Source: Microbacterium sp. MYb72
Lineage (GTDB): Bacteria; Actinomycetota; Actinomycetes; Actinomycetales; Microbacteriaceae
Length of the DNA: 64,000 bases
Direction of reading: 5' to 3'
NCBI RefSeq assembly: GCF_002979415.1
Contig: NZ_PCOT01000002.1
Location: 1 to 64,000 of the forward strand
Shown here: positions 1-64,000 of the stretch, piece after piece
How the letters are laid out: every line of letters begins with the position of its first letter
How positions within the stretch are numbered: position 1 is the stretch's first letter
The notes under the pieces: generated by a model
Database searches by the model: none
Seen by the model: the letters and a program-made list of their open reading frames with translations, nothing else
What the model was told of the DNA's origin: nothing
Made by a program: the position numbers and the translations under genes

Positions 1-936
1 CCGCGCAGCGGCCGGAGCCAGGCGCAGCTTCGGGTTCACGATCTCGTCGATCGCGAAGTTGATCAACGACAGTCCGGTGCCGATCAGGGCGATGATCGCG
101 CCCGGCGGCACGAACCACCACCACGCACCGCTGCCGACGGCCTGGCCCGTCTGGGCGTCGTTGAGCACGGTCCCCAGCGTGATCGATCCCGTCGGCCCCA
201 GACCGAGATAGGAAAGACCCGCCTCCCCCAGCACTGCGAAGATGACGCCGAAGATGAGCTGGGCCGCCAGCAGCGGCACGAGGTTGGGAAGGATCTCGAC
301 GAAGATCACGCGCATCGGCCGCTCCCCGGCGACCACGGCGGCGGCGACGTAGTCGCGCGTCCGCAGCGAGCGTGCGGTGCCCCGAAGCACCACGGCGGAT
401 CCTGCCCACCCGGTGACCCCGAGCACGAGGGCCACGAGCAGCGAGCTGCGCGCGAGCGCCCCGAGGCCCTCAGTGTGCTGCACGTAGGCCGCGATGACCA
501 TCACGAGCGGCAGACCGGGGATCACGAGCATGATGTTCGTCAGCAGCATCAGCGTCTCGTCGAGGACGCCGCCGAAGTAGCCGGCGAGCACACCGAAGAC
601 GAGGGCGAGCACGAGCGACACGACGCCGGCGACGACGCCGACGAACAGCGACCCCTGCGTACCCGTGGCGACCTGCGCGAGCACGTCGTAGCCGAGCTTC
701 GTCGTGCCGAACGGATGCTCCAGGCTGGGCGGGAGCAGCGGATCGAAGTCGGCGTTCCTCGGGTCTCCCGTGAAGAGCGGCCCGAGCAGGCCGAACAGGA
801 CGATCGCGACGATGATGACGATGCCCGAGAGCAGCTTGCCCGAGAGCTTGGGGAAGACGCGGCGCGGGCGGTCCGCCCGGGAGACCGCGACGGCATGCGT
901 GGAGTCGGCGACGGGCGCCTCGATCAGATCAGCCAT
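1..936 (-). CDS. ABC importer permease, DppC/OppC type (partial)
   Basis: Membrane permease subunit of a peptide/oligosaccharide-type ABC importer. The C-terminus lies beyond the window edge; 312 codons are visible. A cytoplasmic N-terminus of about 30 residues leads into one membrane segment, then the OppC-type motif HPFGTT at residues 74-79 and a permease core with several further segments. The ATPase-docking EAA loop is at about residues 198-219 and ends in ILPN, as is usual for OppC proteins. The ATG overlaps the last 8 bases of the upstream permease gene, so the two are translationally coupled. The ATPase genes are presumably outside the window. Family is clear; substrate is not. Confidence 0.9.
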   Translation of the reverse strand, partial: MADLIEAPVADSTHAVAVSRADRPRRVFPKLSGKLLSGIVIIVAIVLFGLLGPLFTGDPRNADFDPLLPPSLEHPFGTTKLGYDVLAQVATGTQGSLFVGVVAGVVSLVLALVFGVLAGYFGGVLDETLMLLTNIMLVIPGLPLVMVIAAYVQHTEGLGALARSSLLVALVLGVTGWAGSAVVLRGTARSLRTRDYVAAAVVAGERPMRVIFVEILPNLVPLLAAQLIFGVIFAVLGEAGLSYLGLGPTGSITLGTVLNDAQTGQAVGSGAWWWFVPPGAIIALIGTGLSLINFAIDEIVNPKLRLAPAAAR

Positions 937-1927
937 TGCGACGCACCCTCGGGTCGATGAAGCCGTACAGAAGGTCGATGAGGAAGTTCGCCGCCAGCAC
1001 CGTGAGGGTGATCACGAGGAACACTCCCTGCATGAGGGCGTAGTCGAGGCTCTGCACCGACTGGATCATCAGCTTGCCGATGCCCGGATAGCTGAATACC
1101 TGCTCGGTCACGATGGAGCCGGCGACGACGAAGCCCAGCGCGATCCCGAAGCCCGCGAGGCTGGGGATCGATGCGTTGCGGGCCGCGTAGGCGCCGCGGA
1201 TGCGGGAGGGACGCAGTCCCTTCGCCTCCGCCGTGAGCACGTAGTCCTCCGCCATGGTCTGCACCATCATGTTGCGCATGCCGAGCAGCCAGCCGCCGAC
1301 CGAGGAGATGACGATCGTCGCGGCGGGGAGCAGCGCATGCACGAAGACGCTCCCGAAGAACGGCAGGCTCCATTCGGGGCCTCCGGGGTACTCGAAGACG
1401 TCGTAGGCGCCGATGATGGGCAGTATCCCCAGCTGCACCGAGAACACGGCGACGAGCACGAGGGCGAGCCAGAAGTACGGGATCGACTGCAGGAAGGTCG
1501 TGATCGGCACGAGCTGGTCGACCCAGGTACCGCGGAACCATCCCACCCACGCGCCCCCGATGATGCCGAGCACGAAGGAGATGACGGTGGCCGCTCCGAC
1601 GAGCGTCACCGTCCACGGCAGCGCCGCGGCGATGAGGTCGCTCACCGGGACCGGATACTTGGTCAGGGAGACCCCGAGGTCTCCGTGCAGCATCCGGCCC
1701 CAGTAGGCGATGTATTGGTCCCACAGGCTCGATCCCTTGTCACCGCCGAGGAGAGCGGTGACGGCGTCGACCGTCTCCTGCGACAGCTGACGTCCGCCAC
1801 GGCGGAGCTTGCCCAGCATGATCGCGACAGGGTCGCCCGGAAGCATCCGGGGCAACAGGAAGTTGAGGGAGACGGCTGCCCAGAGCGTCACGACGTAGAA
1901 CACGATGCGGCGGATCCAGAACTTCAC
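929..1927 (-). CDS. ABC importer permease, DppB/OppB type
   Basis: Second permease of the importer, 332 aa, the usual DppB length. It opens with a membrane segment directly after a short basic N-terminus, followed by the LPGDPV motif near residues 29-34 that marks DppB-type proteins. About six membrane segments follow, with an EAA-type loop near residues 237-257 (AKGL...IP). It lies 39 bases downstream of the binding-protein gene and overlaps the next permease by 8 bases, giving the order binding protein, DppB, DppC. Two permeases imply a heterodimeric pore. Substrate cannot be told from the sequence. Confidence 0.92.
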   Translation of the reverse strand: MKFWIRRIVFYVVTLWAAVSLNFLLPRMLPGDPVAIMLGKLRRGGRQLSQETVDAVTALLGGDKGSSLWDQYIAYWGRMLHGDLGVSLTKYPVPVSDLIAAALPWTVTLVGAATVISFVLGIIGGAWVGWFRGTWVDQLVPITTFLQSIPYFWLALVLVAVFSVQLGILPIIGAYDVFEYPGGPEWSLPFFGSVFVHALLPAATIVISSVGGWLLGMRNMMVQTMAEDYVLTAEAKGLRPSRIRGAYAARNASIPSLAGFGIALGFVVAGSIVTEQVFSYPGIGKLMIQSVQSLDYALMQGVFLVITLTVLAANFLIDLLYGFIDPRVRRNG

Positions 1928-1966
1928 GCCGTCCTCCTCTCGCAGGATCGAACCATGGAACCGGCC

Positions 1967-3631
1967 TTACTTCTTGACCGGACGCAGGTGCGTCAGGATG
2001 ACCGCGGATGCCGTGGACAGGTACGGCAGCGGCGCCGCGAACATGTCGCTCTCCGTGGGCCAGCCCGTGAAGTCCGCCGTGTTGAAGAACGACTGCGAGG
2101 CGTTCAGCACCACGGGGATGTAGGGCAGATCCTTCGCGATCTCGGTCTGGATCGTTGCGTAGGCCTGCTGCTTCGTCGCCTCGTCGAGCGTGCTTCCCGC
2201 CTGGAGCACCGCGGCGTCGACCGTCGCGTTGCTGTAGCGGGCGTAGTTCTGCCCCTTCGTCGGCGTCTCGCCGACCTTGGCCGTGGCGGGAGTGGCGAAG
2301 TACTGGTCGTAGTTCGAGAAGGGATCGGCGACGAGCGACTGGGTGAGGCCGTACAGCGCGAGCTGGAACTGGCCGTTCGCGACCTGGCTCCAGTACTCGG
2401 TCTCCGAGACGGTGCGGGCGGTCACGCGGATTCCGGCCTTCGCGGCCTGAGAGCTGATCAGCTTCGCGGCGTCGTTGTAGTCGGTCCAGCCGTCCGGCGA
2501 GAACAGGTCGAGCTCGATCGGCGTGCCGTCCTTGCCGTAGAAGCCGTCGCTGTCCTTCGTGTAGCCGGCCGCTTCGAGGATCTCCGCCGCCGACGCGGCG
2601 TCGGGCTTCTGCGGGCTGGTCGCGAGCTCGGGGTCGCCGAGCCACTTCTCGTCGCGCGGAAGCAGCGCGAAGCTCGGGGACGCCTCACCGGCGAGTCCCG
2701 CGAAGGCCTTCGAGGTGATGGCGCTGCGGTCGATGGCGAGGTTCAGCGCCTGACGCACTGCGGGGTCGGTCTGGGCGCCCTCGCAGCCGAGGGACACGTC
2801 GGAGCAGGTCGTGATCACCGTCGGGTCCTGCTGCTGGTTCATGGTGCTGATCCGCCCGTTCGACGTGACGCCGTCGGGGTTCGCGATGAACTGGCCGACC
2901 CAGTCCAGCTTGCCGGTCTTGAGCAGGTCCTCGGCCGACTGGTTCGAGTCGATGCCGATGTCCTGCACCTCCTTGACGTCGGGCGCGCCCTCGCGGAAGA
3001 GCGGATTCGCCTCGAGGGTGTAGGCGGCGTCGGTGAACGACTTGAGCGTGTACGGCCCTGAGCCGACCGGGTCCGTGTTGGTCTCTGTCATGTAGTCGGT
3101 GATGTCCGACCAGATGTGCTTCGGGATGATCCACGTCGAGCCGAGGATCATGGAGGTCGCGGTGAACTTGGGCGTCGAGTACGTCACGACGACGGTCGTG
3201 GCGTCCGGAGCCTCGGCCGACACCATGTCGGGATCGAGGTTGGAGGCGTATCCCAGGCTGAAGGCGACGTCCTCGGACGTGAGGTCCTTGTCGTCCGACC
3301 ACTTGAGGTCGGGCTTGATCTTGATGGTGAGGACGGTGCCGTCCTCGTTGAACTCGTATGAGTCGCCGATCAATCCGACGGGTGCGTCCGCCGAGAGCTG
3401 GTTGAAGAAGAACAGCGGCTCGTAGATCGCACCGTAGGTCATGTGCGTGGCGGTGTCGACGGCGAACGGGTTGAAGTTGTTGGTGATCGGCGTCATCGAT
3501 CCGGACCACATCCGCAGCGGGCGGTCACCGGCTGAGGTAGATCCAGCCGGCGCGCACCCGCCCAGGGTGATGGCGAGTGCGGCGGCGCCGGCGACAAGAG
3601 GAAGTGCTTTCCTCCAGCGGTTGTCGTGCAT
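1967..3631 (-). CDS. ABC importer solute-binding lipoprotein, SBP family 5
   Basis: Extracytoplasmic solute-binding lipoprotein, 554 aa. The signal peptide ends in a lipobox LGGC with the lipidated cysteine at residue 26. The SBP_bac_5 hallmarks are visible: LKWSDDKDLTSEDVAFS and PVGSGPYTL. The mature N-terminus has NNFNPF, a pattern I associate with actinobacterial family-5 proteins that bind oligosaccharides as well as peptides, so a sugar substrate is possible but unproven. First gene of the importer operon; the upstream 200 bases carry repeated palindromes at 3710-3735 that probably control it. The ATG is preceded by GAGG at a suitable distance. Confidence 0.92.
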   Translation of the reverse strand: MHDNRWRKALPLVAGAAALAITLGGCAPAGSTSAGDRPLRMWSGSMTPITNNFNPFAVDTATHMTYGAIYEPLFFFNQLSADAPVGLIGDSYEFNEDGTVLTIKIKPDLKWSDDKDLTSEDVAFSLGYASNLDPDMVSAEAPDATTVVVTYSTPKFTATSMILGSTWIIPKHIWSDITDYMTETNTDPVGSGPYTLKSFTDAAYTLEANPLFREGAPDVKEVQDIGIDSNQSAEDLLKTGKLDWVGQFIANPDGVTSNGRISTMNQQQDPTVITTCSDVSLGCEGAQTDPAVRQALNLAIDRSAITSKAFAGLAGEASPSFALLPRDEKWLGDPELATSPQKPDAASAAEILEAAGYTKDSDGFYGKDGTPIELDLFSPDGWTDYNDAAKLISSQAAKAGIRVTARTVSETEYWSQVANGQFQLALYGLTQSLVADPFSNYDQYFATPATAKVGETPTKGQNYARYSNATVDAAVLQAGSTLDEATKQQAYATIQTEIAKDLPYIPVVLNASQSFFNTADFTGWPTESDMFAAPLPYLSTASAVILTHLRPVKK

Positions 3632-3709
3632 GGGAACCTCGTCTCAAGGGCTTCTTTGGCTTGTCGAGCAGAGCGGAAGGGGGATCCGCCCTCGAAGCGA
3701 GGTTATAGT

Positions 3710-3735
3710 AAAGGTCCTTTCCGGTAAAGACCTTT
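3710..3735 (-). promoter_or_regulatory. Probable operator/promoter of the importer operon
   Basis: Two similar near-palindromes, AAAGGTCCTTT at 3710-3720 and AAAGACCTTT at 3726-3735, form tandem half-repeats; AAAGGTC (3710-3716) and GACCTTT (3729-3735) are also exact inverted arms. A minus-strand -10-like TATAAC lies at 3707-3702, so the repeats would cover the -35 and spacer. This suggests a repressor site for the importer. The regulator is unknown and not obviously in the window. Confidence 0.55.
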
Positions 3736-3833
3736 CCAATTATTTTGTGAAGATTCTTTCCGATTGATGACCGCGAGCGACCGCCACGCCCTCGATCACA
3801 GGGATCGACGACGAGCGGACCACTCGTGCGAGG

Positions 3834-5138
3834 TCAGTACCAGATGTCGAGCGCAGGCACGGGGAACGAGGCGAAGGCCCGATCCAGACGCTCTGCGACG
3901 TCGGCATCGGCCGCGATCAGCCCGGCCCCGTGGAGCGTCGAGACGCGCACTCCCCCGGCGTACAGCGTGGACAGCACGGCGACGTCCATCGTCGCGTCGA
4001 CCTCGGCGGCGGACGCAGGCTCGACGGTCGCGACTCCCGACTCGGCGACACGAAGACGCCAGTCTCCCGACGCGAATCCCAGCGCGTCCTCGATGCGCAG
4101 CACGACGTCGAGCGGCGCGGAGAAGCGCCGCGCCGACAGCGCGGCGGCGACGTCGAGGATCCTCAGCCAGCCGTGGTCGTGGACCGTCTGCACGACACCG
4201 CGCGGGTCCGCGACCAGCCAGGGAAGAGGATCGTCGAGGGGACGCAGTTCCGCGGTGACCTCGTCGACCAGGTCGTGCTGCAGGGCGAACCGCCAGAGCG
4301 CAGCCGTCGCATCCGGGGTCTCGGCGACGAGCATCCTCACGTGCAGTCCGAAGCGGAAGGTGCCGCCCTTCTCGCCGAGCGTGTAGACGAGGACGCCGCG
4401 GACCGCGCCACTCTCATCGAGGTAGCGGACGCCGCGGACCTTGTCGCGCTCGGAATCGGACGGCGACACGCCTGCGAAGCCCTCCCAGCGCGTGCGCCAG
4501 CCCGAGACCTGGCCGGGACGGGTGCGCCGCACGCGGTCGTGCACGACGCCGAGATCGTCGGCAAGCTCCTCGCGTTCGCGGTACTGGATGCGCCCTGCGG
4601 GAGACGGCCCCGCCCAGCCGGCACGGCGCGTGTCGACCTCGAAGCGGGACATCGGGATGGCCGAGCCGAATCCATAGCGCCCGTAGATCGTCGCCTCGGA
4701 GACGGTGAGACCGGCCATCGGCGCCCCCGCGGACGCCGCGGCGCGGAGCTCCCCCTCGAGCAGCGCTCTGGCGATGCCACGACGTCGGTGTGTCGCGGCC
4801 ACCGTGACGACGCTGATCGACCACATGTCGATCTCGGAGCCGCCCGGCACGGTGAGCGGGGCGACCCAGGAGTTCACGGTCGCGACGGGGAACTCCGCCG
4901 TCGGCGAGGCGGGGTCGAACACCGCCGTGTTGCGCCGCGTCTCGAACGGGGTCTTCCCGTACGCGAGCGCCTCGGCCGTGGGCTCTCCGCCCAGGAAGCC
5001 GCGGGACACGGCGCGCTGATAGGTCTTCGCGACGCTCTCATCTGCGAAGTCAACGAGACGGTACTCGAGCCCTGCGGCGGCGAGTCGTTCTGCGGAGATC
5101 GGTTCGGTCGGGACGTCTCGGGCATCGAGGGTGGTCAT
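3834..5138 (-). CDS. Eis-family GNAT N-acetyltransferase
   Basis: Acetyl-CoA-dependent N-acetyltransferase of the Eis family, 434 aa, close to the usual 400-420. The N-terminal GNAT domain has the acetyl-CoA loop THRRRGIARALL near residue 116 and the segment SEATIYGRYGFG that is typical of Eis. A second GNAT-like region and a C-terminal SCP2-like fold follow, and the protein ends in an aromatic tail (DIWY); in Eis enzymes the C-terminal carboxylate serves as the catalytic base. Mycobacterial Eis acetylates aminoglycosides and protein lysines; the natural substrate here is unknown. Probably leaderless: TACGGT at 5150-5145 lies 6 bases before the ATG. Confidence 0.88.
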   Translation of the reverse strand: MTTLDARDVPTEPISAERLAAAGLEYRLVDFADESVAKTYQRAVSRGFLGGEPTAEALAYGKTPFETRRNTAVFDPASPTAEFPVATVNSWVAPLTVPGGSEIDMWSISVVTVAATHRRRGIARALLEGELRAAASAGAPMAGLTVSEATIYGRYGFGSAIPMSRFEVDTRRAGWAGPSPAGRIQYREREELADDLGVVHDRVRRTRPGQVSGWRTRWEGFAGVSPSDSERDKVRGVRYLDESGAVRGVLVYTLGEKGGTFRFGLHVRMLVAETPDATAALWRFALQHDLVDEVTAELRPLDDPLPWLVADPRGVVQTVHDHGWLRILDVAAALSARRFSAPLDVVLRIEDALGFASGDWRLRVAESGVATVEPASAAEVDATMDVAVLSTLYAGGVRVSTLHGAGLIAADADVAERLDRAFASFPVPALDIWY

Positions 5139-5144
5139 GCCTCT

Positions 5145-5150
5145 ACCGTA
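5145..5150 (-). promoter_or_regulatory. -10 element of the Eis-like gene (leaderless)
   Basis: Minus-strand TACGGT separated by six bases from the ATG at 5138, which would place the transcription start at the start codon. No Shine-Dalgarno sequence lies in between. Confidence 0.5.
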
Positions 5151-5212
5151 GCCGGGGGTTCCGACGCGGGGATCGGCCGAAGCGGTCAGATGTCGACACG
5201 GCTTCGATCAGA

Positions 5213-5458
5213 TCAGTGCGCGCTCGCCTGCACCTCGCGGAGACGCGCGAACACCTGATCGCGCAGCTCCTCCGGAGCGGTCTCCTTGCAGGCACGGGCC
5301 ACGACCTCGGTGAGCGTGGTCGCGACCAGAGCCTCATCGCGGCACGACGGGCAGTTCTCGAGATGCTCGCGGATCTCGGTGTGCTCGGTCTTGCACACCT
5401 CGTTGCGGAGGTACTCCTCCAGATCCTGACGGGCCTTGTCGCAGCCGCAGTCGCTCAT
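5213..5458 (-). CDS. rsrA: Zinc-binding anti-sigma factor of RsrA type
   Basis: Redox-sensing anti-sigma factor, 81 aa, predicted to hold the SigR-type sigma factor inactive until thiol oxidation releases zinc. Zinc ligands by family comparison are Cys6, His32, Cys36 and Cys39 (HLENCPSC); the Cys6-to-His32 spacing of 26 equals that in Streptomyces RsrA. Extra cysteines at 4 and 22 could take part in disulfides. The start overlaps the sigma gene stop by ATGA, the standard sigR-rsrA coupling. Together with peroxiredoxin and aroA nearby this matches the actinobacterial SigR/SigH locus. Confidence 0.93.
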
Positions 5459-6117
5459 TTCCTGCTCCTCGTGTCAGCCGCGGCGATGCCCCGCTCTGCG
5501 GCGTAGTCGGCCAACAGCTCCCGCAGCATCCGCCTGCCACGGTGCAGACGGCTCATCACGGTGCCGATGGGGGTCTTCATGATGTCGGCGATCTCCTGGT
5601 AGGCGAATCCCTCGACGTCGGCGAGGTAGACGGCCAGCCTGAAGTCCTCCGGCACCGCCTGCAGCGCGTCCTTGACGACGGATGCCGGCATGCGGTCGAT
5701 CGCCTCGGCCTCCGCCGACCGGCTGTGCGACGCCGTGGTCGACTCCGCGCCGCCCAGCTGCCAGTCCTCGAGCTCGTCGATCGTGCCCTGGAACGGCTCG
5801 CGCTGCTTCTTGCGGTAGATGTTGATGTACGTGTTCGTGAGGATGCGATAGAGCCACGCCTTGAGGTTCGTGCCCTGCGAGAAGGTCGCCCACGAGCCGT
5901 ACGCCTTCACGAAGGTCTCCTGCACCAGGTCGGCGGCGTCGGCGGGATTGCGGGTCATGCGCATGGCGGCGGCGTAGAGCTGATCCATGAAGGGGATCGC
6001 CTGCTCCTCGAACTCGCGCCGAGGGTCGCTGACCGTGCCTGCGGTTGCGGTGTCATCCATCACGGGCCAGTCTAGGCCGCTGAGGTCGACGAACTCGCGC
6101 TCAAGCGTTGCGAGCAT
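5455..6117 (-). CDS. sigR: Thiol-stress ECF sigma factor SigR/SigH
   Basis: ECF sigma factor, 220 aa from the chosen start. Region 2 ([17 protein letters not shown]...[15 protein letters not shown]) and the helix-turn-helix of region 4 ([17 protein letters not shown]) are intact. The ATG at 6117 is chosen because AAGGAGAGAGG lies just upstream. An in-frame ATG at 6165 would add 16 residues and lacks a good ribosome site; in Streptomyces a longer, unstable SigR isoform is made from such an upstream start. An exact SigR-type promoter lies at 6185-6210, so the gene is probably self-activated. Expected targets are thiol-redox and proteolysis genes. Confidence 0.94.
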
Positions 6118-6184
6118 CCTCTCTCCTTCTCCCCGAATGCGGCCCCCGTTCGGTCGGGCGCACATCGGTGTTCACTAAAGTGGG

Positions 6185-6210
6185 AACCGATGAGCGCCAA
6201 CAGGTATTCC
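6185..6210 (-). promoter_or_regulatory. SigR-dependent autoregulatory promoter
   Basis: On the minus strand GGAAT (6210-6206), 18 bases, then GTT (6187-6185). This equals the SigR/SigH consensus GGAAT-N18-GTT. The -35 element lies inside codons 6-7 of the divergent aroA gene. Transcription would begin near 6178, before the upstream in-frame ATG at 6165. Confidence 0.82.
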
Positions 6211-7515
6211 CCTCCCCTCGTCCAGGGCTCTTACGCCGCGCCCGCCATCGACGGCTCCGTGCACGCCACGGTGACCATTCCCGGCTCGAAGTCGCTGACG
6301 AACCGCGAGCTGATCATCGCCGCGATCGCCGACGGTCCAGGACGTCTGATCGCCCCGCTGCACTCCGACGACTCCCGCCGCATGGTCGAGGCGCTGCGCG
6401 CACTGGGCGTCGGCATCGAAGAGGAGGACACGGGCGGCGAGTTCGGCCCCGACCTCGTCGTGACCCCCGCGAAGCTCACCGGCGGCTCCACCATCGACTG
6501 CGGCCAGGCCGGCACCGTGATGCGCTTCATCGCCCCGCTCGCCGGCCTCGCCCAGCACGACGTGCACCTCACGGCCCACGAGACGGCTCTGCACCGCCCC
6601 ATGGGCGGACTCATCAGCGCACTGCGCGATCTCGGCGTCGACATCGACGACGAGGGCACCTGGGCGCTGCCCTTCACGATCCGCGGCCACGGGCGCATCC
6701 GCGGCGGCCGGGTCGAGATCGACGCCTCCGCGTCGAGCCAGTTCGTCTCGGGCCTCCTGCTCGCCGCCCCCCGTTTCGACGTCGGCCTGCACCTGGTCCA
6801 CACCGGCACGCACCTGCCGAGCCTTCCGCACATCGACATGACGATCGAGGCGCTGAGCCGCCGCGGCATCCGCATCGAGCGACCGGCCACCGGCGAATGG
6901 CTCGTGGAGGCCGGGGTGCCCCGCGCCAAGGAGATCGCGATCGAGCCGGATCTCTCCAACGCCGCGCCCTTTCTCGCCGCCGCCCTCGTCACGGGCGGAT
7001 CCGTCTCCGTCACCGGCTGGCCGGTGCACTCGACGCAGCCGGGCCACCTGCTGCCCGAGATCCTCCAGGCGATGGGCGCCCACGTCGGCCGGCACAGCGG
7101 CACGCTGACGGTGCGCGCGGGCTCCGGCATCCGCGGCCTCGATCTCGACCTGTCGGCGGCGAGCGAGCTCACCCCGACTCTCGTCGGACTCGCCGCATTC
7201 GCGGACTCCCCCACGACGATCCGCGGCATCGGTCACATCCGCCTTCACGAGACCGATCGGATCGCCGCCCTGATCGGGAACGTCCGTGCTCTCGGCGGTC
7301 AGGCCGAAGAACTGCCCGACGGGCTGCGCATCATCCCGAGCGCCCTGCACGGCGGCGTCTGGGCCGCGCATCACGACCACCGCATGGCGACGACCGGAGC
7401 GCTCATCGGACTCCGGGTGCCCGGAGTCGAGATCGACGACATCGGCACGACGGCCAAGACGCTCCCCGAGTTCACCGTGCTGTGGGAGCGGATGCTGCGG
7501 GGCGACTCCGCGTGA
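6190..7515 (+). CDS. aroA: 3-phosphoshikimate 1-carboxyvinyltransferase (EPSP synthase)
   Basis: Sixth step of the shikimate pathway: joins phosphoenolpyruvate to shikimate 3-phosphate. 441 aa, normal length. The substrate-binding PGSKSLTNRE (from about residue 31), the GQAGTVMRF loop and the late HDHRMA motif are all present, so the enzyme looks active. The ATG at 6190 follows GTGGGAA. The gene diverges from sigR, and its first codons carry the sigR promoter. Its stop overlaps the GTG of rsgA, so the two are coupled. The aroA-rsgA pair next to sigR/sigH recurs in actinobacteria. Confidence 0.96.
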   Translation: MSANRYSPPLVQGSYAAPAIDGSVHATVTIPGSKSLTNRELIIAAIADGPGRLIAPLHSDDSRRMVEALRALGVGIEEEDTGGEFGPDLVVTPAKLTGGSTIDCGQAGTVMRFIAPLAGLAQHDVHLTAHETALHRPMGGLISALRDLGVDIDDEGTWALPFTIRGHGRIRGGRVEIDASASSQFVSGLLLAAPRFDVGLHLVHTGTHLPSLPHIDMTIEALSRRGIRIERPATGEWLVEAGVPRAKEIAIEPDLSNAAPFLAAALVTGGSVSVTGWPVHSTQPGHLLPEILQAMGAHVGRHSGTLTVRAGSGIRGLDLDLSAASELTPTLVGLAAFADSPTTIRGIGHIRLHETDRIAALIGNVRALGGQAEELPDGLRIIPSALHGGVWAAHHDHRMATTGALIGLRVPGVEIDDIGTTAKTLPEFTVLWERMLRGDSA

Positions 7516-8585
7516 GCTGGCTCTCCGACGACGACGACCTCGAGGACGACTTCGAGGACTACGACGAGAGCAGCATCCGCACGCGTCCCAACCCCAAGGG
7601 CAACCGTCCGCGGACCAAGCGCCGGCCGGCGCACGACGACGCGCAGATCGGACGGGTGCTCGGCGTCGACCGCGGCCGCTATTCGGTGCTGATGGGCGAG
7701 GATACGCCGGAGGAGCGAGCGATCACCGCGACCAGGGCGCGTGAGCTGCGGCGCACCCCCATCGTCACGGGCGATCGGGCACGCGTCGTCGGCGACACCT
7801 CCGGAGACGAGGGGACCCTCGCGAGGATGGTCGGCATCGTCGAGCGCACCTCGCTGCTGCGGCGCAGCGCGGACGACACCGATCAGGTCGAACGGGTGAT
7901 CGTCGCCAACGCCGACCAGATGCTCGTCGTGGTCGCCGCCGCCGATCCGGAGCCGCGCGCGCGGTTGGTGGACAGATATCTCGTCGCCGCCCTGGATGCC
8001 GGCATCCGGCCTCTGCTCGTCGTGACCAAGACCGACCTCGCCGACCCCACGGAGTTCCTCTCGCACTTCGACGGCCTCGACGACCTGCGCGTGTTCACGA
8101 GCGCCCAGGAGACCATGCCCGTCGAGGAGATCGGCGCGGCGCTCATCGGACACTCCACCGTGTTCGTCGGCCACTCGGGCGTGGGCAAGTCGACGCTCGT
8201 CAACGCTCTCGTGCCGACCGCGGGCCGCGCCACCGGTCATGTGAACCAGGTGACCGGTCGTGGACGGCACACCTCCTCGTCGACCGTGTCGCTGCGCTAT
8301 CGGACTCCCGAGGGCAGCGGGTGGGTCATCGACACCCCCGGCGTGCGGTCGTTCGGCCTCGGGCACGTCGAGCCCGCGAACATCCTCGCGGCCTTCACCG
8401 AGCTCGCGCTGATCGCCGAGAACTGCCCTCGTGGATGCACGCACCTGGCCGATGCGCCGGACTGCGCCCTCATCGAGGCGGCGGACCGCGGAGAGCTGGG
8501 AGAGACCGGCCGAGCTCGCCTGGACTCGCTGCAGCGCCTGCTGCAGACGTTCGCCGACAAGGCAGAGCAGACACCGGGACGGTGA
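7512..8585 (+). CDS. rsgA: Ribosome small-subunit maturation GTPase
   Basis: Circularly permuted GTPase that helps mature the 30S subunit, 357 aa. Order of motifs: acidic N-terminal tail (residues 5-18 rich in Asp/Glu), OB fold, G4 TKTD at 172-175, then P-loop GHSGVGKST at 220-228 and G3 DTPG at 274-277, and a C-terminal zinc knuckle with Cys305, Cys309, His311 and Cys318. G4 before G1 is the hallmark of the RsgA/YjeQ family. The GTG start at 7512 overlaps the aroA stop as GTGA; a longer reading frame upstream is antisense-like shadow over aroA and was discarded. Confidence 0.94.
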   Translation: MSWLSDDDDLEDDFEDYDESSIRTRPNPKGNRPRTKRRPAHDDAQIGRVLGVDRGRYSVLMGEDTPEERAITATRARELRRTPIVTGDRARVVGDTSGDEGTLARMVGIVERTSLLRRSADDTDQVERVIVANADQMLVVVAAADPEPRARLVDRYLVAALDAGIRPLLVVTKTDLADPTEFLSHFDGLDDLRVFTSAQETMPVEEIGAALIGHSTVFVGHSGVGKSTLVNALVPTAGRATGHVNQVTGRGRHTSSSTVSLRYRTPEGSGWVIDTPGVRSFGLGHVEPANILAAFTELALIAENCPRGCTHLADAPDCALIEAADRGELGETGRARLDSLQRLLQTFADKAEQTPGR

Positions 8586-8653
8586 CGCCGTTCGCGTCCA
8601 CCGCGTGGACGCGTCATGCCGTCGCCCACCCGGTTGGCCGACGCGACGGCGGG

Positions 8654-8659
8654 TAGGCT
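8654..8659 (+). promoter_or_regulatory. -10 element of the peroxiredoxin gene (leaderless)
   Basis: TAGGCT followed by six bases and the GTG at 8666, so transcription probably starts at the start codon. Confidence 0.55.
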
Positions 8660-8665
8660 GATCGG

Positions 8666-9139
8666 GTGACTGTGCGACTGGAACCCGGAACCGCTGCCCC
8701 TGACTTCTCCCTCCTCGACCAGGACGGCGAGGCCGTGCGTCTCGCGGACCTCCGTGGAGAGAAGACCGTGCTCTACTTCTACCCTGCCGCGATGACCCCC
8801 GGCTGCACGACCCAGGCGTGCGACTTCCGCGACAGCATCTCCTCCCTCCAGGGCGCCGGATACCGCGTCGTCGGCATCTCCCGCGACACCCCGGAGAAGC
8901 TCGCGGAGTTCCGTGAGCGCGATGGACTCACCTTCACGCTCCTGAGCGACCCCGACCACGCCGTCCACACCGCCTACGGCGTGTGGGGCGAGAAGATGAA
9001 CTACGGAAAGGTCATCGAGGGCGTCATCCGCTCGACCTTCGTACTCGACGAGAACGGCACGATCACACTCGCGCTCTACAACGTCAAGGCCACAGGGCAC
9101 GTCGCCCGGCTGCGCAAGCTCCTCGGCATCGACGCCTGA
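8666..9139 (+). CDS. bcp: Thioredoxin-dependent peroxiredoxin, Bcp/PrxQ family
   Basis: Reduces hydrogen peroxide and organic peroxides with electrons from thioredoxin, in the cytoplasm. 157 aa, usual length. Peroxidatic Cys47 sits in TPGCT and a resolving Cys52 follows five residues later, the atypical two-cysteine arrangement of PrxQ. The start is a GTG at 8666 with a TAGGCT -10 element 6 bases away, so it is probably leaderless. It follows rsgA by 80 bases and belongs to the redox neighbourhood of sigR. Confidence 0.94.
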   Translation: MTVRLEPGTAAPDFSLLDQDGEAVRLADLRGEKTVLYFYPAAMTPGCTTQACDFRDSISSLQGAGYRVVGISRDTPEKLAEFRERDGLTFTLLSDPDHAVHTAYGVWGEKMNYGKVIEGVIRSTFVLDENGTITLALYNVKATGHVARLRKLLGIDA

Positions 9140-9178
9140 TCGGATGCCGACGGGCGCCCCGGCCCCACGGGCGCGGCG

Positions 9179-9565
9179 TCAGTCCTCCTGAGGACGCCCG
9201 CCCTCGGCGCGCGCGCTGGCGATGAGCAGTGCGAAGCCGATGAGTCCGGGCAGCCCCACGCCGGCGACGAAGGTCCAGGAGATCGGCTGCACGGTGAGCG
9301 ATGCCAGCGCGAGGGCGATGGCGAGCACCTGGAACACGACTCCTCCCGAGCGCGCCCAGGAGCGCCCCGCCCGCGCGCCGAAGGCGAACGCGATGAAGGC
9401 CACTGCACCGATCAGCGTGAGGACGATGAGGGCGAGCGCGGTGGGGAGGGATGCCGCGTCCCCCGCGCCGAGGCCGACCAGCTCGATGAGGGCGAACACG
9501 ACGAGCGCGAGTCCCTCGACGGCGAGTACCGCAGCGGCGGCGAGAGCGAGTCCTGGTGCACGCAC
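9179..9565 (-). CDS. Small four-helix membrane protein
   Basis: Predicted integral membrane protein of 128 aa with four hydrophobic segments and a short charged C-terminus (EGGRPQED). No catalytic motif and no family recognised with confidence; similar small proteins are common in Microbacteriaceae. The GTG at 9565 is chosen because AGGAG lies six bases before it. An ATG at 9622 in frame would add 19 residues but has no ribosome site. Convergent with the peroxiredoxin gene, with 39 bases between their ends. Confidence 0.7.
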   Translation of the reverse strand: MRAPGLALAAAAVLAVEGLALVVFALIELVGLGAGDAASLPTALALIVLTLIGAVAFIAFAFGARAGRSWARSGGVVFQVLAIALALASLTVQPISWTFVAGVGLPGLIGFALLIASARAEGGRPQED

Positions 9566-9798
9566 GACGTCTCCTGAGAATCGAATGAGAAGGAGGAAAA
9601 CCCTTGATTTCGAAGGTTTCATGTAACAGAATAGACAAAGTCATGTGCTCCCACAGCGGCGTGGGGCGGGCTTCCTGCCCGCATCACAAACAGCGAGCAT
9701 CCGCCCGCATCTGAACAGGGTAGCCGATCCCCGAATGGCCGCCCGAATCCGAGACGTCGCACTGCGACATCTCTTGAAATCCACACCGAGGAGCCCCC

Positions 9799-10047
9799 AT
9801 GGACTGGCGCGACAAAGCCGCCTGCCTGACTGTCGACCCCGAGCTTTTCTTCCCCGTGGGGAACACCGGACCGGCCGTGGACCAGATCGAGAAGGCGAAG
9901 ACCGTCTGCGCCACCTGCACCGTCACCGAGATCTGCCTGCAGTACGCCCTCGAGACCAGCCAGGACTCGGGCGTCTGGGGAGGCCTCTCCGAAGACGAGC
10001 GCCGCGCCCTCAAGCGCCGCGCCGCCCGCGCCCGCCGCGCGTCCTGA
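9799..10047 (+). CDS. whiB1: WhiB1-type iron-sulfur transcription factor
   Basis: Small actinobacterial transcription factor, 82 aa, with a [4Fe-4S] cluster held by Cys9, Cys37, Cys40 and Cys46. The positions equal those of mycobacterial WhiB1 and the sequence opens in the same way (MDWR, then DPELFFPVGN). The GVWGG turn at 58-62 and the basic C-terminal helix (ERRALKRRAARARR) bind DNA. WhiB1 partners the primary sigma factor and is nitric-oxide sensitive and essential in mycobacteria. A GAGGAG ribosome site lies before the ATG. A strong hairpin follows the gene. It faces pdtaS, the same pairing as in mycobacteria. Confidence 0.93.
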   Translation: MDWRDKAACLTVDPELFFPVGNTGPAVDQIEKAKTVCATCTVTEICLQYALETSQDSGVWGGLSEDERRALKRRAARARRAS

Positions 10048-10052
10048 GACCG

Positions 10053-10099
10053 ACGACGAAGCGGCCCGAGATCCCCTGGATCTCGGGCCGCTTCGTCGT
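10053..10099. terminator. Bidirectional terminator between whiB1 and pdtaS
   Basis: A perfect 22-bp inverted repeat (10053-10074 and 10078-10099) with a 3-base loop, placed between two convergent stop codons. No long T-run follows, which is common in high-GC actinobacteria. Confidence 0.85.
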
Positions 10100-10107
10100 G
10101 TCGCGGA

Positions 10108-11592
10108 CTACTTCGTCAGCCAGCGCAGCGGGATGTCGATGACCACTTCGGTCCCCTCCCCCTCGCTGCCGCGCCACTCGATGGTGCCGCCGAGCTCGCC
10201 CTGGATGAGCGTGCGGATGATCTGCGTGCCGAGTCCCTGACCGATCCGCCCCTCCGGAAGCCCGTGTCCCGTGTCCCGGACGGTCACCCGCAGGTTCTCC
10301 TCCGTGCGGCTGGCGTCGATCGTCACGATGCCCTCCTGCCCGGCGAGACCATGCTCGACCGCGTTCGTGACGACCTCGGTCAGCGCGAGCGCGAGCGGAG
10401 TGGCGTACTCACTCGGCAGCACTCCGAACCGGCCTGTCGACTGGGTGCGGGCGCGCGTGTTCGGCGCCGAGGCGACCTCCGCGACGAGCTTCAGCACCCG
10501 ATGGAAGACCTCGTCGAAATCGACCTTCTGGGTGAGCCCCTGGGCGAGCGTGTCGTGCACGACGGCAATCGAGTCGACGCGGCGCATGGCCTGGGTCAGC
10601 GCGTCCCTCGCCTCGTCCGAATGGGTGCGACGCGCCTGGATGCGCAGCAGAGAGGCGACGGTCTGCAGGTTGTTCTTCACCCGGTGATGGATCTCGCGGA
10701 TCGTCGCATCCTTGGTGATGAGCTCCTGCTCCTGGTGGCGCAGCTCGGAGACGTCGCGGCACAGCACGATGGCGCCGATGCGGGTGCCGTGGTCCTTGAG
10801 CGGGATCGCCCGCAACGACACGGTGACGCCGCGCGCCTCGATGTCGGTGCGCCACGGCGCTCGGCCGGTGACGACCACGGGCAGCGACTCGTCGACCTGA
10901 CGAGAAGGCGGGACCAGGCGCGTCGTGACCTCCGCGAGCGACTCGCCCTCGAGCTCGTCGTCGAAGCCCATGCGGTTGAAGGCCGACAGCGCGTTGGGGC
11001 TCGCGAAGGTCGTGATGCCGTCGACGTCGATCCGGATCAGCCCGTCGGACGCACGCGGCGCCCCTCGGCGCGGTGACGTGGGCGCGGCGAGGTCGGGGAA
11101 GCTCCCGTCGGCGATCATGCGGAACAGATCGTTCGCGCATTCGTCGAACGTGATCTGCTGACGCGAGGGGGTGCGCGCCTCTCCGAGGTTGGTGTGCCTG
11201 GTCACGACGCCGATGACGGATGTCGAACGCTCCGCACCCCGGCGGTCGTTCAGGATCGGCACCGCGCGGACGCGGGTCGGCGTCTCCTCGAACCAGTCGG
11301 GAGAAGAGGAGTCGACGATCTCCCCCGACTCGAACGCGCCCTGCACCTGGGTGCGCCATTGCGGTCGTACCCGCTCGCCGACGATGTCACGGTAGAACAG
11401 GGTGGCCGCGCCGCTCGGACGTGCGTGCGCGACGGCCATGAAGGAGCCGTCCTCCGTCTGGATCCACACGACGATGTCGGCGGAGGCGAGGTCCGCGAGG
11501 AGCTGACCGTCGCCGGCGAGGCGGTGAAGCCATTCGACGTCGTTGTCGGTCAGGCGGCCCTGCGCTTGGGCGAGATCACTGAGGGTTGACAC
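10108..11592 (-). CDS. pdtaS: Cytosolic sensor histidine kinase PdtaS
   Basis: Soluble histidine kinase of the HisKA_2/HWE group, 494 aa, no membrane segment. Domains in order: GAF-like (about 30-165), PAS (about 180-285), dimerisation helix with IREIHHRVKNNLQTV at 299-312 carrying the phospho-accepting His pair 302-303, then an ATPase domain with LTEVVTNAVEHGL and DTGHGLP. Mycobacterial PdtaS phosphorylates the RNA-binding antiterminator PdtaR and has been linked to metal and nitric-oxide sensing; PdtaR is not in this window. Starts with GTG at 11592, with TAGGCT at 11604-11599 six bases upstream, so probably leaderless. Confidence 0.93.
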   Translation of the reverse strand: MSTLSDLAQAQGRLTDNDVEWLHRLAGDGQLLADLASADIVVWIQTEDGSFMAVAHARPSGAATLFYRDIVGERVRPQWRTQVQGAFESGEIVDSSSPDWFEETPTRVRAVPILNDRRGAERSTSVIGVVTRHTNLGEARTPSRQQITFDECANDLFRMIADGSFPDLAAPTSPRRGAPRASDGLIRIDVDGITTFASPNALSAFNRMGFDDELEGESLAEVTTRLVPPSRQVDESLPVVVTGRAPWRTDIEARGVTVSLRAIPLKDHGTRIGAIVLCRDVSELRHQEQELITKDATIREIHHRVKNNLQTVASLLRIQARRTHSDEARDALTQAMRRVDSIAVVHDTLAQGLTQKVDFDEVFHRVLKLVAEVASAPNTRARTQSTGRFGVLPSEYATPLALALTEVVTNAVEHGLAGQEGIVTIDASRTEENLRVTVRDTGHGLPEGRIGQGLGTQIIRTLIQGELGGTIEWRGSEGEGTEVVIDIPLRWLTK

Positions 11593-11598
11593 CCCCCA

Positions 11599-11604
11599 AG
11601 CCTA
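11599..11604 (-). promoter_or_regulatory. -10 element of pdtaS (leaderless)
   Basis: Minus-strand TAGGCT, then TGGGGG, then the GTG start. Near-identical in sequence and spacing to the element before alaA. Confidence 0.6.
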
Positions 11605-11631
11605 CTGGGGCCGCGCCTCGTACCCGGCAGG

Positions 11632-12018
11632 TCAGAGCACAGCGAGGGAGGTGGCTCGCCAGCGGCGATCCACCCCGTCGAGGCGGATGGCCACGGCGCG
11701 TGTCCGCCCTGGGCCCGCCACGACCACGACGGCCTCCACGACGCCGTCGACCGGCTCGGCGGTACGGATCGATCGGATGTCGAAGGTCGGGCGCGCAGGC
11801 GAAACCCCCCTCGCGCTGCGCGCCCTTGCCGACAGGTTCGCCCTGGCCACCAGGCTCCGGAATGCGTCTTCGCTGAACCAGCGGGCGAGCTGATCGACCT
11901 CTCTGACCCCGGCGAGGACCTCGAGGACGCCCTGGGTGAGACTGCGCAGCAGCGGAACGGGGTCCGGCAGTTCGGCGCGGGGCGTCGGCTGCGGTGCGAA
12001 GTACTCGTGAAGCGTCAT
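11632..12018 (-). CDS. Rv3235-family small protein
   Basis: Hypothetical protein of 128 aa. The overall pattern, an N-terminal linker rich in Pro followed by a compact alpha/beta domain ending in WRATSLAVL, resembles the actinobacterial Rv3235 family, whose members usually lie near secA and whose role is unknown. The ATG at 12018 is chosen; an in-frame ATG at 12084 would add 22 residues of low-complexity Ser/Pro/Cys sequence not typical of the family. It lies upstream of pdtaS on the same strand with about 40 bases between. Confidence 0.65.
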   Translation of the reverse strand: MTLHEYFAPQPTPRAELPDPVPLLRSLTQGVLEVLAGVREVDQLARWFSEDAFRSLVARANLSARARSARGVSPARPTFDIRSIRTAEPVDGVVEAVVVVAGPGRTRAVAIRLDGVDRRWRATSLAVL

Positions 12019-12132
12019 CGTCGTGCTCTCGATCGGGGAAAGACTGCGGCAAGTAGAGCACGGGGGCCGTGGCCTGCAGCTCATGCCTCATGATGAATGT
12101 GGATAACTCGTACGCACTTCTGACGGGTCCTT

Positions 12133-12138
12133 TAGTCT
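12133..12138 (+). promoter_or_regulatory. -10 element of the 203-aa hypothetical gene (leaderless)
   Basis: TAGTCT followed by seven bases and the ATG at 12146; no ribosome-binding sequence in the gap. Confidence 0.5.
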
Positions 12139-12145
12139 CGGTCAG

Positions 12146-12757
12146 ATGCACTGGGACAGACTGTTCGACGACCTCGAAGGCCAGCTCGCCGCGGAGTGGG
12201 AGGCGGAGCGGGCGACGCTCGATGCGGAATCGGAACGGCTGCGGATCTCCCGCCTCGATCTGCGCAGCCGGCTGCGGCTGCTGTGCGCGGAAGGGACCGC
12301 GGTGACCCTGGACCTCCCCGGCATCGGCCGATGCGGTCTGCTGCTGCGCTCGCTGGGAGCGGATTGGACCGCGGCGACCGTCACGGCCGCCGACGGCGCG
12401 TCTGCAGCAGCGACGGTGCGGATCGTTCCCCTGCATGCGATCCGCGGGCTCGCCACGGACCACGGTTCGCTGCTCGGAAGCCTCGACGACTCGGCCGCGC
12501 AGGAGCGATCGATGCGAGAGCGGATGACCCTGGGCTTCATCCTCCGCGATCTCGCCCGTCGTCGTGTGCCCGTGCACCTCACGACGATCGACGGCGAGCG
12601 GCTGCACGGCACCGTGGATCGAGCCGGCTCAGACCATCTCGATCTCGCCGTGCATGATCGCGGGGCCGCCAGACGAGCGAGCGCCGTGCACGGATTCCGC
12701 ATCGTGCCCTTCACGGCGCTCTCCGCCGTGGACCTCTCAGGGGATCAGCTGCCCTGA
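12146..12757 (+). CDS. Conserved actinobacterial hypothetical protein
   Basis: Unrecognised soluble protein, 203 aa. It starts with an acidic helical segment (residues 1-35, many Glu/Arg) and then two beta-rich halves that echo each other: both end in RIVP(L/F)HAI or FRIVPFTALS, suggesting an internal duplication of a small beta-barrel or Sm/PRC-like fold. That is inference from the repeated motif. No catalytic residues are evident. The start is leaderless by position. The last 13 bases overlap the end of the convergent helix-turn-helix gene. Confidence 0.75.
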   Translation: MHWDRLFDDLEGQLAAEWEAERATLDAESERLRISRLDLRSRLRLLCAEGTAVTLDLPGIGRCGLLLRSLGADWTAATVTAADGASAAATVRIVPLHAIRGLATDHGSLLGSLDDSAAQERSMRERMTLGFILRDLARRRVPVHLTTIDGERLHGTVDRAGSDHLDLAVHDRGAARRASAVHGFRIVPFTALSAVDLSGDQLP

Positions 12758-13023
12758 GCGGACGACGTCCCCCAGACCTCAGGGAAGCTCGCTTCGTTCG
12801 ACTGACGCCACAGGGCCATGCGCCTGGCCTCCTCCGACTGCTCGGCGAGATACTCGGCGAGGCTCGGCTCCTCGACGCGCCAGCGCGCGGGCGAGCCCAG
12901 CTGCGACCCCCGCAGTCTCCCCGCGTAGATCAGCGCGACCACCTCATCGACCTCGATGCTCAACAGCTCCGCCACCTGGGCGGGCGCCAGGAAGCGCGGC
13001 GCGGGAGCATCGGAGTCGACCAT
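12745..13023 (-). CDS. Helix-turn-helix protein, excisionase/BldC-like
   Basis: Small DNA-binding protein, 92 aa. A MerR/excisionase-type winged helix covers residues 8-60: FLAPAQVAELLSIEVDEVVAL, then a wing with GSPARWRVEE. Such proteins usually recognise tandem direct repeats as BldC does; the target here is unknown. The ATG at 13023 has GGTGGAGA upstream; the longer reading frame to 13338 would run antisense into the SAF gene and was rejected. Divergent from the SAF-ATPase pair, 91 bases between starts, so it may control them. Confidence 0.82.
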   Translation of the reverse strand: MVDSDAPAPRFLAPAQVAELLSIEVDEVVALIYAGRLRGSQLGSPARWRVEEPSLAEYLAEQSEEARRMALWRQSNEASFPEVWGTSSAQGS

Positions 13024-13114
13024 GCGTCCATTCTCCACCGGACCGAGGAGGAACCTCCCCTCGACATCGACCTGTGGAGAACTTTCGAGGCTCTCGTCCG
13101 GATTCTGTGACCAT

Positions 13115-13741
13115 ATGGCCATGACATCCCTGACACGATCCCGCCGCGCCTTCTGGGGCGACGTGCGTTTCCTGATCGGCATAGCGCTCGTCGTGATCTC
13201 CATCGCGGGGGTCTGGGCGATCGTGTCCTCATCCGGGCGCACGACACCGGTGCTCCAGGCCCATCGCACCATCGTCGAGGGCGAGGCGCTGTCCTCCGCG
13301 GACTTCCAGGCGGTGGACGTGAGTCTGGGAGCCCTCACCGATGACTACCTCGCACCACAGGACCTGAAGGCCGGCGAGGTGGCGGCACGGACACTCGCCG
13401 AGGGAGAGCTCGTCCCCGCCACCGCGATCGCCACGGCCGAGAGCAGCCGACGCACGACGATCGTGGTCGAGAGCGGCACCGGCATCCCCGAAGACGTCTC
13501 GACCGGAACCCCCGTCGACCTCTGGCAGGCGCCTCCGCTGCCTGACGGCCGGGGTTTCGACGTCCCGCGCATCCTCGTCTCCGACGTCGTCATCGGCACG
13601 GTCGTCGAGGCGGAGGGGATGCTGGCCTCAGACACGGCGATGGTGGAGGTCGTCATCGATCGCGCCGACGTGGCCGACGTCCTCGCCGCGATCACGGGCG
13701 GCGCGGCGTTGTCCGTCGTACCCATCGGAGCGACGCCGTGA
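13115..13741 (+). CDS. SAF-domain membrane-anchored protein (CpaB/RcpC-like)
   Basis: One N-terminal membrane segment (about residues 17-37) followed by an extracytoplasmic SAF domain of the type found in CpaB/RcpC pilus proteins (HRTIVEGEALSSADFQAVDV). 208 aa from the ATG at 13115; another ATG two codons later is equally possible. The stop overlaps the GTG of the MinD-like gene, so the two products are made together. CpaB and CpaE occur together in Flp/Tad pilus loci, but no pilin, CpaF or TadBC gene is seen here. A pilus role is therefore uncertain. Confidence 0.8.
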   Translation: MAMTSLTRSRRAFWGDVRFLIGIALVVISIAGVWAIVSSSGRTTPVLQAHRTIVEGEALSSADFQAVDVSLGALTDDYLAPQDLKAGEVAARTLAEGELVPATAIATAESSRRTTIVVESGTGIPEDVSTGTPVDLWQAPPLPDGRGFDVPRILVSDVVIGTVVEAEGMLASDTAMVEVVIDRADVADVLAAITGGAALSVVPIGATP

Positions 13742-14973
13742 GCACGGTCGTCGTCGCGATCGCCGAGCCCAGGGCGAGCATCCTCGCGGCCGAGCTCGAG
13801 CTCGAGGGCGTGCGTGTCGCCGCGGTGACCGAGCCGGGGGCGATCCTGCCCCTGCCCGATGGCGTCATCGCCGTGATCGCTCCCGGCACGCGGGCGGTGC
13901 TCAGTCCTGCTCTCATCGCCGCATGCGACCGGGCCGGAGTGCGCATCATCCCCGTGGGAGACGGCGACGATCGTGTTCTCTCCCGTTACGGTCTGCCACC
14001 CGCGCTCCCGGCGGCCTCCGCCGGCTGGGAGATCGCCGAAGCACTCGCCGCCGATGCTCCGGAGGTCGTTCCGCGCCCCGCAGAACGTCCGCGTCGAGTC
14101 ATCACGATCTGGGGTCCTGCCGGGGCGCCCGGTCGCTCGACCCTGGCGGTGCAGCTCGCCGTCGAGATCTCGCGCACGGGGCGCCGCACCGCCCTCATCG
14201 ACGCCGACACCGTCGCGCCGTCGATCGCACTCCTGCTCGGGCTCGGCGACGATGCTCCCGGCATCGCCGCCGCATGTCGCCGTGCGGAGCTCGGAGCCCT
14301 CGACGGCGCCGAGCTGACCAGACTGTGCAGCATCGTCGAGACGAGCGGCGGGGAGATCGACGTCCTGTCCGGCATCAACCGCCCCAGCCGATGGCCGGAG
14401 CTCTCCGCTGCGCGCCTTCGAGCGGCGCTGCAGGCATGCCGCGGTTGGGCCGACGAGACGATCGTCGACGTGGCCGCCGCCTTCGACGCCGATGAGGAGG
14501 CGACCTACGACCTCGTCGGGCCGCGTCGCCACGCCGCCACCATGGCCGCGCTCCAGGAGGCCGATGCGATCGTCGCCGTCGCCGCGGCCGACCCGCTCGG
14601 AATCAGCCGCTTCCTGCGAGAGCATGCCGAGCTGCGTCGACTCACGTCGCCCACGCCCGTCACGGTCGTCGTCAACCAGGTGCGCCCCGGCCCTCTGGGC
14701 ATCGATGCTCGCGGACAGATCCGGCGCACGCTCGATCGCTTCGCCGGTATCACCGACGTCTCGTTCCTGCCGTTCGATCGGCGCTCCACCGACGCCGCGC
14801 TGCTCCACGCGGGGCCCGTCGCCGATGTCGTCCCCCGTTCGACGCTCGTCGCCGCTGTCCGCCGCCTCGCGACGTCGCTCTCCCCGTCAGCGGCGACTAC
14901 TGCCGATAGCTCGAGAGGAAGTTCCCCAGCCGCTCGACCGCTTCGGCGAGCACGCGCGGCTCGGGAAGCGTGA
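13738..14973 (+). CDS. MinD/CpaE-like P-loop ATPase with altered Walker A
   Basis: 411 aa. An N-terminal receiver-like domain of about 110 residues is followed by a MinD/ParA-type domain. The Walker A region is GPAGAPGRST at residues 126-135, with Arg133 where Lys is normal, and the signature second lysine of ParA/MinD proteins is also absent. ALIDADTVAPS is the Walker A' region. GTG start overlapping the SAF gene stop. The C-terminus (about the last 25 codons, Ser/Arg/Ala-rich) overlaps the 3' end of the convergent alaA gene by 77 bases. Probably a localisation or assembly factor acting with the SAF protein. Confidence 0.82.
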   Translation: MSTVVVAIAEPRASILAAELELEGVRVAAVTEPGAILPLPDGVIAVIAPGTRAVLSPALIAACDRAGVRIIPVGDGDDRVLSRYGLPPALPAASAGWEIAEALAADAPEVVPRPAERPRRVITIWGPAGAPGRSTLAVQLAVEISRTGRRTALIDADTVAPSIALLLGLGDDAPGIAAACRRAELGALDGAELTRLCSIVETSGGEIDVLSGINRPSRWPELSAARLRAALQACRGWADETIVDVAAAFDADEEATYDLVGPRRHAATMAALQEADAIVAVAAADPLGISRFLREHAELRRLTSPTPVTVVVNQVRPGPLGIDARGQIRRTLDRFAGITDVSFLPFDRRSTDAALLHAGPVADVVPRSTLVAAVRRLATSLSPSAATTADSSRGSSPAARPLRRARAAREA

Positions 14974-16123
14974 CCACCCTGAGGTGATCGGGCGTCGGCC
15001 AGTTGAAGCCCGTCCCCTGCACGAGCAGGATGTGCTCCGAGACCAGCAGATCGTAGATGAGCTTGGCGTCGTCGCGGATCTCGTGCACGTTCGGATCGAG
15101 TCGAGGGAAGGCGTAGAGGGCACCCTGAGGCTTCACGCAGGAGACCCCGGGGATCGACTCCAGCCCCTCCCACGCGACGTCGCGCTGCTCGTGCAGGCGC
15201 CCGGTCGGCGCGATCAGCGCGTCGATCGACTGCACTCCGGAGAGCGCCGCCTGCACCGCGTACTGCGAGGGGACGTTGGGGCACAGCCGTGTGGAGGCGA
15301 GGAGGGTGATGCCCTCGATGAACCCCTTGGCATGCGACTTCGGTCCGGTGATCACCATCCACCCCGAGCGATAGCCGGCCACGCGGTACGTCTTGGACAG
15401 CCCGTTGAAGGTGAGGCAGAGAAGATCCGGCGCGAGCGTGGCCGTGGGGATGTGCACGGCGTCGTCGAACAGGATGCGGTCGTAGATCTCGTCCGACAGC
15501 AGCAGCAGTTCGTGCTCGCGCGCGATCTGCACCATTCCCTCGAGGATCTCCTTCGAGTACACGACGCCGGTCGGGTTGTTCGGATTGATGATGACCAGCG
15601 CCTTGGTCTGCGGCGTGATCTTCGAGCGGATGTCCTCGAGCGACGGCTGCCACTCGTCGTCTTCGTCGCACAGATAGTGCACCGGGGTGCCGCCGGCCAG
15701 GCTGGTCATCGCGGTCCACAGCGGGTAGTCCGGGGCCGGGATCAGCACCTCGTCGCCCTCGTCGAGGAGAGCCTGCATGGTCATGGTGATGAGTTCGGAG
15801 ACCCCGTTGCCGAGGTAGACGTCATCCGGATCGAAACGCGGGAAGCCCTCGATCTCCTCGTACCGGCTGACGACCGCACGACGGGCGGAGACGATGCCCT
15901 TGCTGTCGCTGTAGCCGTGGGCGGTGGGAAGCGCGGCGAGCATGTCGCGGACGATCTGGTGCGGAGCCTCGAACCCGAAGATCGCGGGGTTGCCCGTGTT
16001 GAGCTTGAGGACCCGATGGCCCTCCGCCTCGAGCCGCGCCGCCTCGACGAGGGCGTTTCCGCGGATCTCGTACAGGACGTTCTTGAGCTTCGACGACTGG
16101 TCGAAGTGGCGCGATGGTGTCAT
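14897..16123 (-). CDS. alaA: Alanine/glutamate-type aminotransferase AlaA
   Basis: PLP-dependent class I aminotransferase, 408 aa, expected to interconvert pyruvate/glutamate with alanine/2-oxoglutarate. The match to the AlaA family is strong: KLKNVLYEIRGNAL at the N-terminus, NTGNPAIFGF, NPNNPTG, and the PLP lysine in GLSKTYRVAGYRSGW; the end LVQGTGFNWP is also typical. ATG at 16123, with TAGGCT at 16135-16130 six bases upstream, so probably leaderless. Its 3' end overlaps the convergent ATPase gene by 77 bases. Confidence 0.92.
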   Translation of the reverse strand: MTPSRHFDQSSKLKNVLYEIRGNALVEAARLEAEGHRVLKLNTGNPAIFGFEAPHQIVRDMLAALPTAHGYSDSKGIVSARRAVVSRYEEIEGFPRFDPDDVYLGNGVSELITMTMQALLDEGDEVLIPAPDYPLWTAMTSLAGGTPVHYLCDEDDEWQPSLEDIRSKITPQTKALVIINPNNPTGVVYSKEILEGMVQIAREHELLLLSDEIYDRILFDDAVHIPTATLAPDLLCLTFNGLSKTYRVAGYRSGWMVITGPKSHAKGFIEGITLLASTRLCPNVPSQYAVQAALSGVQSIDALIAPTGRLHEQRDVAWEGLESIPGVSCVKPQGALYAFPRLDPNVHEIRDDAKLIYDLLVSEHILLVQGTGFNWPTPDHLRVVTLPEPRVLAEAVERLGNFLSSYRQ

Positions 16124-16129
16124 CGCCCA

Positions 16130-16135
16130 AGCCTA
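16130..16135 (-). promoter_or_regulatory. -10 element of alaA (leaderless)
   Basis: Minus-strand TAGGCT, then TGGGCG, then ATG. Confidence 0.6.
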
Positions 16136-16157
16136 GCGCCGCTTCGAGACCTCCTCG

Positions 16158-16823
16158 TCACGCTCGCGAGGCCGCGCTGCGCAGCGCGGCCTCATGCGCC
16201 TCTCGCTCGCGTCGGCTGGTGTCGATGTGAGCGAGAGCCAGTGCGCTCGCCCGCTCGCCGTCCCGGGCACTGATCGCCTGGAACAGAGCCTCGTGCTCGT
16301 CGGTGACGTGCACGAGGTCGTCGTGCTGGGAGAGTCCCCAGCGCAGTCTGCTGCGCATGCTCCGCATCAGGTCCTGCAGCAGGCGGTTCTCGGCCAGCGC
16401 GGTGACGACCTCGTGGAAGTCCGCGGCGGCGCGCCGCGACGTGACCCGATCCTCGATGACGGCGCTGCTCTTCTCCGCCTCGAGCGCCCTCCGTAGCTCC
16501 TCGAGTCCGTCTCGGCGATGGCGCTCCGCGGCGAGACGGAAGGCCAGCGGTTCGAGCACCGCACGCACCTCGTCGAGATCCGTCATGTCGGCGGAGGTGA
16601 ACTCGCGAACCACCGCCCAGGTACGGGGCCGCAGGATGACGAGCCCCTCCCCCTCGAGCACCTTCAGAGCATCGCGGACAGGAACGCGGCTCACGCCGAA
16701 CTCCGCAGCGAGGTCGCGCTCGATGAGCCTGCTTCCCGGTTCGCGCACGCCGTCGAGGATGGCTCCGCGGATCCAGTCCGCGACTCTGGTCGATTCGAGG
16801 ACCCGCTCTTCTGCAGTGCTCAC
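16158..16823 (-). CDS. GntR-family regulator, FadR/FCD subgroup
   Basis: Transcription regulator, 221 aa. Winged helix at about 10-75 (ERDLAAEFGVSRVPVRDALKVLEGEGLV), then an FCD ligand domain with metal-binding candidates Asp/His (DFHEVV, HEALFQAI). FCD regulators usually respond to small organic acids or amino acids. Ligand unknown; the neighbours are alaA downstream and secA upstream, so an amino-acid link is only a guess. The last codons form a perfect 26-base palindrome that may act as the terminator. Confidence 0.9.
   Translation of the reverse strand: MSTAEERVLESTRVADWIRGAILDGVREPGSRLIERDLAAEFGVSRVPVRDALKVLEGEGLVILRPRTWAVVREFTSADMTDLDEVRAVLEPLAFRLAAERHRRDGLEELRRALEAEKSSAVIEDRVTSRRAAADFHEVVTALAENRLLQDLMRSMRSRLRWGLSQHDDLVHVTDEHEALFQAISARDGERASALALAHIDTSRREREAHEAALRSAASRA
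16168..16193 (-). terminator. Palindrome at the 3' end of the GntR gene
   Basis: A perfect 26-base palindrome (13-bp arms, GAGGCCGCGCTGC and complement) inside the last twelve codons, just before the stop. In RNA the centre would open to a small loop; it could work as a terminator or simply encode the Ala/Arg-rich end. Confidence 0.45.
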
Positions 16824-16960
16824 CCCGTCATTCTTCCACCGGGTTCCGCCGAGACCCGATCAGCGGTGCGCGGGTCCTCCACTCGACGTCGCCGGCTCTG
16901 ACGATGCCCTCGTCGAGCCTCGCAGCGGCCCCAGCGCGGATCCCCCGCGCCCTCCCACGA

Positions 16961-16994
16961 CGAAGGGGCCGATCCGTGCGGATCGACCCCTTCG
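16961..16994. terminator. Terminator downstream of secA
   Basis: 15-base arms (16961-16975 and 16980-16994) with one mismatch and a 4-base loop, 11 bases past the secA stop. CACGA and TCGTG flank the arms and could lengthen the stem. Confidence 0.8.
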
Positions 16995-17004
16995 TCTTCG
17001 TGGG

Positions 17005-19818
<2,814 letters not shown>

Positions 19819-19928
19819 GGATGTCATCTCCCTGTCAGTGGGTGAACAGCCCGCTCGCCGCACGGCGAACAGCAGGCATACGTGCTCATGTTACCGGTCT
19901 GTGACCTGCAGATCGTCTGCACGCCGTC

Positions 19929-20402
19929 TCAGCGGCCCGTGCGGTACCCCGGATGCACGTCGCGATCGACCCCGTGGGCCTCGGCGAGCTTGCCCAGGAG
20001 CTCCGCGAGCGTCGTGCGCTCCTGCTCCGTCAGCACCTCGATCGTCGCCGCTTCGTGCGCCGCACCGACCGTGCGCATCTCGGCGAGCACCTCTCGCCCT
20101 CGGGCGTCCAGCTCGAGCCGCTGGACCCGCCGATCGGACTGGCTGCGCACCCTCCGCACGAGCCCCTTCTCCTGCAGGGAGTCGATCAGCGCCACCACAC
20201 GGCTCGGAACGACGCCGAGCTGGCCGGCGAGCTCCTGCTGACTGAGCCCGTCCGACTGCGCGATGAGGCGCAGGATGCCGAGATCGCTCGGCTGCACGCC
20301 CAGCGGCGCCACCCGCTCGGCGAATCGCTGGCTGACGGCGGATCCCACCTGGGAGAGCAGGAACGCGATGCGTCGGAATGGCGGGGTGGAGGGTGCGGGC
20401 AT
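19929..20402 (-). CDS. MarR-family repressor
   Basis: Dimeric winged-helix regulator, 157 aa. The DNA-binding core is at about 48-100 (LSQQELAGQLGVVPSRVVALIDSLQEKGLVRRVRSQSDRRVQRLELDARG), with the standard wing DRR. No ligand can be inferred. It diverges from a membrane-protein gene and an 8-bp inverted repeat fills the gap between them, so it most likely represses both. Confidence 0.9.
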   Translation of the reverse strand: MPAPSTPPFRRIAFLLSQVGSAVSQRFAERVAPLGVQPSDLGILRLIAQSDGLSQQELAGQLGVVPSRVVALIDSLQEKGLVRRVRSQSDRRVQRLELDARGREVLAEMRTVGAAHEAATIEVLTEQERTTLAELLGKLAEAHGVDRDVHPGYRTGR

Positions 20403-20426
20403 GTCGACAGTTTATCCACCCACAGT

Positions 20427-20450
20427 AATCATTCTGTGCTATGAATGATT
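20427..20450. promoter_or_regulatory. Probable MarR operator
   Basis: AATCATTC (20427-20434) and GAATGATT (20443-20450) are exact inverted arms with an 8-base spacer, ending one base before the ATG at 20452. The size and symmetry fit a MarR dimer site in the divergent promoter. Confidence 0.72.
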
Positions 20451-20451
20451 C

Positions 20452-21153
20452 ATGACTACGACTGAAACGTCGACGGCATCCACCCGTCGCCAGCCCGGCC
20501 CGCCTCTCGCACCGATCGCAATCGTCACCATGGCGCTGTTCATGATGTCGCTCACGATCCCGCTGCTCCTCGCGGGCACGACCTACCCCTCCCCGTTCGG
20601 CGAGGATCGGGCGATCCTGGACTACTTCCGCCAGAACACCGCCGCCACGACCATCACCGCCCTCCTGCAGTTCGCCGCCGCCCTGCCCCTCGCCATCTAC
20701 GCGGCGGTCTCGACGACACGGTTGAACCGTCTCGGGATCCGCGCGCCGGGAGTCTCGATCGCCTTCGCCGGCGGCATCCTCTCCTCCGCAGCCATGACGA
20801 TCTCGGCGTTCGCATCCTGGGGCCTCACACGACCGGCGACCCTCGCGGACGACGCTCTCGTGCGCACGCTCCACGACCTCGCGTTCATCTCCGGCGGGCC
20901 AGGCGCCGTCGTCCCCCTGGGTCTTCTCGTGGCAGGCATCGCCGTTCCGGGGCTGCTCGCTGGGCTACTCCCCCGCTGGCTCGCGATCACCGGTCTCGTC
21001 CTCGCGGGGATCGCCGTCCTCGGCACGCTCGCCGTCGCCGTGCCCGCTCTCGCTGTGCTCCTGCCCATCGCGAGGTTCCCCTCGATGGTGTGGTTGATCA
21101 TCGCCGCGCTCCGACTCCCGAAGGAGCGCGCACCGCGGAACCGCACGTCCTGA
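20452..21153 (+). CDS. Polytopic membrane protein under MarR control
   Basis: 233 aa with about six hydrophobic segments, a Thr/Ser-rich N-terminus of about 20 residues and a basic C-terminus. It resembles actinobacterial DUF4386-like membrane proteins, though I am not certain of the family. No transporter motif is evident. Placement opposite a MarR regulator, with the operator abutting its start codon, suggests a role in response to a toxic compound, which is inference only. Confidence 0.75.
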   Translation: MTTTETSTASTRRQPGPPLAPIAIVTMALFMMSLTIPLLLAGTTYPSPFGEDRAILDYFRQNTAATTITALLQFAAALPLAIYAAVSTTRLNRLGIRAPGVSIAFAGGILSSAAMTISAFASWGLTRPATLADDALVRTLHDLAFISGGPGAVVPLGLLVAGIAVPGLLAGLLPRWLAITGLVLAGIAVLGTLAVAVPALAVLLPIARFPSMVWLIIAALRLPKERAPRNRTS

Positions 21154-21173
21154 CGGCGCGGGGGTTCCCCTGC

Positions 21174-21199
21174 ATACCCGGTATCCATATACTCGGTAT
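21174..21199 (+). promoter_or_regulatory. Tandem PadR operators and promoter
   Basis: Two palindromes, ATACCCGGTAT (21174-21184, perfect) and ATACTCGGTAT (21189-21199, one mismatch), start 15 bases apart. A -10-like TATACT (21188-21193) lies within the second. The PadR start is 29 bases downstream, so self-repression of the PadR-ABC operon is likely. Confidence 0.72.
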
Positions 21200-21227
21200 G
21201 CCCGCTTCACGCTCAGGGAGGTCCCCC

Positions 21228-21845
21228 ATGTCGGTTCGTCAGAGCCTGCTCGCCATCCTCGATCAGGGCGCCTGCTACGGCTACCAGCTGCGCCATGAGT
21301 TCGATCGTCGCACCGGGTCGACCTGGCCGCTGAACGTCGGTCAGATCTACAACACCCTGGAGAGGCTCGAACGCGACGGCCTCGTCGAACGCGGCGACGC
21401 CGACGAGCAGGGGCACATCTACTGGCAGATCACCGAGGCGGGCTCGGCGGAGGTCGCCGACTGGTTGTCCTCCCCTGTCGTGCGCGCACAGGCGACGAGG
21501 GACGAGCTCGCGATCAAGCTGGCCGTGGCGGCGACCCTGCCCGGGGTCGACGTCGCCGGCGTGATCCAGACCCAGCGCACCGCGTCGCTCACGCAGCTGC
21601 AGACTCTGCAGCGCGCGAAGTACGCCGGCGGCGACCCCGAGGGGCCGGAGGAGCTGTCCTGGGCTCTCGTCATCGACTCGATGATCTTCGCGGCAGAGGC
21701 GGAGGTGCGCTGGTTGGACCACACCGAGCAGCGGCTCGCGCTGCACCCGCGGCACACCATGGGACTCGAGCTCACCGCTGATCGGCCCAAGCGAGGCCGT
21801 CCGGCGAAGACGGATGCCGCACTCGCCGGCGCCGAGCAGAGCTGA
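21228..21845 (+). CDS. PadR-family repressor
   Basis: Winged-helix regulator, 205 aa, with a PadR domain at 1-80 (LLAILDQGACYGYQLRHEF...IYNTLERLERDGLVE) and a C-terminal helical dimerisation domain of PadR subfamily 2. The ATG at 21228 has GGGAGG upstream. The stop TGA shares a base with the ATG of the ABC ATPase, so the repressor is encoded with the exporter it probably controls, as in LadR-type systems. The C-terminus is a Lys/Arg/Ala-rich tail. Confidence 0.9.
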   Translation: MSVRQSLLAILDQGACYGYQLRHEFDRRTGSTWPLNVGQIYNTLERLERDGLVERGDADEQGHIYWQITEAGSAEVADWLSSPVVRAQATRDELAIKLAVAATLPGVDVAGVIQTQRTASLTQLQTLQRAKYAGGDPEGPEELSWALVIDSMIFAAEAEVRWLDHTEQRLALHPRHTMGLELTADRPKRGRPAKTDAALAGAEQS

Positions 21846-22567
21846 TGACCGAGACGGTGCTCCGACTCGTCGGAGTGACCCAGCAGTACGGACAGGGAGC
21901 GACCGCGGTGTCGGCCCTGTCCGGCGTCGATCTCGACGTATCCCGCGGCGAGCTCGTCGCGGTCATGGGCGCCTCCGGATCGGGGAAGTCGACTCTTCTC
22001 TCGATTGCAGGGGGCCTGGCGAAGCCGACGACCGGAGAGGTCATCATCGAGGGTGCGTACCTCAGCGAGCAGTCGCCGAAGGAGCTCGCGCAGCTCCGTC
22101 GCCGGTCGCTCGGCTTCGTCTTCCAGGACTTCAACCTCATCCCCACCCTCTCCGCGATCGAGAACGTGACTCTTCCGCTCGAGCTCGACGGGTTCCGCAA
22201 CGGCGTGGCCAGGCGGGCCGCGGAGGAGGCGCTGTTCTCCGTGGGCCTCGCCGACAGGATCGACGCCTATCCCGACGACCTCTCCGGAGGTCAGCAGCAG
22301 CGGGTCGCGATCGCCAGGGCCGTCGTCGGAGGACGCAGGCTGATCCTCGCCGACGAGCCCACCGGCGCCCTCGACTCGGTCACCGGCGAGCTGGTGCTGA
22401 GGATGCTGCGGGAGAGGATCGACGCCGGTGCCGCCGGCATCCTCGTGACCCACGAGGCCCGCCACGCGGCGTTCGCCGACAGGATCGTGTTCCTCCGCGA
22501 CGGACGCATCGTGGACGAGACCAGACGCCAGGGCGCGGAGGTCCTGCTCGCGGGCAGCGGGAGATGA
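21845..22567 (+). CDS. ABC exporter ATPase, MacB/LolD type
   Basis: 240 aa nucleotide-binding subunit. Walker A GASGSGKST, Q-loop FVFQDFN, signature LSGGQQQRVAIARA, Walker B LILADEPTGALD and the switch His in VTHEARHA are all intact. The fold and motif spacing fit ATPases that pair with FtsX-like permeases, which act as mechanotransmitters or drug/lipoprotein exporters rather than importers. Overlaps the PadR gene by one base and the permease gene by ATGA. Confidence 0.92.
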   Translation: MTETVLRLVGVTQQYGQGATAVSALSGVDLDVSRGELVAVMGASGSGKSTLLSIAGGLAKPTTGEVIIEGAYLSEQSPKELAQLRRRSLGFVFQDFNLIPTLSAIENVTLPLELDGFRNGVARRAAEEALFSVGLADRIDAYPDDLSGGQQQRVAIARAVVGGRRLILADEPTGALDSVTGELVLRMLRERIDAGAAGILVTHEARHAAFADRIVFLRDGRIVDETRRQGAEVLLAGSGR

Positions 22568-25347
22568 CCCGCGGCGGATCCGGTGCGCGCTGGCGCGTGG
22601 CCGCGCGACTGGCCCGGCGTCAGGTGCGCAGGGCGATGCTGTCGAGCATCCTCATCGGGGTGCTCATCATGCTGCCGATCGCCGCGATGACCGCGTACGC
22701 GATCATCGCGGCCAGCACGATCGCCACCCCACAGGAGCGCGTCACCAGCGAGCTGGGGCGCGCCGAGGCCTGGATCGCGGTGAAGGGGCTCCCCGGCGAC
22801 GGCTTCTGGCAGTCGCCGACGCAGCCGGACTGGACCGGCTACTCGTCGGATCTCGTCGACGCCCCGTCCGGTACCGCCGTCGCCGACCCGATGGCTCTCC
22901 TGCCGGAGGGAACCGCCGCCATCCCCCTCGTCGAGGGCACGGTGCGCGTCGTCACCCCCGACGGCGTGACCGGGATGCCCGCCTGGTCCGGGGAGTCCTG
23001 GGATCCGCGACTGTCGGGGCGGTTCGACCTCATCGACGGACGGAGGCCGAACGACGCCCGGGAGGCTCTTGCGACACCCGCGACGATGACGCGGCTGCAG
23101 ATTTCCGTCGGAGATGCCGTCACCCTCGCCGAGAGCGGATCGAGGTTCACGGTCGTCGGGACGATGAGCGCCGCTCCTCTCGCAGACGATGTCCCCGCTC
23201 TCTTCCTCCCGTCGTCCGACGCTCTCGCCGGAGAGAAGCGCTGGTACCTTCCCGAGCACGAACTGGGCTGGAGCGACGTCACGTCCTTGAACGAGCAGGG
23301 GATCGTCGCGTTCTCCCGCACGGTGGTTCTGGACCCGCCCGACCTCCGCGGCACGGACGCGGAGCTCCCCTACGACGAGTACTGGTCTGCGCGGTACTCG
23401 ATGCTCATCATCCTCTCCGCCGCCGGGGTGTTCGCCGCCTACGTGGTGGTCATGCTCGCGGGTGCCGCGTTCGCCGTGTCCGCCCGGCGCCAGCAGCATG
23501 CGCTCGCGGTCGCGGCGAGCGTCGGCGCCTCGTCGGGCGACCTGCGCAGGATCGTGGTCCTGCAGGGCACGATGCTCGGGTCGATCGGGGGCGTCGTCGG
23601 GGCGGTCATCGGCGTCGGCGCCGCCGCCCTGATCCTGCGGATGCTCGACGACGGATCAGCGACCGCGTTCCCCGGGTTCCACCTCCCCTGGGAGTTCCTC
23701 CTCGCGATCCTCGTGTTCGCCGTCATCGTGGGAACGGTGTCTGCCGCGACTCCTGCGCACACCGTGGCGCGCTCCGACGTCCTGGGCGCGCTGCGCGGCT
23801 CGCGCCGCCCTCAGACGCCCCGAGCATCCCGACCGGTGCTCGGGTCCGCGCTCATGCTCCTCGGCGTCGCCGTCACGATCGGCTCGGCTCTCGCGGTCGT
23901 CGCGGTGACCTCCTCGGACCTCCCGTGGGACTCGCCGCTGCGCACGATCCCGCCGGTCGGCATCGTGGTCGGCCCGATCGTCGCGCAGATCGGCATCCTG
24001 CTCTCCGGGCGCTGGCTGCTCTGGATCACCGCACGCGCGATGTCCCGGATCGGGCTGGCCGCCCGTCTCGCCGCGCGGGACGCCTCGACGAACGCCTCGC
24101 GCACCGTTCCGGCGTTCGCTGCCATCGCCGCTACCGTCTTCATCGGCGTCTTCGCGCTCGGCGCGTACTCGATGCAGAATGCGCAGTCCGCACGGAACTG
24201 GTTCTACCAGGCGCCCGTCGGGAGCATGTCCGTCGCCTTCCAGCCTTCGGACACGGCCGGTCCCTTCGCGCTCACCACGGAGCAGGCCGCCGATGCCGAG
24301 ACGGCGGCCAGAGAGCTCGCGCACGCGGCGAGCGCCACCGGCATCGCGACCATCGGCGCCCAGGTGCCCGTCTGGATCTACCCGTCAGCCGACGAGGTCC
24401 CCGACGACGTCGTCTCGGCGATCGCCCTGCTGCCCGACGAGCATCTCATCGACCCCACGGAACAGGACTCCTACACGTCTCGCGGACAGGATCCGTCGAA
24501 CCCGCTCTCGGTGATCGCGCCGGAGGAGATCGAGACGGCTCTCGGTGTCCGACTGACCCCGCAGCAGCTGCGGGACTACCGCGACGGCGCCGCGCTCTCC
24601 GCCGATCCGCGCTTCGTCACCGACGGGTCCGTCGAGCTCGCCGCGTGGACGGGTGCGCAGGCGTACGAGGGAGGGATGCCGGACAACATCTGGATCTCCG
24701 CGGAATCCGTCGATCACGCCCCTGTCTGGCAGAAGACGATCCCGGCGATCTCGGTGCCGCTCCCCCTTCAGCCGACCCTGATCGCGATCGCACCCGACAC
24801 CGCGGCGTCGCTCGGCATCGCCTGGCAGCCGCGATCTCTCGTCGCGTCCTTCGACTCGCCGCCGTCGGCCGAGACCCGCGACCGCATCATGTCGGAGGCG
24901 GACACGCTCAGCACCTCCTCCTGGGCGCTCACCGCCGGATGGGAGCAGGGTCCCCCCGACGATGCGATGTGGATGGCGCCGATCATCGCCGCCGTCGCGA
25001 CGCTGGTCCTCGGCGCCAGCGCGGTGGCGCTCAGCCTCGCGCGGGTCGAACGCCGGCCCGATGACGCCACGCTCTCCGCTGTGGGAGGGACGGCGGGTCT
25101 GCGCCGCCGCATCGGATTCTGGCAGGGCCTGATCATCGCCGGGTTCGGCACGATCGCCGGAGCGGCGGCCGGGGTGCTCCCGCCGATCGGGTTCGCCATC
25201 CAGTCGCGCGGCGACCTTCTCCTGGCTGATGCGCCCTGGACCGTGCTCGCGCTCTTCGTGCTCGCTCTGCCGGTGAGCATCGCGCTGGTGAGCTGGCTCG
25301 TGCCTCCCCGCAGACCCGAGCTGATCCGACGAACCTCGATCGCCTGA
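22564..25347 (+). CDS. ABC transporter permease, FtsX/MacB-like, large
   Basis: 927 aa with two FtsX-type cores: one membrane segment near the N-terminus (about 25-47), a first extracytoplasmic domain, three segments at about 280-400, a second unit with its own extracytoplasmic domain and three segments near the C-terminus. Duplicated FtsX permeases of this size are common in actinobacteria next to PadR and an ATPase. Cargo unknown; bacitracin-type resistance modules (BceAB) share the layout but this protein lacks certain BceB features. ATG overlapping the ATPase stop. Confidence 0.87.
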   Translation: MTRGGSGARWRVAARLARRQVRRAMLSSILIGVLIMLPIAAMTAYAIIAASTIATPQERVTSELGRAEAWIAVKGLPGDGFWQSPTQPDWTGYSSDLVDAPSGTAVADPMALLPEGTAAIPLVEGTVRVVTPDGVTGMPAWSGESWDPRLSGRFDLIDGRRPNDAREALATPATMTRLQISVGDAVTLAESGSRFTVVGTMSAAPLADDVPALFLPSSDALAGEKRWYLPEHELGWSDVTSLNEQGIVAFSRTVVLDPPDLRGTDAELPYDEYWSARYSMLIILSAAGVFAAYVVVMLAGAAFAVSARRQQHALAVAASVGASSGDLRRIVVLQGTMLGSIGGVVGAVIGVGAAALILRMLDDGSATAFPGFHLPWEFLLAILVFAVIVGTVSAATPAHTVARSDVLGALRGSRRPQTPRASRPVLGSALMLLGVAVTIGSALAVVAVTSSDLPWDSPLRTIPPVGIVVGPIVAQIGILLSGRWLLWITARAMSRIGLAARLAARDASTNASRTVPAFAAIAATVFIGVFALGAYSMQNAQSARNWFYQAPVGSMSVAFQPSDTAGPFALTTEQAADAETAARELAHAASATGIATIGAQVPVWIYPSADEVPDDVVSAIALLPDEHLIDPTEQDSYTSRGQDPSNPLSVIAPEEIETALGVRLTPQQLRDYRDGAALSADPRFVTDGSVELAAWTGAQAYEGGMPDNIWISAESVDHAPVWQKTIPAISVPLPLQPTLIAIAPDTAASLGIAWQPRSLVASFDSPPSAETRDRIMSEADTLSTSSWALTAGWEQGPPDDAMWMAPIIAAVATLVLGASAVALSLARVERRPDDATLSAVGGTAGLRRRIGFWQGLIIAGFGTIAGAAAGVLPPIGFAIQSRGDLLLADAPWTVLALFVLALPVSIALVSWLVPPRRPELIRRTSIA

Positions 25348-25411
25348 CACGCTGTGAGCGAACCGGCGCGCTCTCAGGCGGATGCACAGCCTGCGCATTC
25401 GCACGGATTAC

Positions 25412-25417
25412 TAGGAT
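25412..25417 (+). promoter_or_regulatory. -10 element of the coiled-coil gene (leaderless)
   Basis: TAGGAT, six bases, then ATG at 25424; no ribosome site between. Confidence 0.55.
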
Positions 25418-25423
25418 CGGATC

Positions 25424-26752
25424 ATGGCTGGAATTTGGGGCAGACGCAAGCGCGAGCAGGAAGAGCTGGCGGCTCAGGACGCCGATCTCGCACGGCGGGC
25501 GGAACAGGCACTGGTCGCGACAGACGAGCGGATCCGTTCGACCTCCGATGAGCTGTCGTTCGCGGAGGCAGAGCTCGGCGAGTCGCTGACCGCCGACCTC
25601 AAGGCGGCGCTGACAGCCGTTCGCACCCACCTGCGCGAGGCGTTCCAGCTGCACCAGCTCAACCACGACGAGATCCCGGACACGCCAGAGGAGCTGCGCA
25701 CACGCAACGCGCGCATCGCACAGCTGTGCGACTGGGCCCAGGATCTCCTCGACGAGAAGACCTCCGTGCTGGCGGAGTCGATCGCCAAGGTGCGGCGAGC
25801 TCCCGAGGTGATCGCGCAGGTGCGCGCGGATGCCGCCGCCCTCAGCGCCCGCATCCCGCAGACGAACGACACGGTCAACCGCCTGAACTCCCGGTACGCC
25901 GATTCGGCGATGAACCAGATCACCGCGAGCGCGGCCGAGGCGGAGCAGCTCATCGCGTTCGCCACTCACGGCGCCGATGTGTCGGAGCGACGCCGCGCGT
26001 CGAAGCAGAACGAAGAGGCCAACCTCGCGCTGGAGACGGCGACCGAGGCCACCCGGCGCGCGTCCGCACTGCTCGACGCGGTCGAGGACTTCGAGATCGA
26101 GGCCCTTCGCGCCGAGTCGACGCTGGCCGAGGTCGTCGCCGATTCCCGATCTGACCTCATCGCAGCGCGTACGGCCCCTCAGGTCCCCGCGGTGGCCTCC
26201 GCCGTCACCGCGCTTCAGAAGGCCCTGGACGCGCTCACCCCCGCCGGCACCCCCGGCGACCCGTTCGGCGAGCTCTCCCAGCTCCGCGCCGCCAACACGG
26301 CGCTCGACGAGGCCATCGCCAAGGCACGGTACCGCGCGGAGAACCCTCTCCCCAGCATCCAGCAGGTGCAGCACGCCATCGATGACGCCGATCGTCAGCT
26401 CGGCGTCGCCCGCGGTCTCATCTCCGGACACCGCGGCTGGATCGGCGCGGACGCACGCACACGGCTCGCCGAAGCCGAGCGTCTGCGCGTCGATCTCTCC
26501 GACCTGCTTCCCGCCGAAGAGACGCGCGAGGAGGCGCTCACCGGCGCTCGCCGCGTGGCTCACCTGGCGTCAGAGGCGCTGCAGCTCGCTCAGCGCGACA
26601 TCGACTCCTCACGCCCGCAGGATCAGGGCTGGGGCGGCGGCGGATGGGGCGGTGGACCCCGCGGCGGCAGTCGGGGCGGCGGCGGCGACATCGCCTCCGG
26701 CATCCTCGGCGGACTCGTGATCGGCAGTATCCTCGACGGGATCTTCGACTGA
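25424..26752 (+). CDS. Coiled-coil protein with Gly-rich C-terminal tail
   Basis: Unrecognised protein of 442 aa. Almost all of residues 10-395 is helical and heptad-like (long Ala/Glu/Leu/Arg runs), followed by a Gly/Trp-rich linker at about 403-425 (GWGGGGWGGG) and a short hydrophobic end, GILGGLVIGSILDGIFD, that could insert in a membrane. The helical and Gly-rich parts resemble the C-terminal region of actinobacterial TPM-domain proteins, but here the signal peptide and TPM domain are missing. No enzyme motif. Stands alone between the ABC operon and a bidirectional terminator. Confidence 0.8.
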   Translation: MAGIWGRRKREQEELAAQDADLARRAEQALVATDERIRSTSDELSFAEAELGESLTADLKAALTAVRTHLREAFQLHQLNHDEIPDTPEELRTRNARIAQLCDWAQDLLDEKTSVLAESIAKVRRAPEVIAQVRADAAALSARIPQTNDTVNRLNSRYADSAMNQITASAAEAEQLIAFATHGADVSERRRASKQNEEANLALETATEATRRASALLDAVEDFEIEALRAESTLAEVVADSRSDLIAARTAPQVPAVASAVTALQKALDALTPAGTPGDPFGELSQLRAANTALDEAIAKARYRAENPLPSIQQVQHAIDDADRQLGVARGLISGHRGWIGADARTRLAEAERLRVDLSDLLPAEETREEALTGARRVAHLASEALQLAQRDIDSSRPQDQGWGGGGWGGGPRGGSRGGGGDIASGILGGLVIGSILDGIFD

Positions 26753-26775
26753 CACGGCGACGCGTCTTCTCACGC

Positions 26776-26813
26776 CGAAAGGCCCGGCCCCTGTGGAGGG
26801 ACCGGGCCTTTCG
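26776..26813. terminator. Bidirectional terminator between the coiled-coil gene and hpf
   Basis: CGAAAGGCCCGG (26776-26787) and its complement (26802-26813) form a 12-bp stem that can be lengthened inwards by three more pairs past a mismatch. It sits between two convergent stops. Confidence 0.82.
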
Positions 26814-26822
26814 CATTTCCTC

Positions 26823-27479
26823 TCAGGAGGCGAGTGCCTCGGACGGCGGCGCCTGGGTGCTCAGCGCGATGACGCCGTAGTCCCATCCCTTGCGGCGATA
26901 CACGACGCTCGGGTGGTCGGTGCGCACATCGACGAACAGGAAGAAGTCGTGTCCGACCAGCTCCATGCGGTCGACCGCCTCCTCCACCGTCATCCATTCG
27001 GCGTCGAAGCTCTTGGTGCGGATGACGACGGGCGAGTAGACGTCTTCTTCCTCGCTCTGCACCGGGACGCTCCCGGTGGCGACGGCGTGCAGGACGTCGA
27101 CGGATGCCGGCTGCACGTCGATTCCCTCCAGGGCTCCGCTGCCCTTCTCGAAGTGCGCGCCTCGTGGGTGCTGGCGCCCGTCGACCCTCTTCTCCTTCGC
27201 CCGACGCAGCTGCTCGGACATCTTGTCGACCGCGAGGTCGAGGGCGACGAACTTGTCGCCGTCCGTGGCCTCGGCACGGACCACGGGTCCCTTGCCGACC
27301 AGCGTCAGCTCGACGGTCTCGTCAGGTACGTGCCCGTTCCGATACACACGGTGGGTGACCTTCACGTCCAGCCGCTGCGCTCGGGACGCGAGCATCTGGA
27401 TCCTGGCGATCTTCTCTTCGACAACGGTTCGGAAGCGATCGGTGATACCCACTCCGACGCCAACGATGCTTGTTTCCAT
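26823..27479 (-). CDS. hpf: Long-form ribosome hibernation promoting factor
   Basis: Binds idle 70S ribosomes and drives 100S dimer formation. 218 aa, the long form. The N-terminal RaiA-like domain covers about 1-105 (METSIVGVGVGITDRF), a linker follows, and the C-terminal dimerisation domain covers about 155-215 (SPVVIRTKSFDAEWMTVEEAV, then SVVYRRKGWDYGVIAL). The ATG at 27479 has AAGGAGG upstream; earlier in-frame codons were rejected. Upstream of secA in many actinobacteria, as here in broad order. Typically induced in stationary phase. Confidence 0.95.
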   Translation of the reverse strand: METSIVGVGVGITDRFRTVVEEKIARIQMLASRAQRLDVKVTHRVYRNGHVPDETVELTLVGKGPVVRAEATDGDKFVALDLAVDKMSEQLRRAKEKRVDGRQHPRGAHFEKGSGALEGIDVQPASVDVLHAVATGSVPVQSEEEDVYSPVVIRTKSFDAEWMTVEEAVDRMELVGHDFFLFVDVRTDHPSVVYRRKGWDYGVIALSTQAPPSEALAS

Positions 27480-27573
27480 TGCTGCCTCCTTGTCCCGGTC
27501 CACCCGGCCAAGGGCGGACCGTGGTCGCCTTGTTCTGCCCAACCGTAGTCCGCTCGTCGGCCGTTGTCACCAC

Positions 27574-28245
27574 TCAATTGCTCCGTGTCGTCGGTGCGTC
27601 TCCTCTGAGCCCGCTGTGACGCGCCGTCGCCGCGAGCGCCACGGCCGCGACGACCTCGAATCCCGCCTGACCGAGCACTCTCGCGGCCTCGTCGAACGTC
27701 GCCCCCGTCGTGACGACGTCGTCGACCAGCACGACGCGTGCGCCCTCACCCCGCCGCCGAGCGCGCATGCTCCCCCGCACGTTCTGCGCGCGTTCCGCCC
27801 TCCCCAGCCCGCGCTGGTCGGCGCGTGCACCGGCGTGCCCCAGCAGGCGCCACGGAGCGACACCGGCACGCGCGAGGAGCATGTCGGGCACCCGGTACCC
27901 CCGACGGCGGAAGGCCGCGCGTGAGGTCGGGATCGGCGACGCACGGATGCCATCGTCGAGCTCATCGAGGAGAGCGCCCGACAGCGTGGTGCCGAGTGGG
28001 CGCGCGAGCACCGTTGCGCCCTCTCCCTTCAGGCTGCGAATGCAGCGCGCCGCCACCCCCTCGAACGGCAACGCCGCGCGTACTCGGAGCCCGGCCGGGG
28101 TCCGGAGTTCGCGCGGAGCGGGCGTCAGCGCGCCGCGGCAACCCTCGCAGAGGAAGACGCCCGGCAGATCGCAGCCGGCGCACGAGGCGGCGAGCAGGAA
28201 CGCCCCGATCTCGGCGCCGATCGCGCGCCAGTGTGGAGGATGCAT
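27574..28245 (-). CDS. ComF-family phosphoribosyltransferase-like protein
   Basis: 223 aa. N-terminal zinc finger with Cys22, Cys25, Cys33 and Cys36 (SCAGC...LCEGC), then a PRTase fold with the PRPP motif VVLVDDVVTTGAT near residue 172. ComF helps DNA uptake in competent bacteria, but in non-competent actinobacteria its role is unknown. It lies between lpqB and hpf, a widely kept order. No convincing ribosome site before the ATG. Confidence 0.9.
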   Translation of the reverse strand: MHPPHWRAIGAEIGAFLLAASCAGCDLPGVFLCEGCRGALTPAPRELRTPAGLRVRAALPFEGVAARCIRSLKGEGATVLARPLGTTLSGALLDELDDGIRASPIPTSRAAFRRRGYRVPDMLLARAGVAPWRLLGHAGARADQRGLGRAERAQNVRGSMRARRRGEGARVVLVDDVVTTGATFDEAARVLGQAGFEVVAAVALAATARHSGLRGDAPTTRSN

Positions 28246-28352
28246 CCACCGATCATGCCGTCCTTCGGCACGGAGACGACGTGAGAGCGGTCGTGGTCAC
28301 CGGGATCGGTGGAGACTCTCCCTCCGGCTTCACACTGGGGAGGAGAGGTCTC

Positions 28353-30074
28353 TCAGCGCCCTGCGCGCGTTGCGAGCAGCAGGATGCCCGTGGTCGACTC
28401 CCGCCAGGCGGACCCGCTGCGCGCGAAGAGCGAGCCGCTCGAGGCGAGCACCCGCATACCCGATGAACTCTTCGCGCCCGCGATCGACGCCGCCCCGGCC
28501 GGCGCGGTCTCCAAGGTCCCCGGGCCTCCGACGATCTGCGTCAGGATCTTGGGCCCATCCACTTCCGTCAGGATGCCGAGGCGATCGGAACCGAGCCACA
28601 CCACGTCGTTCGCGGGTCCGTCGAGCCGAGCGACCTGCAGGGCGTCGCCGAGACTCGTCGGCATGCCGTTGCCGTCCCGCACCACCGCGGAGACGACGAC
28701 CCACCGCTCCCCGCCGACCACCACGATCGCGGCCACGCGAGCTCCATCGGAGGAGACCCGGATCGCCGACACCTCGGACGCGCCCGGCCAGGCATCGGCG
28801 ACATCATGACGCACGACATCGTCGCCCACCGCGAACAGCTGTCCCGGCGCGCTCGCCGGCACGGACCACGTGTAGCCATAGGGGTCGAGAGACGGCGCGA
28901 TCAGCCCCGGCCTCGCGTCGAGCTCGTCGAGACTGCCACCTCCTGCGAGGAACACCTTTCCGTCCGTGAGCCGGATGGCCGCGTGGGACTCGTCCACCGA
29001 CACATCGATCGCCGTCGCGGGCAGCGGGAGGCCGAGGACCGCCCCGCTGATCCCGGCGAGCGGGGTGATCTCCGTGCCCACGATGGTCCCGAACGCGCCG
29101 TCCTTCAGCACGATGCTCCCCACATCCGCAGGCTCTTCGACGACCTTCACCACTCCCGCGTTGAGGGCGCGTCCGTCGATGGTGAACCGCACCTGACTGA
29201 CGTGGATGCCCGCCGCTTTGAGCGTCGCCTGGAGCTGCGTGCGCATGCGCGAGAGCGTCGTCGGGTCGAGGCCCTGCGCGGCCCGGTTCAATGCGACGTC
29301 CGCGACCAGTTCGGCATCGATGAACACGGCGTCGCGGGCGAGCTTGACATCGGACGGGAACGCGCTCTGGACCGCCGGCTCCAACCACGGGCTGGGTGCG
29401 CCCTCGATCAGGGTCTGCGTGACCGCCGTCGCGATGCTCTCGCGTCGAGGAAGCCAGCGGACGTCGGGGACCAGCCGCGACCAGCCCTCGTCGAAGTACT
29501 GCAGCGGATAGTCGCCGAACACCTGCGGGAAGCGCGACTGGTCGATGACGATGCCGTTCGGGGCCTTCGAGATGCGCCATTCGCCCTCGGTCTTGACGAC
29601 GGAGAAGGTGAGGGAGGAGGTCCCCGTGGCCGCCGAGTACGCGCCCGTTCCGTCCACGCTCGCGACCATGTCGATCCCGACCTGGATCTCCACGGTGTCG
29701 CCGTTCTTCGCGTCGGAGACGTCCTCCGCATCGGAGACGAACGTCCGCGAGGACGAGCTCTCGTCGATGGAGACGCCCTCACTGGGGCGCCAGGTCGCCG
29801 CGAGTTCGGGCGTGAGGAACTTCCTCGCCACGGCCCAGACGTCGGTCGGCGTCACCGCAGCCTCGAGGAAGTCGTCGACGATCTTCCTCGGACTCGCCCC
29901 GGGAAGCGGATCCGACGCGAGCAGGAGGATCTCGGGGACCTCTGACGACTCCCCCAGCGCGAGTCCCTGCTTCGGGTCTCCGCTGGTCGGCAGGCCGGTG
30001 CACGACGAGAGCAGGAGGGCGGCCGCCGCCGCCGCGACGATCGTGCGCAGGATGCGTGAGGTGCGCCGCGCCAT
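28353..30074 (-). CDS. lpqB: Lipoprotein LpqB, MtrB partner
   Basis: Envelope lipoprotein, 573 aa, that modulates the MtrAB system; in mycobacteria it binds the MtrB sensor domain. Signal peptide with lipobox LSSC, lipid Cys25. A GerMN domain spans about 275-390 and a beta-propeller-like LpqB domain fills the C-terminal part. The ATG shares one base with the mtrB stop (TGATG), so translation is coupled; a longer in-frame extension was rejected because it overlaps mtrB. Confidence 0.95.
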   Translation of the reverse strand: MARRTSRILRTIVAAAAAALLLSSCTGLPTSGDPKQGLALGESSEVPEILLLASDPLPGASPRKIVDDFLEAAVTPTDVWAVARKFLTPELAATWRPSEGVSIDESSSSRTFVSDAEDVSDAKNGDTVEIQVGIDMVASVDGTGAYSAATGTSSLTFSVVKTEGEWRISKAPNGIVIDQSRFPQVFGDYPLQYFDEGWSRLVPDVRWLPRRESIATAVTQTLIEGAPSPWLEPAVQSAFPSDVKLARDAVFIDAELVADVALNRAAQGLDPTTLSRMRTQLQATLKAAGIHVSQVRFTIDGRALNAGVVKVVEEPADVGSIVLKDGAFGTIVGTEITPLAGISGAVLGLPLPATAIDVSVDESHAAIRLTDGKVFLAGGGSLDELDARPGLIAPSLDPYGYTWSVPASAPGQLFAVGDDVVRHDVADAWPGASEVSAIRVSSDGARVAAIVVVGGERWVVVSAVVRDGNGMPTSLGDALQVARLDGPANDVVWLGSDRLGILTEVDGPKILTQIVGGPGTLETAPAGAASIAGAKSSSGMRVLASSGSLFARSGSAWRESTTGILLLATRAGR

Positions 30075-31762
30075 CAGAGGCTCCCCTCGTCGAACAGATG
30101 CGGGGGCAGGTCGGCGAGCTCGATCGGCTGGGTCGCATCGGTGAGCTCGGCCAGGGGCTCCTGCGGTTCCAGCGGCACCGGGGACGGCCCGTCGATCACT
30201 CCCTGATGACGGGGCAGCGTGAGGACGAAATTGGTGCCCACACCGATCTCCGACCACACCGCGAGGGTGCCGCCGTGCAGCATCGCGTCGCCCAGCGCGA
30301 TCGACAGGCCGAGACCCGTCCCGCCGATCGTGCGCTGGCGCGAGGGGTCGGCCCGCCAGAACCGGTCGAACACGCGTTCTGCGTCGTCCGGTTCCATCCC
30401 GAGGCCGGAATCCCTGACCCCGACGGCGACGGCGTGCTGATTGCTGTCCACCGTGATGACCACGGGGCGTCCTTCGCCGTGCTCGATCGCGTTCCCGATG
30501 AGGTTGCGCAGCACGCGCCGCACCCTGCGCGGATCCATGTCCACGGGAGAGTATCCGCCGGGGGCGACGAGACGCAGTTCGGTGTCGTGCCCCTCGGCGA
30601 GCGGCCGCATCTGATCGATCATGTCCTCGGCGAGGTGCGCGAGGCTCGTCGCCTCGAGTTCCAGCTGCACGGAGCCCGCATCGTAGCGGCTGATCTCGAG
30701 CAGGTCGGAGAGCAGGGTCTCGAACCGCTGCACCTGGGTGTGCAGCAGCTCCGTCGTCCGCGACATCACGGGGTCGAACTCGTCGCGCTGGTCGTTGAGC
30801 ATGTCTGCCGCGAGGCGGATCGTGGTCAACGGCGTCCTCAGCTCGTGCGACACGTCGGACACGAACCGCTGCTGCACGAGAGAGAGCTCGCCGAGCTCCT
30901 TGATCTGCGCCTCGATGCTGTCCGCCATGGCGTTGAACGAACGACCGAGCGTCGCCAGCTCGTCTTCGCCTCGCACTTCGAGGCGGACGCCGAGATCACC
31001 GGAGGCGAGCCGAGCACTCGTCTCCGCGGCCTCGACGATCGGCGTCGACACGGTCCTGAGCACGACGAAGGAGATCGCGGCGACGATCGCGACGAGGCCG
31101 ATCCCGGCGATCCACAGCGTCCGCTGCACGAAGGACAGCGTCTGATCGGCGTCGGAGAGATCGTAGGAGAAGTACATCTGGAACGGACCGGCCTGAGGCA
31201 CCTTGATCTGCTGGCCGACGATGATCCCCGGCACCTCCCTGCCCGACACCGTCAGCGCGACGGACTGCCATGTCTGCCTGTCGTCGAACTCGACGACGCG
31301 GAAGCGCAGCGCCTGCGTGATGAGGTTCTCGCTCAGTCCCGCCGTGAACCCGTTCAGGCGCACGGCGGCCGTATCCGTCCCGGCCTTCGCGTTGATCCGG
31401 ATGCCCGCGATCCCCTCCGCGGTCGAGTTGCGCGCGAGGTCCCTCTGCACGCTGTCCCACAGCTCGGACAGCGCAGCGGGGTCGTCGCTGATCGCCGCGG
31501 AGTCGAGCACGGCCTGGGCCTGATCGACCGCCCTGCGCGCGTCCTCCAGCACTTCGTTCTTCCGCGAGTCGAAGAGATCCCCCTGGATGACGAGCGCCAT
31601 CGTGACGCAGGTGACGAGGATCGCCAGCGACGTCAGCAGAAGAGTGACGGTCAAGGTCCGGAACCGCAGCGAGCGCCGCCAGAGCAGGCTCAGAGAGGAC
31701 GGCCAGCCGCGCCAGTCGCGAAGGACAGCGACCGCCGTGGTGGTCGCTGTCGTCGCGGCCAT
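30074..31762 (-). CDS. mtrB: Sensor histidine kinase MtrB
   Basis: Membrane sensor kinase, 562 aa. Two membrane segments (about 38-60 and 215-240) flank an extracytoplasmic domain of about 150 residues, then HAMP, then the H-box VSDVSHELRTPL near residue 320 and a complete HATPase domain (N-box NLIGNAIEHGEG, G-boxes DSGLGMEPDD and GTGLGLSIA). With MtrA it adjusts cell-wall hydrolases and division in actinobacteria. ATG chosen seven bases after the mtrA stop. Confidence 0.95.
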   Translation of the reverse strand: MAATTATTTAVAVLRDWRGWPSSLSLLWRRSLRFRTLTVTLLLTSLAILVTCVTMALVIQGDLFDSRKNEVLEDARRAVDQAQAVLDSAAISDDPAALSELWDSVQRDLARNSTAEGIAGIRINAKAGTDTAAVRLNGFTAGLSENLITQALRFRVVEFDDRQTWQSVALTVSGREVPGIIVGQQIKVPQAGPFQMYFSYDLSDADQTLSFVQRTLWIAGIGLVAIVAAISFVVLRTVSTPIVEAAETSARLASGDLGVRLEVRGEDELATLGRSFNAMADSIEAQIKELGELSLVQQRFVSDVSHELRTPLTTIRLAADMLNDQRDEFDPVMSRTTELLHTQVQRFETLLSDLLEISRYDAGSVQLELEATSLAHLAEDMIDQMRPLAEGHDTELRLVAPGGYSPVDMDPRRVRRVLRNLIGNAIEHGEGRPVVITVDSNQHAVAVGVRDSGLGMEPDDAERVFDRFWRADPSRQRTIGGTGLGLSIALGDAMLHGGTLAVWSEIGVGTNFVLTLPRHQGVIDGPSPVPLEPQEPLAELTDATQPIELADLPPHLFDEGSL

Positions 31763-31769
31763 GATGCGC

Positions 31770-32450
31770 CTAGCCGACGCTCCCGGCGCGGTAGCCGACG
31801 CCACGCACCGTCATGACGATCTTGGGGTTGTCCGGGTCGAGCTCGACCTTCGCGCGCAGTCGCTGCACGTGCACGTTCACCAGACGGGTGTCTGCCTTGT
31901 AGTGGTAGCCCCACACTTGCTCCAGGAGCATCTCGCGCGAGAAGACCTGCTGCGGCTTGGAGGCGAGAGCGACCAGGAGCTGGAACTCCAGCGGAGTGAG
32001 GGCGATCGGAGCCGTTCCTCTGCGCACCTCGTGCGCGTCGACGTCGACGGTGAGGTCGCCGACGCGCAGCTGCTCACTGGTCTGCTGCGGGGCCGGACGG
32101 AGCCTCGTGCGGATGCGCGCGACGAGCTCCTTCGGATTGAAGGGCTTGACGATGTAGTCGTCTGCGCCGACCTCCAGTCCGCGGACCACGTCGGCGGTGT
32201 CGCTGCGAGCCGTGAGCATGATCACCGGCACGCCGGATTCTGCACGGATACGGGTGCAGATCTCGATCCCGTCCATACCCGGGAGCATGAGGTCGAGCAG
32301 CACGAGATCGGGGCGCTGGGTGCGCCATTCCTCGACCGCCCGCGCACCGTCGGCGCAGAACACCGGCTCGAAGCCCTCGGTGCGCAGCACGATGCCGATC
32401 ATCTCTGCGAGCGCGGTGTCGTCGTCGACCACAAGAATGCGTGAGGTCAT
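31770..32450 (-). CDS. mtrA: Response regulator MtrA
   Basis: OmpR/PhoB-type regulator, 226 aa as usual for MtrA. Receiver domain with acidic Asp9-Asp11, phospho-acceptor Asp53 (LLDLMLPGMDG), and the late Lys in NPKELVARI region; the winged helix ends in IVMTVRGVGYRAG. First gene of mtrA-mtrB-lpqB. The ATG at 32450 is preferred over an upstream in-frame codon at 32498, which would overlap the promoter zone of the divergent membrane-protein gene. Confidence 0.96.
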   Translation of the reverse strand: MTSRILVVDDDTALAEMIGIVLRTEGFEPVFCADGARAVEEWRTQRPDLVLLDLMLPGMDGIEICTRIRAESGVPVIMLTARSDTADVVRGLEVGADDYIVKPFNPKELVARIRTRLRPAPQQTSEQLRVGDLTVDVDAHEVRRGTAPIALTPLEFQLLVALASKPQQVFSREMLLEQVWGYHYKADTRLVNVHVQRLRAKVELDPDNPKIVMTVRGVGYRAGSVG

Positions 32451-32545
32451 AACAGTTACCTTATGGCACTGGGTACCACCGATCCGGTGTCTGCGCATCT
32501 TGGACGTGTTGTGACACGATGGGAGCGCACGACGGAGGGAGTGCT

Positions 32546-34051
32546 GTGAGTGGCCAGACCTGGACCCCTGCCCCGAAGAAGGGGCTCATCCCCCTGCATC
32601 CGCTGACGTTCGGGATGCTGCTGGGGCGATCGTTCTCGGCGCTGCGCCACAATCCGAAGGTGCTGTTCGGCTTCGGAGTCGTCGTGCAGCTGTTCGTCGT
32701 CGTGCTGAGCTCCGTCGTGATGGGCTACGTGTTCTTCACCACGTTCGCGCGCCTGCAGTCCGTGTCGATCTCGTCCCCCGACTTCGAGTCGATCTTCGCG
32801 GGGACCATCGCCATGAATCTCGTCGCCGGCATCGCGGTCGGACTGGCCTCGGTGGCCTTCACCGCGATGATGCAGGGCGTCGTCGCGGCCGAGGTCGGAT
32901 ACGGCGCGGTCGGCGTGAAGGCGTCGCTGGGCACGCTGTGGCGCAGGATGGCGCCGTCCTTCTGGCGTCTCGCCGGCTTCTCGATGCTGGCCGTGCTCGC
33001 CGTCTTCGGCGTCGTCGCCGTCGTGTTCGCCGTGATCGCCGGGATCATCGTCGCCGTGGGCGGCAACGGGACCGACCAGATCGGCATCATCGTGGCGGTC
33101 GTCATCATCCTGATCCTCGCGATGATCCCGCTCTCGGTCTGGCTGAGCACCAAGCTCCTGCTGGTGCCGTCCGTGCTCGTGCTCGAACGCGCGACCCTGC
33201 GCGGCGCCCTCGTGCGTTCCTGGCGACTCACGCGCGGGCGCTTCTGGGTCGCGTGGGGCGTGACGATCCTCATCGGCATCATCATGGGTGTGGCCACCCA
33301 GGTGGTGAGCATCCCCGTCTCCCTGTTCTCCGGCCTTCTGGGCGGAGTCATCATGCCCACGGGCAGCTCAGCCGACCCCGGCGCCGTGTTCGGCTTCGTG
33401 CTGGCTCTGCTGGTGCCGCAGATCCTCCTCCTGATCCTCCAGGCGATCACCCTGGTCGTGCAGAGCACGGCGGGCACGCTCGTCTACGTCGACAGTCGGA
33501 TGCGCTACGAAGGCCTCGATCAGACACTGATCGCCCATGTCGAGAGGCGCGACCTCGGCTGGACAGAGGATCAGCTCGGCGATCCCTTCGTCGTCGACCC
33601 CGCGCGTGCCGTCACCGACGCTCCCCCGCCCGTGCAGCCGCCGGAGTGGGCGGTGGCGCAGGCCACCTATGCCGCGAGTCAGGGGTACCCCGCACAGGGG
33701 TATGCAGCGCAGTATCCGGTGCAGAGCAACCCCACCGCTCCGTACCCGGGTCAGGGATACCCGGTTCCGCAGCAGTACGCCCCGGCGCCGCCGTACCCGC
33801 AGACCGGCGCGGCGACCCCGCACCCGCCCGCATACGCACCGCAGCAGCCACCTGCCTACGCTCCGCAGCAACCGCATGCGCCGCAGCCGCCGGCACACGC
33901 ACAGCAGCCACCTGCTCCGACGTCGCAGCCTCCTGCGTATCCGACGCCCGCGGCGCCGCAGCCGCCCGCCGCGCCCGCACAGGAAGCCGCTCCGTCCGAC
34001 CGCGCCCCGGAGACCGGGTGGGCTGCTCCCGGTTCCGACGGGGCGGCATGA
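32546..34051 (+). CDS. Polytopic membrane protein with Pro/Gln/Tyr-rich tail
   Basis: 501 aa from the GTG at 32546, which has GGAGGGA upstream; an ATG at 32519 is possible. Six or so membrane segments within residues 25-320, similar to the GPDPase-associated membrane domain family. The cytoplasmic C-terminus from about residue 355 is low complexity: repeats of GYP(A/G)QG, then PPAYAPQQ units. The first gene of a six-member, overlapping operon with DUF4129, DUF4350, MoxR and DUF58 genes. Divergent from mtrA. Role unknown; the tail may be an interaction scaffold. Confidence 0.85.
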   Translation: MSGQTWTPAPKKGLIPLHPLTFGMLLGRSFSALRHNPKVLFGFGVVVQLFVVVLSSVVMGYVFFTTFARLQSVSISSPDFESIFAGTIAMNLVAGIAVGLASVAFTAMMQGVVAAEVGYGAVGVKASLGTLWRRMAPSFWRLAGFSMLAVLAVFGVVAVVFAVIAGIIVAVGGNGTDQIGIIVAVVIILILAMIPLSVWLSTKLLLVPSVLVLERATLRGALVRSWRLTRGRFWVAWGVTILIGIIMGVATQVVSIPVSLFSGLLGGVIMPTGSSADPGAVFGFVLALLVPQILLLILQAITLVVQSTAGTLVYVDSRMRYEGLDQTLIAHVERRDLGWTEDQLGDPFVVDPARAVTDAPPPVQPPEWAVAQATYAASQGYPAQGYAAQYPVQSNPTAPYPGQGYPVPQQYAPAPPYPQTGAATPHPPAYAPQQPPAYAPQQPHAPQPPAHAQQPPAPTSQPPAYPTPAAPQPPAAPAQEAAPSDRAPETGWAAPGSDGAA

Positions 34052-34689
34052 TCCGTCCGTTCGACGACGTCGTCGTCCCCGATGGGGACGACGCGCGACA
34101 GTGGGCCGAGCAGGAGCTCTCGAACCCTCGCTACGCGGATGCGAAGCCGACGTGGTTCGATCTCATGGCACGCGACATCGGCCGCTTCCTCGCCGACCTG
34201 TTCTCCTCCGACAACTCGAACGCCGTCGGTCCGAGCGCCCTCATCGTCGTGAGCGTCGTGATCTTCGGCGCACTCGTCGCCGCGCTGATCATCTGGGGCC
34301 GTCCGCAGCGCCCCCGAGCGGTGCGGCGCGCCTTGGGCGGACTGCTCGGAGCGGACGACGACCGCACCGCGGCGCAGTTGCGGGCCGACGCCGAGCGCAG
34401 CGCACGCGCCGGCAAATGGGACGACGCCACGGTCCTCCGGTTCCGGGCGCTCGCCCGCGGCCTCCTTGAACGCGACCTGATCGACCCCGCCCCCGGGGCG
34501 ACGGCCCAGTCGATCGCGCGCGAGGTCGGCACGGTGTTCGCGTCCGAATCCTCTGCCGTGCGGACAGCCGCCGGCTCCTTCGACGATGTCCGCTACCTGC
34601 GGCATCCGGCGACGGCAGACAGCTACGCCCAGCTCGCCGCTGTGGACGAACGGCTCTGCGCACTGCACCCCGAGGCGGTGACCGCATGA
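34048..34689 (+). CDS. DUF4129 protein
   Basis: 213 aa. A cytoplasmic or external N-terminus with PTWFDLMARDIGRFLADLF, one membrane segment at about 60-85, then a DUF4129 helical domain with the usual ARAGKWDDATVLRFRALARGLLERDLI pattern. DUF4129 sits beside transglutaminase-like and MoxR genes in many bacteria. Both ends overlap neighbours by ATGA. Confidence 0.85.
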   Translation: MIRPFDDVVVPDGDDARQWAEQELSNPRYADAKPTWFDLMARDIGRFLADLFSSDNSNAVGPSALIVVSVVIFGALVAALIIWGRPQRPRAVRRALGGLLGADDDRTAAQLRADAERSARAGKWDDATVLRFRALARGLLERDLIDPAPGATAQSIAREVGTVFASESSAVRTAAGSFDDVRYLRHPATADSYAQLAAVDERLCALHPEAVTA

Positions 34690-35888
34690 GCCTCGTCGCA
34701 GAGGACACCGCGACGGCGTCTGCGGCGTCCACCGCGGAACGCCCACCACGTCGGCGCCGTCTTGGCACGCTGGGCGGTTGGGCCATCGTCGCGATCCTCG
34801 TGATCCTCGGGGCGTTCGTCGCGATCCAGGTGGGCGTGTCCATGCCGTCGTCACGCGGATCCCTCGACCCGGAAGGAGTCGGCGACTCCGGAGCGATGGC
34901 GCTGGCTGAGCTCCTCCGCGACCAGGGGGTCGAGGTCACCGTCGCCCGCTCCCGCGACGACGCCCGCGCCGCACTCGACGAGAACACGACTCTCGTCATG
35001 TCCAACCCCTACACCCTCACCGACGAAGGGCTGGAGCGCTTGATCGAGCCGGCCGATCGGGTCGTCTTCCTCTCGACGAGCTCGCACCTGCTCAGCCTGC
35101 TGGGGATCGGCACGAGCGCGAACGGCCTCTCCACCCCGGTCTCCGCGGACTGCACCGTGCCCGAGTTCGCGAAGGTCGGCGACATCCGCCCCGACCGGAT
35201 GTTCGCCCCCGCGGACGGCGTCAAGGGGTGCTTCGGCGACGCGGATGCCGCCGCCGTGCTGGTCGACGACAACGGCGGCGTCCGTCGGACCGTCGTCGAG
35301 GCCGGCCGCCTCTTCAGCAACGCGTACCTCGCCGAGGACGGCAACGCGGCGCTCGGGCTCGCCCTGCTCGGCCAGAGCGAGAAGGTCGTCTGGTACGTGC
35401 CCTCCTTCGAGGACTCCGACATCCAGGGCGAGTCGCCCGACACCCTCGGATCCCTGACCCCCGGCTGGGTGACACCGGCGATTCTGCTCCTCTTCCTCGC
35501 CGGCGCCGCCGCCGCCTGGTGGCGGGGCCAGCGCTTCGGCCCGCTGGTGGCGGAGACCCTTCCCGTGACGGTGCGGGCATCCGAGACCATGCAGGGCCGC
35601 GCGCGGCTGACCGCCAAGGCGGCCGATTCCGCACACGCCGCCGAGGCGCTGCGCGACGGAAGCCGACGTCGGCTCGCCAGACGGCTCGGCCTCGCCGTGA
35701 CCGCGACCCCCGACGAGATCGCGGACGCCGCATCCGACCGGCTGCGCATCCCCCGCGGCACGCTGCAGACCCTGCTGGCGGGACCGCTGCCCGCAGACGA
35801 CCCATCGCTGATCCTGTTCGCGCGTCAGCTCGACGAGTTGGAGACCTCGGTCGACGACTCGACCCGCAGCCCGCGCACGCCGGAATGA
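34686..35888 (+). CDS. DUF4350 membrane-anchored protein
   Basis: 400 aa. One membrane segment at about 30-52, an extracytoplasmic domain of roughly 200 residues with the DUF4350 fold (glutamine-amidotransferase-like without evident catalysis; motif GDSGAMALAELLRDQGVEV), a second segment around 260-280, then a helical cytoplasmic tail. Often annotated as a partner of DUF4129 and MoxR. Starts within the DUF4129 stop. Function unknown. Confidence 0.85.
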   Translation: MSLVAEDTATASAASTAERPPRRRRLGTLGGWAIVAILVILGAFVAIQVGVSMPSSRGSLDPEGVGDSGAMALAELLRDQGVEVTVARSRDDARAALDENTTLVMSNPYTLTDEGLERLIEPADRVVFLSTSSHLLSLLGIGTSANGLSTPVSADCTVPEFAKVGDIRPDRMFAPADGVKGCFGDADAAAVLVDDNGGVRRTVVEAGRLFSNAYLAEDGNAALGLALLGQSEKVVWYVPSFEDSDIQGESPDTLGSLTPGWVTPAILLLFLAGAAAAWWRGQRFGPLVAETLPVTVRASETMQGRARLTAKAADSAHAAEALRDGSRRRLARRLGLAVTATPDEIADAASDRLRIPRGTLQTLLAGPLPADDPSLILFARQLDELETSVDDSTRSPRTPE

Positions 35889-35926
35889 CCCTCTCCACAC
35901 CGACGGAAGCCGAGGACGACACGTGA
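35885..35926 (+). CDS. Possible 13-codon coupling ORF
   Basis: ATG at 35885 overlaps the DUF4350 stop as ATGA, and 13 codons later its TGA overlaps the MoxR GTG as GTGA. The peptide would be MTLSTPTEAEDDT. It keeps ribosomes moving from DUF4350 to MoxR without a gap. It may be a true coupling leader, or chance. Confidence 0.35.
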   Translation: MTLSTPTEAEDDT

Positions 35927-36888
35927 CCGCTGAGAACTTCAACGACGCCGAGCTGCGGCAGGCGATGCATCGCGTGCGCGCGGAAGTGGACAAGGCCGTC
36001 GTCGGCCAGGCCGGCACGGTCACGGGCCTGCTCGTCTCACTGCTGGCCCGCGGGCACGTGCTCCTGGAGGGCGTGCCCGGCGTGGCGAAGACCCTGGTCG
36101 TGCGATCGTTCGCACGGGCCCTCGGCCTGGACACGAAGCGCGTGCAGTTCACCCCCGACCTGATGCCCGGCGATGTCACCGGCTCCCTCGTCTACGACGC
36201 CCGCACCGGCGAATTCGACTTCCGCGCGGGCCCGGTGTTCACCAACATCCTCCTCGCGGACGAGATCAACCGCACTCCGCCCAAGACGCAGGCGGCGCTC
36301 CTGGAGGCCATGGAGGAGCGCCAGGTGTCCGCTGACGGCGTCAGCCGCGCCCTGCCCGACCCGTTCCTCGTCGCCGCGACGCAGAACCCGATCGAGCACG
36401 AGGGCACGTACTCGCTGCCCGAGGCGCAGCTCGACCGCTTCCTCATGAAGCTCGTGGTGGGCATGCCGGAGCGCGACGCGGAGGTCTCTGTGCTCCGCAG
36501 GCACGCCTCGGGCTTCTCGCCGCGTGAGCTCACCGGCGTCGAGTCCGTCGTGACGGCCGACGAGATCCGCGCCGCGCAGGCGGCGGCCGCCCTCGTCGAG
36601 GTCACGGACGACGTGCTCGGCTACGTGGTCGACCTCGCCAGGGCGACCAGGCAGTCCCCGTCGGTCGAGCTCGGAGCGAGCCCTCGTGCATCCACCGGCC
36701 TGCTCGCGGCGGCGAAGGCGTGGGCCTGGCTGAACTCCTCCACCGCGGTCACCCCGGACCACATCCAGACCATGCTGGTACCGGTCTGGCGGCACAGGCT
36801 CCAGCTGCGCCCGGACGCTCAGATGGAAGGCGTCTCGGCGGATGCCGTGCTCACCTCCGTCGTCCAGCAGACCAGGGTGCCGATCTAG
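35923..36888 (+). CDS. MoxR-family AAA+ ATPase
   Basis: 321 aa AAA+ ATPase, the central enzyme of this operon. Walker A GVPGVAKT at residues 50-57, Walker B region DEIN at 113-116 followed by PPKTQAALLEAMEERQV, the sensor-1 motif ATQNPIEHEGTYSLPEAQLDRF and a C-terminal lid. MoxR proteins act as chaperone-like ATPases with partners carrying vWA-type domains. GTG at 35923; a weak GAGGA lies eight bases before it. Confidence 0.93.
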   Translation: MTAENFNDAELRQAMHRVRAEVDKAVVGQAGTVTGLLVSLLARGHVLLEGVPGVAKTLVVRSFARALGLDTKRVQFTPDLMPGDVTGSLVYDARTGEFDFRAGPVFTNILLADEINRTPPKTQAALLEAMEERQVSADGVSRALPDPFLVAATQNPIEHEGTYSLPEAQLDRFLMKLVVGMPERDAEVSVLRRHASGFSPRELTGVESVVTADEIRAAQAAAALVEVTDDVLGYVVDLARATRQSPSVELGASPRASTGLLAAAKAWAWLNSSTAVTPDHIQTMLVPVWRHRLQLRPDAQMEGVSADAVLTSVVQQTRVPI

Positions 36889-38196
36889 GTGTTCGTCACC
36901 GGTCGCCTCGCCGTCGCTCTCGGCATCGGCATCATCCCGCTGGTCCTCGCCGGACTCGCGGGCTACTCGGGGTACGCCGCGCTGGGCATCTGGGCGGGAC
37001 TGTGCGCGGTTCTCGTCGCGGTCGACGTGCTCACGGCGGCGAGCCCAGCGAGAGCCGTGGTGACGCGCCGGGTGCCCGCGCGAGCACGATTGGGCGAACA
37101 GGTCCCGGTGAGCGTCGCGGTGCACAATCTCGGCTCGCGCACGCTGCACGCCCTCATCCGCGACGCCTGGCAGCCGACCGCCGGCGCCGGGCCGGAGCGG
37201 CAGCGCCTGAGCATCCCTGCGGGCGAACGCCGCCGCGCGGACATCCCCCTGCTCCCCCGCCGGCGCGGCGAGCTCGTCAGCGAGTTCGTGGTGATCCGCT
37301 CGCGCGGCCCTCTCGGCCTCGCCGGCCGGCAGTCGAAGCACCGAGTTCGCGGTGCGATCCGCGTGCTGCCCGCGTTCTCCTCCCGCAAGCATCTGCCCTC
37401 GCGGCTCGCACGGCTGCGGGAGCTCGACGGCAACACGAGCATCCAGGTCCGAGGGCAGGGCACCGAGTTCGACTCGCTGCGCGAGTACGTCCGCGGCGAC
37501 GACGTGCGCTCGATCGACTGGAGGGCGACCGCACGCGCGGGCACGACGATGCTGCGGACCTGGCGGCCCGAGCGCGATCGTCACGTCGTCATCATCATCG
37601 ACACCGGCCGCACGGCCGCCGCACGCGTCGGCGACGGCACCAGGGTGGATGCGGCCCTCGAGGCCGCGCTTCTGCTCGCCGCCCTGGCGACGCGCGCCGG
37701 AGACCACGTGCACCTGCTCATGTACGACCGAGTCGTGCGCGCGAGGGTCACGGGCGTCGACGGCGCCGCGCTGCTCCCGGCGCTGACCGACGCGATGGCC
37801 CCCGTGCACGCGCGTCTCGTCGACACCGACTGGCCGAGCGCCTTCGCCGCCGTCCGCACGCTCACCACACGCCCCTCGCTGATCGTCGTGCTCACCGCAC
37901 AGGATGCCGCGGAGTCTGCCCGAGGCTTCCTCGGCGCCTTCCCCGATGCGTCGCGGGCGACCTCGATCCTCGTCGGCTCGGTGACGGATGACGGCATCTC
38001 GGACCTCGCCAGGAGGCGCGACTCGCGCGAGGAGGTCTACCTCGCCGCAGCGGCCGAGCGCACCATGCGCGACGCCGAGAACGTGGCCGATGCGATCCGA
38101 CGCGCCGGAGGCGAGGCGATCGCCTCCGATCCGGAGACGCTCCCCCCGCGCATCGCCGACCGCTACCTCGAGCTGAAGGCCGCCGGACGGCTCTGA
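36889..38196 (+). CDS. DUF58 protein
   Basis: 435 aa starting with a GTG directly after the MoxR stop. Two membrane segments near the N-terminus (about 10-45), an immunoglobulin-like region, then the DUF58 signature at about 200 (REYVRGDDVRSIDWRATARAG) and a von Willebrand A-like fold with DTGRTAAARVG, similar to a MIDAS first motif. The usual partner of MoxR. Last gene of the plus-strand operon. Confidence 0.9.
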   Translation: MFVTGRLAVALGIGIIPLVLAGLAGYSGYAALGIWAGLCAVLVAVDVLTAASPARAVVTRRVPARARLGEQVPVSVAVHNLGSRTLHALIRDAWQPTAGAGPERQRLSIPAGERRRADIPLLPRRRGELVSEFVVIRSRGPLGLAGRQSKHRVRGAIRVLPAFSSRKHLPSRLARLRELDGNTSIQVRGQGTEFDSLREYVRGDDVRSIDWRATARAGTTMLRTWRPERDRHVVIIIDTGRTAAARVGDGTRVDAALEAALLLAALATRAGDHVHLLMYDRVVRARVTGVDGAALLPALTDAMAPVHARLVDTDWPSAFAAVRTLTTRPSLIVVLTAQDAAESARGFLGAFPDASRATSILVGSVTDDGISDLARRRDSREEVYLAAAAERTMRDAENVADAIRRAGGEAIASDPETLPPRIADRYLELKAAGRL

Positions 38197-38259
38197 GCCG
38201 CGCGGCCGCGCGTCGATCTCTCGCACGTCGGGGCCTTCGCCCGGCGCGCAGGAGTCGAC

Positions 38260-39270
38260 TCAGCCGGCGACGAGCCGCGGAGTGCCGGCCTCGTACTCCA
38301 CGAGGTCTCCGGTCTCGCCTCGACGGTACGCGCGACCTCCGATGACGAGCATGTAGATGAGGAACACGGCGAGCGCCGCGGCGCCGATGCCGATCTTGAC
38401 CGGCCAGGGCAGCGACCATCCCGTGACGAAACCCTCGATCAGACCGGCGAGGAACAGCGCGAAGATCAGGCCGATCGCGACGGTCGCGAGAGAGCGTCCC
38501 TCGGCGGCGAGGGACTCCCCCCTGGTCCGATGGCCCGGCGCGACCCACGCCCAGAACAGGTGCAGCCCGCCCGCGCCGGCCACGAAGATGCTCGTCATCT
38601 CCAGCATCCCGTGCGGCAGGATGTAGAGGATCATGACGTCGACCTGGTCGTGCGCGGCCATGACCGCGCCGGAGACGCCGAGGCCCATCGCATTCTGGAC
38701 CATCGCATAGACCGGCCAGATCCCCGTGATGCCGAACAGGACGCACTGCAGGGCGATCCAGAAGTTGTTCCACCACACCATGCCCATGAACACGGCAGCC
38801 GGGTTCTCGGTGTAGTACCCGGTGAAGCTCTCATCCGCGTACTGCTTCAGGTCGGCCGGAGTGCCGAGCGTCGCGATCAGGGCCGGGTCGCTGGAGATCC
38901 ACACGGCGGTGCCGACGGCGATCGCGATGAACGACAGGGCGATCACGAGGGTCGTCCAGCGCAGCCGGTACAGCGCCGCGGGAAGCTGCCTGGCGAAGAA
39001 GCGGGCGGCGAGGGTCAGGACGTTGTCGGACGCGCCGGTCAGCCGCAGCCGCGCCCTGATCAGGATCGTCGACAGGTACGCGCCCTGCGGGGACTCTCCC
39101 ACCGAGGTCTTGAGATCGGCGAGATCCGCGGATGCCGCGCGGTAGCGCACGATGAGCTCGTCGACCCCGGCGCCGTCCAGCCGCGCACGGCTCAGTTCGT
39201 CGAGTCGTTCCCACTCGGCGCGGCGTGCATCGGTCAGCGCATCGGCATCCACCTGATTTACTGTACTCAT
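38260..39270 (-). CDS. SpoIIM-family membrane protein
   Basis: 336 aa integral membrane protein of the stage II sporulation M family (PF01944), which in Bacillus acts in peptidoglycan remodelling during engulfment; this organism is not known to sporulate. About six segments between residues 95 and 310, with HDQVDVMILYILPHGMLEM as a family-specific motif. Its ATG lies in the same CATG as the divergent RDD gene. Paired with RDD and MoxR genes across actinobacteria. Confidence 0.88.
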   Translation of the reverse strand: MSTVNQVDADALTDARRAEWERLDELSRARLDGAGVDELIVRYRAASADLADLKTSVGESPQGAYLSTILIRARLRLTGASDNVLTLAARFFARQLPAALYRLRWTTLVIALSFIAIAVGTAVWISSDPALIATLGTPADLKQYADESFTGYYTENPAAVFMGMVWWNNFWIALQCVLFGITGIWPVYAMVQNAMGLGVSGAVMAAHDQVDVMILYILPHGMLEMTSIFVAGAGGLHLFWAWVAPGHRTRGESLAAEGRSLATVAIGLIFALFLAGLIEGFVTGWSLPWPVKIGIGAAALAVFLIYMLVIGGRAYRRGETGDLVEYEAGTPRLVAG

Positions 39271-40078
39271 GTCCGTGCCGTTCGATACGTCAGACGAGAT
39301 GCTCTCCGGCGAAGCCGTGGCGATCGACGTGCAGCCGATCGGCTTCGTGCTGCGGGCGGCCGGAGCGATCATCGACATCCTCGTCAGCGTCGCGGTGTTC
39401 GTGATGTGGATCTTCGTGCGTCTGTGGCTGCTCGGCATCGGCGTGCTCGACGAGGCGACCGACACGATCGCCTCGATCATGGCGATCATCGTCAGCTTCG
39501 TGGTGCTGCCGATCACGATGGAGGTCGTCCTGAAGGGACGCAGCCTCGGGAAGCTCGCCGTCGGAGGACGCATCGTGCGCCTCGACGGCGGAGCGACCGG
39601 TTTCCGCCACGCCTTCATCCGCGCGCTGCTCGGCGTGCTGGAGATCTACATGACCCTCGGCGGCGTCGCCGTCCTCGCCGGCGCGTTCAGCGCTCGGTCG
39701 CAGCGCCTGGGCGACATGGTGGCCGGCACGTACAGTCAGCGCGTGCGCACCCCGAAGCTCGTCCCCCTGGCGCCCGTCCTTCCGCCGATGCTCGCGGGCT
39801 GGGCGCAGATCGCCGACGTCGCGCGTCTCCCCGATCGGCTCGCCCGCCGCATCTCGCAGTTCCTGGTGAGCGCGCCGCGCCTCACGCCGTCCGCACGCGA
39901 GCGCGTGGCCAGGGAGCTGCTGGCCGAAGCCTCGCCGTTCGTCTCGCCGATCCCCGCCGCGCCGCCCGAGGTCGTCCTCGTCGGCGTCACCGTGCTGCGC
40001 CGCGAGCGCGAGCGCCGCGCGCTGGAGAACGCCGGCGCGCGCGCCGAGAAGCTGACCGGTCGTCGCGTCGGCGTCTGA
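39269..40078 (+). CDS. RDD-family membrane protein
   Basis: 269 aa. Begins at the ATG that shares CATG with the SpoIIM start. Three membrane segments of an RDD domain (about 20-150; the motif R-A-x-A and the loop GRSLGKLAVGGRIVRLDGG), then a long charged cytoplasmic helix-rich tail of about 110 residues. Unknown function; part of the MoxR neighbourhood. A -10-like TACTGT lies at 39259-39264. Confidence 0.88.
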   Translation: MSVPFDTSDEMLSGEAVAIDVQPIGFVLRAAGAIIDILVSVAVFVMWIFVRLWLLGIGVLDEATDTIASIMAIIVSFVVLPITMEVVLKGRSLGKLAVGGRIVRLDGGATGFRHAFIRALLGVLEIYMTLGGVAVLAGAFSARSQRLGDMVAGTYSQRVRTPKLVPLAPVLPPMLAGWAQIADVARLPDRLARRISQFLVSAPRLTPSARERVARELLAEASPFVSPIPAAPPEVVLVGVTVLRRERERRALENAGARAEKLTGRRVGV

Positions 40079-40087
40079 GCATCCCGC

Positions 40088-41533
40088 TCAGTAGCGGTAG
40101 TGCTCCAGCTTGTACGGACCCCCGACGGGGACGCCGATGTAGGCGGCCTGCTCGTCGCTGAGTCGCGTGAGCTGCACGCCCAGAGCATCCAGGTGCAGAC
40201 GGGCGACCTTCTCGTCGAGAGCCTTGGGCAGCGTGTAGACGCCGGTCGGATACGCCTCGATGTTCGTGAACAGCTCGAGCTGCGCCAGCACCTGGTTGGC
40301 GAAGGAGGCGCTCATGACGAAGGACGGGTGCCCCGTGGCGTTGCCCAGGTTCATCAGACGGCCCTCGCTGAGCACCAGCACGCTGCGTCCGTTCGGGAGG
40401 CGCCACTCGTGCACCTGCGGCTTGATCTCGACCTTCGAGACTCCGTCGAGCGCCTCGAGACCGGCCATGTCGATCTCGTTGTCGAAGTGACCGACGTTGG
40501 CCACGATCGCGAGGTGCTTGAGCGCCAGCAGATGCTCGGTCGTCACGACGTCGCGGTTGCCCGTGCCCGTCACGACGATGTCGACGGCGCCTGCGACGTC
40601 GATGAGACGCGCCACCTGGAAGCCGTCCATGGCGGCCTGCAGGGCGCAGATCGGGTCGACCTCGCTGACGATCACGCGGGCGCCCTGCCCGCGCAGGGCC
40701 TCCGCCGCACCCTTGCCGACGTCGCCGTAGCCGCAGACGAAAGCGACCTTGCCGCCCATCAGCACATCGGTCGCACGGTTCAGGCCGTCGGGCAGCGAGT
40801 GGCGGATGCCGTACTTGTTGTCGAACTTGCTCTTGGTCACCGAGTCGTTGACGTTGATCGCCGGGAACAGGAGATCGCCGGCGGCCGCGAGCTCGTACAG
40901 GCGGTGGACGCCGGTCGTCGTCTCCTCCGTCACGCCGATGAGTCCGGCGGCGATCTTCGTCCATCGGTCGGCTGACGCGGCGAGCGAGGCGCGGAGCAGG
41001 TCGAGGATGATCGTGTACTCGTGCGAGTCGGCATCCGTCGCAGCGGGCACGGCTCCGGCCTTCTCGAACTCGACGCCCTTGTGCACGAGCAGCGTCGCGT
41101 CTCCCCCGTCGTCGAGGATGAGGTTCGGTCCGTCGAATCCGGATGCCGACCAGTCGAAGATCCGCTCCGTGCAGGCCCAGTACTCGTCGAGCGTCTCGCC
41201 CTTCCACGCGAACACCGGCACACCGGCCGGGGCGTCGACGGTTCCGGTCGGGCCGACGACGACCGCAGCGGCGGCCTCGTCCTGCGTGGAGAAGATGTTG
41301 CAGCTCGCCCAGCGGACCTCGGCGCCGAGAGCGGTCAGGGTCTCGATCAGCACGGCGGTCTGCACGGTCATGTGCAGGGAACCCGCGATCCGGGCGCCCT
41401 TGAGCGGCTGCGCCGGGCCGAACTCGGCGCGCAGGGCCATAAGCCCCGGCATCTCGTTCTCTGCAAGCCGCAGCTGGTGGCGGCCGGCTTCGGCCAGGGA
41501 CAGATCGGCGACGCGGTACTCGAGCTCGGGCAT
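40088..41533 (-). CDS. ahcY: Adenosylhomocysteinase
   Basis: Hydrolyses S-adenosylhomocysteine to adenosine and homocysteine; also called SahH. 481 aa, the longer actinobacterial form with an insertion near residues 150-190. NAD-binding GYGDVGKG at 268-275, active site lysine/asparagine region KSKFDNKYG and the C-terminal KLEHYRY tail that reaches the neighbouring subunit. 20 bases after the ABC permease stop on the same strand. No SAH riboswitch fits in the gap. In mycobacteria this gene also lies beside mtrAB. Confidence 0.96.
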
Positions 41534-41553
41534 GCCCCTATTCTGTCATCCCG

Positions 41554-42768
41554 TCAGAACCGGATCGCGTCGATGACCTTCACCCGCAGCGCGACGATCG
41601 CCGGGATGAATCCGGCCACGGCGCCGACCGCGACCGAGGCGATCAGACCGATCATGGCCGCGCGCATCGGGAAGGGCGGGATGTCCTGGATCCCGTAGAA
41701 CATCGAGGTGACCACCCAGTCCGATCGCAGGACGGCCACGACGATCGCGATCCCGATCACTCCGGCGACCGTCGTGGCGACCAGGCTCTCAAGCAGCACC
41801 GAGACGAACACCCGCCCCGAGGTCGCCCCGAACGCCCTGCGCACCCCGATCTCACGCACGCGCTGCCGCATGGCGACGAGCTGGATGTTGATCAGGCTCA
41901 GGGCGCCGAGCGCGAGGATGACCCCGGCGATGCCTCCGACGACCATCTCGAACGTCGCCATCGCGTTCACGTTCCCCGGCTGCGCGGCCCAGTCCGAACG
42001 GATCACCGTGATGGTCTGCCCCTCGGGGAGACCGGCCCGCAGATCCATCGCGAACACCGGCGCGATCTCGTCGACCCTGCTCTGCGAGACCCACACCTCG
42101 TACTGCACCTGGGCGCCTTCCGGGAGGGCGTCGACCCTCGCCCGGTAGGAGTCGAAGAGGAGGTCCACCCGCAGCGAGTCGTCCATGTATCCCTGACGCG
42201 GGACGACACCGACCACCTGGTAGGCGCCGCCGGCCGGACCCGCGAGCGACAGCGTCGGATGCTGTGCCAGGGGAACCCTGCCGATCCTCTCCCACAGGGC
42301 CTCCGTGATGATCACCGGCGGCGCGAGGGCCTCGACGTCCGCGTCGGCGAGCCAGCGCCCGTCGAGCAGCTCCTCTCGGTGGATCTGCGGGTACACGGGG
42401 TCGTACAGCCGTGCGTACACGTCGACGATGCCGTCGGGCAGCGCCACGGGCACGCTGAGCCCCTGCACGACCCTCGCCGCGTGACTGAAGTCGAACCGCG
42501 CGGCGGCGCCGGCGACGCGTGCGTCGAAGGCGTCCAGGTCGACGGGTGCGCCGTCCTCGCTCATCTGGCTGACGACCAGGGTCGCTGCGCGCCCACCGGA
42601 TCTGTCCGACTGCTCCGTCTGATACTGGCGCTGATATTCCGAGAACGCGAAGACCGCGGTGAGCGCCGCGACCGAGACGGCGATGCCGATCAGGCTGAGC
42701 AGCACCCGCAGCTTGTGAACCCTGATCTCCGCCCAGGCGTCGGCCAGAGCACCGAGGATGCCGGTCAC
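41554..42768 (-). CDS. ABC exporter permease, MacB/FtsX type
   Basis: 404 aa. One N-terminal segment (about 20-42), an extracytoplasmic MacB-type domain, then three C-terminal segments with the loop motif RQRVREIGVRRAFGATS, the hallmark of MacB/FtsX proteins. GTG start with GGAGGAGG before it, overlapping the ATPase stop as GTGA. With the adaptor and ATPase it forms a MacAB-like tripartite exporter; cargo is unknown. Confidence 0.9.
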   Translation of the reverse strand: MTGILGALADAWAEIRVHKLRVLLSLIGIAVSVAALTAVFAFSEYQRQYQTEQSDRSGGRAATLVVSQMSEDGAPVDLDAFDARVAGAAARFDFSHAARVVQGLSVPVALPDGIVDVYARLYDPVYPQIHREELLDGRWLADADVEALAPPVIITEALWERIGRVPLAQHPTLSLAGPAGGAYQVVGVVPRQGYMDDSLRVDLLFDSYRARVDALPEGAQVQYEVWVSQSRVDEIAPVFAMDLRAGLPEGQTITVIRSDWAAQPGNVNAMATFEMVVGGIAGVILALGALSLINIQLVAMRQRVREIGVRRAFGATSGRVFVSVLLESLVATTVAGVIGIAIVVAVLRSDWVVTSMFYGIQDIPPFPMRAAMIGLIASVAVGAVAGFIPAIVALRVKVIDAIRF

Positions 42769-43523
42769 GATGCCTCCTCCGGTTCGGAGGCGGATGACGG
42801 CACGGACGCCGCGAGCGTCGACGCCTCGAAGGCGAGACTGAGGTCGGCCGTCTCCAGGCGTCCGGCATCGAGTCGATAGTGCCGCCGCGCGCGTGCGGCG
42901 ACGTGGAGATCGTGCGTGATCGTCACGAGCGCGGCATCCGTCTCGGTGGCGACCTCGTCGAGAAGCGCCATGACGGACGCCCCGGTGTCGATGTCGAGCG
43001 CGCCGGTGGGCTCGTCCGCGAGGATCAGCACGGGCCGGCGCACCAGCGCCCTGGCGATCGCCACCCGCTGCTGCTCGCCGCCGGAGAGCCGGTCGGCGAT
43101 CTGTCCGGTGCGATGCCCGAGTCCGACACGCTCGAGCATGTCGGCCGCGATCCGGCGGCGATTCCAGAACAGATGACCGCGTGCGTGCCCGAGCGGCATC
43201 ATCACGTTGTCGAGCGCCGTCCGCCCCGGGAGCAGGTTGAACTGCTGGAACACGAAGCCGACGTTGTTCCCGCGCAGCCGGTCGAGCCTTCCCGCCCGCA
43301 TGCGCCGGACCTCCGTGCCCTCGAAGGCGACCGTTCCCGTGGTCGGGGCGTCCAGCATCCCGAGGATGTTCAGGAGGGTCGACTTCCCCGAGCCGGAGCG
43401 CCCGACGATCGAGACGTGATCGCCCGCCCCGACCTTGAGGCTGATGCCGCGCAGGATCTCGAGCGTCGAGTCGTCGGCGAGCGTCACGCTCTTGGTGACG
43501 TCGTCGAGCCTGACGAGGGTCAC
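42765..43523 (-). CDS. ABC exporter ATPase, MacB-type
   Basis: 252 aa. Walker A GRSGSGKST, Q-loop FVFQQFN, LSGGEQQRVAIARA signature, Walker B LILADEPTGALD and switch His in ITHDLHV all intact. GTG at 43523 overlapping the adaptor stop by GTGA; an in-frame codon at 43544 was considered less likely. Middle gene of the adaptor-ATPase-permease unit. Confidence 0.92.
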   Translation of the reverse strand: MTLVRLDDVTKSVTLADDSTLEILRGISLKVGAGDHVSIVGRSGSGKSTLLNILGMLDAPTTGTVAFEGTEVRRMRAGRLDRLRGNNVGFVFQQFNLLPGRTALDNVMMPLGHARGHLFWNRRRIAADMLERVGLGHRTGQIADRLSGGEQQRVAIARALVRRPVLILADEPTGALDIDTGASVMALLDEVATETDAALVTITHDLHVAARARRHYRLDAGRLETADLSLAFEASTLAASVPSSASEPEEAS

Positions 43524-44446
43524 CAGTTCGTCCCGCTGTCGCACTGCTCCACCCCTGGTGCGACCTCGTAGCAGTTCTCCTGCACGGGGGCGACGAAGCC
43601 GGGGACGAACTGCCTGATCGACTCCCCCTCATCGAGACCCGAGACCACCTCGACGATGGTGCCGTCGTTGACGCCGAGCGTGACGGCGCGCTCCTCGGGG
43701 TCGGCGCCGTCTCCGGCATCCACCCACACGTTGCCGCTGCCCGCTCCGCCCTGCACCGCCGTCACCGGGATCACGAGGGCGTCCTCGACCTTCCCGAGTG
43801 CGAGATCGAGCGTGGCCGGAAGCCCGGCGAACACGACCTGATCGGTTGGGATCGCGCATCGCACGCTCGCCGTGCCCTCTGGGCTCACTTCGACCCGCAC
43901 TCCGGTGCAGGTGAAGGGCGCGGGTCCTCCGGTGATCGTGACGGATGCCTCGGTCGGCGCATTCACGAGCCGGTAGAGCTGCACGGGCTCGACGGTGGCG
44001 AGCAGGTGATACCGGGCCGGGGTCATCTTGTAGATCTCGGTCCCCACGCTGGTGGGCTGCCCCTTCACGAGCGCGATCTCGGAGATCTCGCCCGCCTCTG
44101 GCGCGAGGACGTCGATGTCCTTCTTCGGATCGTCCTGCTTGATCGTGAAGAGCTTCTGACCGGCGGTGACCGTCGCGCCCTCGCCGACGTGCACCGCGGT
44201 GACGGCCCCGGTGATCTCGCTGCGCACGGTGAACGCGTCGTCGCGCGCGACGTTGCCGCTGAGCGAGAGCTCGTTGACGACGGATCCCCGTTCGACCGCG
44301 ATGACCGGATCGGTGATCGCCGCCTCGGGTACGACCGCCGCCACGGTCTGGTCAGGGAAGAACGCGATCTTCACGAGCGCCACAGCAGTCGCGCCGAGCA
44401 CGATGACGAGAAGGAGAGGGAAGATCCAGCGACGCCAGACGATCAC
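43520..44446 (-). CDS. Membrane-fusion/periplasmic adaptor-like protein (MacA/HlyD type)
   Basis: 308 aa from the GTG at 44446, chosen because GGAAAGG sits five bases before it; a GTG at 44464 would add six residues. A single N-terminal membrane segment, then a biotinyl-lipoyl-like domain (ITGAVTAVHVGEGATVTAGQKLFTI) split by a short hairpin and a beta-barrel. The C-terminus has two cysteines (ENCYEV, EQCDSG) that could form a disulfide. Adaptor of the downstream MacB-like transporter. A palindrome at 44495-44512 may regulate it. Confidence 0.85.
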   Translation of the reverse strand: MIVWRRWIFPLLLVIVLGATAVALVKIAFFPDQTVAAVVPEAAITDPVIAVERGSVVNELSLSGNVARDDAFTVRSEITGAVTAVHVGEGATVTAGQKLFTIKQDDPKKDIDVLAPEAGEISEIALVKGQPTSVGTEIYKMTPARYHLLATVEPVQLYRLVNAPTEASVTITGGPAPFTCTGVRVEVSPEGTASVRCAIPTDQVVFAGLPATLDLALGKVEDALVIPVTAVQGGAGSGNVWVDAGDGADPEERAVTLGVNDGTIVEVVSGLDEGESIRQFVPGFVAPVQENCYEVAPGVEQCDSGTNW

Positions 44447-44494
44447 GGCTGCCTTTCCGGCCACGCCACCATGGCGCGCCCGGAGTCAGCATAA

Positions 44495-44512
44495 CCAGAA
44501 AATAGTTTCCGG
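44495..44512. promoter_or_regulatory. Palindrome upstream of the adaptor gene
   Basis: An 18-base imperfect palindrome, seven of nine pairs matched (CCAGAAAATAGTTTCCGG), in an AT-rich island between the DUF3499 gene and the adaptor. On the minus strand the flanking TTATGCT is a plausible -10. Could be a repressor site for the exporter. Confidence 0.4.
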
Positions 44513-44526
44513 GTATAGAGAAATGT

Positions 44527-44733
44527 TCAGGCGCGAAGAGCCTCGTGCCTCACGACGAGCCAGCCTGCGGGGACCGACAGCCTGTCGGCGTGCGGCGCGC
44601 ACAGGTCGTGGGCGTTGGCGTGGTGCGCGATGCCGAGCGGCCCCAGAGCCGCCATCTGATCGCCGTAGTCGTAGGTGAGCGTCGCCACGGCCTCGCGAGC
44701 GCAGCCGACCTTCGAGCAGAGTCTTCCGTCCAT
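44527..44733 (-). CDS. DUF3499 protein
   Basis: 68 aa, conserved in actinobacteria, typical DUF3499: CSKVGCAREAVATLTYDYGDQMAALGPL and a second Cys (HDLCAPHADRL) giving three to four zinc-type ligands (Cys6, Cys11, Cys45, His48). The ATG at 44733 is chosen; the longer frame to 44796 lacks family similarity. Kept next to the zincin-like gene and whiB2, as in mycobacteria. Function unknown. Confidence 0.88.
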   Translation of the reverse strand: MDGRLCSKVGCAREAVATLTYDYGDQMAALGPLGIAHHANAHDLCAPHADRLSVPAGWLVVRHEALRA

Positions 44734-44800
44734 CACCGCCAGGCTACGTCCGGCGGACGCCGGTCGGGGGATGCCGCGCCGCATGCGGAGGCACACCGCC

Positions 44801-44806
44801 TAGACT
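44801..44806 (+). promoter_or_regulatory. -10 element of the zincin-like gene (leaderless)
   Basis: TAGACT, seven bases, then ATG at 44814. Confidence 0.5.
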
Positions 44807-44813
44807 TCTGAAC

Positions 44814-45242
44814 ATGCCCCGTCGTCGCGCCGATCGCGCCTCCGCCGCTCCGCGGAGGGGCGCCCGTCACGGCCGACACGGCCGCCTCGGCCGCAGTGAG
44901 GTGGTCCGACCTCCCCTCGCCCCGCTCGACGGGCGGATCGACCGGTTCGACCTCACCGTCGGCACGGCGGTGGAGTTCCTGCGCGGCACGTGGACCGAAC
45001 TGCAGGACGTGCGCTTCGAGATCGGCGCCATGCCGCTGTACGAATCGGGAGACGAGGTGCCCCGCTGGTACCTCGACCGCGACAACCGGCGCATCGTTCT
45101 GTTCCGGCTGCCGATCGAGCGGCTGCTGCCGCCCGGTCACGACGACGCAGCCCATCGGCGCATGGCCATAGAGGGCGCCGTGTTCCGCGCAGCGGCGGAG
45201 TACGTCGGCCGCGAGCCCTGGGACCTCGGCCACGACCACTGA
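44814..45242 (+). CDS. Zincin-like protein of the Rv3259 family
   Basis: 142 aa, basic N-terminal tail of about 30 residues, then a compact domain with the actinobacterial Zincin_1-like pattern (IVLFRLPIERLLPP). Family members are called metallopeptidases but the HExxH zinc site is not visible; the corresponding helix reads RRMAIEGAVFRAAAEYVG with Glu119 kept and the flanking His residues lost. So it is probably not an active protease. Divergent from DUF3499. Confidence 0.72.
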   Translation: MPRRRADRASAAPRRGARHGRHGRLGRSEVVRPPLAPLDGRIDRFDLTVGTAVEFLRGTWTELQDVRFEIGAMPLYESGDEVPRWYLDRDNRRIVLFRLPIERLLPPGHDDAAHRRMAIEGAVFRAAAEYVGREPWDLGHDH

Positions 45243-45251
45243 GCACGCGGC

Positions 45252-46637
45252 TCAGGGGTAGACGACGACGCTCTTCTCCGCCCCTGCAGGGGGCCACACG
45301 GGCCAGACCGCCAGCGCGCCGTCACCGGTCATGGAGACCGACGCGTGCACGGGCGCCGCGCTGCGAACCGAGTAGACGGTGCCGTCGGTCACGTCGACCG
45401 ACGCCGAAGAGCCAGCGGGCACGGTCACCTGCTCCTCCCCTCCGCCTCCGCCCACCGGGCCGACGGTGACCTGCACGTCCTCGGCCTCGTCATTCGTGAG
45501 GACGAGGACGGCGGCAGGGCCCGACGGCACGGCGACGAGAGTCTCACCGGTGAACTCCGGTGCGGGCATCGCCCAGGCGAAGTCGCTGCCAGGACCTGCA
45601 CCGTCCTGCACGCGCACGCCGGCCAGGACCGCGGACTCCGCGTCGACCTGCACGGTGTAGAGGCCCGGGTCGAGGTCGGGGAGCCCGACATCGGTCGCGA
45701 CCCCTGCGGGGATGTCCATCTGGAACACCGCCGACGCCTCGACGTCGCCGACCGCACGGATCGTGACGGTGGCCTGGGTCTCGGTCTCCGGCGAGAAGAG
45801 CCGCAGCATGTTGGCGGAGCTGTCGTCGCCCTCGTTCTGGAAGATCTGCACCCCGGGGATCACCGGATGCTGCTGCGGGGCGGAGACGGCGTCCTGGAGA
45901 TCCACGCCGACGGGGTCGAGGGTCTGCATGAGCGACGACTGCAGAACCGCACGGACCGGAGACCCGGTGGCCGTGACATTGACCACGGGAGCAGCGGTGC
46001 CGCCGGCGATCGCCGCGAGCGGAAGCGCGACCTGGGCGCCTGCGGGGACGATCGACGTCGTCGACGTGCGCGTGGTCCCGTACACGGTGAGGGTCACGGT
46101 GGAGGGCACCGCACCGGGGTTCGTCAGAACGACGAGATCCTCGGCGCCCGTCACGACGGCCCCGCCGATGAGCCAGGACTCCGTGCTCGCCTCGCGGCAC
46201 GGCGCCGCCGCGAATCCGGAGAGGTCCTCCGCCTGGAGCGTCACCGACTCCGTCGCGCCGATGAGCGGCGCCTTCCGCCCTTCGACGGCCCCGGTCAGAC
46301 GGCGCACCTCACCGGCGCCCGCGAGGTCTCCCGCGGTCAGCGAGCCGATCTCCGGTTCGCCCTCGGTGCCCTCCATGGTGAAGCGGGGGCTCGCCGCGGA
46401 GTCCATGCGGAGCGGATCGGATGTGTCACGCCCGAGCGCGCGGAAGTCGCCGTTGCAGACGAGCACGGTGTCGCCGGGCAGCGGCGTCACCTCCGCCTGC
46501 GCGGGTCGGGAGGACACCGACGGCCAAGGCGCGGTGATCGCCACGACCACCCCGGCCACGCAGGCCACGGCCACCGCGGCCCCTGTGAGGAGGCGGGCGC
46601 TCGTCGCCACCACGCGGATCGTCCGGTTGCCGCTCAT
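45252..46637 (-). CDS. DUF5719 membrane-anchored protein
   Basis: 461 aa. N-terminal membrane anchor at about 15-36, then an extracytoplasmic beta-rich region of several repeating Ig-like parts (many Thr/Val/Gly). Matches DUF5719, an actinobacterial family found beside the large glycosyltransferase gene and whiB2. Starts within the stop of that gene (ATGA), with GGAGGAGG before it. Function unknown, but coupling suggests it assists the glycosyltransferase at the envelope. Confidence 0.83.
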   Translation of the reverse strand: MSGNRTIRVVATSARLLTGAAVAVACVAGVVVAITAPWPSVSSRPAQAEVTPLPGDTVLVCNGDFRALGRDTSDPLRMDSAASPRFTMEGTEGEPEIGSLTAGDLAGAGEVRRLTGAVEGRKAPLIGATESVTLQAEDLSGFAAAPCREASTESWLIGGAVVTGAEDLVVLTNPGAVPSTVTLTVYGTTRTSTTSIVPAGAQVALPLAAIAGGTAAPVVNVTATGSPVRAVLQSSLMQTLDPVGVDLQDAVSAPQQHPVIPGVQIFQNEGDDSSANMLRLFSPETETQATVTIRAVGDVEASAVFQMDIPAGVATDVGLPDLDPGLYTVQVDAESAVLAGVRVQDGAGPGSDFAWAMPAPEFTGETLVAVPSGPAAVLVLTNDEAEDVQVTVGPVGGGGGEEQVTVPAGSSASVDVTDGTVYSVRSAAPVHASVSMTGDGALAVWPVWPPAGAEKSVVVYP

Positions 46638-49600
46638 CGTTCCTCCTCCGGCGTCTCGGTGCGATCCCGCACCATCGGCTCGTCCGGCTCCGGCTCCTCA
46701 CCGGCATCGGTCGGCGCCGTCTCTGCGCCGGCATCCGTCGGCTGCGGGTCATCGACCGGCTCCGGATCCTGAGTCGCGCGATCATCGGGTGCGGGCTCGC
46801 CCGCGGGGTAGGCGTCTTCGAACTCCCTGTCCTCCGCGTGTCGCGGCAGAACCATCGGCTCGTCCGGCGTGCGTCCCGCGATGCGCGACTGCGCACGGGC
46901 CGCGCGGCGGGAGGAGCGCGTGGGGATGGAGAGCAGCAGCGCGGCGAAGACCAGCACCAGTTGCACCGTCGTGACGAGGCGCGCCGTCGCGTGCTCGCTC
47001 GCGGAGGGCTCGGCCCGATCGGCGGCATCCGCTTCGAGGTGCCAGAGCACGCCGCGCGCGGTGTTGCCGGCCTGCACGAAGCCCGCCCGCTGATCGAGGG
47101 CGGTGACCGCCGACGTGCGGAGCGTGAGCGCGCGATCCCCCTCCCCGTCTGCGACCTTCGCGAGGAGGACGTATCCGATCCCGAGTTCTCCGAGCTTCCC
47201 CGCGGCGTCGAAATCGCGCGCCGAGAGCAGATCGACGGAGAGCGTGGTGATGTCGGTTCCGCGGATGTCGGTCGCTGTCGTCAGCATCGTGCTCTGCGCT
47301 CCGAGCGTCTCGCTGACGCCCCAGGCGACCTCCGCCGCGAGACCTCCGTCGTTCTGCGGGGTGAGGACGAGCGTTCCGACCGGCTTCTCGCCCTCCGCCT
47401 GCGCCGCCACATATGCGGGGAGCGTCGAGGAGGGACCGTCGGTGAGCACCGGCTTTTCGCCGTGGAACGAGAGCAGCGACGGTACGGCGCAGACGAGGAC
47501 GGCGAGGGCGGATACGACCGCGGCGACGACGCGCACGCGGGGCATCGTGAGCATGGTGTCGAGCGTGACGAGAGCGGCCCCGGTCAGGCCGATCCAGGCG
47601 AGGCTGAGTCCGGCCCCGGGCCAGATCGCGACGGGAGTCCCCTGGGCGAAGGAGACGGCGATGCCGACGGCCAGGAACGCGGTCGCGAGCCCCGCCAGCG
47701 AGACGACGAGCAGCGTGATCCCGGCCCGCCATCGCGGTGCCACGGCCGAGGCGAGCGCCAGGAGCGCGAGCGGGGCGAGCAGGACGCCCGCCCATGTGCC
47801 CAGCGGCGTTCCCACCACGGCGGTCCAGTCTCCGAACGATGCCGTGGGGAAGCCGGTGGCGAGGGCGAGGCGCCCTGCGGCGTCGGCGCCGGCCTGCGGA
47901 CCCGCCCAGATCTGACCGGGATCGCCGAGGAGAGCGAGGATGCTGCCGTGCCGGAGCTGCCAGATGACGATCGGCGCGAACAGTGCGATCGCGGGCACCG
48001 GCAGCCAGAGCAGCCGCACCGCGCCCCGGATGCGTGCGCCGCCGAGGGTGATGCCGATCGCGACCACCCAGAGCAGGAGCAGGGCCGGGGCGAGAGAGGG
48101 CGAGCAGGCGGCGACCGCTGCGAAGAGGAGGGATGCCGCGCCTGCTGCTCCCCAGGAGCGGTGCGCGACGACGGCGGAGTGGAAGAGCCAGGGAAGCAGC
48201 AGGTGGACCAGGACGCCGGTGGGACGCCCGTCCATGAGCGCGGCGAGGAAGGTGGGCGCGAGCGCCCAGACGACGCCGGCGAAGATCCGCAGCCCGGAGC
48301 GATCCGTCACCCGGGTGGCCGCGAACCAGCCGCCGAGGACGGCGAGCGGCAGAGCGAGGATCCACAGCAGCACGAGCGAGAAGGACGGTCCGGCCGGCCA
48401 CAGGGAGCCGAGGACGGCGACGACGGCCGCGAACGGATCCGCCGGTCCGATCAGGTCGACGCCGACGCCGCGCAGGCCCCACGCCGCATCCGCCCACAGC
48501 GCCGCGACCGTCGTGCGCAAGGGCAGCAGAGCGCCGCCGCCCAGCACGGGCCAGGCGAGGAGGGTCGTGAACGTCGCGATGCTCACCACGAGAGCTGCGA
48601 GCACGGCCCAGGCCCCACCACCCGAGAAGAAGCGGAGTTCGCTGACCGCGCCGCCCTCGCTTCCGTGGCCGTCGTCCAGCCTGCGCCGGAGGTCGCCACG
48701 GGTGACGCGGAGAGGGGCGACGCTCGCCCAGCTCGATGTGCGGAAGGAGCGGATGCCGCGCCGCGAGCGGCTGACGGCGCCGAAGCGGAACATCGCGGTC
48801 AGCGCTGCTCCCCATTCCGGAGCGACGGCCTCAGGGCGTTTTCCGATGAGATGGGTGATCGACCGCCAGAGAGCGAGAGGAAGCAGGGTCAGCCAGTGGA
48901 GCGGGAGCGCGATCGCCGGCGCGTAGGCGAGACGCCGATGCAGCTGGGCCGTCCTGGTCGCGTACGCACGACGGGCGCCCCCTGCAGGCAGCGCGGCAGG
49001 ACCGTCGGGTGAGACGGCGATGCGCGCGGAGGGCGTGAGGACGACACGGCCCCCGCCGAGACGCGCGCGCACGCCGAGGTCGAGGCCTTCGTCCGCCCCC
49101 GCGAGCGCGCGATCCGGCCGGAGGGCGTCGCGCACCTCCCCGCGGATCAGGATGCCGCGGATGTCGGCCCCCAGCGCATCGTCCCTGCCGTCGTGCTGCC
49201 CCTGATCCAGCTCGCCCGCGGCGAGTTCCACGGAGCGCCCGAGGGCGGTCATGCCCACGCCGAGCGAGACGATCTCCCGATCGTCGTCGGTCTGCACCAG
49301 TTTCGGCGCGATGATCGCCGCCGACGGCGAGCGCTCGAGACTGCCGACGAGGCGTTCGAGCGCACGGGGGTGAGGCGCGGTGTCCTGAGCGAGCAGCCAG
49401 ATCGCGCTGCCCTCCAGTACACGAGGACGTGCGAGCTCGACGGCGTCGGCGAACGACGTGCCGCTGCGGGCTGCGATGATCCCCTCGACCGTGGCCGCGA
49501 CGACCTCGCTCTGGCGGATGGATCCGGCATCACCGCACACAACGAGCGTGATCGCCGCGGGCGGGGTCGACTGAGCGCGCAGTGCGTCCAGGGTGCGGAG

Positions 49601-49663
49601 CAGTTGGGCACGGGCCGATGATCCGGGGCGCGCGACGATGATGGCGTGTACTCGGGCTGGCAT
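46634..49663 (-). CDS. Large GT2 glycosyltransferase-membrane protein
   Basis: 1009 aa. An N-terminal GT2-like domain (about 1-220; opens MPARVHAIIVARPGSSARAQ) is followed by about 13 membrane segments (residues 250-850), then an acidic Pro/Asp/Glu tail. The GT2 domain looks degenerate: the usual DXD reads as QDTAP. The membrane part resembles GT-C-type proteins. A TAGGCT at 49678-49673 lies nine bases before the ATG. Probably adds sugars from polyprenyl carriers, but not demonstrated. Confidence 0.82.
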   Translation of the reverse strand: MPARVHAIIVARPGSSARAQLLRTLDALRAQSTPPAAITLVVCGDAGSIRQSEVVAATVEGIIAARSGTSFADAVELARPRVLEGSAIWLLAQDTAPHPRALERLVGSLERSPSAAIIAPKLVQTDDDREIVSLGVGMTALGRSVELAAGELDQGQHDGRDDALGADIRGILIRGEVRDALRPDRALAGADEGLDLGVRARLGGGRVVLTPSARIAVSPDGPAALPAGGARRAYATRTAQLHRRLAYAPAIALPLHWLTLLPLALWRSITHLIGKRPEAVAPEWGAALTAMFRFGAVSRSRRGIRSFRTSSWASVAPLRVTRGDLRRRLDDGHGSEGGAVSELRFFSGGGAWAVLAALVVSIATFTTLLAWPVLGGGALLPLRTTVAALWADAAWGLRGVGVDLIGPADPFAAVVAVLGSLWPAGPSFSLVLLWILALPLAVLGGWFAATRVTDRSGLRIFAGVVWALAPTFLAALMDGRPTGVLVHLLLPWLFHSAVVAHRSWGAAGAASLLFAAVAACSPSLAPALLLLWVVAIGITLGGARIRGAVRLLWLPVPAIALFAPIVIWQLRHGSILALLGDPGQIWAGPQAGADAAGRLALATGFPTASFGDWTAVVGTPLGTWAGVLLAPLALLALASAVAPRWRAGITLLVVSLAGLATAFLAVGIAVSFAQGTPVAIWPGAGLSLAWIGLTGAALVTLDTMLTMPRVRVVAAVVSALAVLVCAVPSLLSFHGEKPVLTDGPSSTLPAYVAAQAEGEKPVGTLVLTPQNDGGLAAEVAWGVSETLGAQSTMLTTATDIRGTDITTLSVDLLSARDFDAAGKLGELGIGYVLLAKVADGEGDRALTLRTSAVTALDQRAGFVQAGNTARGVLWHLEADAADRAEPSASEHATARLVTTVQLVLVFAALLLSIPTRSSRRAARAQSRIAGRTPDEPMVLPRHAEDREFEDAYPAGEPAPDDRATQDPEPVDDPQPTDAGAETAPTDAGEEPEPDEPMVRDRTETPEEER

Positions 49664-49749
49664 GACGTCGTCAGCCTAAGCGCGCACAAGGGGCGGCTGG
49701 AGCAGCGGGTGCGGCGCGCCCGCGAAGCGGTGATGCGCGATGCGGTGGA

Positions 49750-50067
49750 TCAGCTGGCGCGGCGCTTGAGCTTCCGGCGCTCGCGCTCGGAGAGTCCGCC
49801 CCAGATGCCGAAGCGCTCATCGTTGTTGAGCGCGTACTCGAGGCACTCGCCGCGGACGTCGCAGGAGGTGCAGATCCTCTTCGCGTCACGCGTGGATCCG
49901 CCCTTCTCGGGGAAGAACGCCTCCGGGTCGGTCTGCGCGCACAGTGCGTCGCTCTGCCAGGCGAGGGCGTTGTCGTCGTCAGCCTGGACACTGCGAACCC
50001 CTGGAACTCCGAGGTTGACCGGGTCGACGAACCAGTTCTCCGGTACCTCGGAACGGTATCCCGTCAT
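49750..50067 (-). CDS. whiB2: WhiB2/WhmD-type iron-sulfur transcription factor
   Basis: 105 aa. [4Fe-4S] ligands Cys43, Cys66, Cys69 and Cys75, then GIWGG and a basic tail (SERERRKLKRRAS). Closest in pattern to mycobacterial WhiB2/WhmD (LAWQ, then CAQTDPEAFFPEKGGSTR), which controls septation and division. ATG at 50067 with GGAGGG upstream. Own promoter at 50119-50147. Adjacent to manA, as in mycobacteria. Confidence 0.93.
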   Translation of the reverse strand: MTGYRSEVPENWFVDPVNLGVPGVRSVQADDDNALAWQSDALCAQTDPEAFFPEKGGSTRDAKRICTSCDVRGECLEYALNNDERFGIWGGLSERERRKLKRRAS

Positions 50068-50118
50068 GTCGATCCCTCCAACCCTTGTCTCCGCCCCCCG
50101 GCGGGCCGTGCTCAACTA

Positions 50119-50147
50119 ATTACACCCGTGTCATTCGCTGCGGTCAA
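50119..50147 (-). promoter_or_regulatory. Promoter of whiB2
   Basis: Minus strand: TTGACC (50147-50142), 17 bases, TGTAAT (50124-50119). Good match to the primary sigma consensus. Transcription would begin near 50112, giving about 45 bases of 5' UTR. Confidence 0.75.
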
Positions 50148-50160
50148 GTCGCGGATGGTA

Positions 50161-50185
50161 AACCCTCAATCAGATCTTGAAGGTT
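50161..50185 (-). terminator. Stem-loop downstream of manA
   Basis: AACCTTCAA and TTGAGGGTT (minus strand) pair over nine positions with one G-U, loop of seven bases. It lies 27 bases after the manA stop and before the whiB2 promoter. Confidence 0.45.
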
Positions 50186-50211
50186 CTTGACGGCGCATCG
50201 GCGTGTCGCGA

Positions 50212-51339
50212 TCAGCGCCCGGGGGTCGCGATGAAGGCCTCACCATCGCCCGAGATCGTCAGGGCGGTCTCCTCGACGCCTGCGAATGCCACGGCGCCGA
50301 CGGCGACGTCGACGCTCTCCCCATCCGCCGTGCTCGCCGACACCCGACCGCCGGTCGCGAGCACCATCGTCGGACCCGACACCTCGACGCGCACCGGGGT
50401 TCCGCTCAGCACGACACGACGCAGGGCGAAGTCCGGCACGTCGACCGGGTAGTCGGTGATCGTTCCGTCGGATGCGGGACGAAGAACCGGCACCTCCCCC
50501 GGCGTCGTGTCGAGGATGGACAGCAGCTCGGCGACGTCGATGTGCTTGGGCGTGAGGCCGCCGCGCAGGACGTTGTCGCTCGCGGCCATGATCTCGACGC
50601 CGAGGCCCGAGACGTACGCGTGCAGGAGCCCCGCTCTCAGGAAGAGACCCTCGCCCCTGGACAGCACGACGTGATTCATCAGCAGTGCGACGACCACACC
50701 GGGGTCACCGGGGTAGCTGTCGGCGATACCGGCGATCGCACGCAGTCCCTCGGCCCACTCCCCCGTGCTCGTCGCGGCGGCGTGGCGCACCGCAGCGATG
50801 ATCTCGTCCACTTCGGTGCGCGCGTCACCCGACAGCAGCCATCCGATCGCGTCGCGCAGCACGTCCCCCTCGGCGAGGAGCCGATCCCGAAGCGCGGCGA
50901 CGCCGGGGCCGTCGCCGAGCAGCGCGAGCAGCCGCAGCGTGTCGCCCACGGGACGCAGCCCGCTCAGCGACTCGAAACGCTCGCTCAGCGCGACGATCAG
51001 CTCCGGCTTGTGGTTGTCGTCGCGGTAGTTGCGTCGCGGGTCGGCGGCATCCATCCCGGCTTCCCTCGCCCACCCCGCCTGCGCCTGCGCGATCGTGGGG
51101 TGCACCTGGATCGACAGCGGCGAAGCCGCGGCCAACAGTTTCAGCAGATAGGGCAGCGAGCCGCCGGTCACGGCGTCGAGCGTCCCTCCGCCTGCCACGT
51201 CAGCTGGGTCGCCGGGGTGGTCGCCGAACCACACCTCGGCCTCGGGACCCGCTGCGGGATCACGGCCTTCGAGAGCGGCGAGGAGAGTACGGGATCCCCA
51301 GGCGTAGTCGCGGGGCGTGTTCGACAGGCTCAGCAGCAT
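50212..51339 (-). CDS. manA: Mannose-6-phosphate isomerase
   Basis: Interconverts fructose 6-phosphate and mannose 6-phosphate, supplying GDP-mannose. 375 aa. Type I PMI with zinc-site residues visible: PLSIQVHPT near residue 93 and HKPEL at about 129-133, and later GLFLRAGLLHAYVSG. ATG at 51339 with TACGCT at 51351-51346 six bases before it, so probably leaderless. Divergent from the surface-glycan locus, which may use its product. Confidence 0.94.
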   Translation of the reverse strand: MLLSLSNTPRDYAWGSRTLLAALEGRDPAAGPEAEVWFGDHPGDPADVAGGGTLDAVTGGSLPYLLKLLAAASPLSIQVHPTIAQAQAGWAREAGMDAADPRRNYRDDNHKPELIVALSERFESLSGLRPVGDTLRLLALLGDGPGVAALRDRLLAEGDVLRDAIGWLLSGDARTEVDEIIAAVRHAAATSTGEWAEGLRAIAGIADSYPGDPGVVVALLMNHVVLSRGEGLFLRAGLLHAYVSGLGVEIMAASDNVLRGGLTPKHIDVAELLSILDTTPGEVPVLRPASDGTITDYPVDVPDFALRRVVLSGTPVRVEVSGPTMVLATGGRVSASTADGESVDVAVGAVAFAGVEETALTISGDGEAFIATPGR

Positions 51340-51345
51340 GCCCCC

Positions 51346-51351
51346 AGCGTA
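51346..51351 (-). promoter_or_regulatory. -10 element of manA (leaderless)
   Basis: Minus-strand TACGCT, then GGGGGC, then ATG. Confidence 0.45.
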
Positions 51352-51414
51352 GAGCCACGGAAGCCGCTCGCGAGAAAGGACGCCGCGCTCAGGTGAGAGT
51401 CCAGCCCGGCGCGG

Positions 51415-51420
51415 TAGCCT
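51415..51420 (+). promoter_or_regulatory. -10 element of the first Wzy-like gene (leaderless)
   Basis: TAGCCT, seven bases, then ATG at 51428. Confidence 0.55.
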
Positions 51421-51427
51421 GAACGCG

Positions 51428-52843
51428 ATGGCGCAGTACACGAAGCACCCGATCTCCGCCCCGCCCACCGCGCCAGAGCGCGAGTCGACGGGGCATCTCC
51501 TGCTGCGCGGCTACATCATCCTCGTGATGTTCGCGACCTTCGCGCACTCCGCGGTGTACAACCTCCTCGGCATGGAGGGAGCGGGCATCACGCTGGGCGT
51601 GTTCCTCGTCGCGACGCTCGCGATCGGCATCCCGATGCTCGCGAGGAATCGCCCGCAGACGTTCGCCTGGCGACGGCTCCCGTGGTCCGCGATCGGCTAC
51701 ACCGTGCTCGCACTGGCCTCGCTCGCGTGGTCGCGCTGGCCCTTCGCGACGGCGATCACCTGGGTCCTGCTCGCCACGGTGACGGTGAACGCCCTCTTCA
51801 TCGCCCATGTCCTGACCTGGCGCGAGATCATCCGCGCGATGGCGTCCGCCTTCAAGTGGATCCTCGGGCTTTCGCTCCTCCTGGAGCTCTGGGTGTCGCT
51901 GGTCGTCAAGGCTCCGCTTCTCCCCAACTTCGCCGACCTGCCGGAGGGCAAGCTCGACCCGCAGTGGTACTGGGTGCGCGGCAACCTCTTCGACGGCGGG
52001 CGCCTCCAGGGCATCGTCGGCAACGCGAACCTGCTGGGAATCATCAGCCTGTTCGCCCTGCTCACCTTCGGCGTCCTGTTCGCCGCCCGGGCCCGCTGGC
52101 GCACCACGCTCGCGCTGTGGATGCTGCTGGCCGCGTTCTTCCTGCTCCGCGCCTCGTCGGCGACGGCGTTCGCCTGCGCCGCTGCCGCAGCCGTCGTCCT
52201 CGTCGTCGCGCTTCTGATGCGTCGCGCGAAGTCCCCCGGCGCCCGCACCCGGCTCTACGTGGTCTTCCTCGGCGGCGGGGCCATCGCGGCGGCCGCGGTC
52301 TGGTTCCTCCAGAAGCCCCTGCTCGCCCTCCTCGGCCGCGACTCCGACCTCACCGGACGCTCGAACAAGATCTGGACCGCCGTCATCGAGCGCGCGTCCG
52401 AGCATCCGGTCTTCGGCAACGGTTTCTCGAGCCCCTGGCTCCCCACCGATCCCGCATTCGCGGGGTGGATCGAAGACCACGACATCACCGTGTTCCACGC
52501 CCACAACATGTGGCTCGACGTGTTCATGCAGCTCGGCGTCGTCGGTCTCGTCCTCGTGGCGATCGCGTTCCTCAGCCTGCTCTGGCGCTCCTGGTTCTTC
52601 GCGATCGACCGCCCGCGGTGGGATCTCGCGTCCGACCGCGAGTACTCTCCGCTGACGCTGCTGCCGAGCCTGCTCACCGTCGCGCTGCTCGTGCAGGGCC
52701 TCACCGAGTCGACCCCGATCATGCTCTGGGGGTGGATGCTGCTCATCCTGCTGTCGTTCAAGATCAAGACCACGCCGCTCGTCGGCATCGGCGAGCGGGA
52801 GCACGTGATCGAGCGGGGCGAGCGGCGCCGGCGGGTGCCGTGA
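51428..52843 (+). CDS. Wzy/WaaL O-antigen ligase-like protein (first copy)
   Basis: 471 aa, about ten membrane segments, with the Wzy_C-type segment in the middle-late part (SNKIWTAVIERASEHPVFGNGFSS) and a conserved His in HAHNMWLDVFMQLG in the large external loop. These proteins polymerise or ligate lipid-linked glycans outside the membrane. First of two such genes in tandem; overlap with the second by GTGA. The C-terminus is a basic cytoplasmic tail. Confidence 0.87.
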   Translation: MAQYTKHPISAPPTAPERESTGHLLLRGYIILVMFATFAHSAVYNLLGMEGAGITLGVFLVATLAIGIPMLARNRPQTFAWRRLPWSAIGYTVLALASLAWSRWPFATAITWVLLATVTVNALFIAHVLTWREIIRAMASAFKWILGLSLLLELWVSLVVKAPLLPNFADLPEGKLDPQWYWVRGNLFDGGRLQGIVGNANLLGIISLFALLTFGVLFAARARWRTTLALWMLLAAFFLLRASSATAFACAAAAAVVLVVALLMRRAKSPGARTRLYVVFLGGGAIAAAAVWFLQKPLLALLGRDSDLTGRSNKIWTAVIERASEHPVFGNGFSSPWLPTDPAFAGWIEDHDITVFHAHNMWLDVFMQLGVVGLVLVAIAFLSLLWRSWFFAIDRPRWDLASDREYSPLTLLPSLLTVALLVQGLTESTPIMLWGWMLLILLSFKIKTTPLVGIGEREHVIERGERRRRVP

Positions 52844-54138
52844 CGCCGGGTCAGCGCATGAGGCGGCTGCTCACCTCCGCCGAGATGGCCAGGGCCTTCA
52901 CGATCGCGGTGCTCGCCGCCGTGTTCTCGGCGTTCACGATCGAGCGGATGTCGTCGCCGGTGACCCAGGCGACGATCCTCGCCGTGCTGTGCGCGATCGG
53001 CGCGGCCATCCTCTGGGTGCGGAGAGAGGAGCTGTCGCTGCTGCGACTCGCCCCCACCTCCCTTCTCGTCTTCCTCGCTTGGGCGCTCGTCAGCGTCCTC
53101 TGGACCACCGACCGGTCCGACACGCTGTTCGGCTGGATGGCGCTGTTCGGATACGGCTTCCTCGCCATCACGGTCGGGCACATCCGGGACACCCTGCAGA
53201 CCGTGCGGGCACTCGGCGACACGCTGCGCGTGCTGCTGCTCATCTCGCTCGGGCTGGAGATCCTGTCGGGGGTCCTCCTCGACATCCCGTTCACGTTCCT
53301 CGGCATCCAGGGCGACCTCGCCAGCGGCGGTCCGGTGCAGGGCATCTTCGGCAGCCGCAACATGCTGGGCTTCGTCACGGTCATCGCTCTGATCACTTTC
53401 GTGATCGAATGGCGCTCCCAATCCCTCACCTCCCGCATCGCGATCCCCTCCATCGCCCTCGCCGCCATGCTGGCCATCCTCTCGGCCTCCCCCACCGTGC
53501 TGGTCCTCGCCCTCGCCGTCGGCGTCGTCACCGTCGCGCTTACGATCGTGCGGCACGCCCCCGCAGAGCGACGCAACATCGTGCAGTGGGTGCTCGGCGT
53601 CCTCGTCGCGCTGGCGCTCGCCGCCGCGTTCGCGCTGCGGCATCCGATCATCGCGCTGATGGACGCCGGCTCCGACTTCTCCATCCGGGCGACGCTGTGG
53701 AACACGATCCTCGACTTCAGCGCGGTGAAGCCGATCCAGGGCTGGGGCTGGTTCGGCTCCTGGGCACGCGGCGAGTACCCCTTCACCTACATCAACTTCC
53801 AGCTCGACGACCACCACCAGAGCGCCCTCAACTCCTACTTCGATGTGCTGCTGCAGCTCGGCGCCGCAGGTCTGGTGCTGTTCCTGCTGCTCGGCGGAGT
53901 CGCCCTGGTGCGCTCCTGGCTCGTGGCCAGCGTGCGTCGTTCGGTCGTGTACGCCTGGACGCCCCTCATGCTCGTGACTCTGGCGGTCGAGTCCATGTTC
54001 GAGAGCTTCACGATCGTCGGGGCCGGCTGGTTCATGCTCGTCCTGTGCGCGCTGCGCGCCGGGCAGTCGCGCTCCTGGCGAGAGAACATCGACGCCGCCC
54101 AGACCGGCGTGATCCCCACCCTGCGCGCCGAGGGCTGA
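52840..54138 (+). CDS. Wzy/WaaL O-antigen ligase-like protein (second copy)
   Basis: 432 aa, about ten membrane segments. Motif SIRATLWNTILDFSAVKP, with external DDHHQSALNSYFDVLLQLG, corresponds position by position to the first copy (HAHNMW...DVFMQLG), so the two genes share an ancestor. GTG start overlapping the first stop. Two related proteins in one operon suggest one polymerase and one ligase, or two polymer types; not decidable here. Confidence 0.85.
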   Translation: MTPGQRMRRLLTSAEMARAFTIAVLAAVFSAFTIERMSSPVTQATILAVLCAIGAAILWVRREELSLLRLAPTSLLVFLAWALVSVLWTTDRSDTLFGWMALFGYGFLAITVGHIRDTLQTVRALGDTLRVLLLISLGLEILSGVLLDIPFTFLGIQGDLASGGPVQGIFGSRNMLGFVTVIALITFVIEWRSQSLTSRIAIPSIALAAMLAILSASPTVLVLALAVGVVTVALTIVRHAPAERRNIVQWVLGVLVALALAAAFALRHPIIALMDAGSDFSIRATLWNTILDFSAVKPIQGWGWFGSWARGEYPFTYINFQLDDHHQSALNSYFDVLLQLGAAGLVLFLLLGGVALVRSWLVASVRRSVVYAWTPLMLVTLAVESMFESFTIVGAGWFMLVLCALRAGQSRSWRENIDAAQTGVIPTLRAEG

Positions 54139-54179
54139 GTGCCCCGCCGCGCCCTCGGGGGATTCTGAACTGCGCCGGG

Positions 54180-54185
54180 TAGGCT
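54180..54185 (+). promoter_or_regulatory. -10 element before the GlfT1-like gene
   Basis: TAGGCT with a transcription start expected near 54192, about 45 bases before the GTG at 54237. Confidence 0.4.
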
Positions 54186-54236
54186 TGAGATCGCTCGCGG
54201 CGTCCTGCGGGCCGAAAGCTTTCGGAGATCCCACTC

Positions 54237-55193
54237 GTGACCAACGTCCCCTTCGACCCGGCATCCGCGACGATCGTCATCGTCACGTTCAACCGCTCGC
54301 ACCTCCTCACCGGCCTGCTCGAGAGCATCATCACGATGGATCCGAAGCCCGGCCACGTCGTGATCATCGACAACGCCTCATCCGATGACACCACCGAGGT
54401 CGTCGACTCCTTCCGTCCGCGGCTGGGCACCGAACTGGTCTATCGCCGCCTCGACACCAACACCGGCGGATCCGGCGGATTCAGCGAGGGCATGCGCACC
54501 GCGTACGAACTCGGGTCCGAATGGATCTGGATGATGGATGACGACGTCGAGGTCCTGCCGGACGGCCTGGCGAAGATGGGCAAGTGGGCACCTCGGTTCA
54601 AGAGCATCCAGGGACGCCGCTACGACTACGACGGCAGCGAGTTCTACTGGCAGTACCGCATCGCCGAACGGATGGGCATCCCTATCCCGTTCGCACCCTC
54701 CGGATTCGACGGCTCCGGCTTCAAGGAGATGAACAGCGGCTGCTTCGAGGGCATGTTCATCCACCGTTCGATCGTGACGCAGATCGGACTCCCCGACCCC
54801 CGGTTCTTCATCTACTGGGATGACCAGATGTACGGCTGGCTCGCTTCCCGCAAGACCACTGCCGTCATCGTCGACGAGTTCGTCCTGCGCCGCACCCGCG
54901 AGATCAAGCAGTGGGACATGGGCATCCGCCACATGAACGCCTCGAGCAACGCGTACCGCTTCTACATCATGCGCAACCGCGCGTACATCAAGAAGTACTA
55001 CCGCGTGCACGGCAACTACAACCCGGTACTCTTCGGTCTCGGCACGTCGATGACGTTCGCGAAGGAGCTCATCCGGCTCTTCTTCGTCGAGCGCACGGTG
55101 CGCGGAACCAGCAACCTCTTCCGCGGGCTGAAGGAGGGCGGCCGGCTCAGCCGCGATCGCTCCTGGCAGCCCATGGCGCCACTGGAGGCATGA
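54237..55193 (+). CDS. GT2 glycosyltransferase, GlfT1-like
   Basis: 318 aa, cytoplasmic GT-A fold. The nucleotide-binding start is TIVIVTFNRSHLL, then NTGGSGGFSEGM, the metal-binding WIWMMDDDVE and the later WDDQMYGWL that act as the catalytic region. The pattern matches the galactofuranosyltransferase GlfT1 group, and glf is present 7 kb away, so UDP-galactofuranose is a likely donor. GTG start with a weak GGAG upstream. Confidence 0.85.
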   Translation: MTNVPFDPASATIVIVTFNRSHLLTGLLESIITMDPKPGHVVIIDNASSDDTTEVVDSFRPRLGTELVYRRLDTNTGGSGGFSEGMRTAYELGSEWIWMMDDDVEVLPDGLAKMGKWAPRFKSIQGRRYDYDGSEFYWQYRIAERMGIPIPFAPSGFDGSGFKEMNSGCFEGMFIHRSIVTQIGLPDPRFFIYWDDQMYGWLASRKTTAVIVDEFVLRRTREIKQWDMGIRHMNASSNAYRFYIMRNRAYIKKYYRVHGNYNPVLFGLGTSMTFAKELIRLFFVERTVRGTSNLFRGLKEGGRLSRDRSWQPMAPLEA

Positions 55194-55195
55194 CG

Positions 55196-55783
55196 ATGAG
55201 CGAAGAACCGCAGCCCGAGCTCCGCTGGGCGCCGATCCCGCCCAAGCCGTCCCGCAAGGGACGCGTGTGGCTCGTGATCGGCCTCGTGGTCGCCGCTCTG
55301 CTGATCGTCGGCGTTCTGCTGTTCTTCCTCCTCCCCCGCGGCGAGACCCCTTCGCCTGGTGCGAGTGCGACCTCCTCTCCCACTCCGTCGTCTGCCGAGA
55401 CTCCGATTCCTTCGTCCTCGCCGACGTCTTCTCCCTCGATCCCTCCCGTGAGCACGCCTCCCACGGCGGATCCGACCGTCGACGCGTTCCGGCAGCAAGT
55501 CGGCGGCTGGCTCGGAGATGCAGGGCGCGGTCTCGATATCATCGCCCAAGCAGGCGGACAGGATGCCCTGTCCGTGATCGACACTCTCCAGGAGGACGGG
55601 CAGCGACTGTCGGATGCGCAAGCACCTTCATCCATCGAGCAGTCATGGCGCGACGGCGTCGACGCCTATGTGCAGAAGCTCGCCGCTCTCCGCACCGCGG
55701 TCGTCTCGGGCGGCGCTACGTCCGGAGCGGTCGATGATGCACGCAGCGCGGCAAACTCTCTCGTTGCGCTCGTCGGCCTCTGA
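55196..55783 (+). CDS. Membrane-anchored protein with Ser/Pro/Thr linker
   Basis: 195 aa. One membrane segment at about 28-50, a Ser/Pro/Thr-rich linker (about 55-95), then a compact helical domain of about 95 residues outside the membrane. The ATG at 55196 is chosen because GGAGG lies eight bases before it; the ATG at 55190 is too close. No known family recognised. Follows the GlfT1-like gene with 2 bases between, so it is likely part of the operon. Confidence 0.75.
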   Translation: MSEEPQPELRWAPIPPKPSRKGRVWLVIGLVVAALLIVGVLLFFLLPRGETPSPGASATSSPTPSSAETPIPSSSPTSSPSIPPVSTPPTADPTVDAFRQQVGGWLGDAGRGLDIIAQAGGQDALSVIDTLQEDGQRLSDAQAPSSIEQSWRDGVDAYVQKLAALRTAVVSGGATSGAVDDARSAANSLVALVGL

Positions 55784-55801
55784 GCCGCACACAGACCACA
55801 C

Positions 55802-55827
55802 GACGCGGTGAGGCCGCTCACCGCGTC
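55802..55827 (+). terminator. Terminator of the 51.4-55.8 kb operon
   Basis: GACGCGGTGA and its exact complement TCACCGCGTC with a six-base loop, 18 bases after the stop at 55783. Confidence 0.7.
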
Positions 55828-55975
55828 TCTGGCCCTCGCATGGACTCGCGCATGACCTCTTCGCCTCGGGTTGAGGCGCGTCGCACGCTCGCCCTGTGGG
55901 TCTCTCCGCCTCGCCTCTGACGACGATTCCGAACCGACGAAGCGTCCCGCGAGGTGGCGAAGCGCAGAAACGGTA

Positions 55976-57748
55976 CTACCCGCGCTGATAGATCGTTGTT
56001 CCCGAGGCGCCGACCGGCTCTACGACAGGCCGCCACCCCAGATCCTCGAGGTCACCAGGTACCTCTTCGGGCACGCTCGCGGAAATGGAGATGAAGTCTG
56101 ACCCGTACTTGTCTGCGGCAGCGACGAGCTCTTCCGCAGACATCGCGTCATACAGGAGTGGACCAACGCACTGCTGCCAGCCCCCGAGATCGTCCAAACG
56201 ATCGTTCCACTGCGTCCACGCCTCGCCGCCGTAGGGCACATCCTTGCAATCCACGACAACCGCGCGCTGCGTGACGAGCTTCACCCATTCCGTCCGCGGG
56301 GACGCGATGATGATCTCCCCTGTCGGCACGGCGTCTCGAACGTTCTCGCCCCACGTGCGGAGGTTGGGATCCGAGATGAACGCGAACTGAGGGGTGCGGA
56401 CGGTCATGCCGCCGTTGAGGGCATTTGCGAGGACGAGGAGGACGCCGAAAGACAGTGCAGACAACGAGACGATGTTCGAATGCGAGTGACGGCCACTTCG
56501 CCGCTGAATCATGGCCCATGCCACGACACCGAGCGCGACCAGCCCGAACAGGACGAGGCGGACCTTCAGGTTGCCTGGCCACCCGATCCCGAGAATCAGA
56601 GCCCCGAAGCCGAAGAGCCAGACGAACAGGATGGGCAATGATGTACGTCGTGACATCCGTCCGATAAAGGGCACGAAGGCCCCCCAGAGTGCGAACGGGA
56701 GCAGGACCGCACCAAGACGATAGACGTTGACCCCCTGCGCGAGTTCCCCGAAGAAGGGGATGCGGAGAGCGTCGGCGATGAACCCCAGCGTGTAGCCGAG
56801 TGCTGCCAACCCCACCGTGGCGAGCCAGAGCGGAACCTGCTTGGGGGGCATCAGCGTGACGGTGAGCACGCACAGAACCACGAGACCCAGCGCAGAGAGC
56901 TGATCCTGCCACCCCCACAGATGAGCCGAGCAGTGGTAGGGGATGATCTGGTCGCAGATCTTGACGAAGTCCTTGAGGTTCGAAGCGACCGGCCGAATGA
57001 TCAGCCCGAAAGCCACGGCGGCTCCGGTCAGGCCGAGAGCTCCCGCCAATCTCCAGTCGATGCGGCGCTCGGTGATGAAGTATGCGACGAGCGCTCCGAC
57101 CAACAGCACTGCAGCGATCGATCCCTGCTGCACATGTACGACGGCGATGAGCGGAGCGATCACCATCGCGAGAACGCGGCGCTGCGTGAGGAAGCAGGCG
57201 ATGAGCAGATAGATCAGGTTGCCGGACAGCACAGCGGGGAGCGCGACCGCGATAACGGGCGACCCGGTACCACCGACCATCCACGAGGACATGCCTGCGA
57301 AGAGGGTCACGCCGATACCGACGCTCCATGGTGCGGACGGTGCGAATCTGAAGGCAAGCATCGTCGTGGCCGTCGCGAACGCGAGGAGCCCGCACGCCCA
57401 GTACAGCGCGTAGACGGCAGAGAGCACGCCGAGGGACTCACCGGCGAACGTGATGAAATCGAAGAACCAGTGCGGTTGGGGCGCCGCCTCCATGAACCAG
57501 TCATTCGCGAACGCACCAGGGTGCGCCCAGCTGATTCCCTCCGGTGACAGGACGAAATGATCGCCCCACCCGGCTGTGTAGCCGTTCCCGATGTTGCTCC
57601 AGATCTCCAGCGTCCCCAGGATCACAGTGAGAAGCCCGATTAGACCGTACCTCCGGAGGAAGTATGCCCTCCGAGAGACTTGTCCGTGCGTCTCGGCCGT
57701 CTCAACGTTCTCGTTCTGCATCGCCGTGGTTCTTCCAAACTTGCTCAT
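55976..57748 (-). CDS. Polytopic membrane protein, GT-C-like
   Basis: 590 aa. About 12 membrane segments up to residue 455 and then a C-terminal external domain of about 130 residues (SDPNLRTWGENVRDAVPTGEIIIASPRTEWVK). The first external loop has GWGDHF and DWFMEAAPQPHWFF, with Asp residues in the place where GT-C enzymes carry a catalytic acid. Probably a polyprenyl-phosphate-sugar-dependent transferase, but not proven. Third gene of the minus-strand Wzm-Wzt unit, 60 bases after wzt. Confidence 0.75.
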   Translation of the reverse strand: MSKFGRTTAMQNENVETAETHGQVSRRAYFLRRYGLIGLLTVILGTLEIWSNIGNGYTAGWGDHFVLSPEGISWAHPGAFANDWFMEAAPQPHWFFDFITFAGESLGVLSAVYALYWACGLLAFATATTMLAFRFAPSAPWSVGIGVTLFAGMSSWMVGGTGSPVIAVALPAVLSGNLIYLLIACFLTQRRVLAMVIAPLIAVVHVQQGSIAAVLLVGALVAYFITERRIDWRLAGALGLTGAAVAFGLIIRPVASNLKDFVKICDQIIPYHCSAHLWGWQDQLSALGLVVLCVLTVTLMPPKQVPLWLATVGLAALGYTLGFIADALRIPFFGELAQGVNVYRLGAVLLPFALWGAFVPFIGRMSRRTSLPILFVWLFGFGALILGIGWPGNLKVRLVLFGLVALGVVAWAMIQRRSGRHSHSNIVSLSALSFGVLLVLANALNGGMTVRTPQFAFISDPNLRTWGENVRDAVPTGEIIIASPRTEWVKLVTQRAVVVDCKDVPYGGEAWTQWNDRLDDLGGWQQCVGPLLYDAMSAEELVAAADKYGSDFISISASVPEEVPGDLEDLGWRPVVEPVGASGTTIYQRG

Positions 57749-57808
57749 GTGTGTTCGACGACGTCGGACTCACGCGCCGTGAAGAGCCTACCCAATCCTC
57801 GCGCGTAG

Positions 57809-58555
57809 CTACTGTGAGGAACGATTGGCGCTGTCCGAGTTGTATCGCCCGAGGACCTCGGAGATCGGCCCATCGAGGACGAGCGCTCCCTTGTCCAGGT
57901 AGAGCCCTCGAGTGCAGAACCGGCGCAGATCACGTTCGTTGTGGCTGACGAAGAACAGCGTGCGCCCGTCTGCGAGAAGCTCGTCGATGCGCCGATAGCA
58001 CTTGTCGCGGAAGGACTTGTCGCCGACGGCGAGGACTTCGTCCACGAGCAGGATTGGCTCATCAAGCTGCGAGACCACCGAGAACGCCAGGCGCACCTTC
58101 ATCCCGTTCGAAAGGTGCTTGTAGGGAGTCTCCTCGAAGCCCGCGAGCTCCGCGAATCCGATGATCTCGTCGTAACGCCGAGAGACCTCCTCCCGCGACA
58201 TGCCGTGAAGCCCCGCGGTGAGCCGCACGTTCTCGCGCACCGTGAGGTCTCCGACGAAGCCCCCGGTGATCTCGATGAGGGGCGCGACCCCGCCATTGAC
58301 GCGGACAGTCCCTTCATCGGGGAGGAGAACACCTGCAACGAGGCGCAGAAGCGTCGATTTGCCTTGGCCGTTGCGACCGACGACGCCGATCGACTCTCCC
58401 TTCGCCACCGTGAAGGACACTCTCCTCAGCGCCCAGAACTCGCCCGGAAGAGAACGCCTCGACGCCCCGGCGAACATGTCTTTGAAGCTGCGCCTCCCCC
58501 GCCTGTTCCGACGAAAGCGCACGCCCAGACCCTCGACTTCAATGGCAGTCGACAT
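57809..58555 (-). CDS. wzt: Polysaccharide exporter ATPase Wzt (TagH-like)
   Basis: 248 aa. Walker A GRNGQGKST, signature LSNGMKVRLAFS, Walker B LLVDEVLAVGD and switch VSHNERDL are intact and of the polysaccharide/teichoic-acid export kind. No carbohydrate-binding C-terminal domain, so export probably does not need chain-end modification. Its ATG shares a base with the wzm stop (TGATG). Confidence 0.93.
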   Translation of the reverse strand: MSTAIEVEGLGVRFRRNRRGRRSFKDMFAGASRRSLPGEFWALRRVSFTVAKGESIGVVGRNGQGKSTLLRLVAGVLLPDEGTVRVNGGVAPLIEITGGFVGDLTVRENVRLTAGLHGMSREEVSRRYDEIIGFAELAGFEETPYKHLSNGMKVRLAFSVVSQLDEPILLVDEVLAVGDKSFRDKCYRRIDELLADGRTLFFVSHNERDLRRFCTRGLYLDKGALVLDGPISEVLGRYNSDSANRSSQ

Positions 58556-59373
58556 CACAGCTCCTTCAGGACCGGACGCTCGAGCGCGCGGAACACCCAC
58601 GCGCCGAGGCCCAGGATCGCCACGCTCATGACCACGCTCACACTCAACGCGAACGGGTTCCACTGCTCGGGGAAGAACGGCATCCGGTACAACATCAAGA
58701 TGCCGGCAAGGGGGTTGAAGGCGCCCAGAGTCTGCGCGACGCCCGGAAGGTCGGTGACGTTGTAGATGATCGGCGTCGCATAGAACATCGCGCGAAGCAC
58801 CAGCGCGGTCGTGCGTTCGAGGTCCACGTAGAGCACGCACAGCGGCGCGACGAGGAGTCCGAGTCCTACGAGGAGGATCGTCTGCAGAATCATTGCCACG
58901 GGCATCCACAGAATCCCCCATCCGATCTGCACGACCTGCGCCGGCTCCTTCTCGAAGATCAGGTTCGCGACGATGAAGACGACGAGGACCGGAAGGGAGA
59001 ACAGGTATTCCATACCCTTGCTGAGCACGATGCGATTGACCCAGATCGACCTGGGTATCGCGGTCGATCTGACGAGTCGCGCATCTTTCTTGAACGCACG
59101 CGTGAAGTCGGAGACGGAAGCGTTGAACCACACCCATGGCAGCAACGCGCTGATGAGGAAGACGATGTACGGCTCCTCGCCAACATCTCGATGGAAGACC
59201 TGCGTGAACACGAACCAGTAGATCGCGCTCATCACCAGCGGATCCAGCACCGACCATAGGTAGCCCAGAAGACTGGTCGAGTAGCGGACTTTGAGATCTC
59301 GAGCGGACAGAAGCCACAACGAGTGCATGTATCGCCGAGGAGTCCCCGGCGCCCCGGTCATGGCCCTGCTCAT
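58555..59373 (-). CDS. wzm: Polysaccharide exporter permease Wzm
   Basis: 272 aa ABC-2 permease with six membrane segments. The N-terminal cytoplasmic helix RDLKVRYSTSLLGYLWSVLDPLV is a family signature and FNPLAGILMLYR is the conserved late motif. With Wzt it exports lipid-linked glycans; in mycobacteria the matching pair exports galactan. First gene of the minus-strand unit; a TAGCCT lies at 59475-59470. Confidence 0.93.
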   Translation of the reverse strand: MSRAMTGAPGTPRRYMHSLWLLSARDLKVRYSTSLLGYLWSVLDPLVMSAIYWFVFTQVFHRDVGEEPYIVFLISALLPWVWFNASVSDFTRAFKKDARLVRSTAIPRSIWVNRIVLSKGMEYLFSLPVLVVFIVANLIFEKEPAQVVQIGWGILWMPVAMILQTILLVGLGLLVAPLCVLYVDLERTTALVLRAMFYATPIIYNVTDLPGVAQTLGAFNPLAGILMLYRMPFFPEQWNPFALSVSVVMSVAILGLGAWVFRALERPVLKEL

Positions 59374-59590
59374 GCTGCCTCAGTCCCTCGCTTGGGTGAG
59401 CATCCCTCGATACCCGCGAACACCTCAGATGGCCGCCGAACGCGAACGGGTCGCGGCAATCTCGAAGCCAGGCTACCGGTCATCGCTCGGAACAGCTTGC
59501 ACGGCTCACCTCACCGGGGTCGGCGGGGATGCCCGTGGTGCCAACGGCTCACGAGCGACCTCCCGTAAGCTGAGACAAAACGCACATCGG

Positions 59591-61594
59591 ATGGACTCAA
59601 TGACTCGCAGCACCCCGGTCGCTCACAGCGCCGCGCCTCAGGCCGACACGATGTGGCCGAGGTCGACGACCCTGTTCCTCCTTCTCGTCGGCATCGTTCT
59701 GGCCGTGTTCTCCTTTCTCGTGGTGGTGAACATGCCGCCACTGCCGTGGGCGCCGGCCGCTGACGCGCAGCTGCGTGATGCACTCGCAGCGTTCAGTGAG
59801 ACCGGCGCGCTTCCCGTGTGGACGACGACGTCTCACGCCACCGGCGTCGGCAGCGTGCTCGTGGCCGTCTTCTTCGGAGCATCCGCTTCCTCGCCGTACG
59901 CGGCACTCGGAGTCGCGCAAGCCGCCGCAGTCGCGATCCCGATGCTGTGGCTTCCGCTCTGTGTCGCCCGCATCTTCCGGCGTGCGCGCGCCGGGTACGC
60001 CTTGATCATGCTTCCGCCGCTGGTCTGGTTGCTCAATTCCGGCACGATCCTCGTGGGAACGCAGTACGGGCTCGCAGACGAGAGCTCCGCCCTGCGCGTC
60101 CCCGCTCTGTTCGGCCTGCCCGCCTCGCTCACGTTCCTCGCCCTGTCCATGCTCGTGCTGCTCAGCACTGTCCCTCTCCGCACCCCGCATCAGCTCATCG
60201 CCACAGTCGCAATCGGCGCCTTCGCAGGCTTCCTCGCGCTCTTCGACTGGTACGCCGGGCTCGCGGTCGCCGTTGCGGTGTCGGCACTGTGGTGGCGGCG
60301 CGCGCCCCGTCGGACACGAGCCTGGCGATCGATCGGAGGTGCACTCGCCTCCCTCCTCATAGGTGTCGCCGTGTACCTCATGTTGTGGGCGCTCCTCGGA
60401 GGCTTCACGCAGCCGAGCGGCGTCGCCGCCGCATTCCCCGTGGGCGACGGCAGCCCGGCGGATTCCTTTGACGAGTACTTCAGGCGTGCGCTCTTCGTGA
60501 TCAAGCACTTCGGCGCGATGATCAGCTTCATCCTCATCGGCCTCGTGCTCGCCCTCACGCGGCGCGCACCTCAGCGGCGAGCACTCGCCGCAGCATCCTG
60601 GATCCTGTTGCCGTCGCTCCTGCTCGGCTTCGTCGCCTCGATCGAGAGCCCTCCCACCCTGTACGGGTTCTCACAGCTCTCGGCAACGCTGGGAATGCTC
60701 GCCTCGGTCGCTCTGGGCGCGATCGTCTGGTCGATCACGTCCATGCCCTCGCACGTCCGCTCGCTTGAGCGGACGCGCCTCAGCGGACGCCGTCGCAACG
60801 AGGGTGCTTCGCCCTCGCCGTTGATGCCGCCCTCCGGTCTCAGCGTCGTCGTACCGACCCGGAACGGCGTGGACGTCCTGGAAGAGACGATGAACGCCCT
60901 CGGGGGAAGACTCACCGCGGAAGATGAGATCATCGTCGTCGAGAACGGCTCGACAGACGGAACCACCGAGCTCCTGACCCGCATTGAGAGCGAGTGGCGA
61001 TACCCCTCGAGCGTCATCATCACCCACTCGGAACCCGGTCTCGGAGAGGCCCTGCGAAAAGGCGCGGAGACGAGCATCGGCTCGCGGCTCCTTCTCACGG
61101 CTGACGATCTTCCGTTCGGGTTCACCGACCTCGACGAGTTCACCAGGCTGCCAGCAGAAGCGGCGGTGGCGATCGGGTCGAAAGCCCACCCCGAATCACG
61201 CGTCGCCCGGAGCCGCCTACGGACGATCCAATCGCGCATCTTCCGATTCCTTCGCGCTGCGCTCCTCCAGTCGCGCGTTGGCGACAGTCAGGGGACGCTC
61301 TGGGTCGACGGCGTGTGGGGTCGTGAATTCGCTCATCTCTCCCGCGAAAGCGGTCTCATGTGGACCACGGAGCTCGTACTCGCAGCCGAGCAGCAGGGCA
61401 TCGTCGTCCACGAAGTCCCCGTCGAGCTCAGCAACAGGCATGAGACGGGAACGAGTCGTTTCCGTCTCTCGGACGCGTGGCAGTCGTTCATCGGCTTCAC
61501 CCGACTGGCGGTCTACAAGGACGACTACTGCAACGAAGACTGGGTCCCGTCGACGCGGCCTGAGCACGACGACGAGGAGATCGAGGTCCCGTGA
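59591..61594 (+). CDS. GT-C-like membrane protein fused to a GT2 domain
   Basis: 667 aa. Residues 15-400 hold 9-11 membrane segments (start TMWPRSTTLFLLLVGIV), with an external acidic loop ADAQLRDAL. After a basic hinge (about 405-425) comes a GT2 domain from about 420 to 600: LSVVVPTRNGVDVLEETMNAL, then VVENGSTDG, and TADDLPF in the DXD place. A GT2 unit C-terminal to a polytopic GT-C-like part is unusual; normally they are separate proteins. Could make and consume a polyprenyl-linked sugar. ATG at 59591; next ATG three codons later is possible. Confidence 0.8.
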   Translation: MDSMTRSTPVAHSAAPQADTMWPRSTTLFLLLVGIVLAVFSFLVVVNMPPLPWAPAADAQLRDALAAFSETGALPVWTTTSHATGVGSVLVAVFFGASASSPYAALGVAQAAAVAIPMLWLPLCVARIFRRARAGYALIMLPPLVWLLNSGTILVGTQYGLADESSALRVPALFGLPASLTFLALSMLVLLSTVPLRTPHQLIATVAIGAFAGFLALFDWYAGLAVAVAVSALWWRRAPRRTRAWRSIGGALASLLIGVAVYLMLWALLGGFTQPSGVAAAFPVGDGSPADSFDEYFRRALFVIKHFGAMISFILIGLVLALTRRAPQRRALAAASWILLPSLLLGFVASIESPPTLYGFSQLSATLGMLASVALGAIVWSITSMPSHVRSLERTRLSGRRRNEGASPSPLMPPSGLSVVVPTRNGVDVLEETMNALGGRLTAEDEIIVVENGSTDGTTELLTRIESEWRYPSSVIITHSEPGLGEALRKGAETSIGSRLLLTADDLPFGFTDLDEFTRLPAEAAVAIGSKAHPESRVARSRLRTIQSRIFRFLRAALLQSRVGDSQGTLWVDGVWGREFAHLSRESGLMWTTELVLAAEQQGIVVHEVPVELSNRHETGTSRFRLSDAWQSFIGFTRLAVYKDDYCNEDWVPSTRPEHDDEEIEVP

Positions 61595-61639
61595 CGCACG
61601 ACGAGGACGGGCTCTCATCGAGCCCGTCCTCGTCGTGCG
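61595..61639. terminator. Bidirectional terminator
   Basis: A 20-bp perfect inverted repeat (61595-61614 and 61620-61639) with a five-base loop between the fused GT gene and glf, both of which end here. Confidence 0.88.
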
Positions 61640-61653
61640 GAGAAACGCTCCGG

Positions 61654-63349
<1,696 letters not shown>

Positions 63350-63356
63350 TCAGAAG

Positions 63357-64000
63357 ATGTACAAAGGCGCCACAGTAGCCGCAGTCGTTCCTGCCTACAA
63401 AGAAGAGCTGATGATCGCTCAGGTGATCACGACGATGCCGGACTATGTGGATCACATCGTCATCGTCGACGACTGCAGTCCCGACGATACAAGCGGTGCT
63501 GCCGCAGCAGTCTCAGATTCTCGCGTCACGTTGATCCGCCATGAGGAGAACCAGGGCGTGGGTGGGGCGATCCTGACCGGACACCGAGCTGCCCTCGATC
63601 TGGGCAGTGACGTCAACGTGATCATGGCGGGTGACGCTCAGATGGATCCTGAGTACCTTCCTCCACTCCTGGACAAGGTGACCGACGAGGGCTACGGCTT
63701 CGCCAAGGCGAACCGCTTTTACTCTCCGGAGTCTTTCGATGGCATGCCGCGCTACCGAATCTTCGGGAACATCCTCCTGTCTTTCATGACCAAGCTCGCA
63801 TCCGGATACTGGAATCTCTTCGATCCTCAGAACGGATACACAGCGATCCGCACTGAGGTCCTCAACAGGCTGCCACTGAGCAGAATCGCCAAGCGCTACA
63901 GCTTCGAGAACGATCTGCTGATCCACTTGAACATCCTCCAGGTACCCGCCGTCGATGTTCCCGTCCCCGCGATCTACGGCGACGAAGTCTCCAGCATCAA
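63357..64000 (+). CDS. GT2 glycosyltransferase, DPM1-like (partial)
   Basis: 214 complete codons are visible; the rest lies past the window. Starts ATG TAC AAA, then VAAVVPAYKEELMIAQVI, VDDCSPDD and VIMAGDAQMDPEYL, the classic polyprenyl-phosphate-sugar synthase motifs. Paired with GtrA. It would supply a lipid-linked sugar to the GT-C-like proteins of the locus. Codon use is less GC-rich than elsewhere (more CCT, TCT, GAT). Confidence 0.9.
   Translation, partial: MYKGATVAAVVPAYKEELMIAQVITTMPDYVDHIVIVDDCSPDDTSGAAAAVSDSRVTLIRHEENQGVGGAILTGHRAALDLGSDVNVIMAGDAQMDPEYLPPLLDKVTDEGYGFAKANRFYSPESFDGMPRYRIFGNILLSFMTKLASGYWNLFDPQNGYTAIRTEVLNRLPLSRIAKRYSFENDLLIHLNILQVPAVDVPVPAIYGDEVSSI

Follow-up and report, generated by a model that had tools for sequence, protein, structure and literature searches.

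A probable two-promoter, two-start layout of the sigR gene in Microbacterium

Known systems and the Microbacterium sigR locus

In Streptomyces, SigR is described as being made in two forms: promoter p1 gives a stable short SigR, and the SigR-dependent promoter p2 gives a long SigR' that is removed by Clp proteases (PMC5472188, PMC4921905). The short form is reported to start at a GTC codon behind AGGAGGTG and to be repressed by IF3 (PMC5472188). In Mycobacterium tuberculosis, the optimal SigH consensus is given as GGAAYR-N17/18-GTT (PMC4921905, PMC4803200), and in M. smegmatis a second promoter provides 155 of the 1,099 leaderless genes with an additional, leadered mRNA, with no -35 consensus (PMC6448022).

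We analysed a stretch of 64,000 nucleotides, called the window below; the nearest relatives found were Microbacterium. The short form of sigR (5455..6060, minus strand, 201 aa) matches profile TIGR02947; when the profile was run on the reading frame opened at 6165 the product scored 300.6 bits against a cut-off of 251.55, and it is the sole match above the cut-off in its genome. Directly downstream on the same strand is a gene for an rsrA-like zinc anti-sigma factor (5213..5458), whose start overlaps the sigR stop as ATGA. Its product contains HLENCPSC, which was read against HxxxCxxC, a pattern that we take to be the RsrA motif. The score of this protein, 60.5 bits, is just below the TIGR03988 cut-off of 62.5, and automatic annotation may therefore miss the gene. 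Divergently from sigR lies aroA (6190..7515, plus strand), predicted to encode an EPSP synthase (TIGR01356, 362.7 bits, cut-off 287.25).

Following these analyses, we consider it probable that sigR has two promoters and two in-frame starts giving a long and a short SigR. The sequences show that both promoters and both starts are conserved and that the extension is under selection; that the promoters fire, that both proteins exist, how stable each is and that a feedback operates is inferred. SigR itself would fire p2 (6185-6210) to produce a leadered mRNA, and translation of this mRNA from the Shine-Dalgarno-preceded ATG 6117 would give a long SigR with 19 extra residues. The housekeeping-type promoter p1, inside the sequence coding for the extension, would start transcription at or just before ATG 6060, and its leaderless or near-leaderless mRNA would give a short SigR that lacks the extension. 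If Streptomyces is taken as the model, this short SigR would be a steady pool bound by the RsrA-like protein, thiol oxidation would release SigR to fire p2 and the long form would act as an amplifier, until the extension, often starting with L-[ED]-R, marked it for proteolysis and the response ended.

This order of p2, upstream in-frame long start, p1 and short start is also that of Streptomyces coelicolor sigR-rsrA (PMC5472188, PMC4921905), where p1 is independent of SigR and the start of the anti-sigma gene overlaps the sigR stop in the same way (ATGA). However, the extension is 55-58 residues long in Streptomyces and 19 here. The Streptomyces-specific GTC start behind AGGAGGTG (PMC5472188) is absent from this locus, which has instead an ATG 8 nt after the -10 and no ribosome site; consequently our claim is that the locus works like the Streptomyces system, not that it belongs to the Streptomyces variant. 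M. tuberculosis sigH is similar in having a downstream p1 and an upstream SigH-dependent p2 (PMC4921905, PMC4803200). Corynebacterium glutamicum sigH-rshA shares the housekeeping-type promoters, several of them there, with -10 hexamers TAGAAT, TAAAGT and TAGAGT, but the mapped sigH starts are 22-131 nt upstream of the start codon, none being leaderless, and rshA has an additional promoter of its own, unlike here (PMC3489674). The genes of M. smegmatis with dual mRNAs differ in that two protein lengths with one self-controlled promoter are not described in the extracts of that report (PMC6448022). The literature searches brought up no title on SigR isoforms in Microbacteriaceae; the wider occurrence of the layout may in part have been published before.

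For comparison we used a genus set of 81 loci: the window, and 80 loci from Microbacterium that were the best-ranking ones among 556 confirmed relatives. The 80 loci were scanned with six peptide patterns; DWPVMDDT, one of the six, overlaps p1, and this set is therefore biased towards p1. The Microbacteriaceae family set was found by profile and is thus without the bias of that pattern; among 147 genomes with a match, 110 loci were taken (the 30 best scores and 80 for genus cover) and 37 were left out. Family loci were anchored by tblastn for the spacing counts. The order set comprises the 30 best-scoring loci from 119 genomes searched, all outside Microbacteriaceae, the class set the 28 best-scoring loci from 118 genomes searched, and 40 further loci were hand-picked for family cover. 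Three loci from the window's own genome (L081-L083, the window's sigR and two other sigma-like genes) were excluded from every count. Locus L078 comes from a record whose title, Planococcus sp. APC 4015, is that of a Firmicute, yet its sigR is of the Microbacterium type and has the two promoters; the record is probably mislabelled.

The upstream promoter and its overlap with aroA

The SigR-type promoter p2 had been proposed in a preliminary description as an exact GGAAT-N18-GTT on the minus strand, and it is indeed there, with the -35 GGAAT at 6210-6206 and the -10 GTT at 6187-6185; the predicted transcript start is near 6178. The same description placed the promoter inside aroA. This is correct for the -35, the complement of which (ATTCC, 6206-6210) falls in aroA codons 6-7 (TAT TCC), but the -10 is outside the gene, 2 bp before its ATG.

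The motif alone is weak evidence. Exact GGAAT-N18/19-GTT occurs once in the whole window, where 0.56 are expected and 44 of 100 shuffles had at least one, and the 3.94-Mb genome contains 46 exact motifs of this type against about 34 from the scaled window rate. A reversed-pattern control gave 0 genome-wide, although its string TTG...TAAGG differs in make-up and is a poor yardstick in a GC-rich genome. With occurrence near chance in both window and genome, the exact motif was rejected as sufficient proof of a promoter. Elsewhere in the genome (G000:C66:77418-77447) two exact SigR motifs are found on opposite strands with a 4-base offset, within a palindrome, possibly a divergent pair of SigR promoters or an operator.

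We accept p2 as real because of its conservation across loci. Every one of the 81 Microbacterium loci carries it ahead of sigR, with N18 in 61 and N19 in 20, while spacers of 8-17 and 20-29 nt each occurred in at most one of the 81. Among 105 non-Microbacterium loci of the family having the p1/short-start unit, 102 had p2 (spacers N17 in 21, N18 in 79 and N19 in 3, versus no more than 7 for each control length of 8-16 and 20-29 nt, the maximum being at N25). This conservation indicates that p2 is a genuine, conserved stress promoter as judged by sequence, and supports the autoregulatory role that had been claimed for it.

A -10-like TAAAGT for aroA (6176..6181, plus strand) lies 8 nt before aroA ATG 6190 and faces p2, so that between 6176 and 6210 the aroA and sigR p2 promoters are opposed and overlapping, with the aroA ATG within the p2 spacer. 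Where both parts were readable, the p2 footprint contained an in-frame aroA start codon in 75 of the 80 Microbacterium loci and in 96 of the 103 loci from the rest of the family. With few exceptions this codon was an ATG at a distance of 4-6 nt from the p2 -10, and a TANNNT preceded it by 7-9 nt (75 loci and at least 94 loci, respectively). In the 61 loci with N18, taken one per genus, the aroA ATG, read as C, A and T, stood at fixed spacer positions in 59, 57 and 58. None of the 15 outer loci had an aroA start inside the p2 footprint. Given this head-on overlap, firing of p2 would be expected to disturb aroA. If the layout works as proposed, the opposed pair of promoters also hints at a connection between oxidative stress and the shikimate pathway.

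The putative internal promoter and the two proposed starts

Reading the relatives codon by codon, we noticed CTA/GTA-GAC-TGG...ATG near the N-terminus of the frame opened at 6117, and from this a putative internal promoter, p1, was recognised. Its -10 TAGACT is at 6069..6074 on the minus strand, 8 nt before the putative short-isoform start ATG (6058..6060, 201 aa), which has no Shine-Dalgarno site; alternatively, the short form could begin at the adjoining GTG at 6063. All 81 Microbacterium loci carry this unit of -10, N8 and ATG in frame, 80 with TAGACT and one with TAGAAT. We then scanned for in-frame TANNNT-Nk-ATG with k from 0 to 21, the spacing not being preset. The spacing k=8 was found in 81/81 genus, 104/110 family, 30/30 order and 15/28 class loci (the latter two being best-scoring loci), and every other k in at most 3 genus, 4 family, 0 order and 1 class loci. 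The family count of 104 was obtained with 260 nt upstream and rose to 106 of 110 with 300 nt. The four remaining family loci differ among themselves: L124 has the same unit with GTG, L170 has TAGTCT 7 nt before an in-frame ATG, and in L098 and L157 no unit of p1 -10 and in-frame start was found within 300 nt upstream.

In a profile aligned on the ATG (77 family loci, one per genus), the -10 and the start region carry most of the information and positions -60 to -15 little, and no conserved -35 was found for p1. The -10 is mostly TAG[AG][CA]T, in which the search pattern dictates T, A and the final T. Perhaps p1 is itself regulated, for example by a WblC/WhiB7-type activator, the short form being an antibiotic-induced rather than a constitutive pool; this would be compatible with the two-form reading and follows the example of S. 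coelicolor, in which sigRp1 is described as WblC-dependent and induced by WblC (PMC4921905). Unlike there, no WblC/WhiB7-like AT-rich tract was found conserved in these 77 loci within the 46 nt upstream of the p1 -10, and we regard such regulation as unlikely.

The spacing of p1 to its start can be compared with other leaderless-looking genes. In the window's own genome, TANNNT stood 6 nt from candidate starts in 34 cases, 7 nt in 9 and 8 nt in 2, all other spacings having 0-6 (candidate starts of 253 open reading frames in 400 kb, window excluded). In 427 open reading frames from 20 genomes of 18 families the corresponding numbers were 30, 20 and 8, with 0-6 elsewhere. In this genome, starts of the leaderless kind seem to form a genuine class. 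Since their norm is 6-7 nt, the strict 8 nt of sigR is a kept departure, and the p1 mRNA probably has a leader of 1-2 nt, its translation being uncertain. A purine directly precedes the short ATG in 71 of 77 family loci and in 42 of 45 outer loci, and for this reason a transcription start at -1, giving a one-nucleotide leader, is the simplest guess. The 5-nt rule for leaderless mRNA (PMC6448022) would apply to the p1 mRNA if it starts at -1 or -2. ATG 6060 is the likely, nearly leaderless start of the short form.

Because another conserved promoter, together with ATG 6060 as a further start, lies downstream of it in the same frame, ATG 6117 (6115..6117, minus strand) is better read as the long start. 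It is preceded by the Shine-Dalgarno sequence AAGGAG (6128-6123), opens a SigR'-like form of 220 aa and is likely the start used on the p2 transcript; the preliminary description had taken it for the short-form start. The extension it would add has 19 codons (6061..6117). For each of the frames 0, +1 and +2 we counted the loci in which a Shine-Dalgarno-like start lies beyond the p2 transcript start and its frame stays open into p1. These numbered 80, 5 and 5 in the 81 Microbacterium loci; 63, 6 and 4 in 75 family loci taken one per genus; 18, 0 and 0 in the 30 order loci; and 10, 0 and 0 in 15 loci of the class set. Among 44 Microbacterium loci whose extension is 57 nt long (43 different sequences), amino-acid-changing relative to silent differences, counted per site, gave a ratio of 0.37 in frame versus 1.19 and 2.13 out of frame. 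This ratio shows selection on the predicted extension at the protein level.

The extension begins with MLATLER in the window, and in other genera with MATALLERPR, MSSAVLERPS, MPTSVLERPS and similar peptides. L-[ED]-R was present within residues 2-13 in 52 of 80 Microbacterium extensions and in 22 of 64 family extensions (one per genus), compared with means of 1.8 and 0.8 for shuffled peptides, a control that leaves shared ancestry uncorrected. It was also present in 5 of 10 class-level extensions and in none of 18 order-level ones. The family peptides are encoded by 14 different 9-mers, and [VTLIAM]L[ED]R was found near 5 Shine-Dalgarno starts, sigR being one of these, out of the 1,325 present in the window and the sample of its genome together. 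The peptide is a candidate degron. A degron common to Streptomyces was considered and rejected, as the Streptomyces-like extensions inspected do not begin with L[ED]R and none of the 18 order-level ones has it.

These data bear directly on the possibility that a single protein is made from 6060, both promoters feeding the short start and the upstream frame being an inconsequential translated lead-in. Such a scheme would agree with p1 and ATG 6060 being the most conserved parts of the region, and with the Shine-Dalgarno long start missing in some families. It is hard to reconcile with a frame 0 open far above the other frames, with the ratio of 0.37 and with a recurrent N-terminal peptide made from varied codons; moreover, the extension is fused in frame to SigR and its translation must yield a long protein. 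We judge this scheme quite improbable.

Alternatively, a single protein could start at 6117, where there is a good ribosome site and none at ATG 6060, and TAGACT-N8-ATG would be a conserved peptide or a chance coding feature. The codons argue otherwise. Across the 77 loci (one per genus) the p1 -10 spans 28 different tripeptides on one invariant DNA frame, and in Microbacterium its TA is held in CTA (59), GTA (21) or TTA (1 of 81), while NTA codons make up 0.05% of the sigR core and CTA is used for 0 of 1,159 leucine codons. The 28 tripeptides and the rare NTA codons indicate that the DNA is kept and not the protein, and the 8-nt spacing is fixed while the flanking lengths vary. This alternative is therefore very improbable.

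The preliminary description had instead placed the long-isoform start at a further ATG (6163..6165, minus strand). This ATG is present and in frame, 48 nt ahead of ATG 6117 (reading frame 5455-6165), 9 nt past an in-frame TGA. It has no Shine-Dalgarno site, and that description itself had noted the lack of a good ribosome site. An ATG at this position is shared by only 3 of 81 loci (the window, L002 and L026), and of the 16 of 80 Microbacterium loci with any in-frame upstream ATG, 13 have it at other positions. The comparison with relatives for frame-breaking changes, which the description had suggested, revealed that in 31 of 80 loci (omitting L004, where the Shine-Dalgarno start is undetectable) a stop interrupts this frame on the way from the predicted p2 transcript start to the Shine-Dalgarno start; ATG 6165 fails by this yardstick, which is the description's own. 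The leader 20-50 nt upstream of the long ATG has an entropy of about 1.7 bits, equal at all three codon positions as in an untranslated leader (44 loci, computed ungapped, so that indels inflate the value). It is hence scarcely credible that translation of the p2 transcript begins at ATG 6165 and yields a 236-aa SigR', with 6117 as the short constitutive start, even though this ATG keeps the frame and follows the predicted p2 start by about 13 nt. The two-isoform layout that had been proposed is nevertheless what the conserved sequence layout predicts; its long start at ATG 6165 is unlikely.

Occurrence in other actinobacterial families

Outside Microbacteriaceae, the N8-ATG unit was found in 65 of 98 loci, representing 28 of 47 other families. 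In 19 of the 47 it was absent, and four of these (f4, f23, f29 and f33) show N8-GTG. In family f4, two SigR homologues (L305 and L306) scored below the TIGR02947 cut-off and showed no p2, one of them carrying TAGAAT-N8-GTG. The unit was missing in all three loci of family f22, perhaps the mycobacterial family; if this guess is right, M. tuberculosis differs from Microbacterium in this respect.

No Shine-Dalgarno long start was found in some families that have kept both promoters (f9, 0/5; f15, 0/3; f19, 0/3; f43, 0/3), and this speaks against universality of the long form. Individual loci with both promoters and no Shine-Dalgarno long start were L201, L206, L207, L211-L213, L216, L217, L219, L220, L223, L227, L232 and L251. 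The long form in these loci may be lost or differently started.

If the two-form reading is true, the SigR/SigR' loop would be a layout of many actinobacterial families and not a speciality of Streptomyces, and the near-leaderless short start would be its common form. The expected start of sigR in these genomes would move, and two starts 57 nt apart provide an exact and cheap test. The short recurrent peptide of the extension would offer a degron candidate.

A broader reading, possible although doubtful, joins a near-leaderless SigR throttle across much of the actinobacteria with an N-terminal degron and a thiol-stress shut-off of aroA. The stress-made long form would carry a new degron of the form x-L-[ED]-R-(P), and in Microbacteriaceae the overlap of p2 with the aroA promoter would let thiol stress shut off aroA. 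IF3 disfavours leaderless mRNAs. As a throttle, a leader of one or two nucleotides (often 5'-G-AUG) would initiate poorly because IF3 discriminates against it. The connection to IF3 is drawn from this property together with the GTC start as described in PMC5472188. The throttle would then be the general form of a brake that Streptomyces replaced by its IF3-repressed GTC start.

In the Streptomyces-like family f37, with genomes of about 8-10 Mb, all 6 of 6 loci have AGGAGGTGGGTC and no N8 unit. As AGGAGGTGGGTC corresponds to the GTC start region of Streptomyces (PMC5472188), the method recovers the known exception. Two loci of family f39 also have strings similar to AGGAGGTGGGTC.
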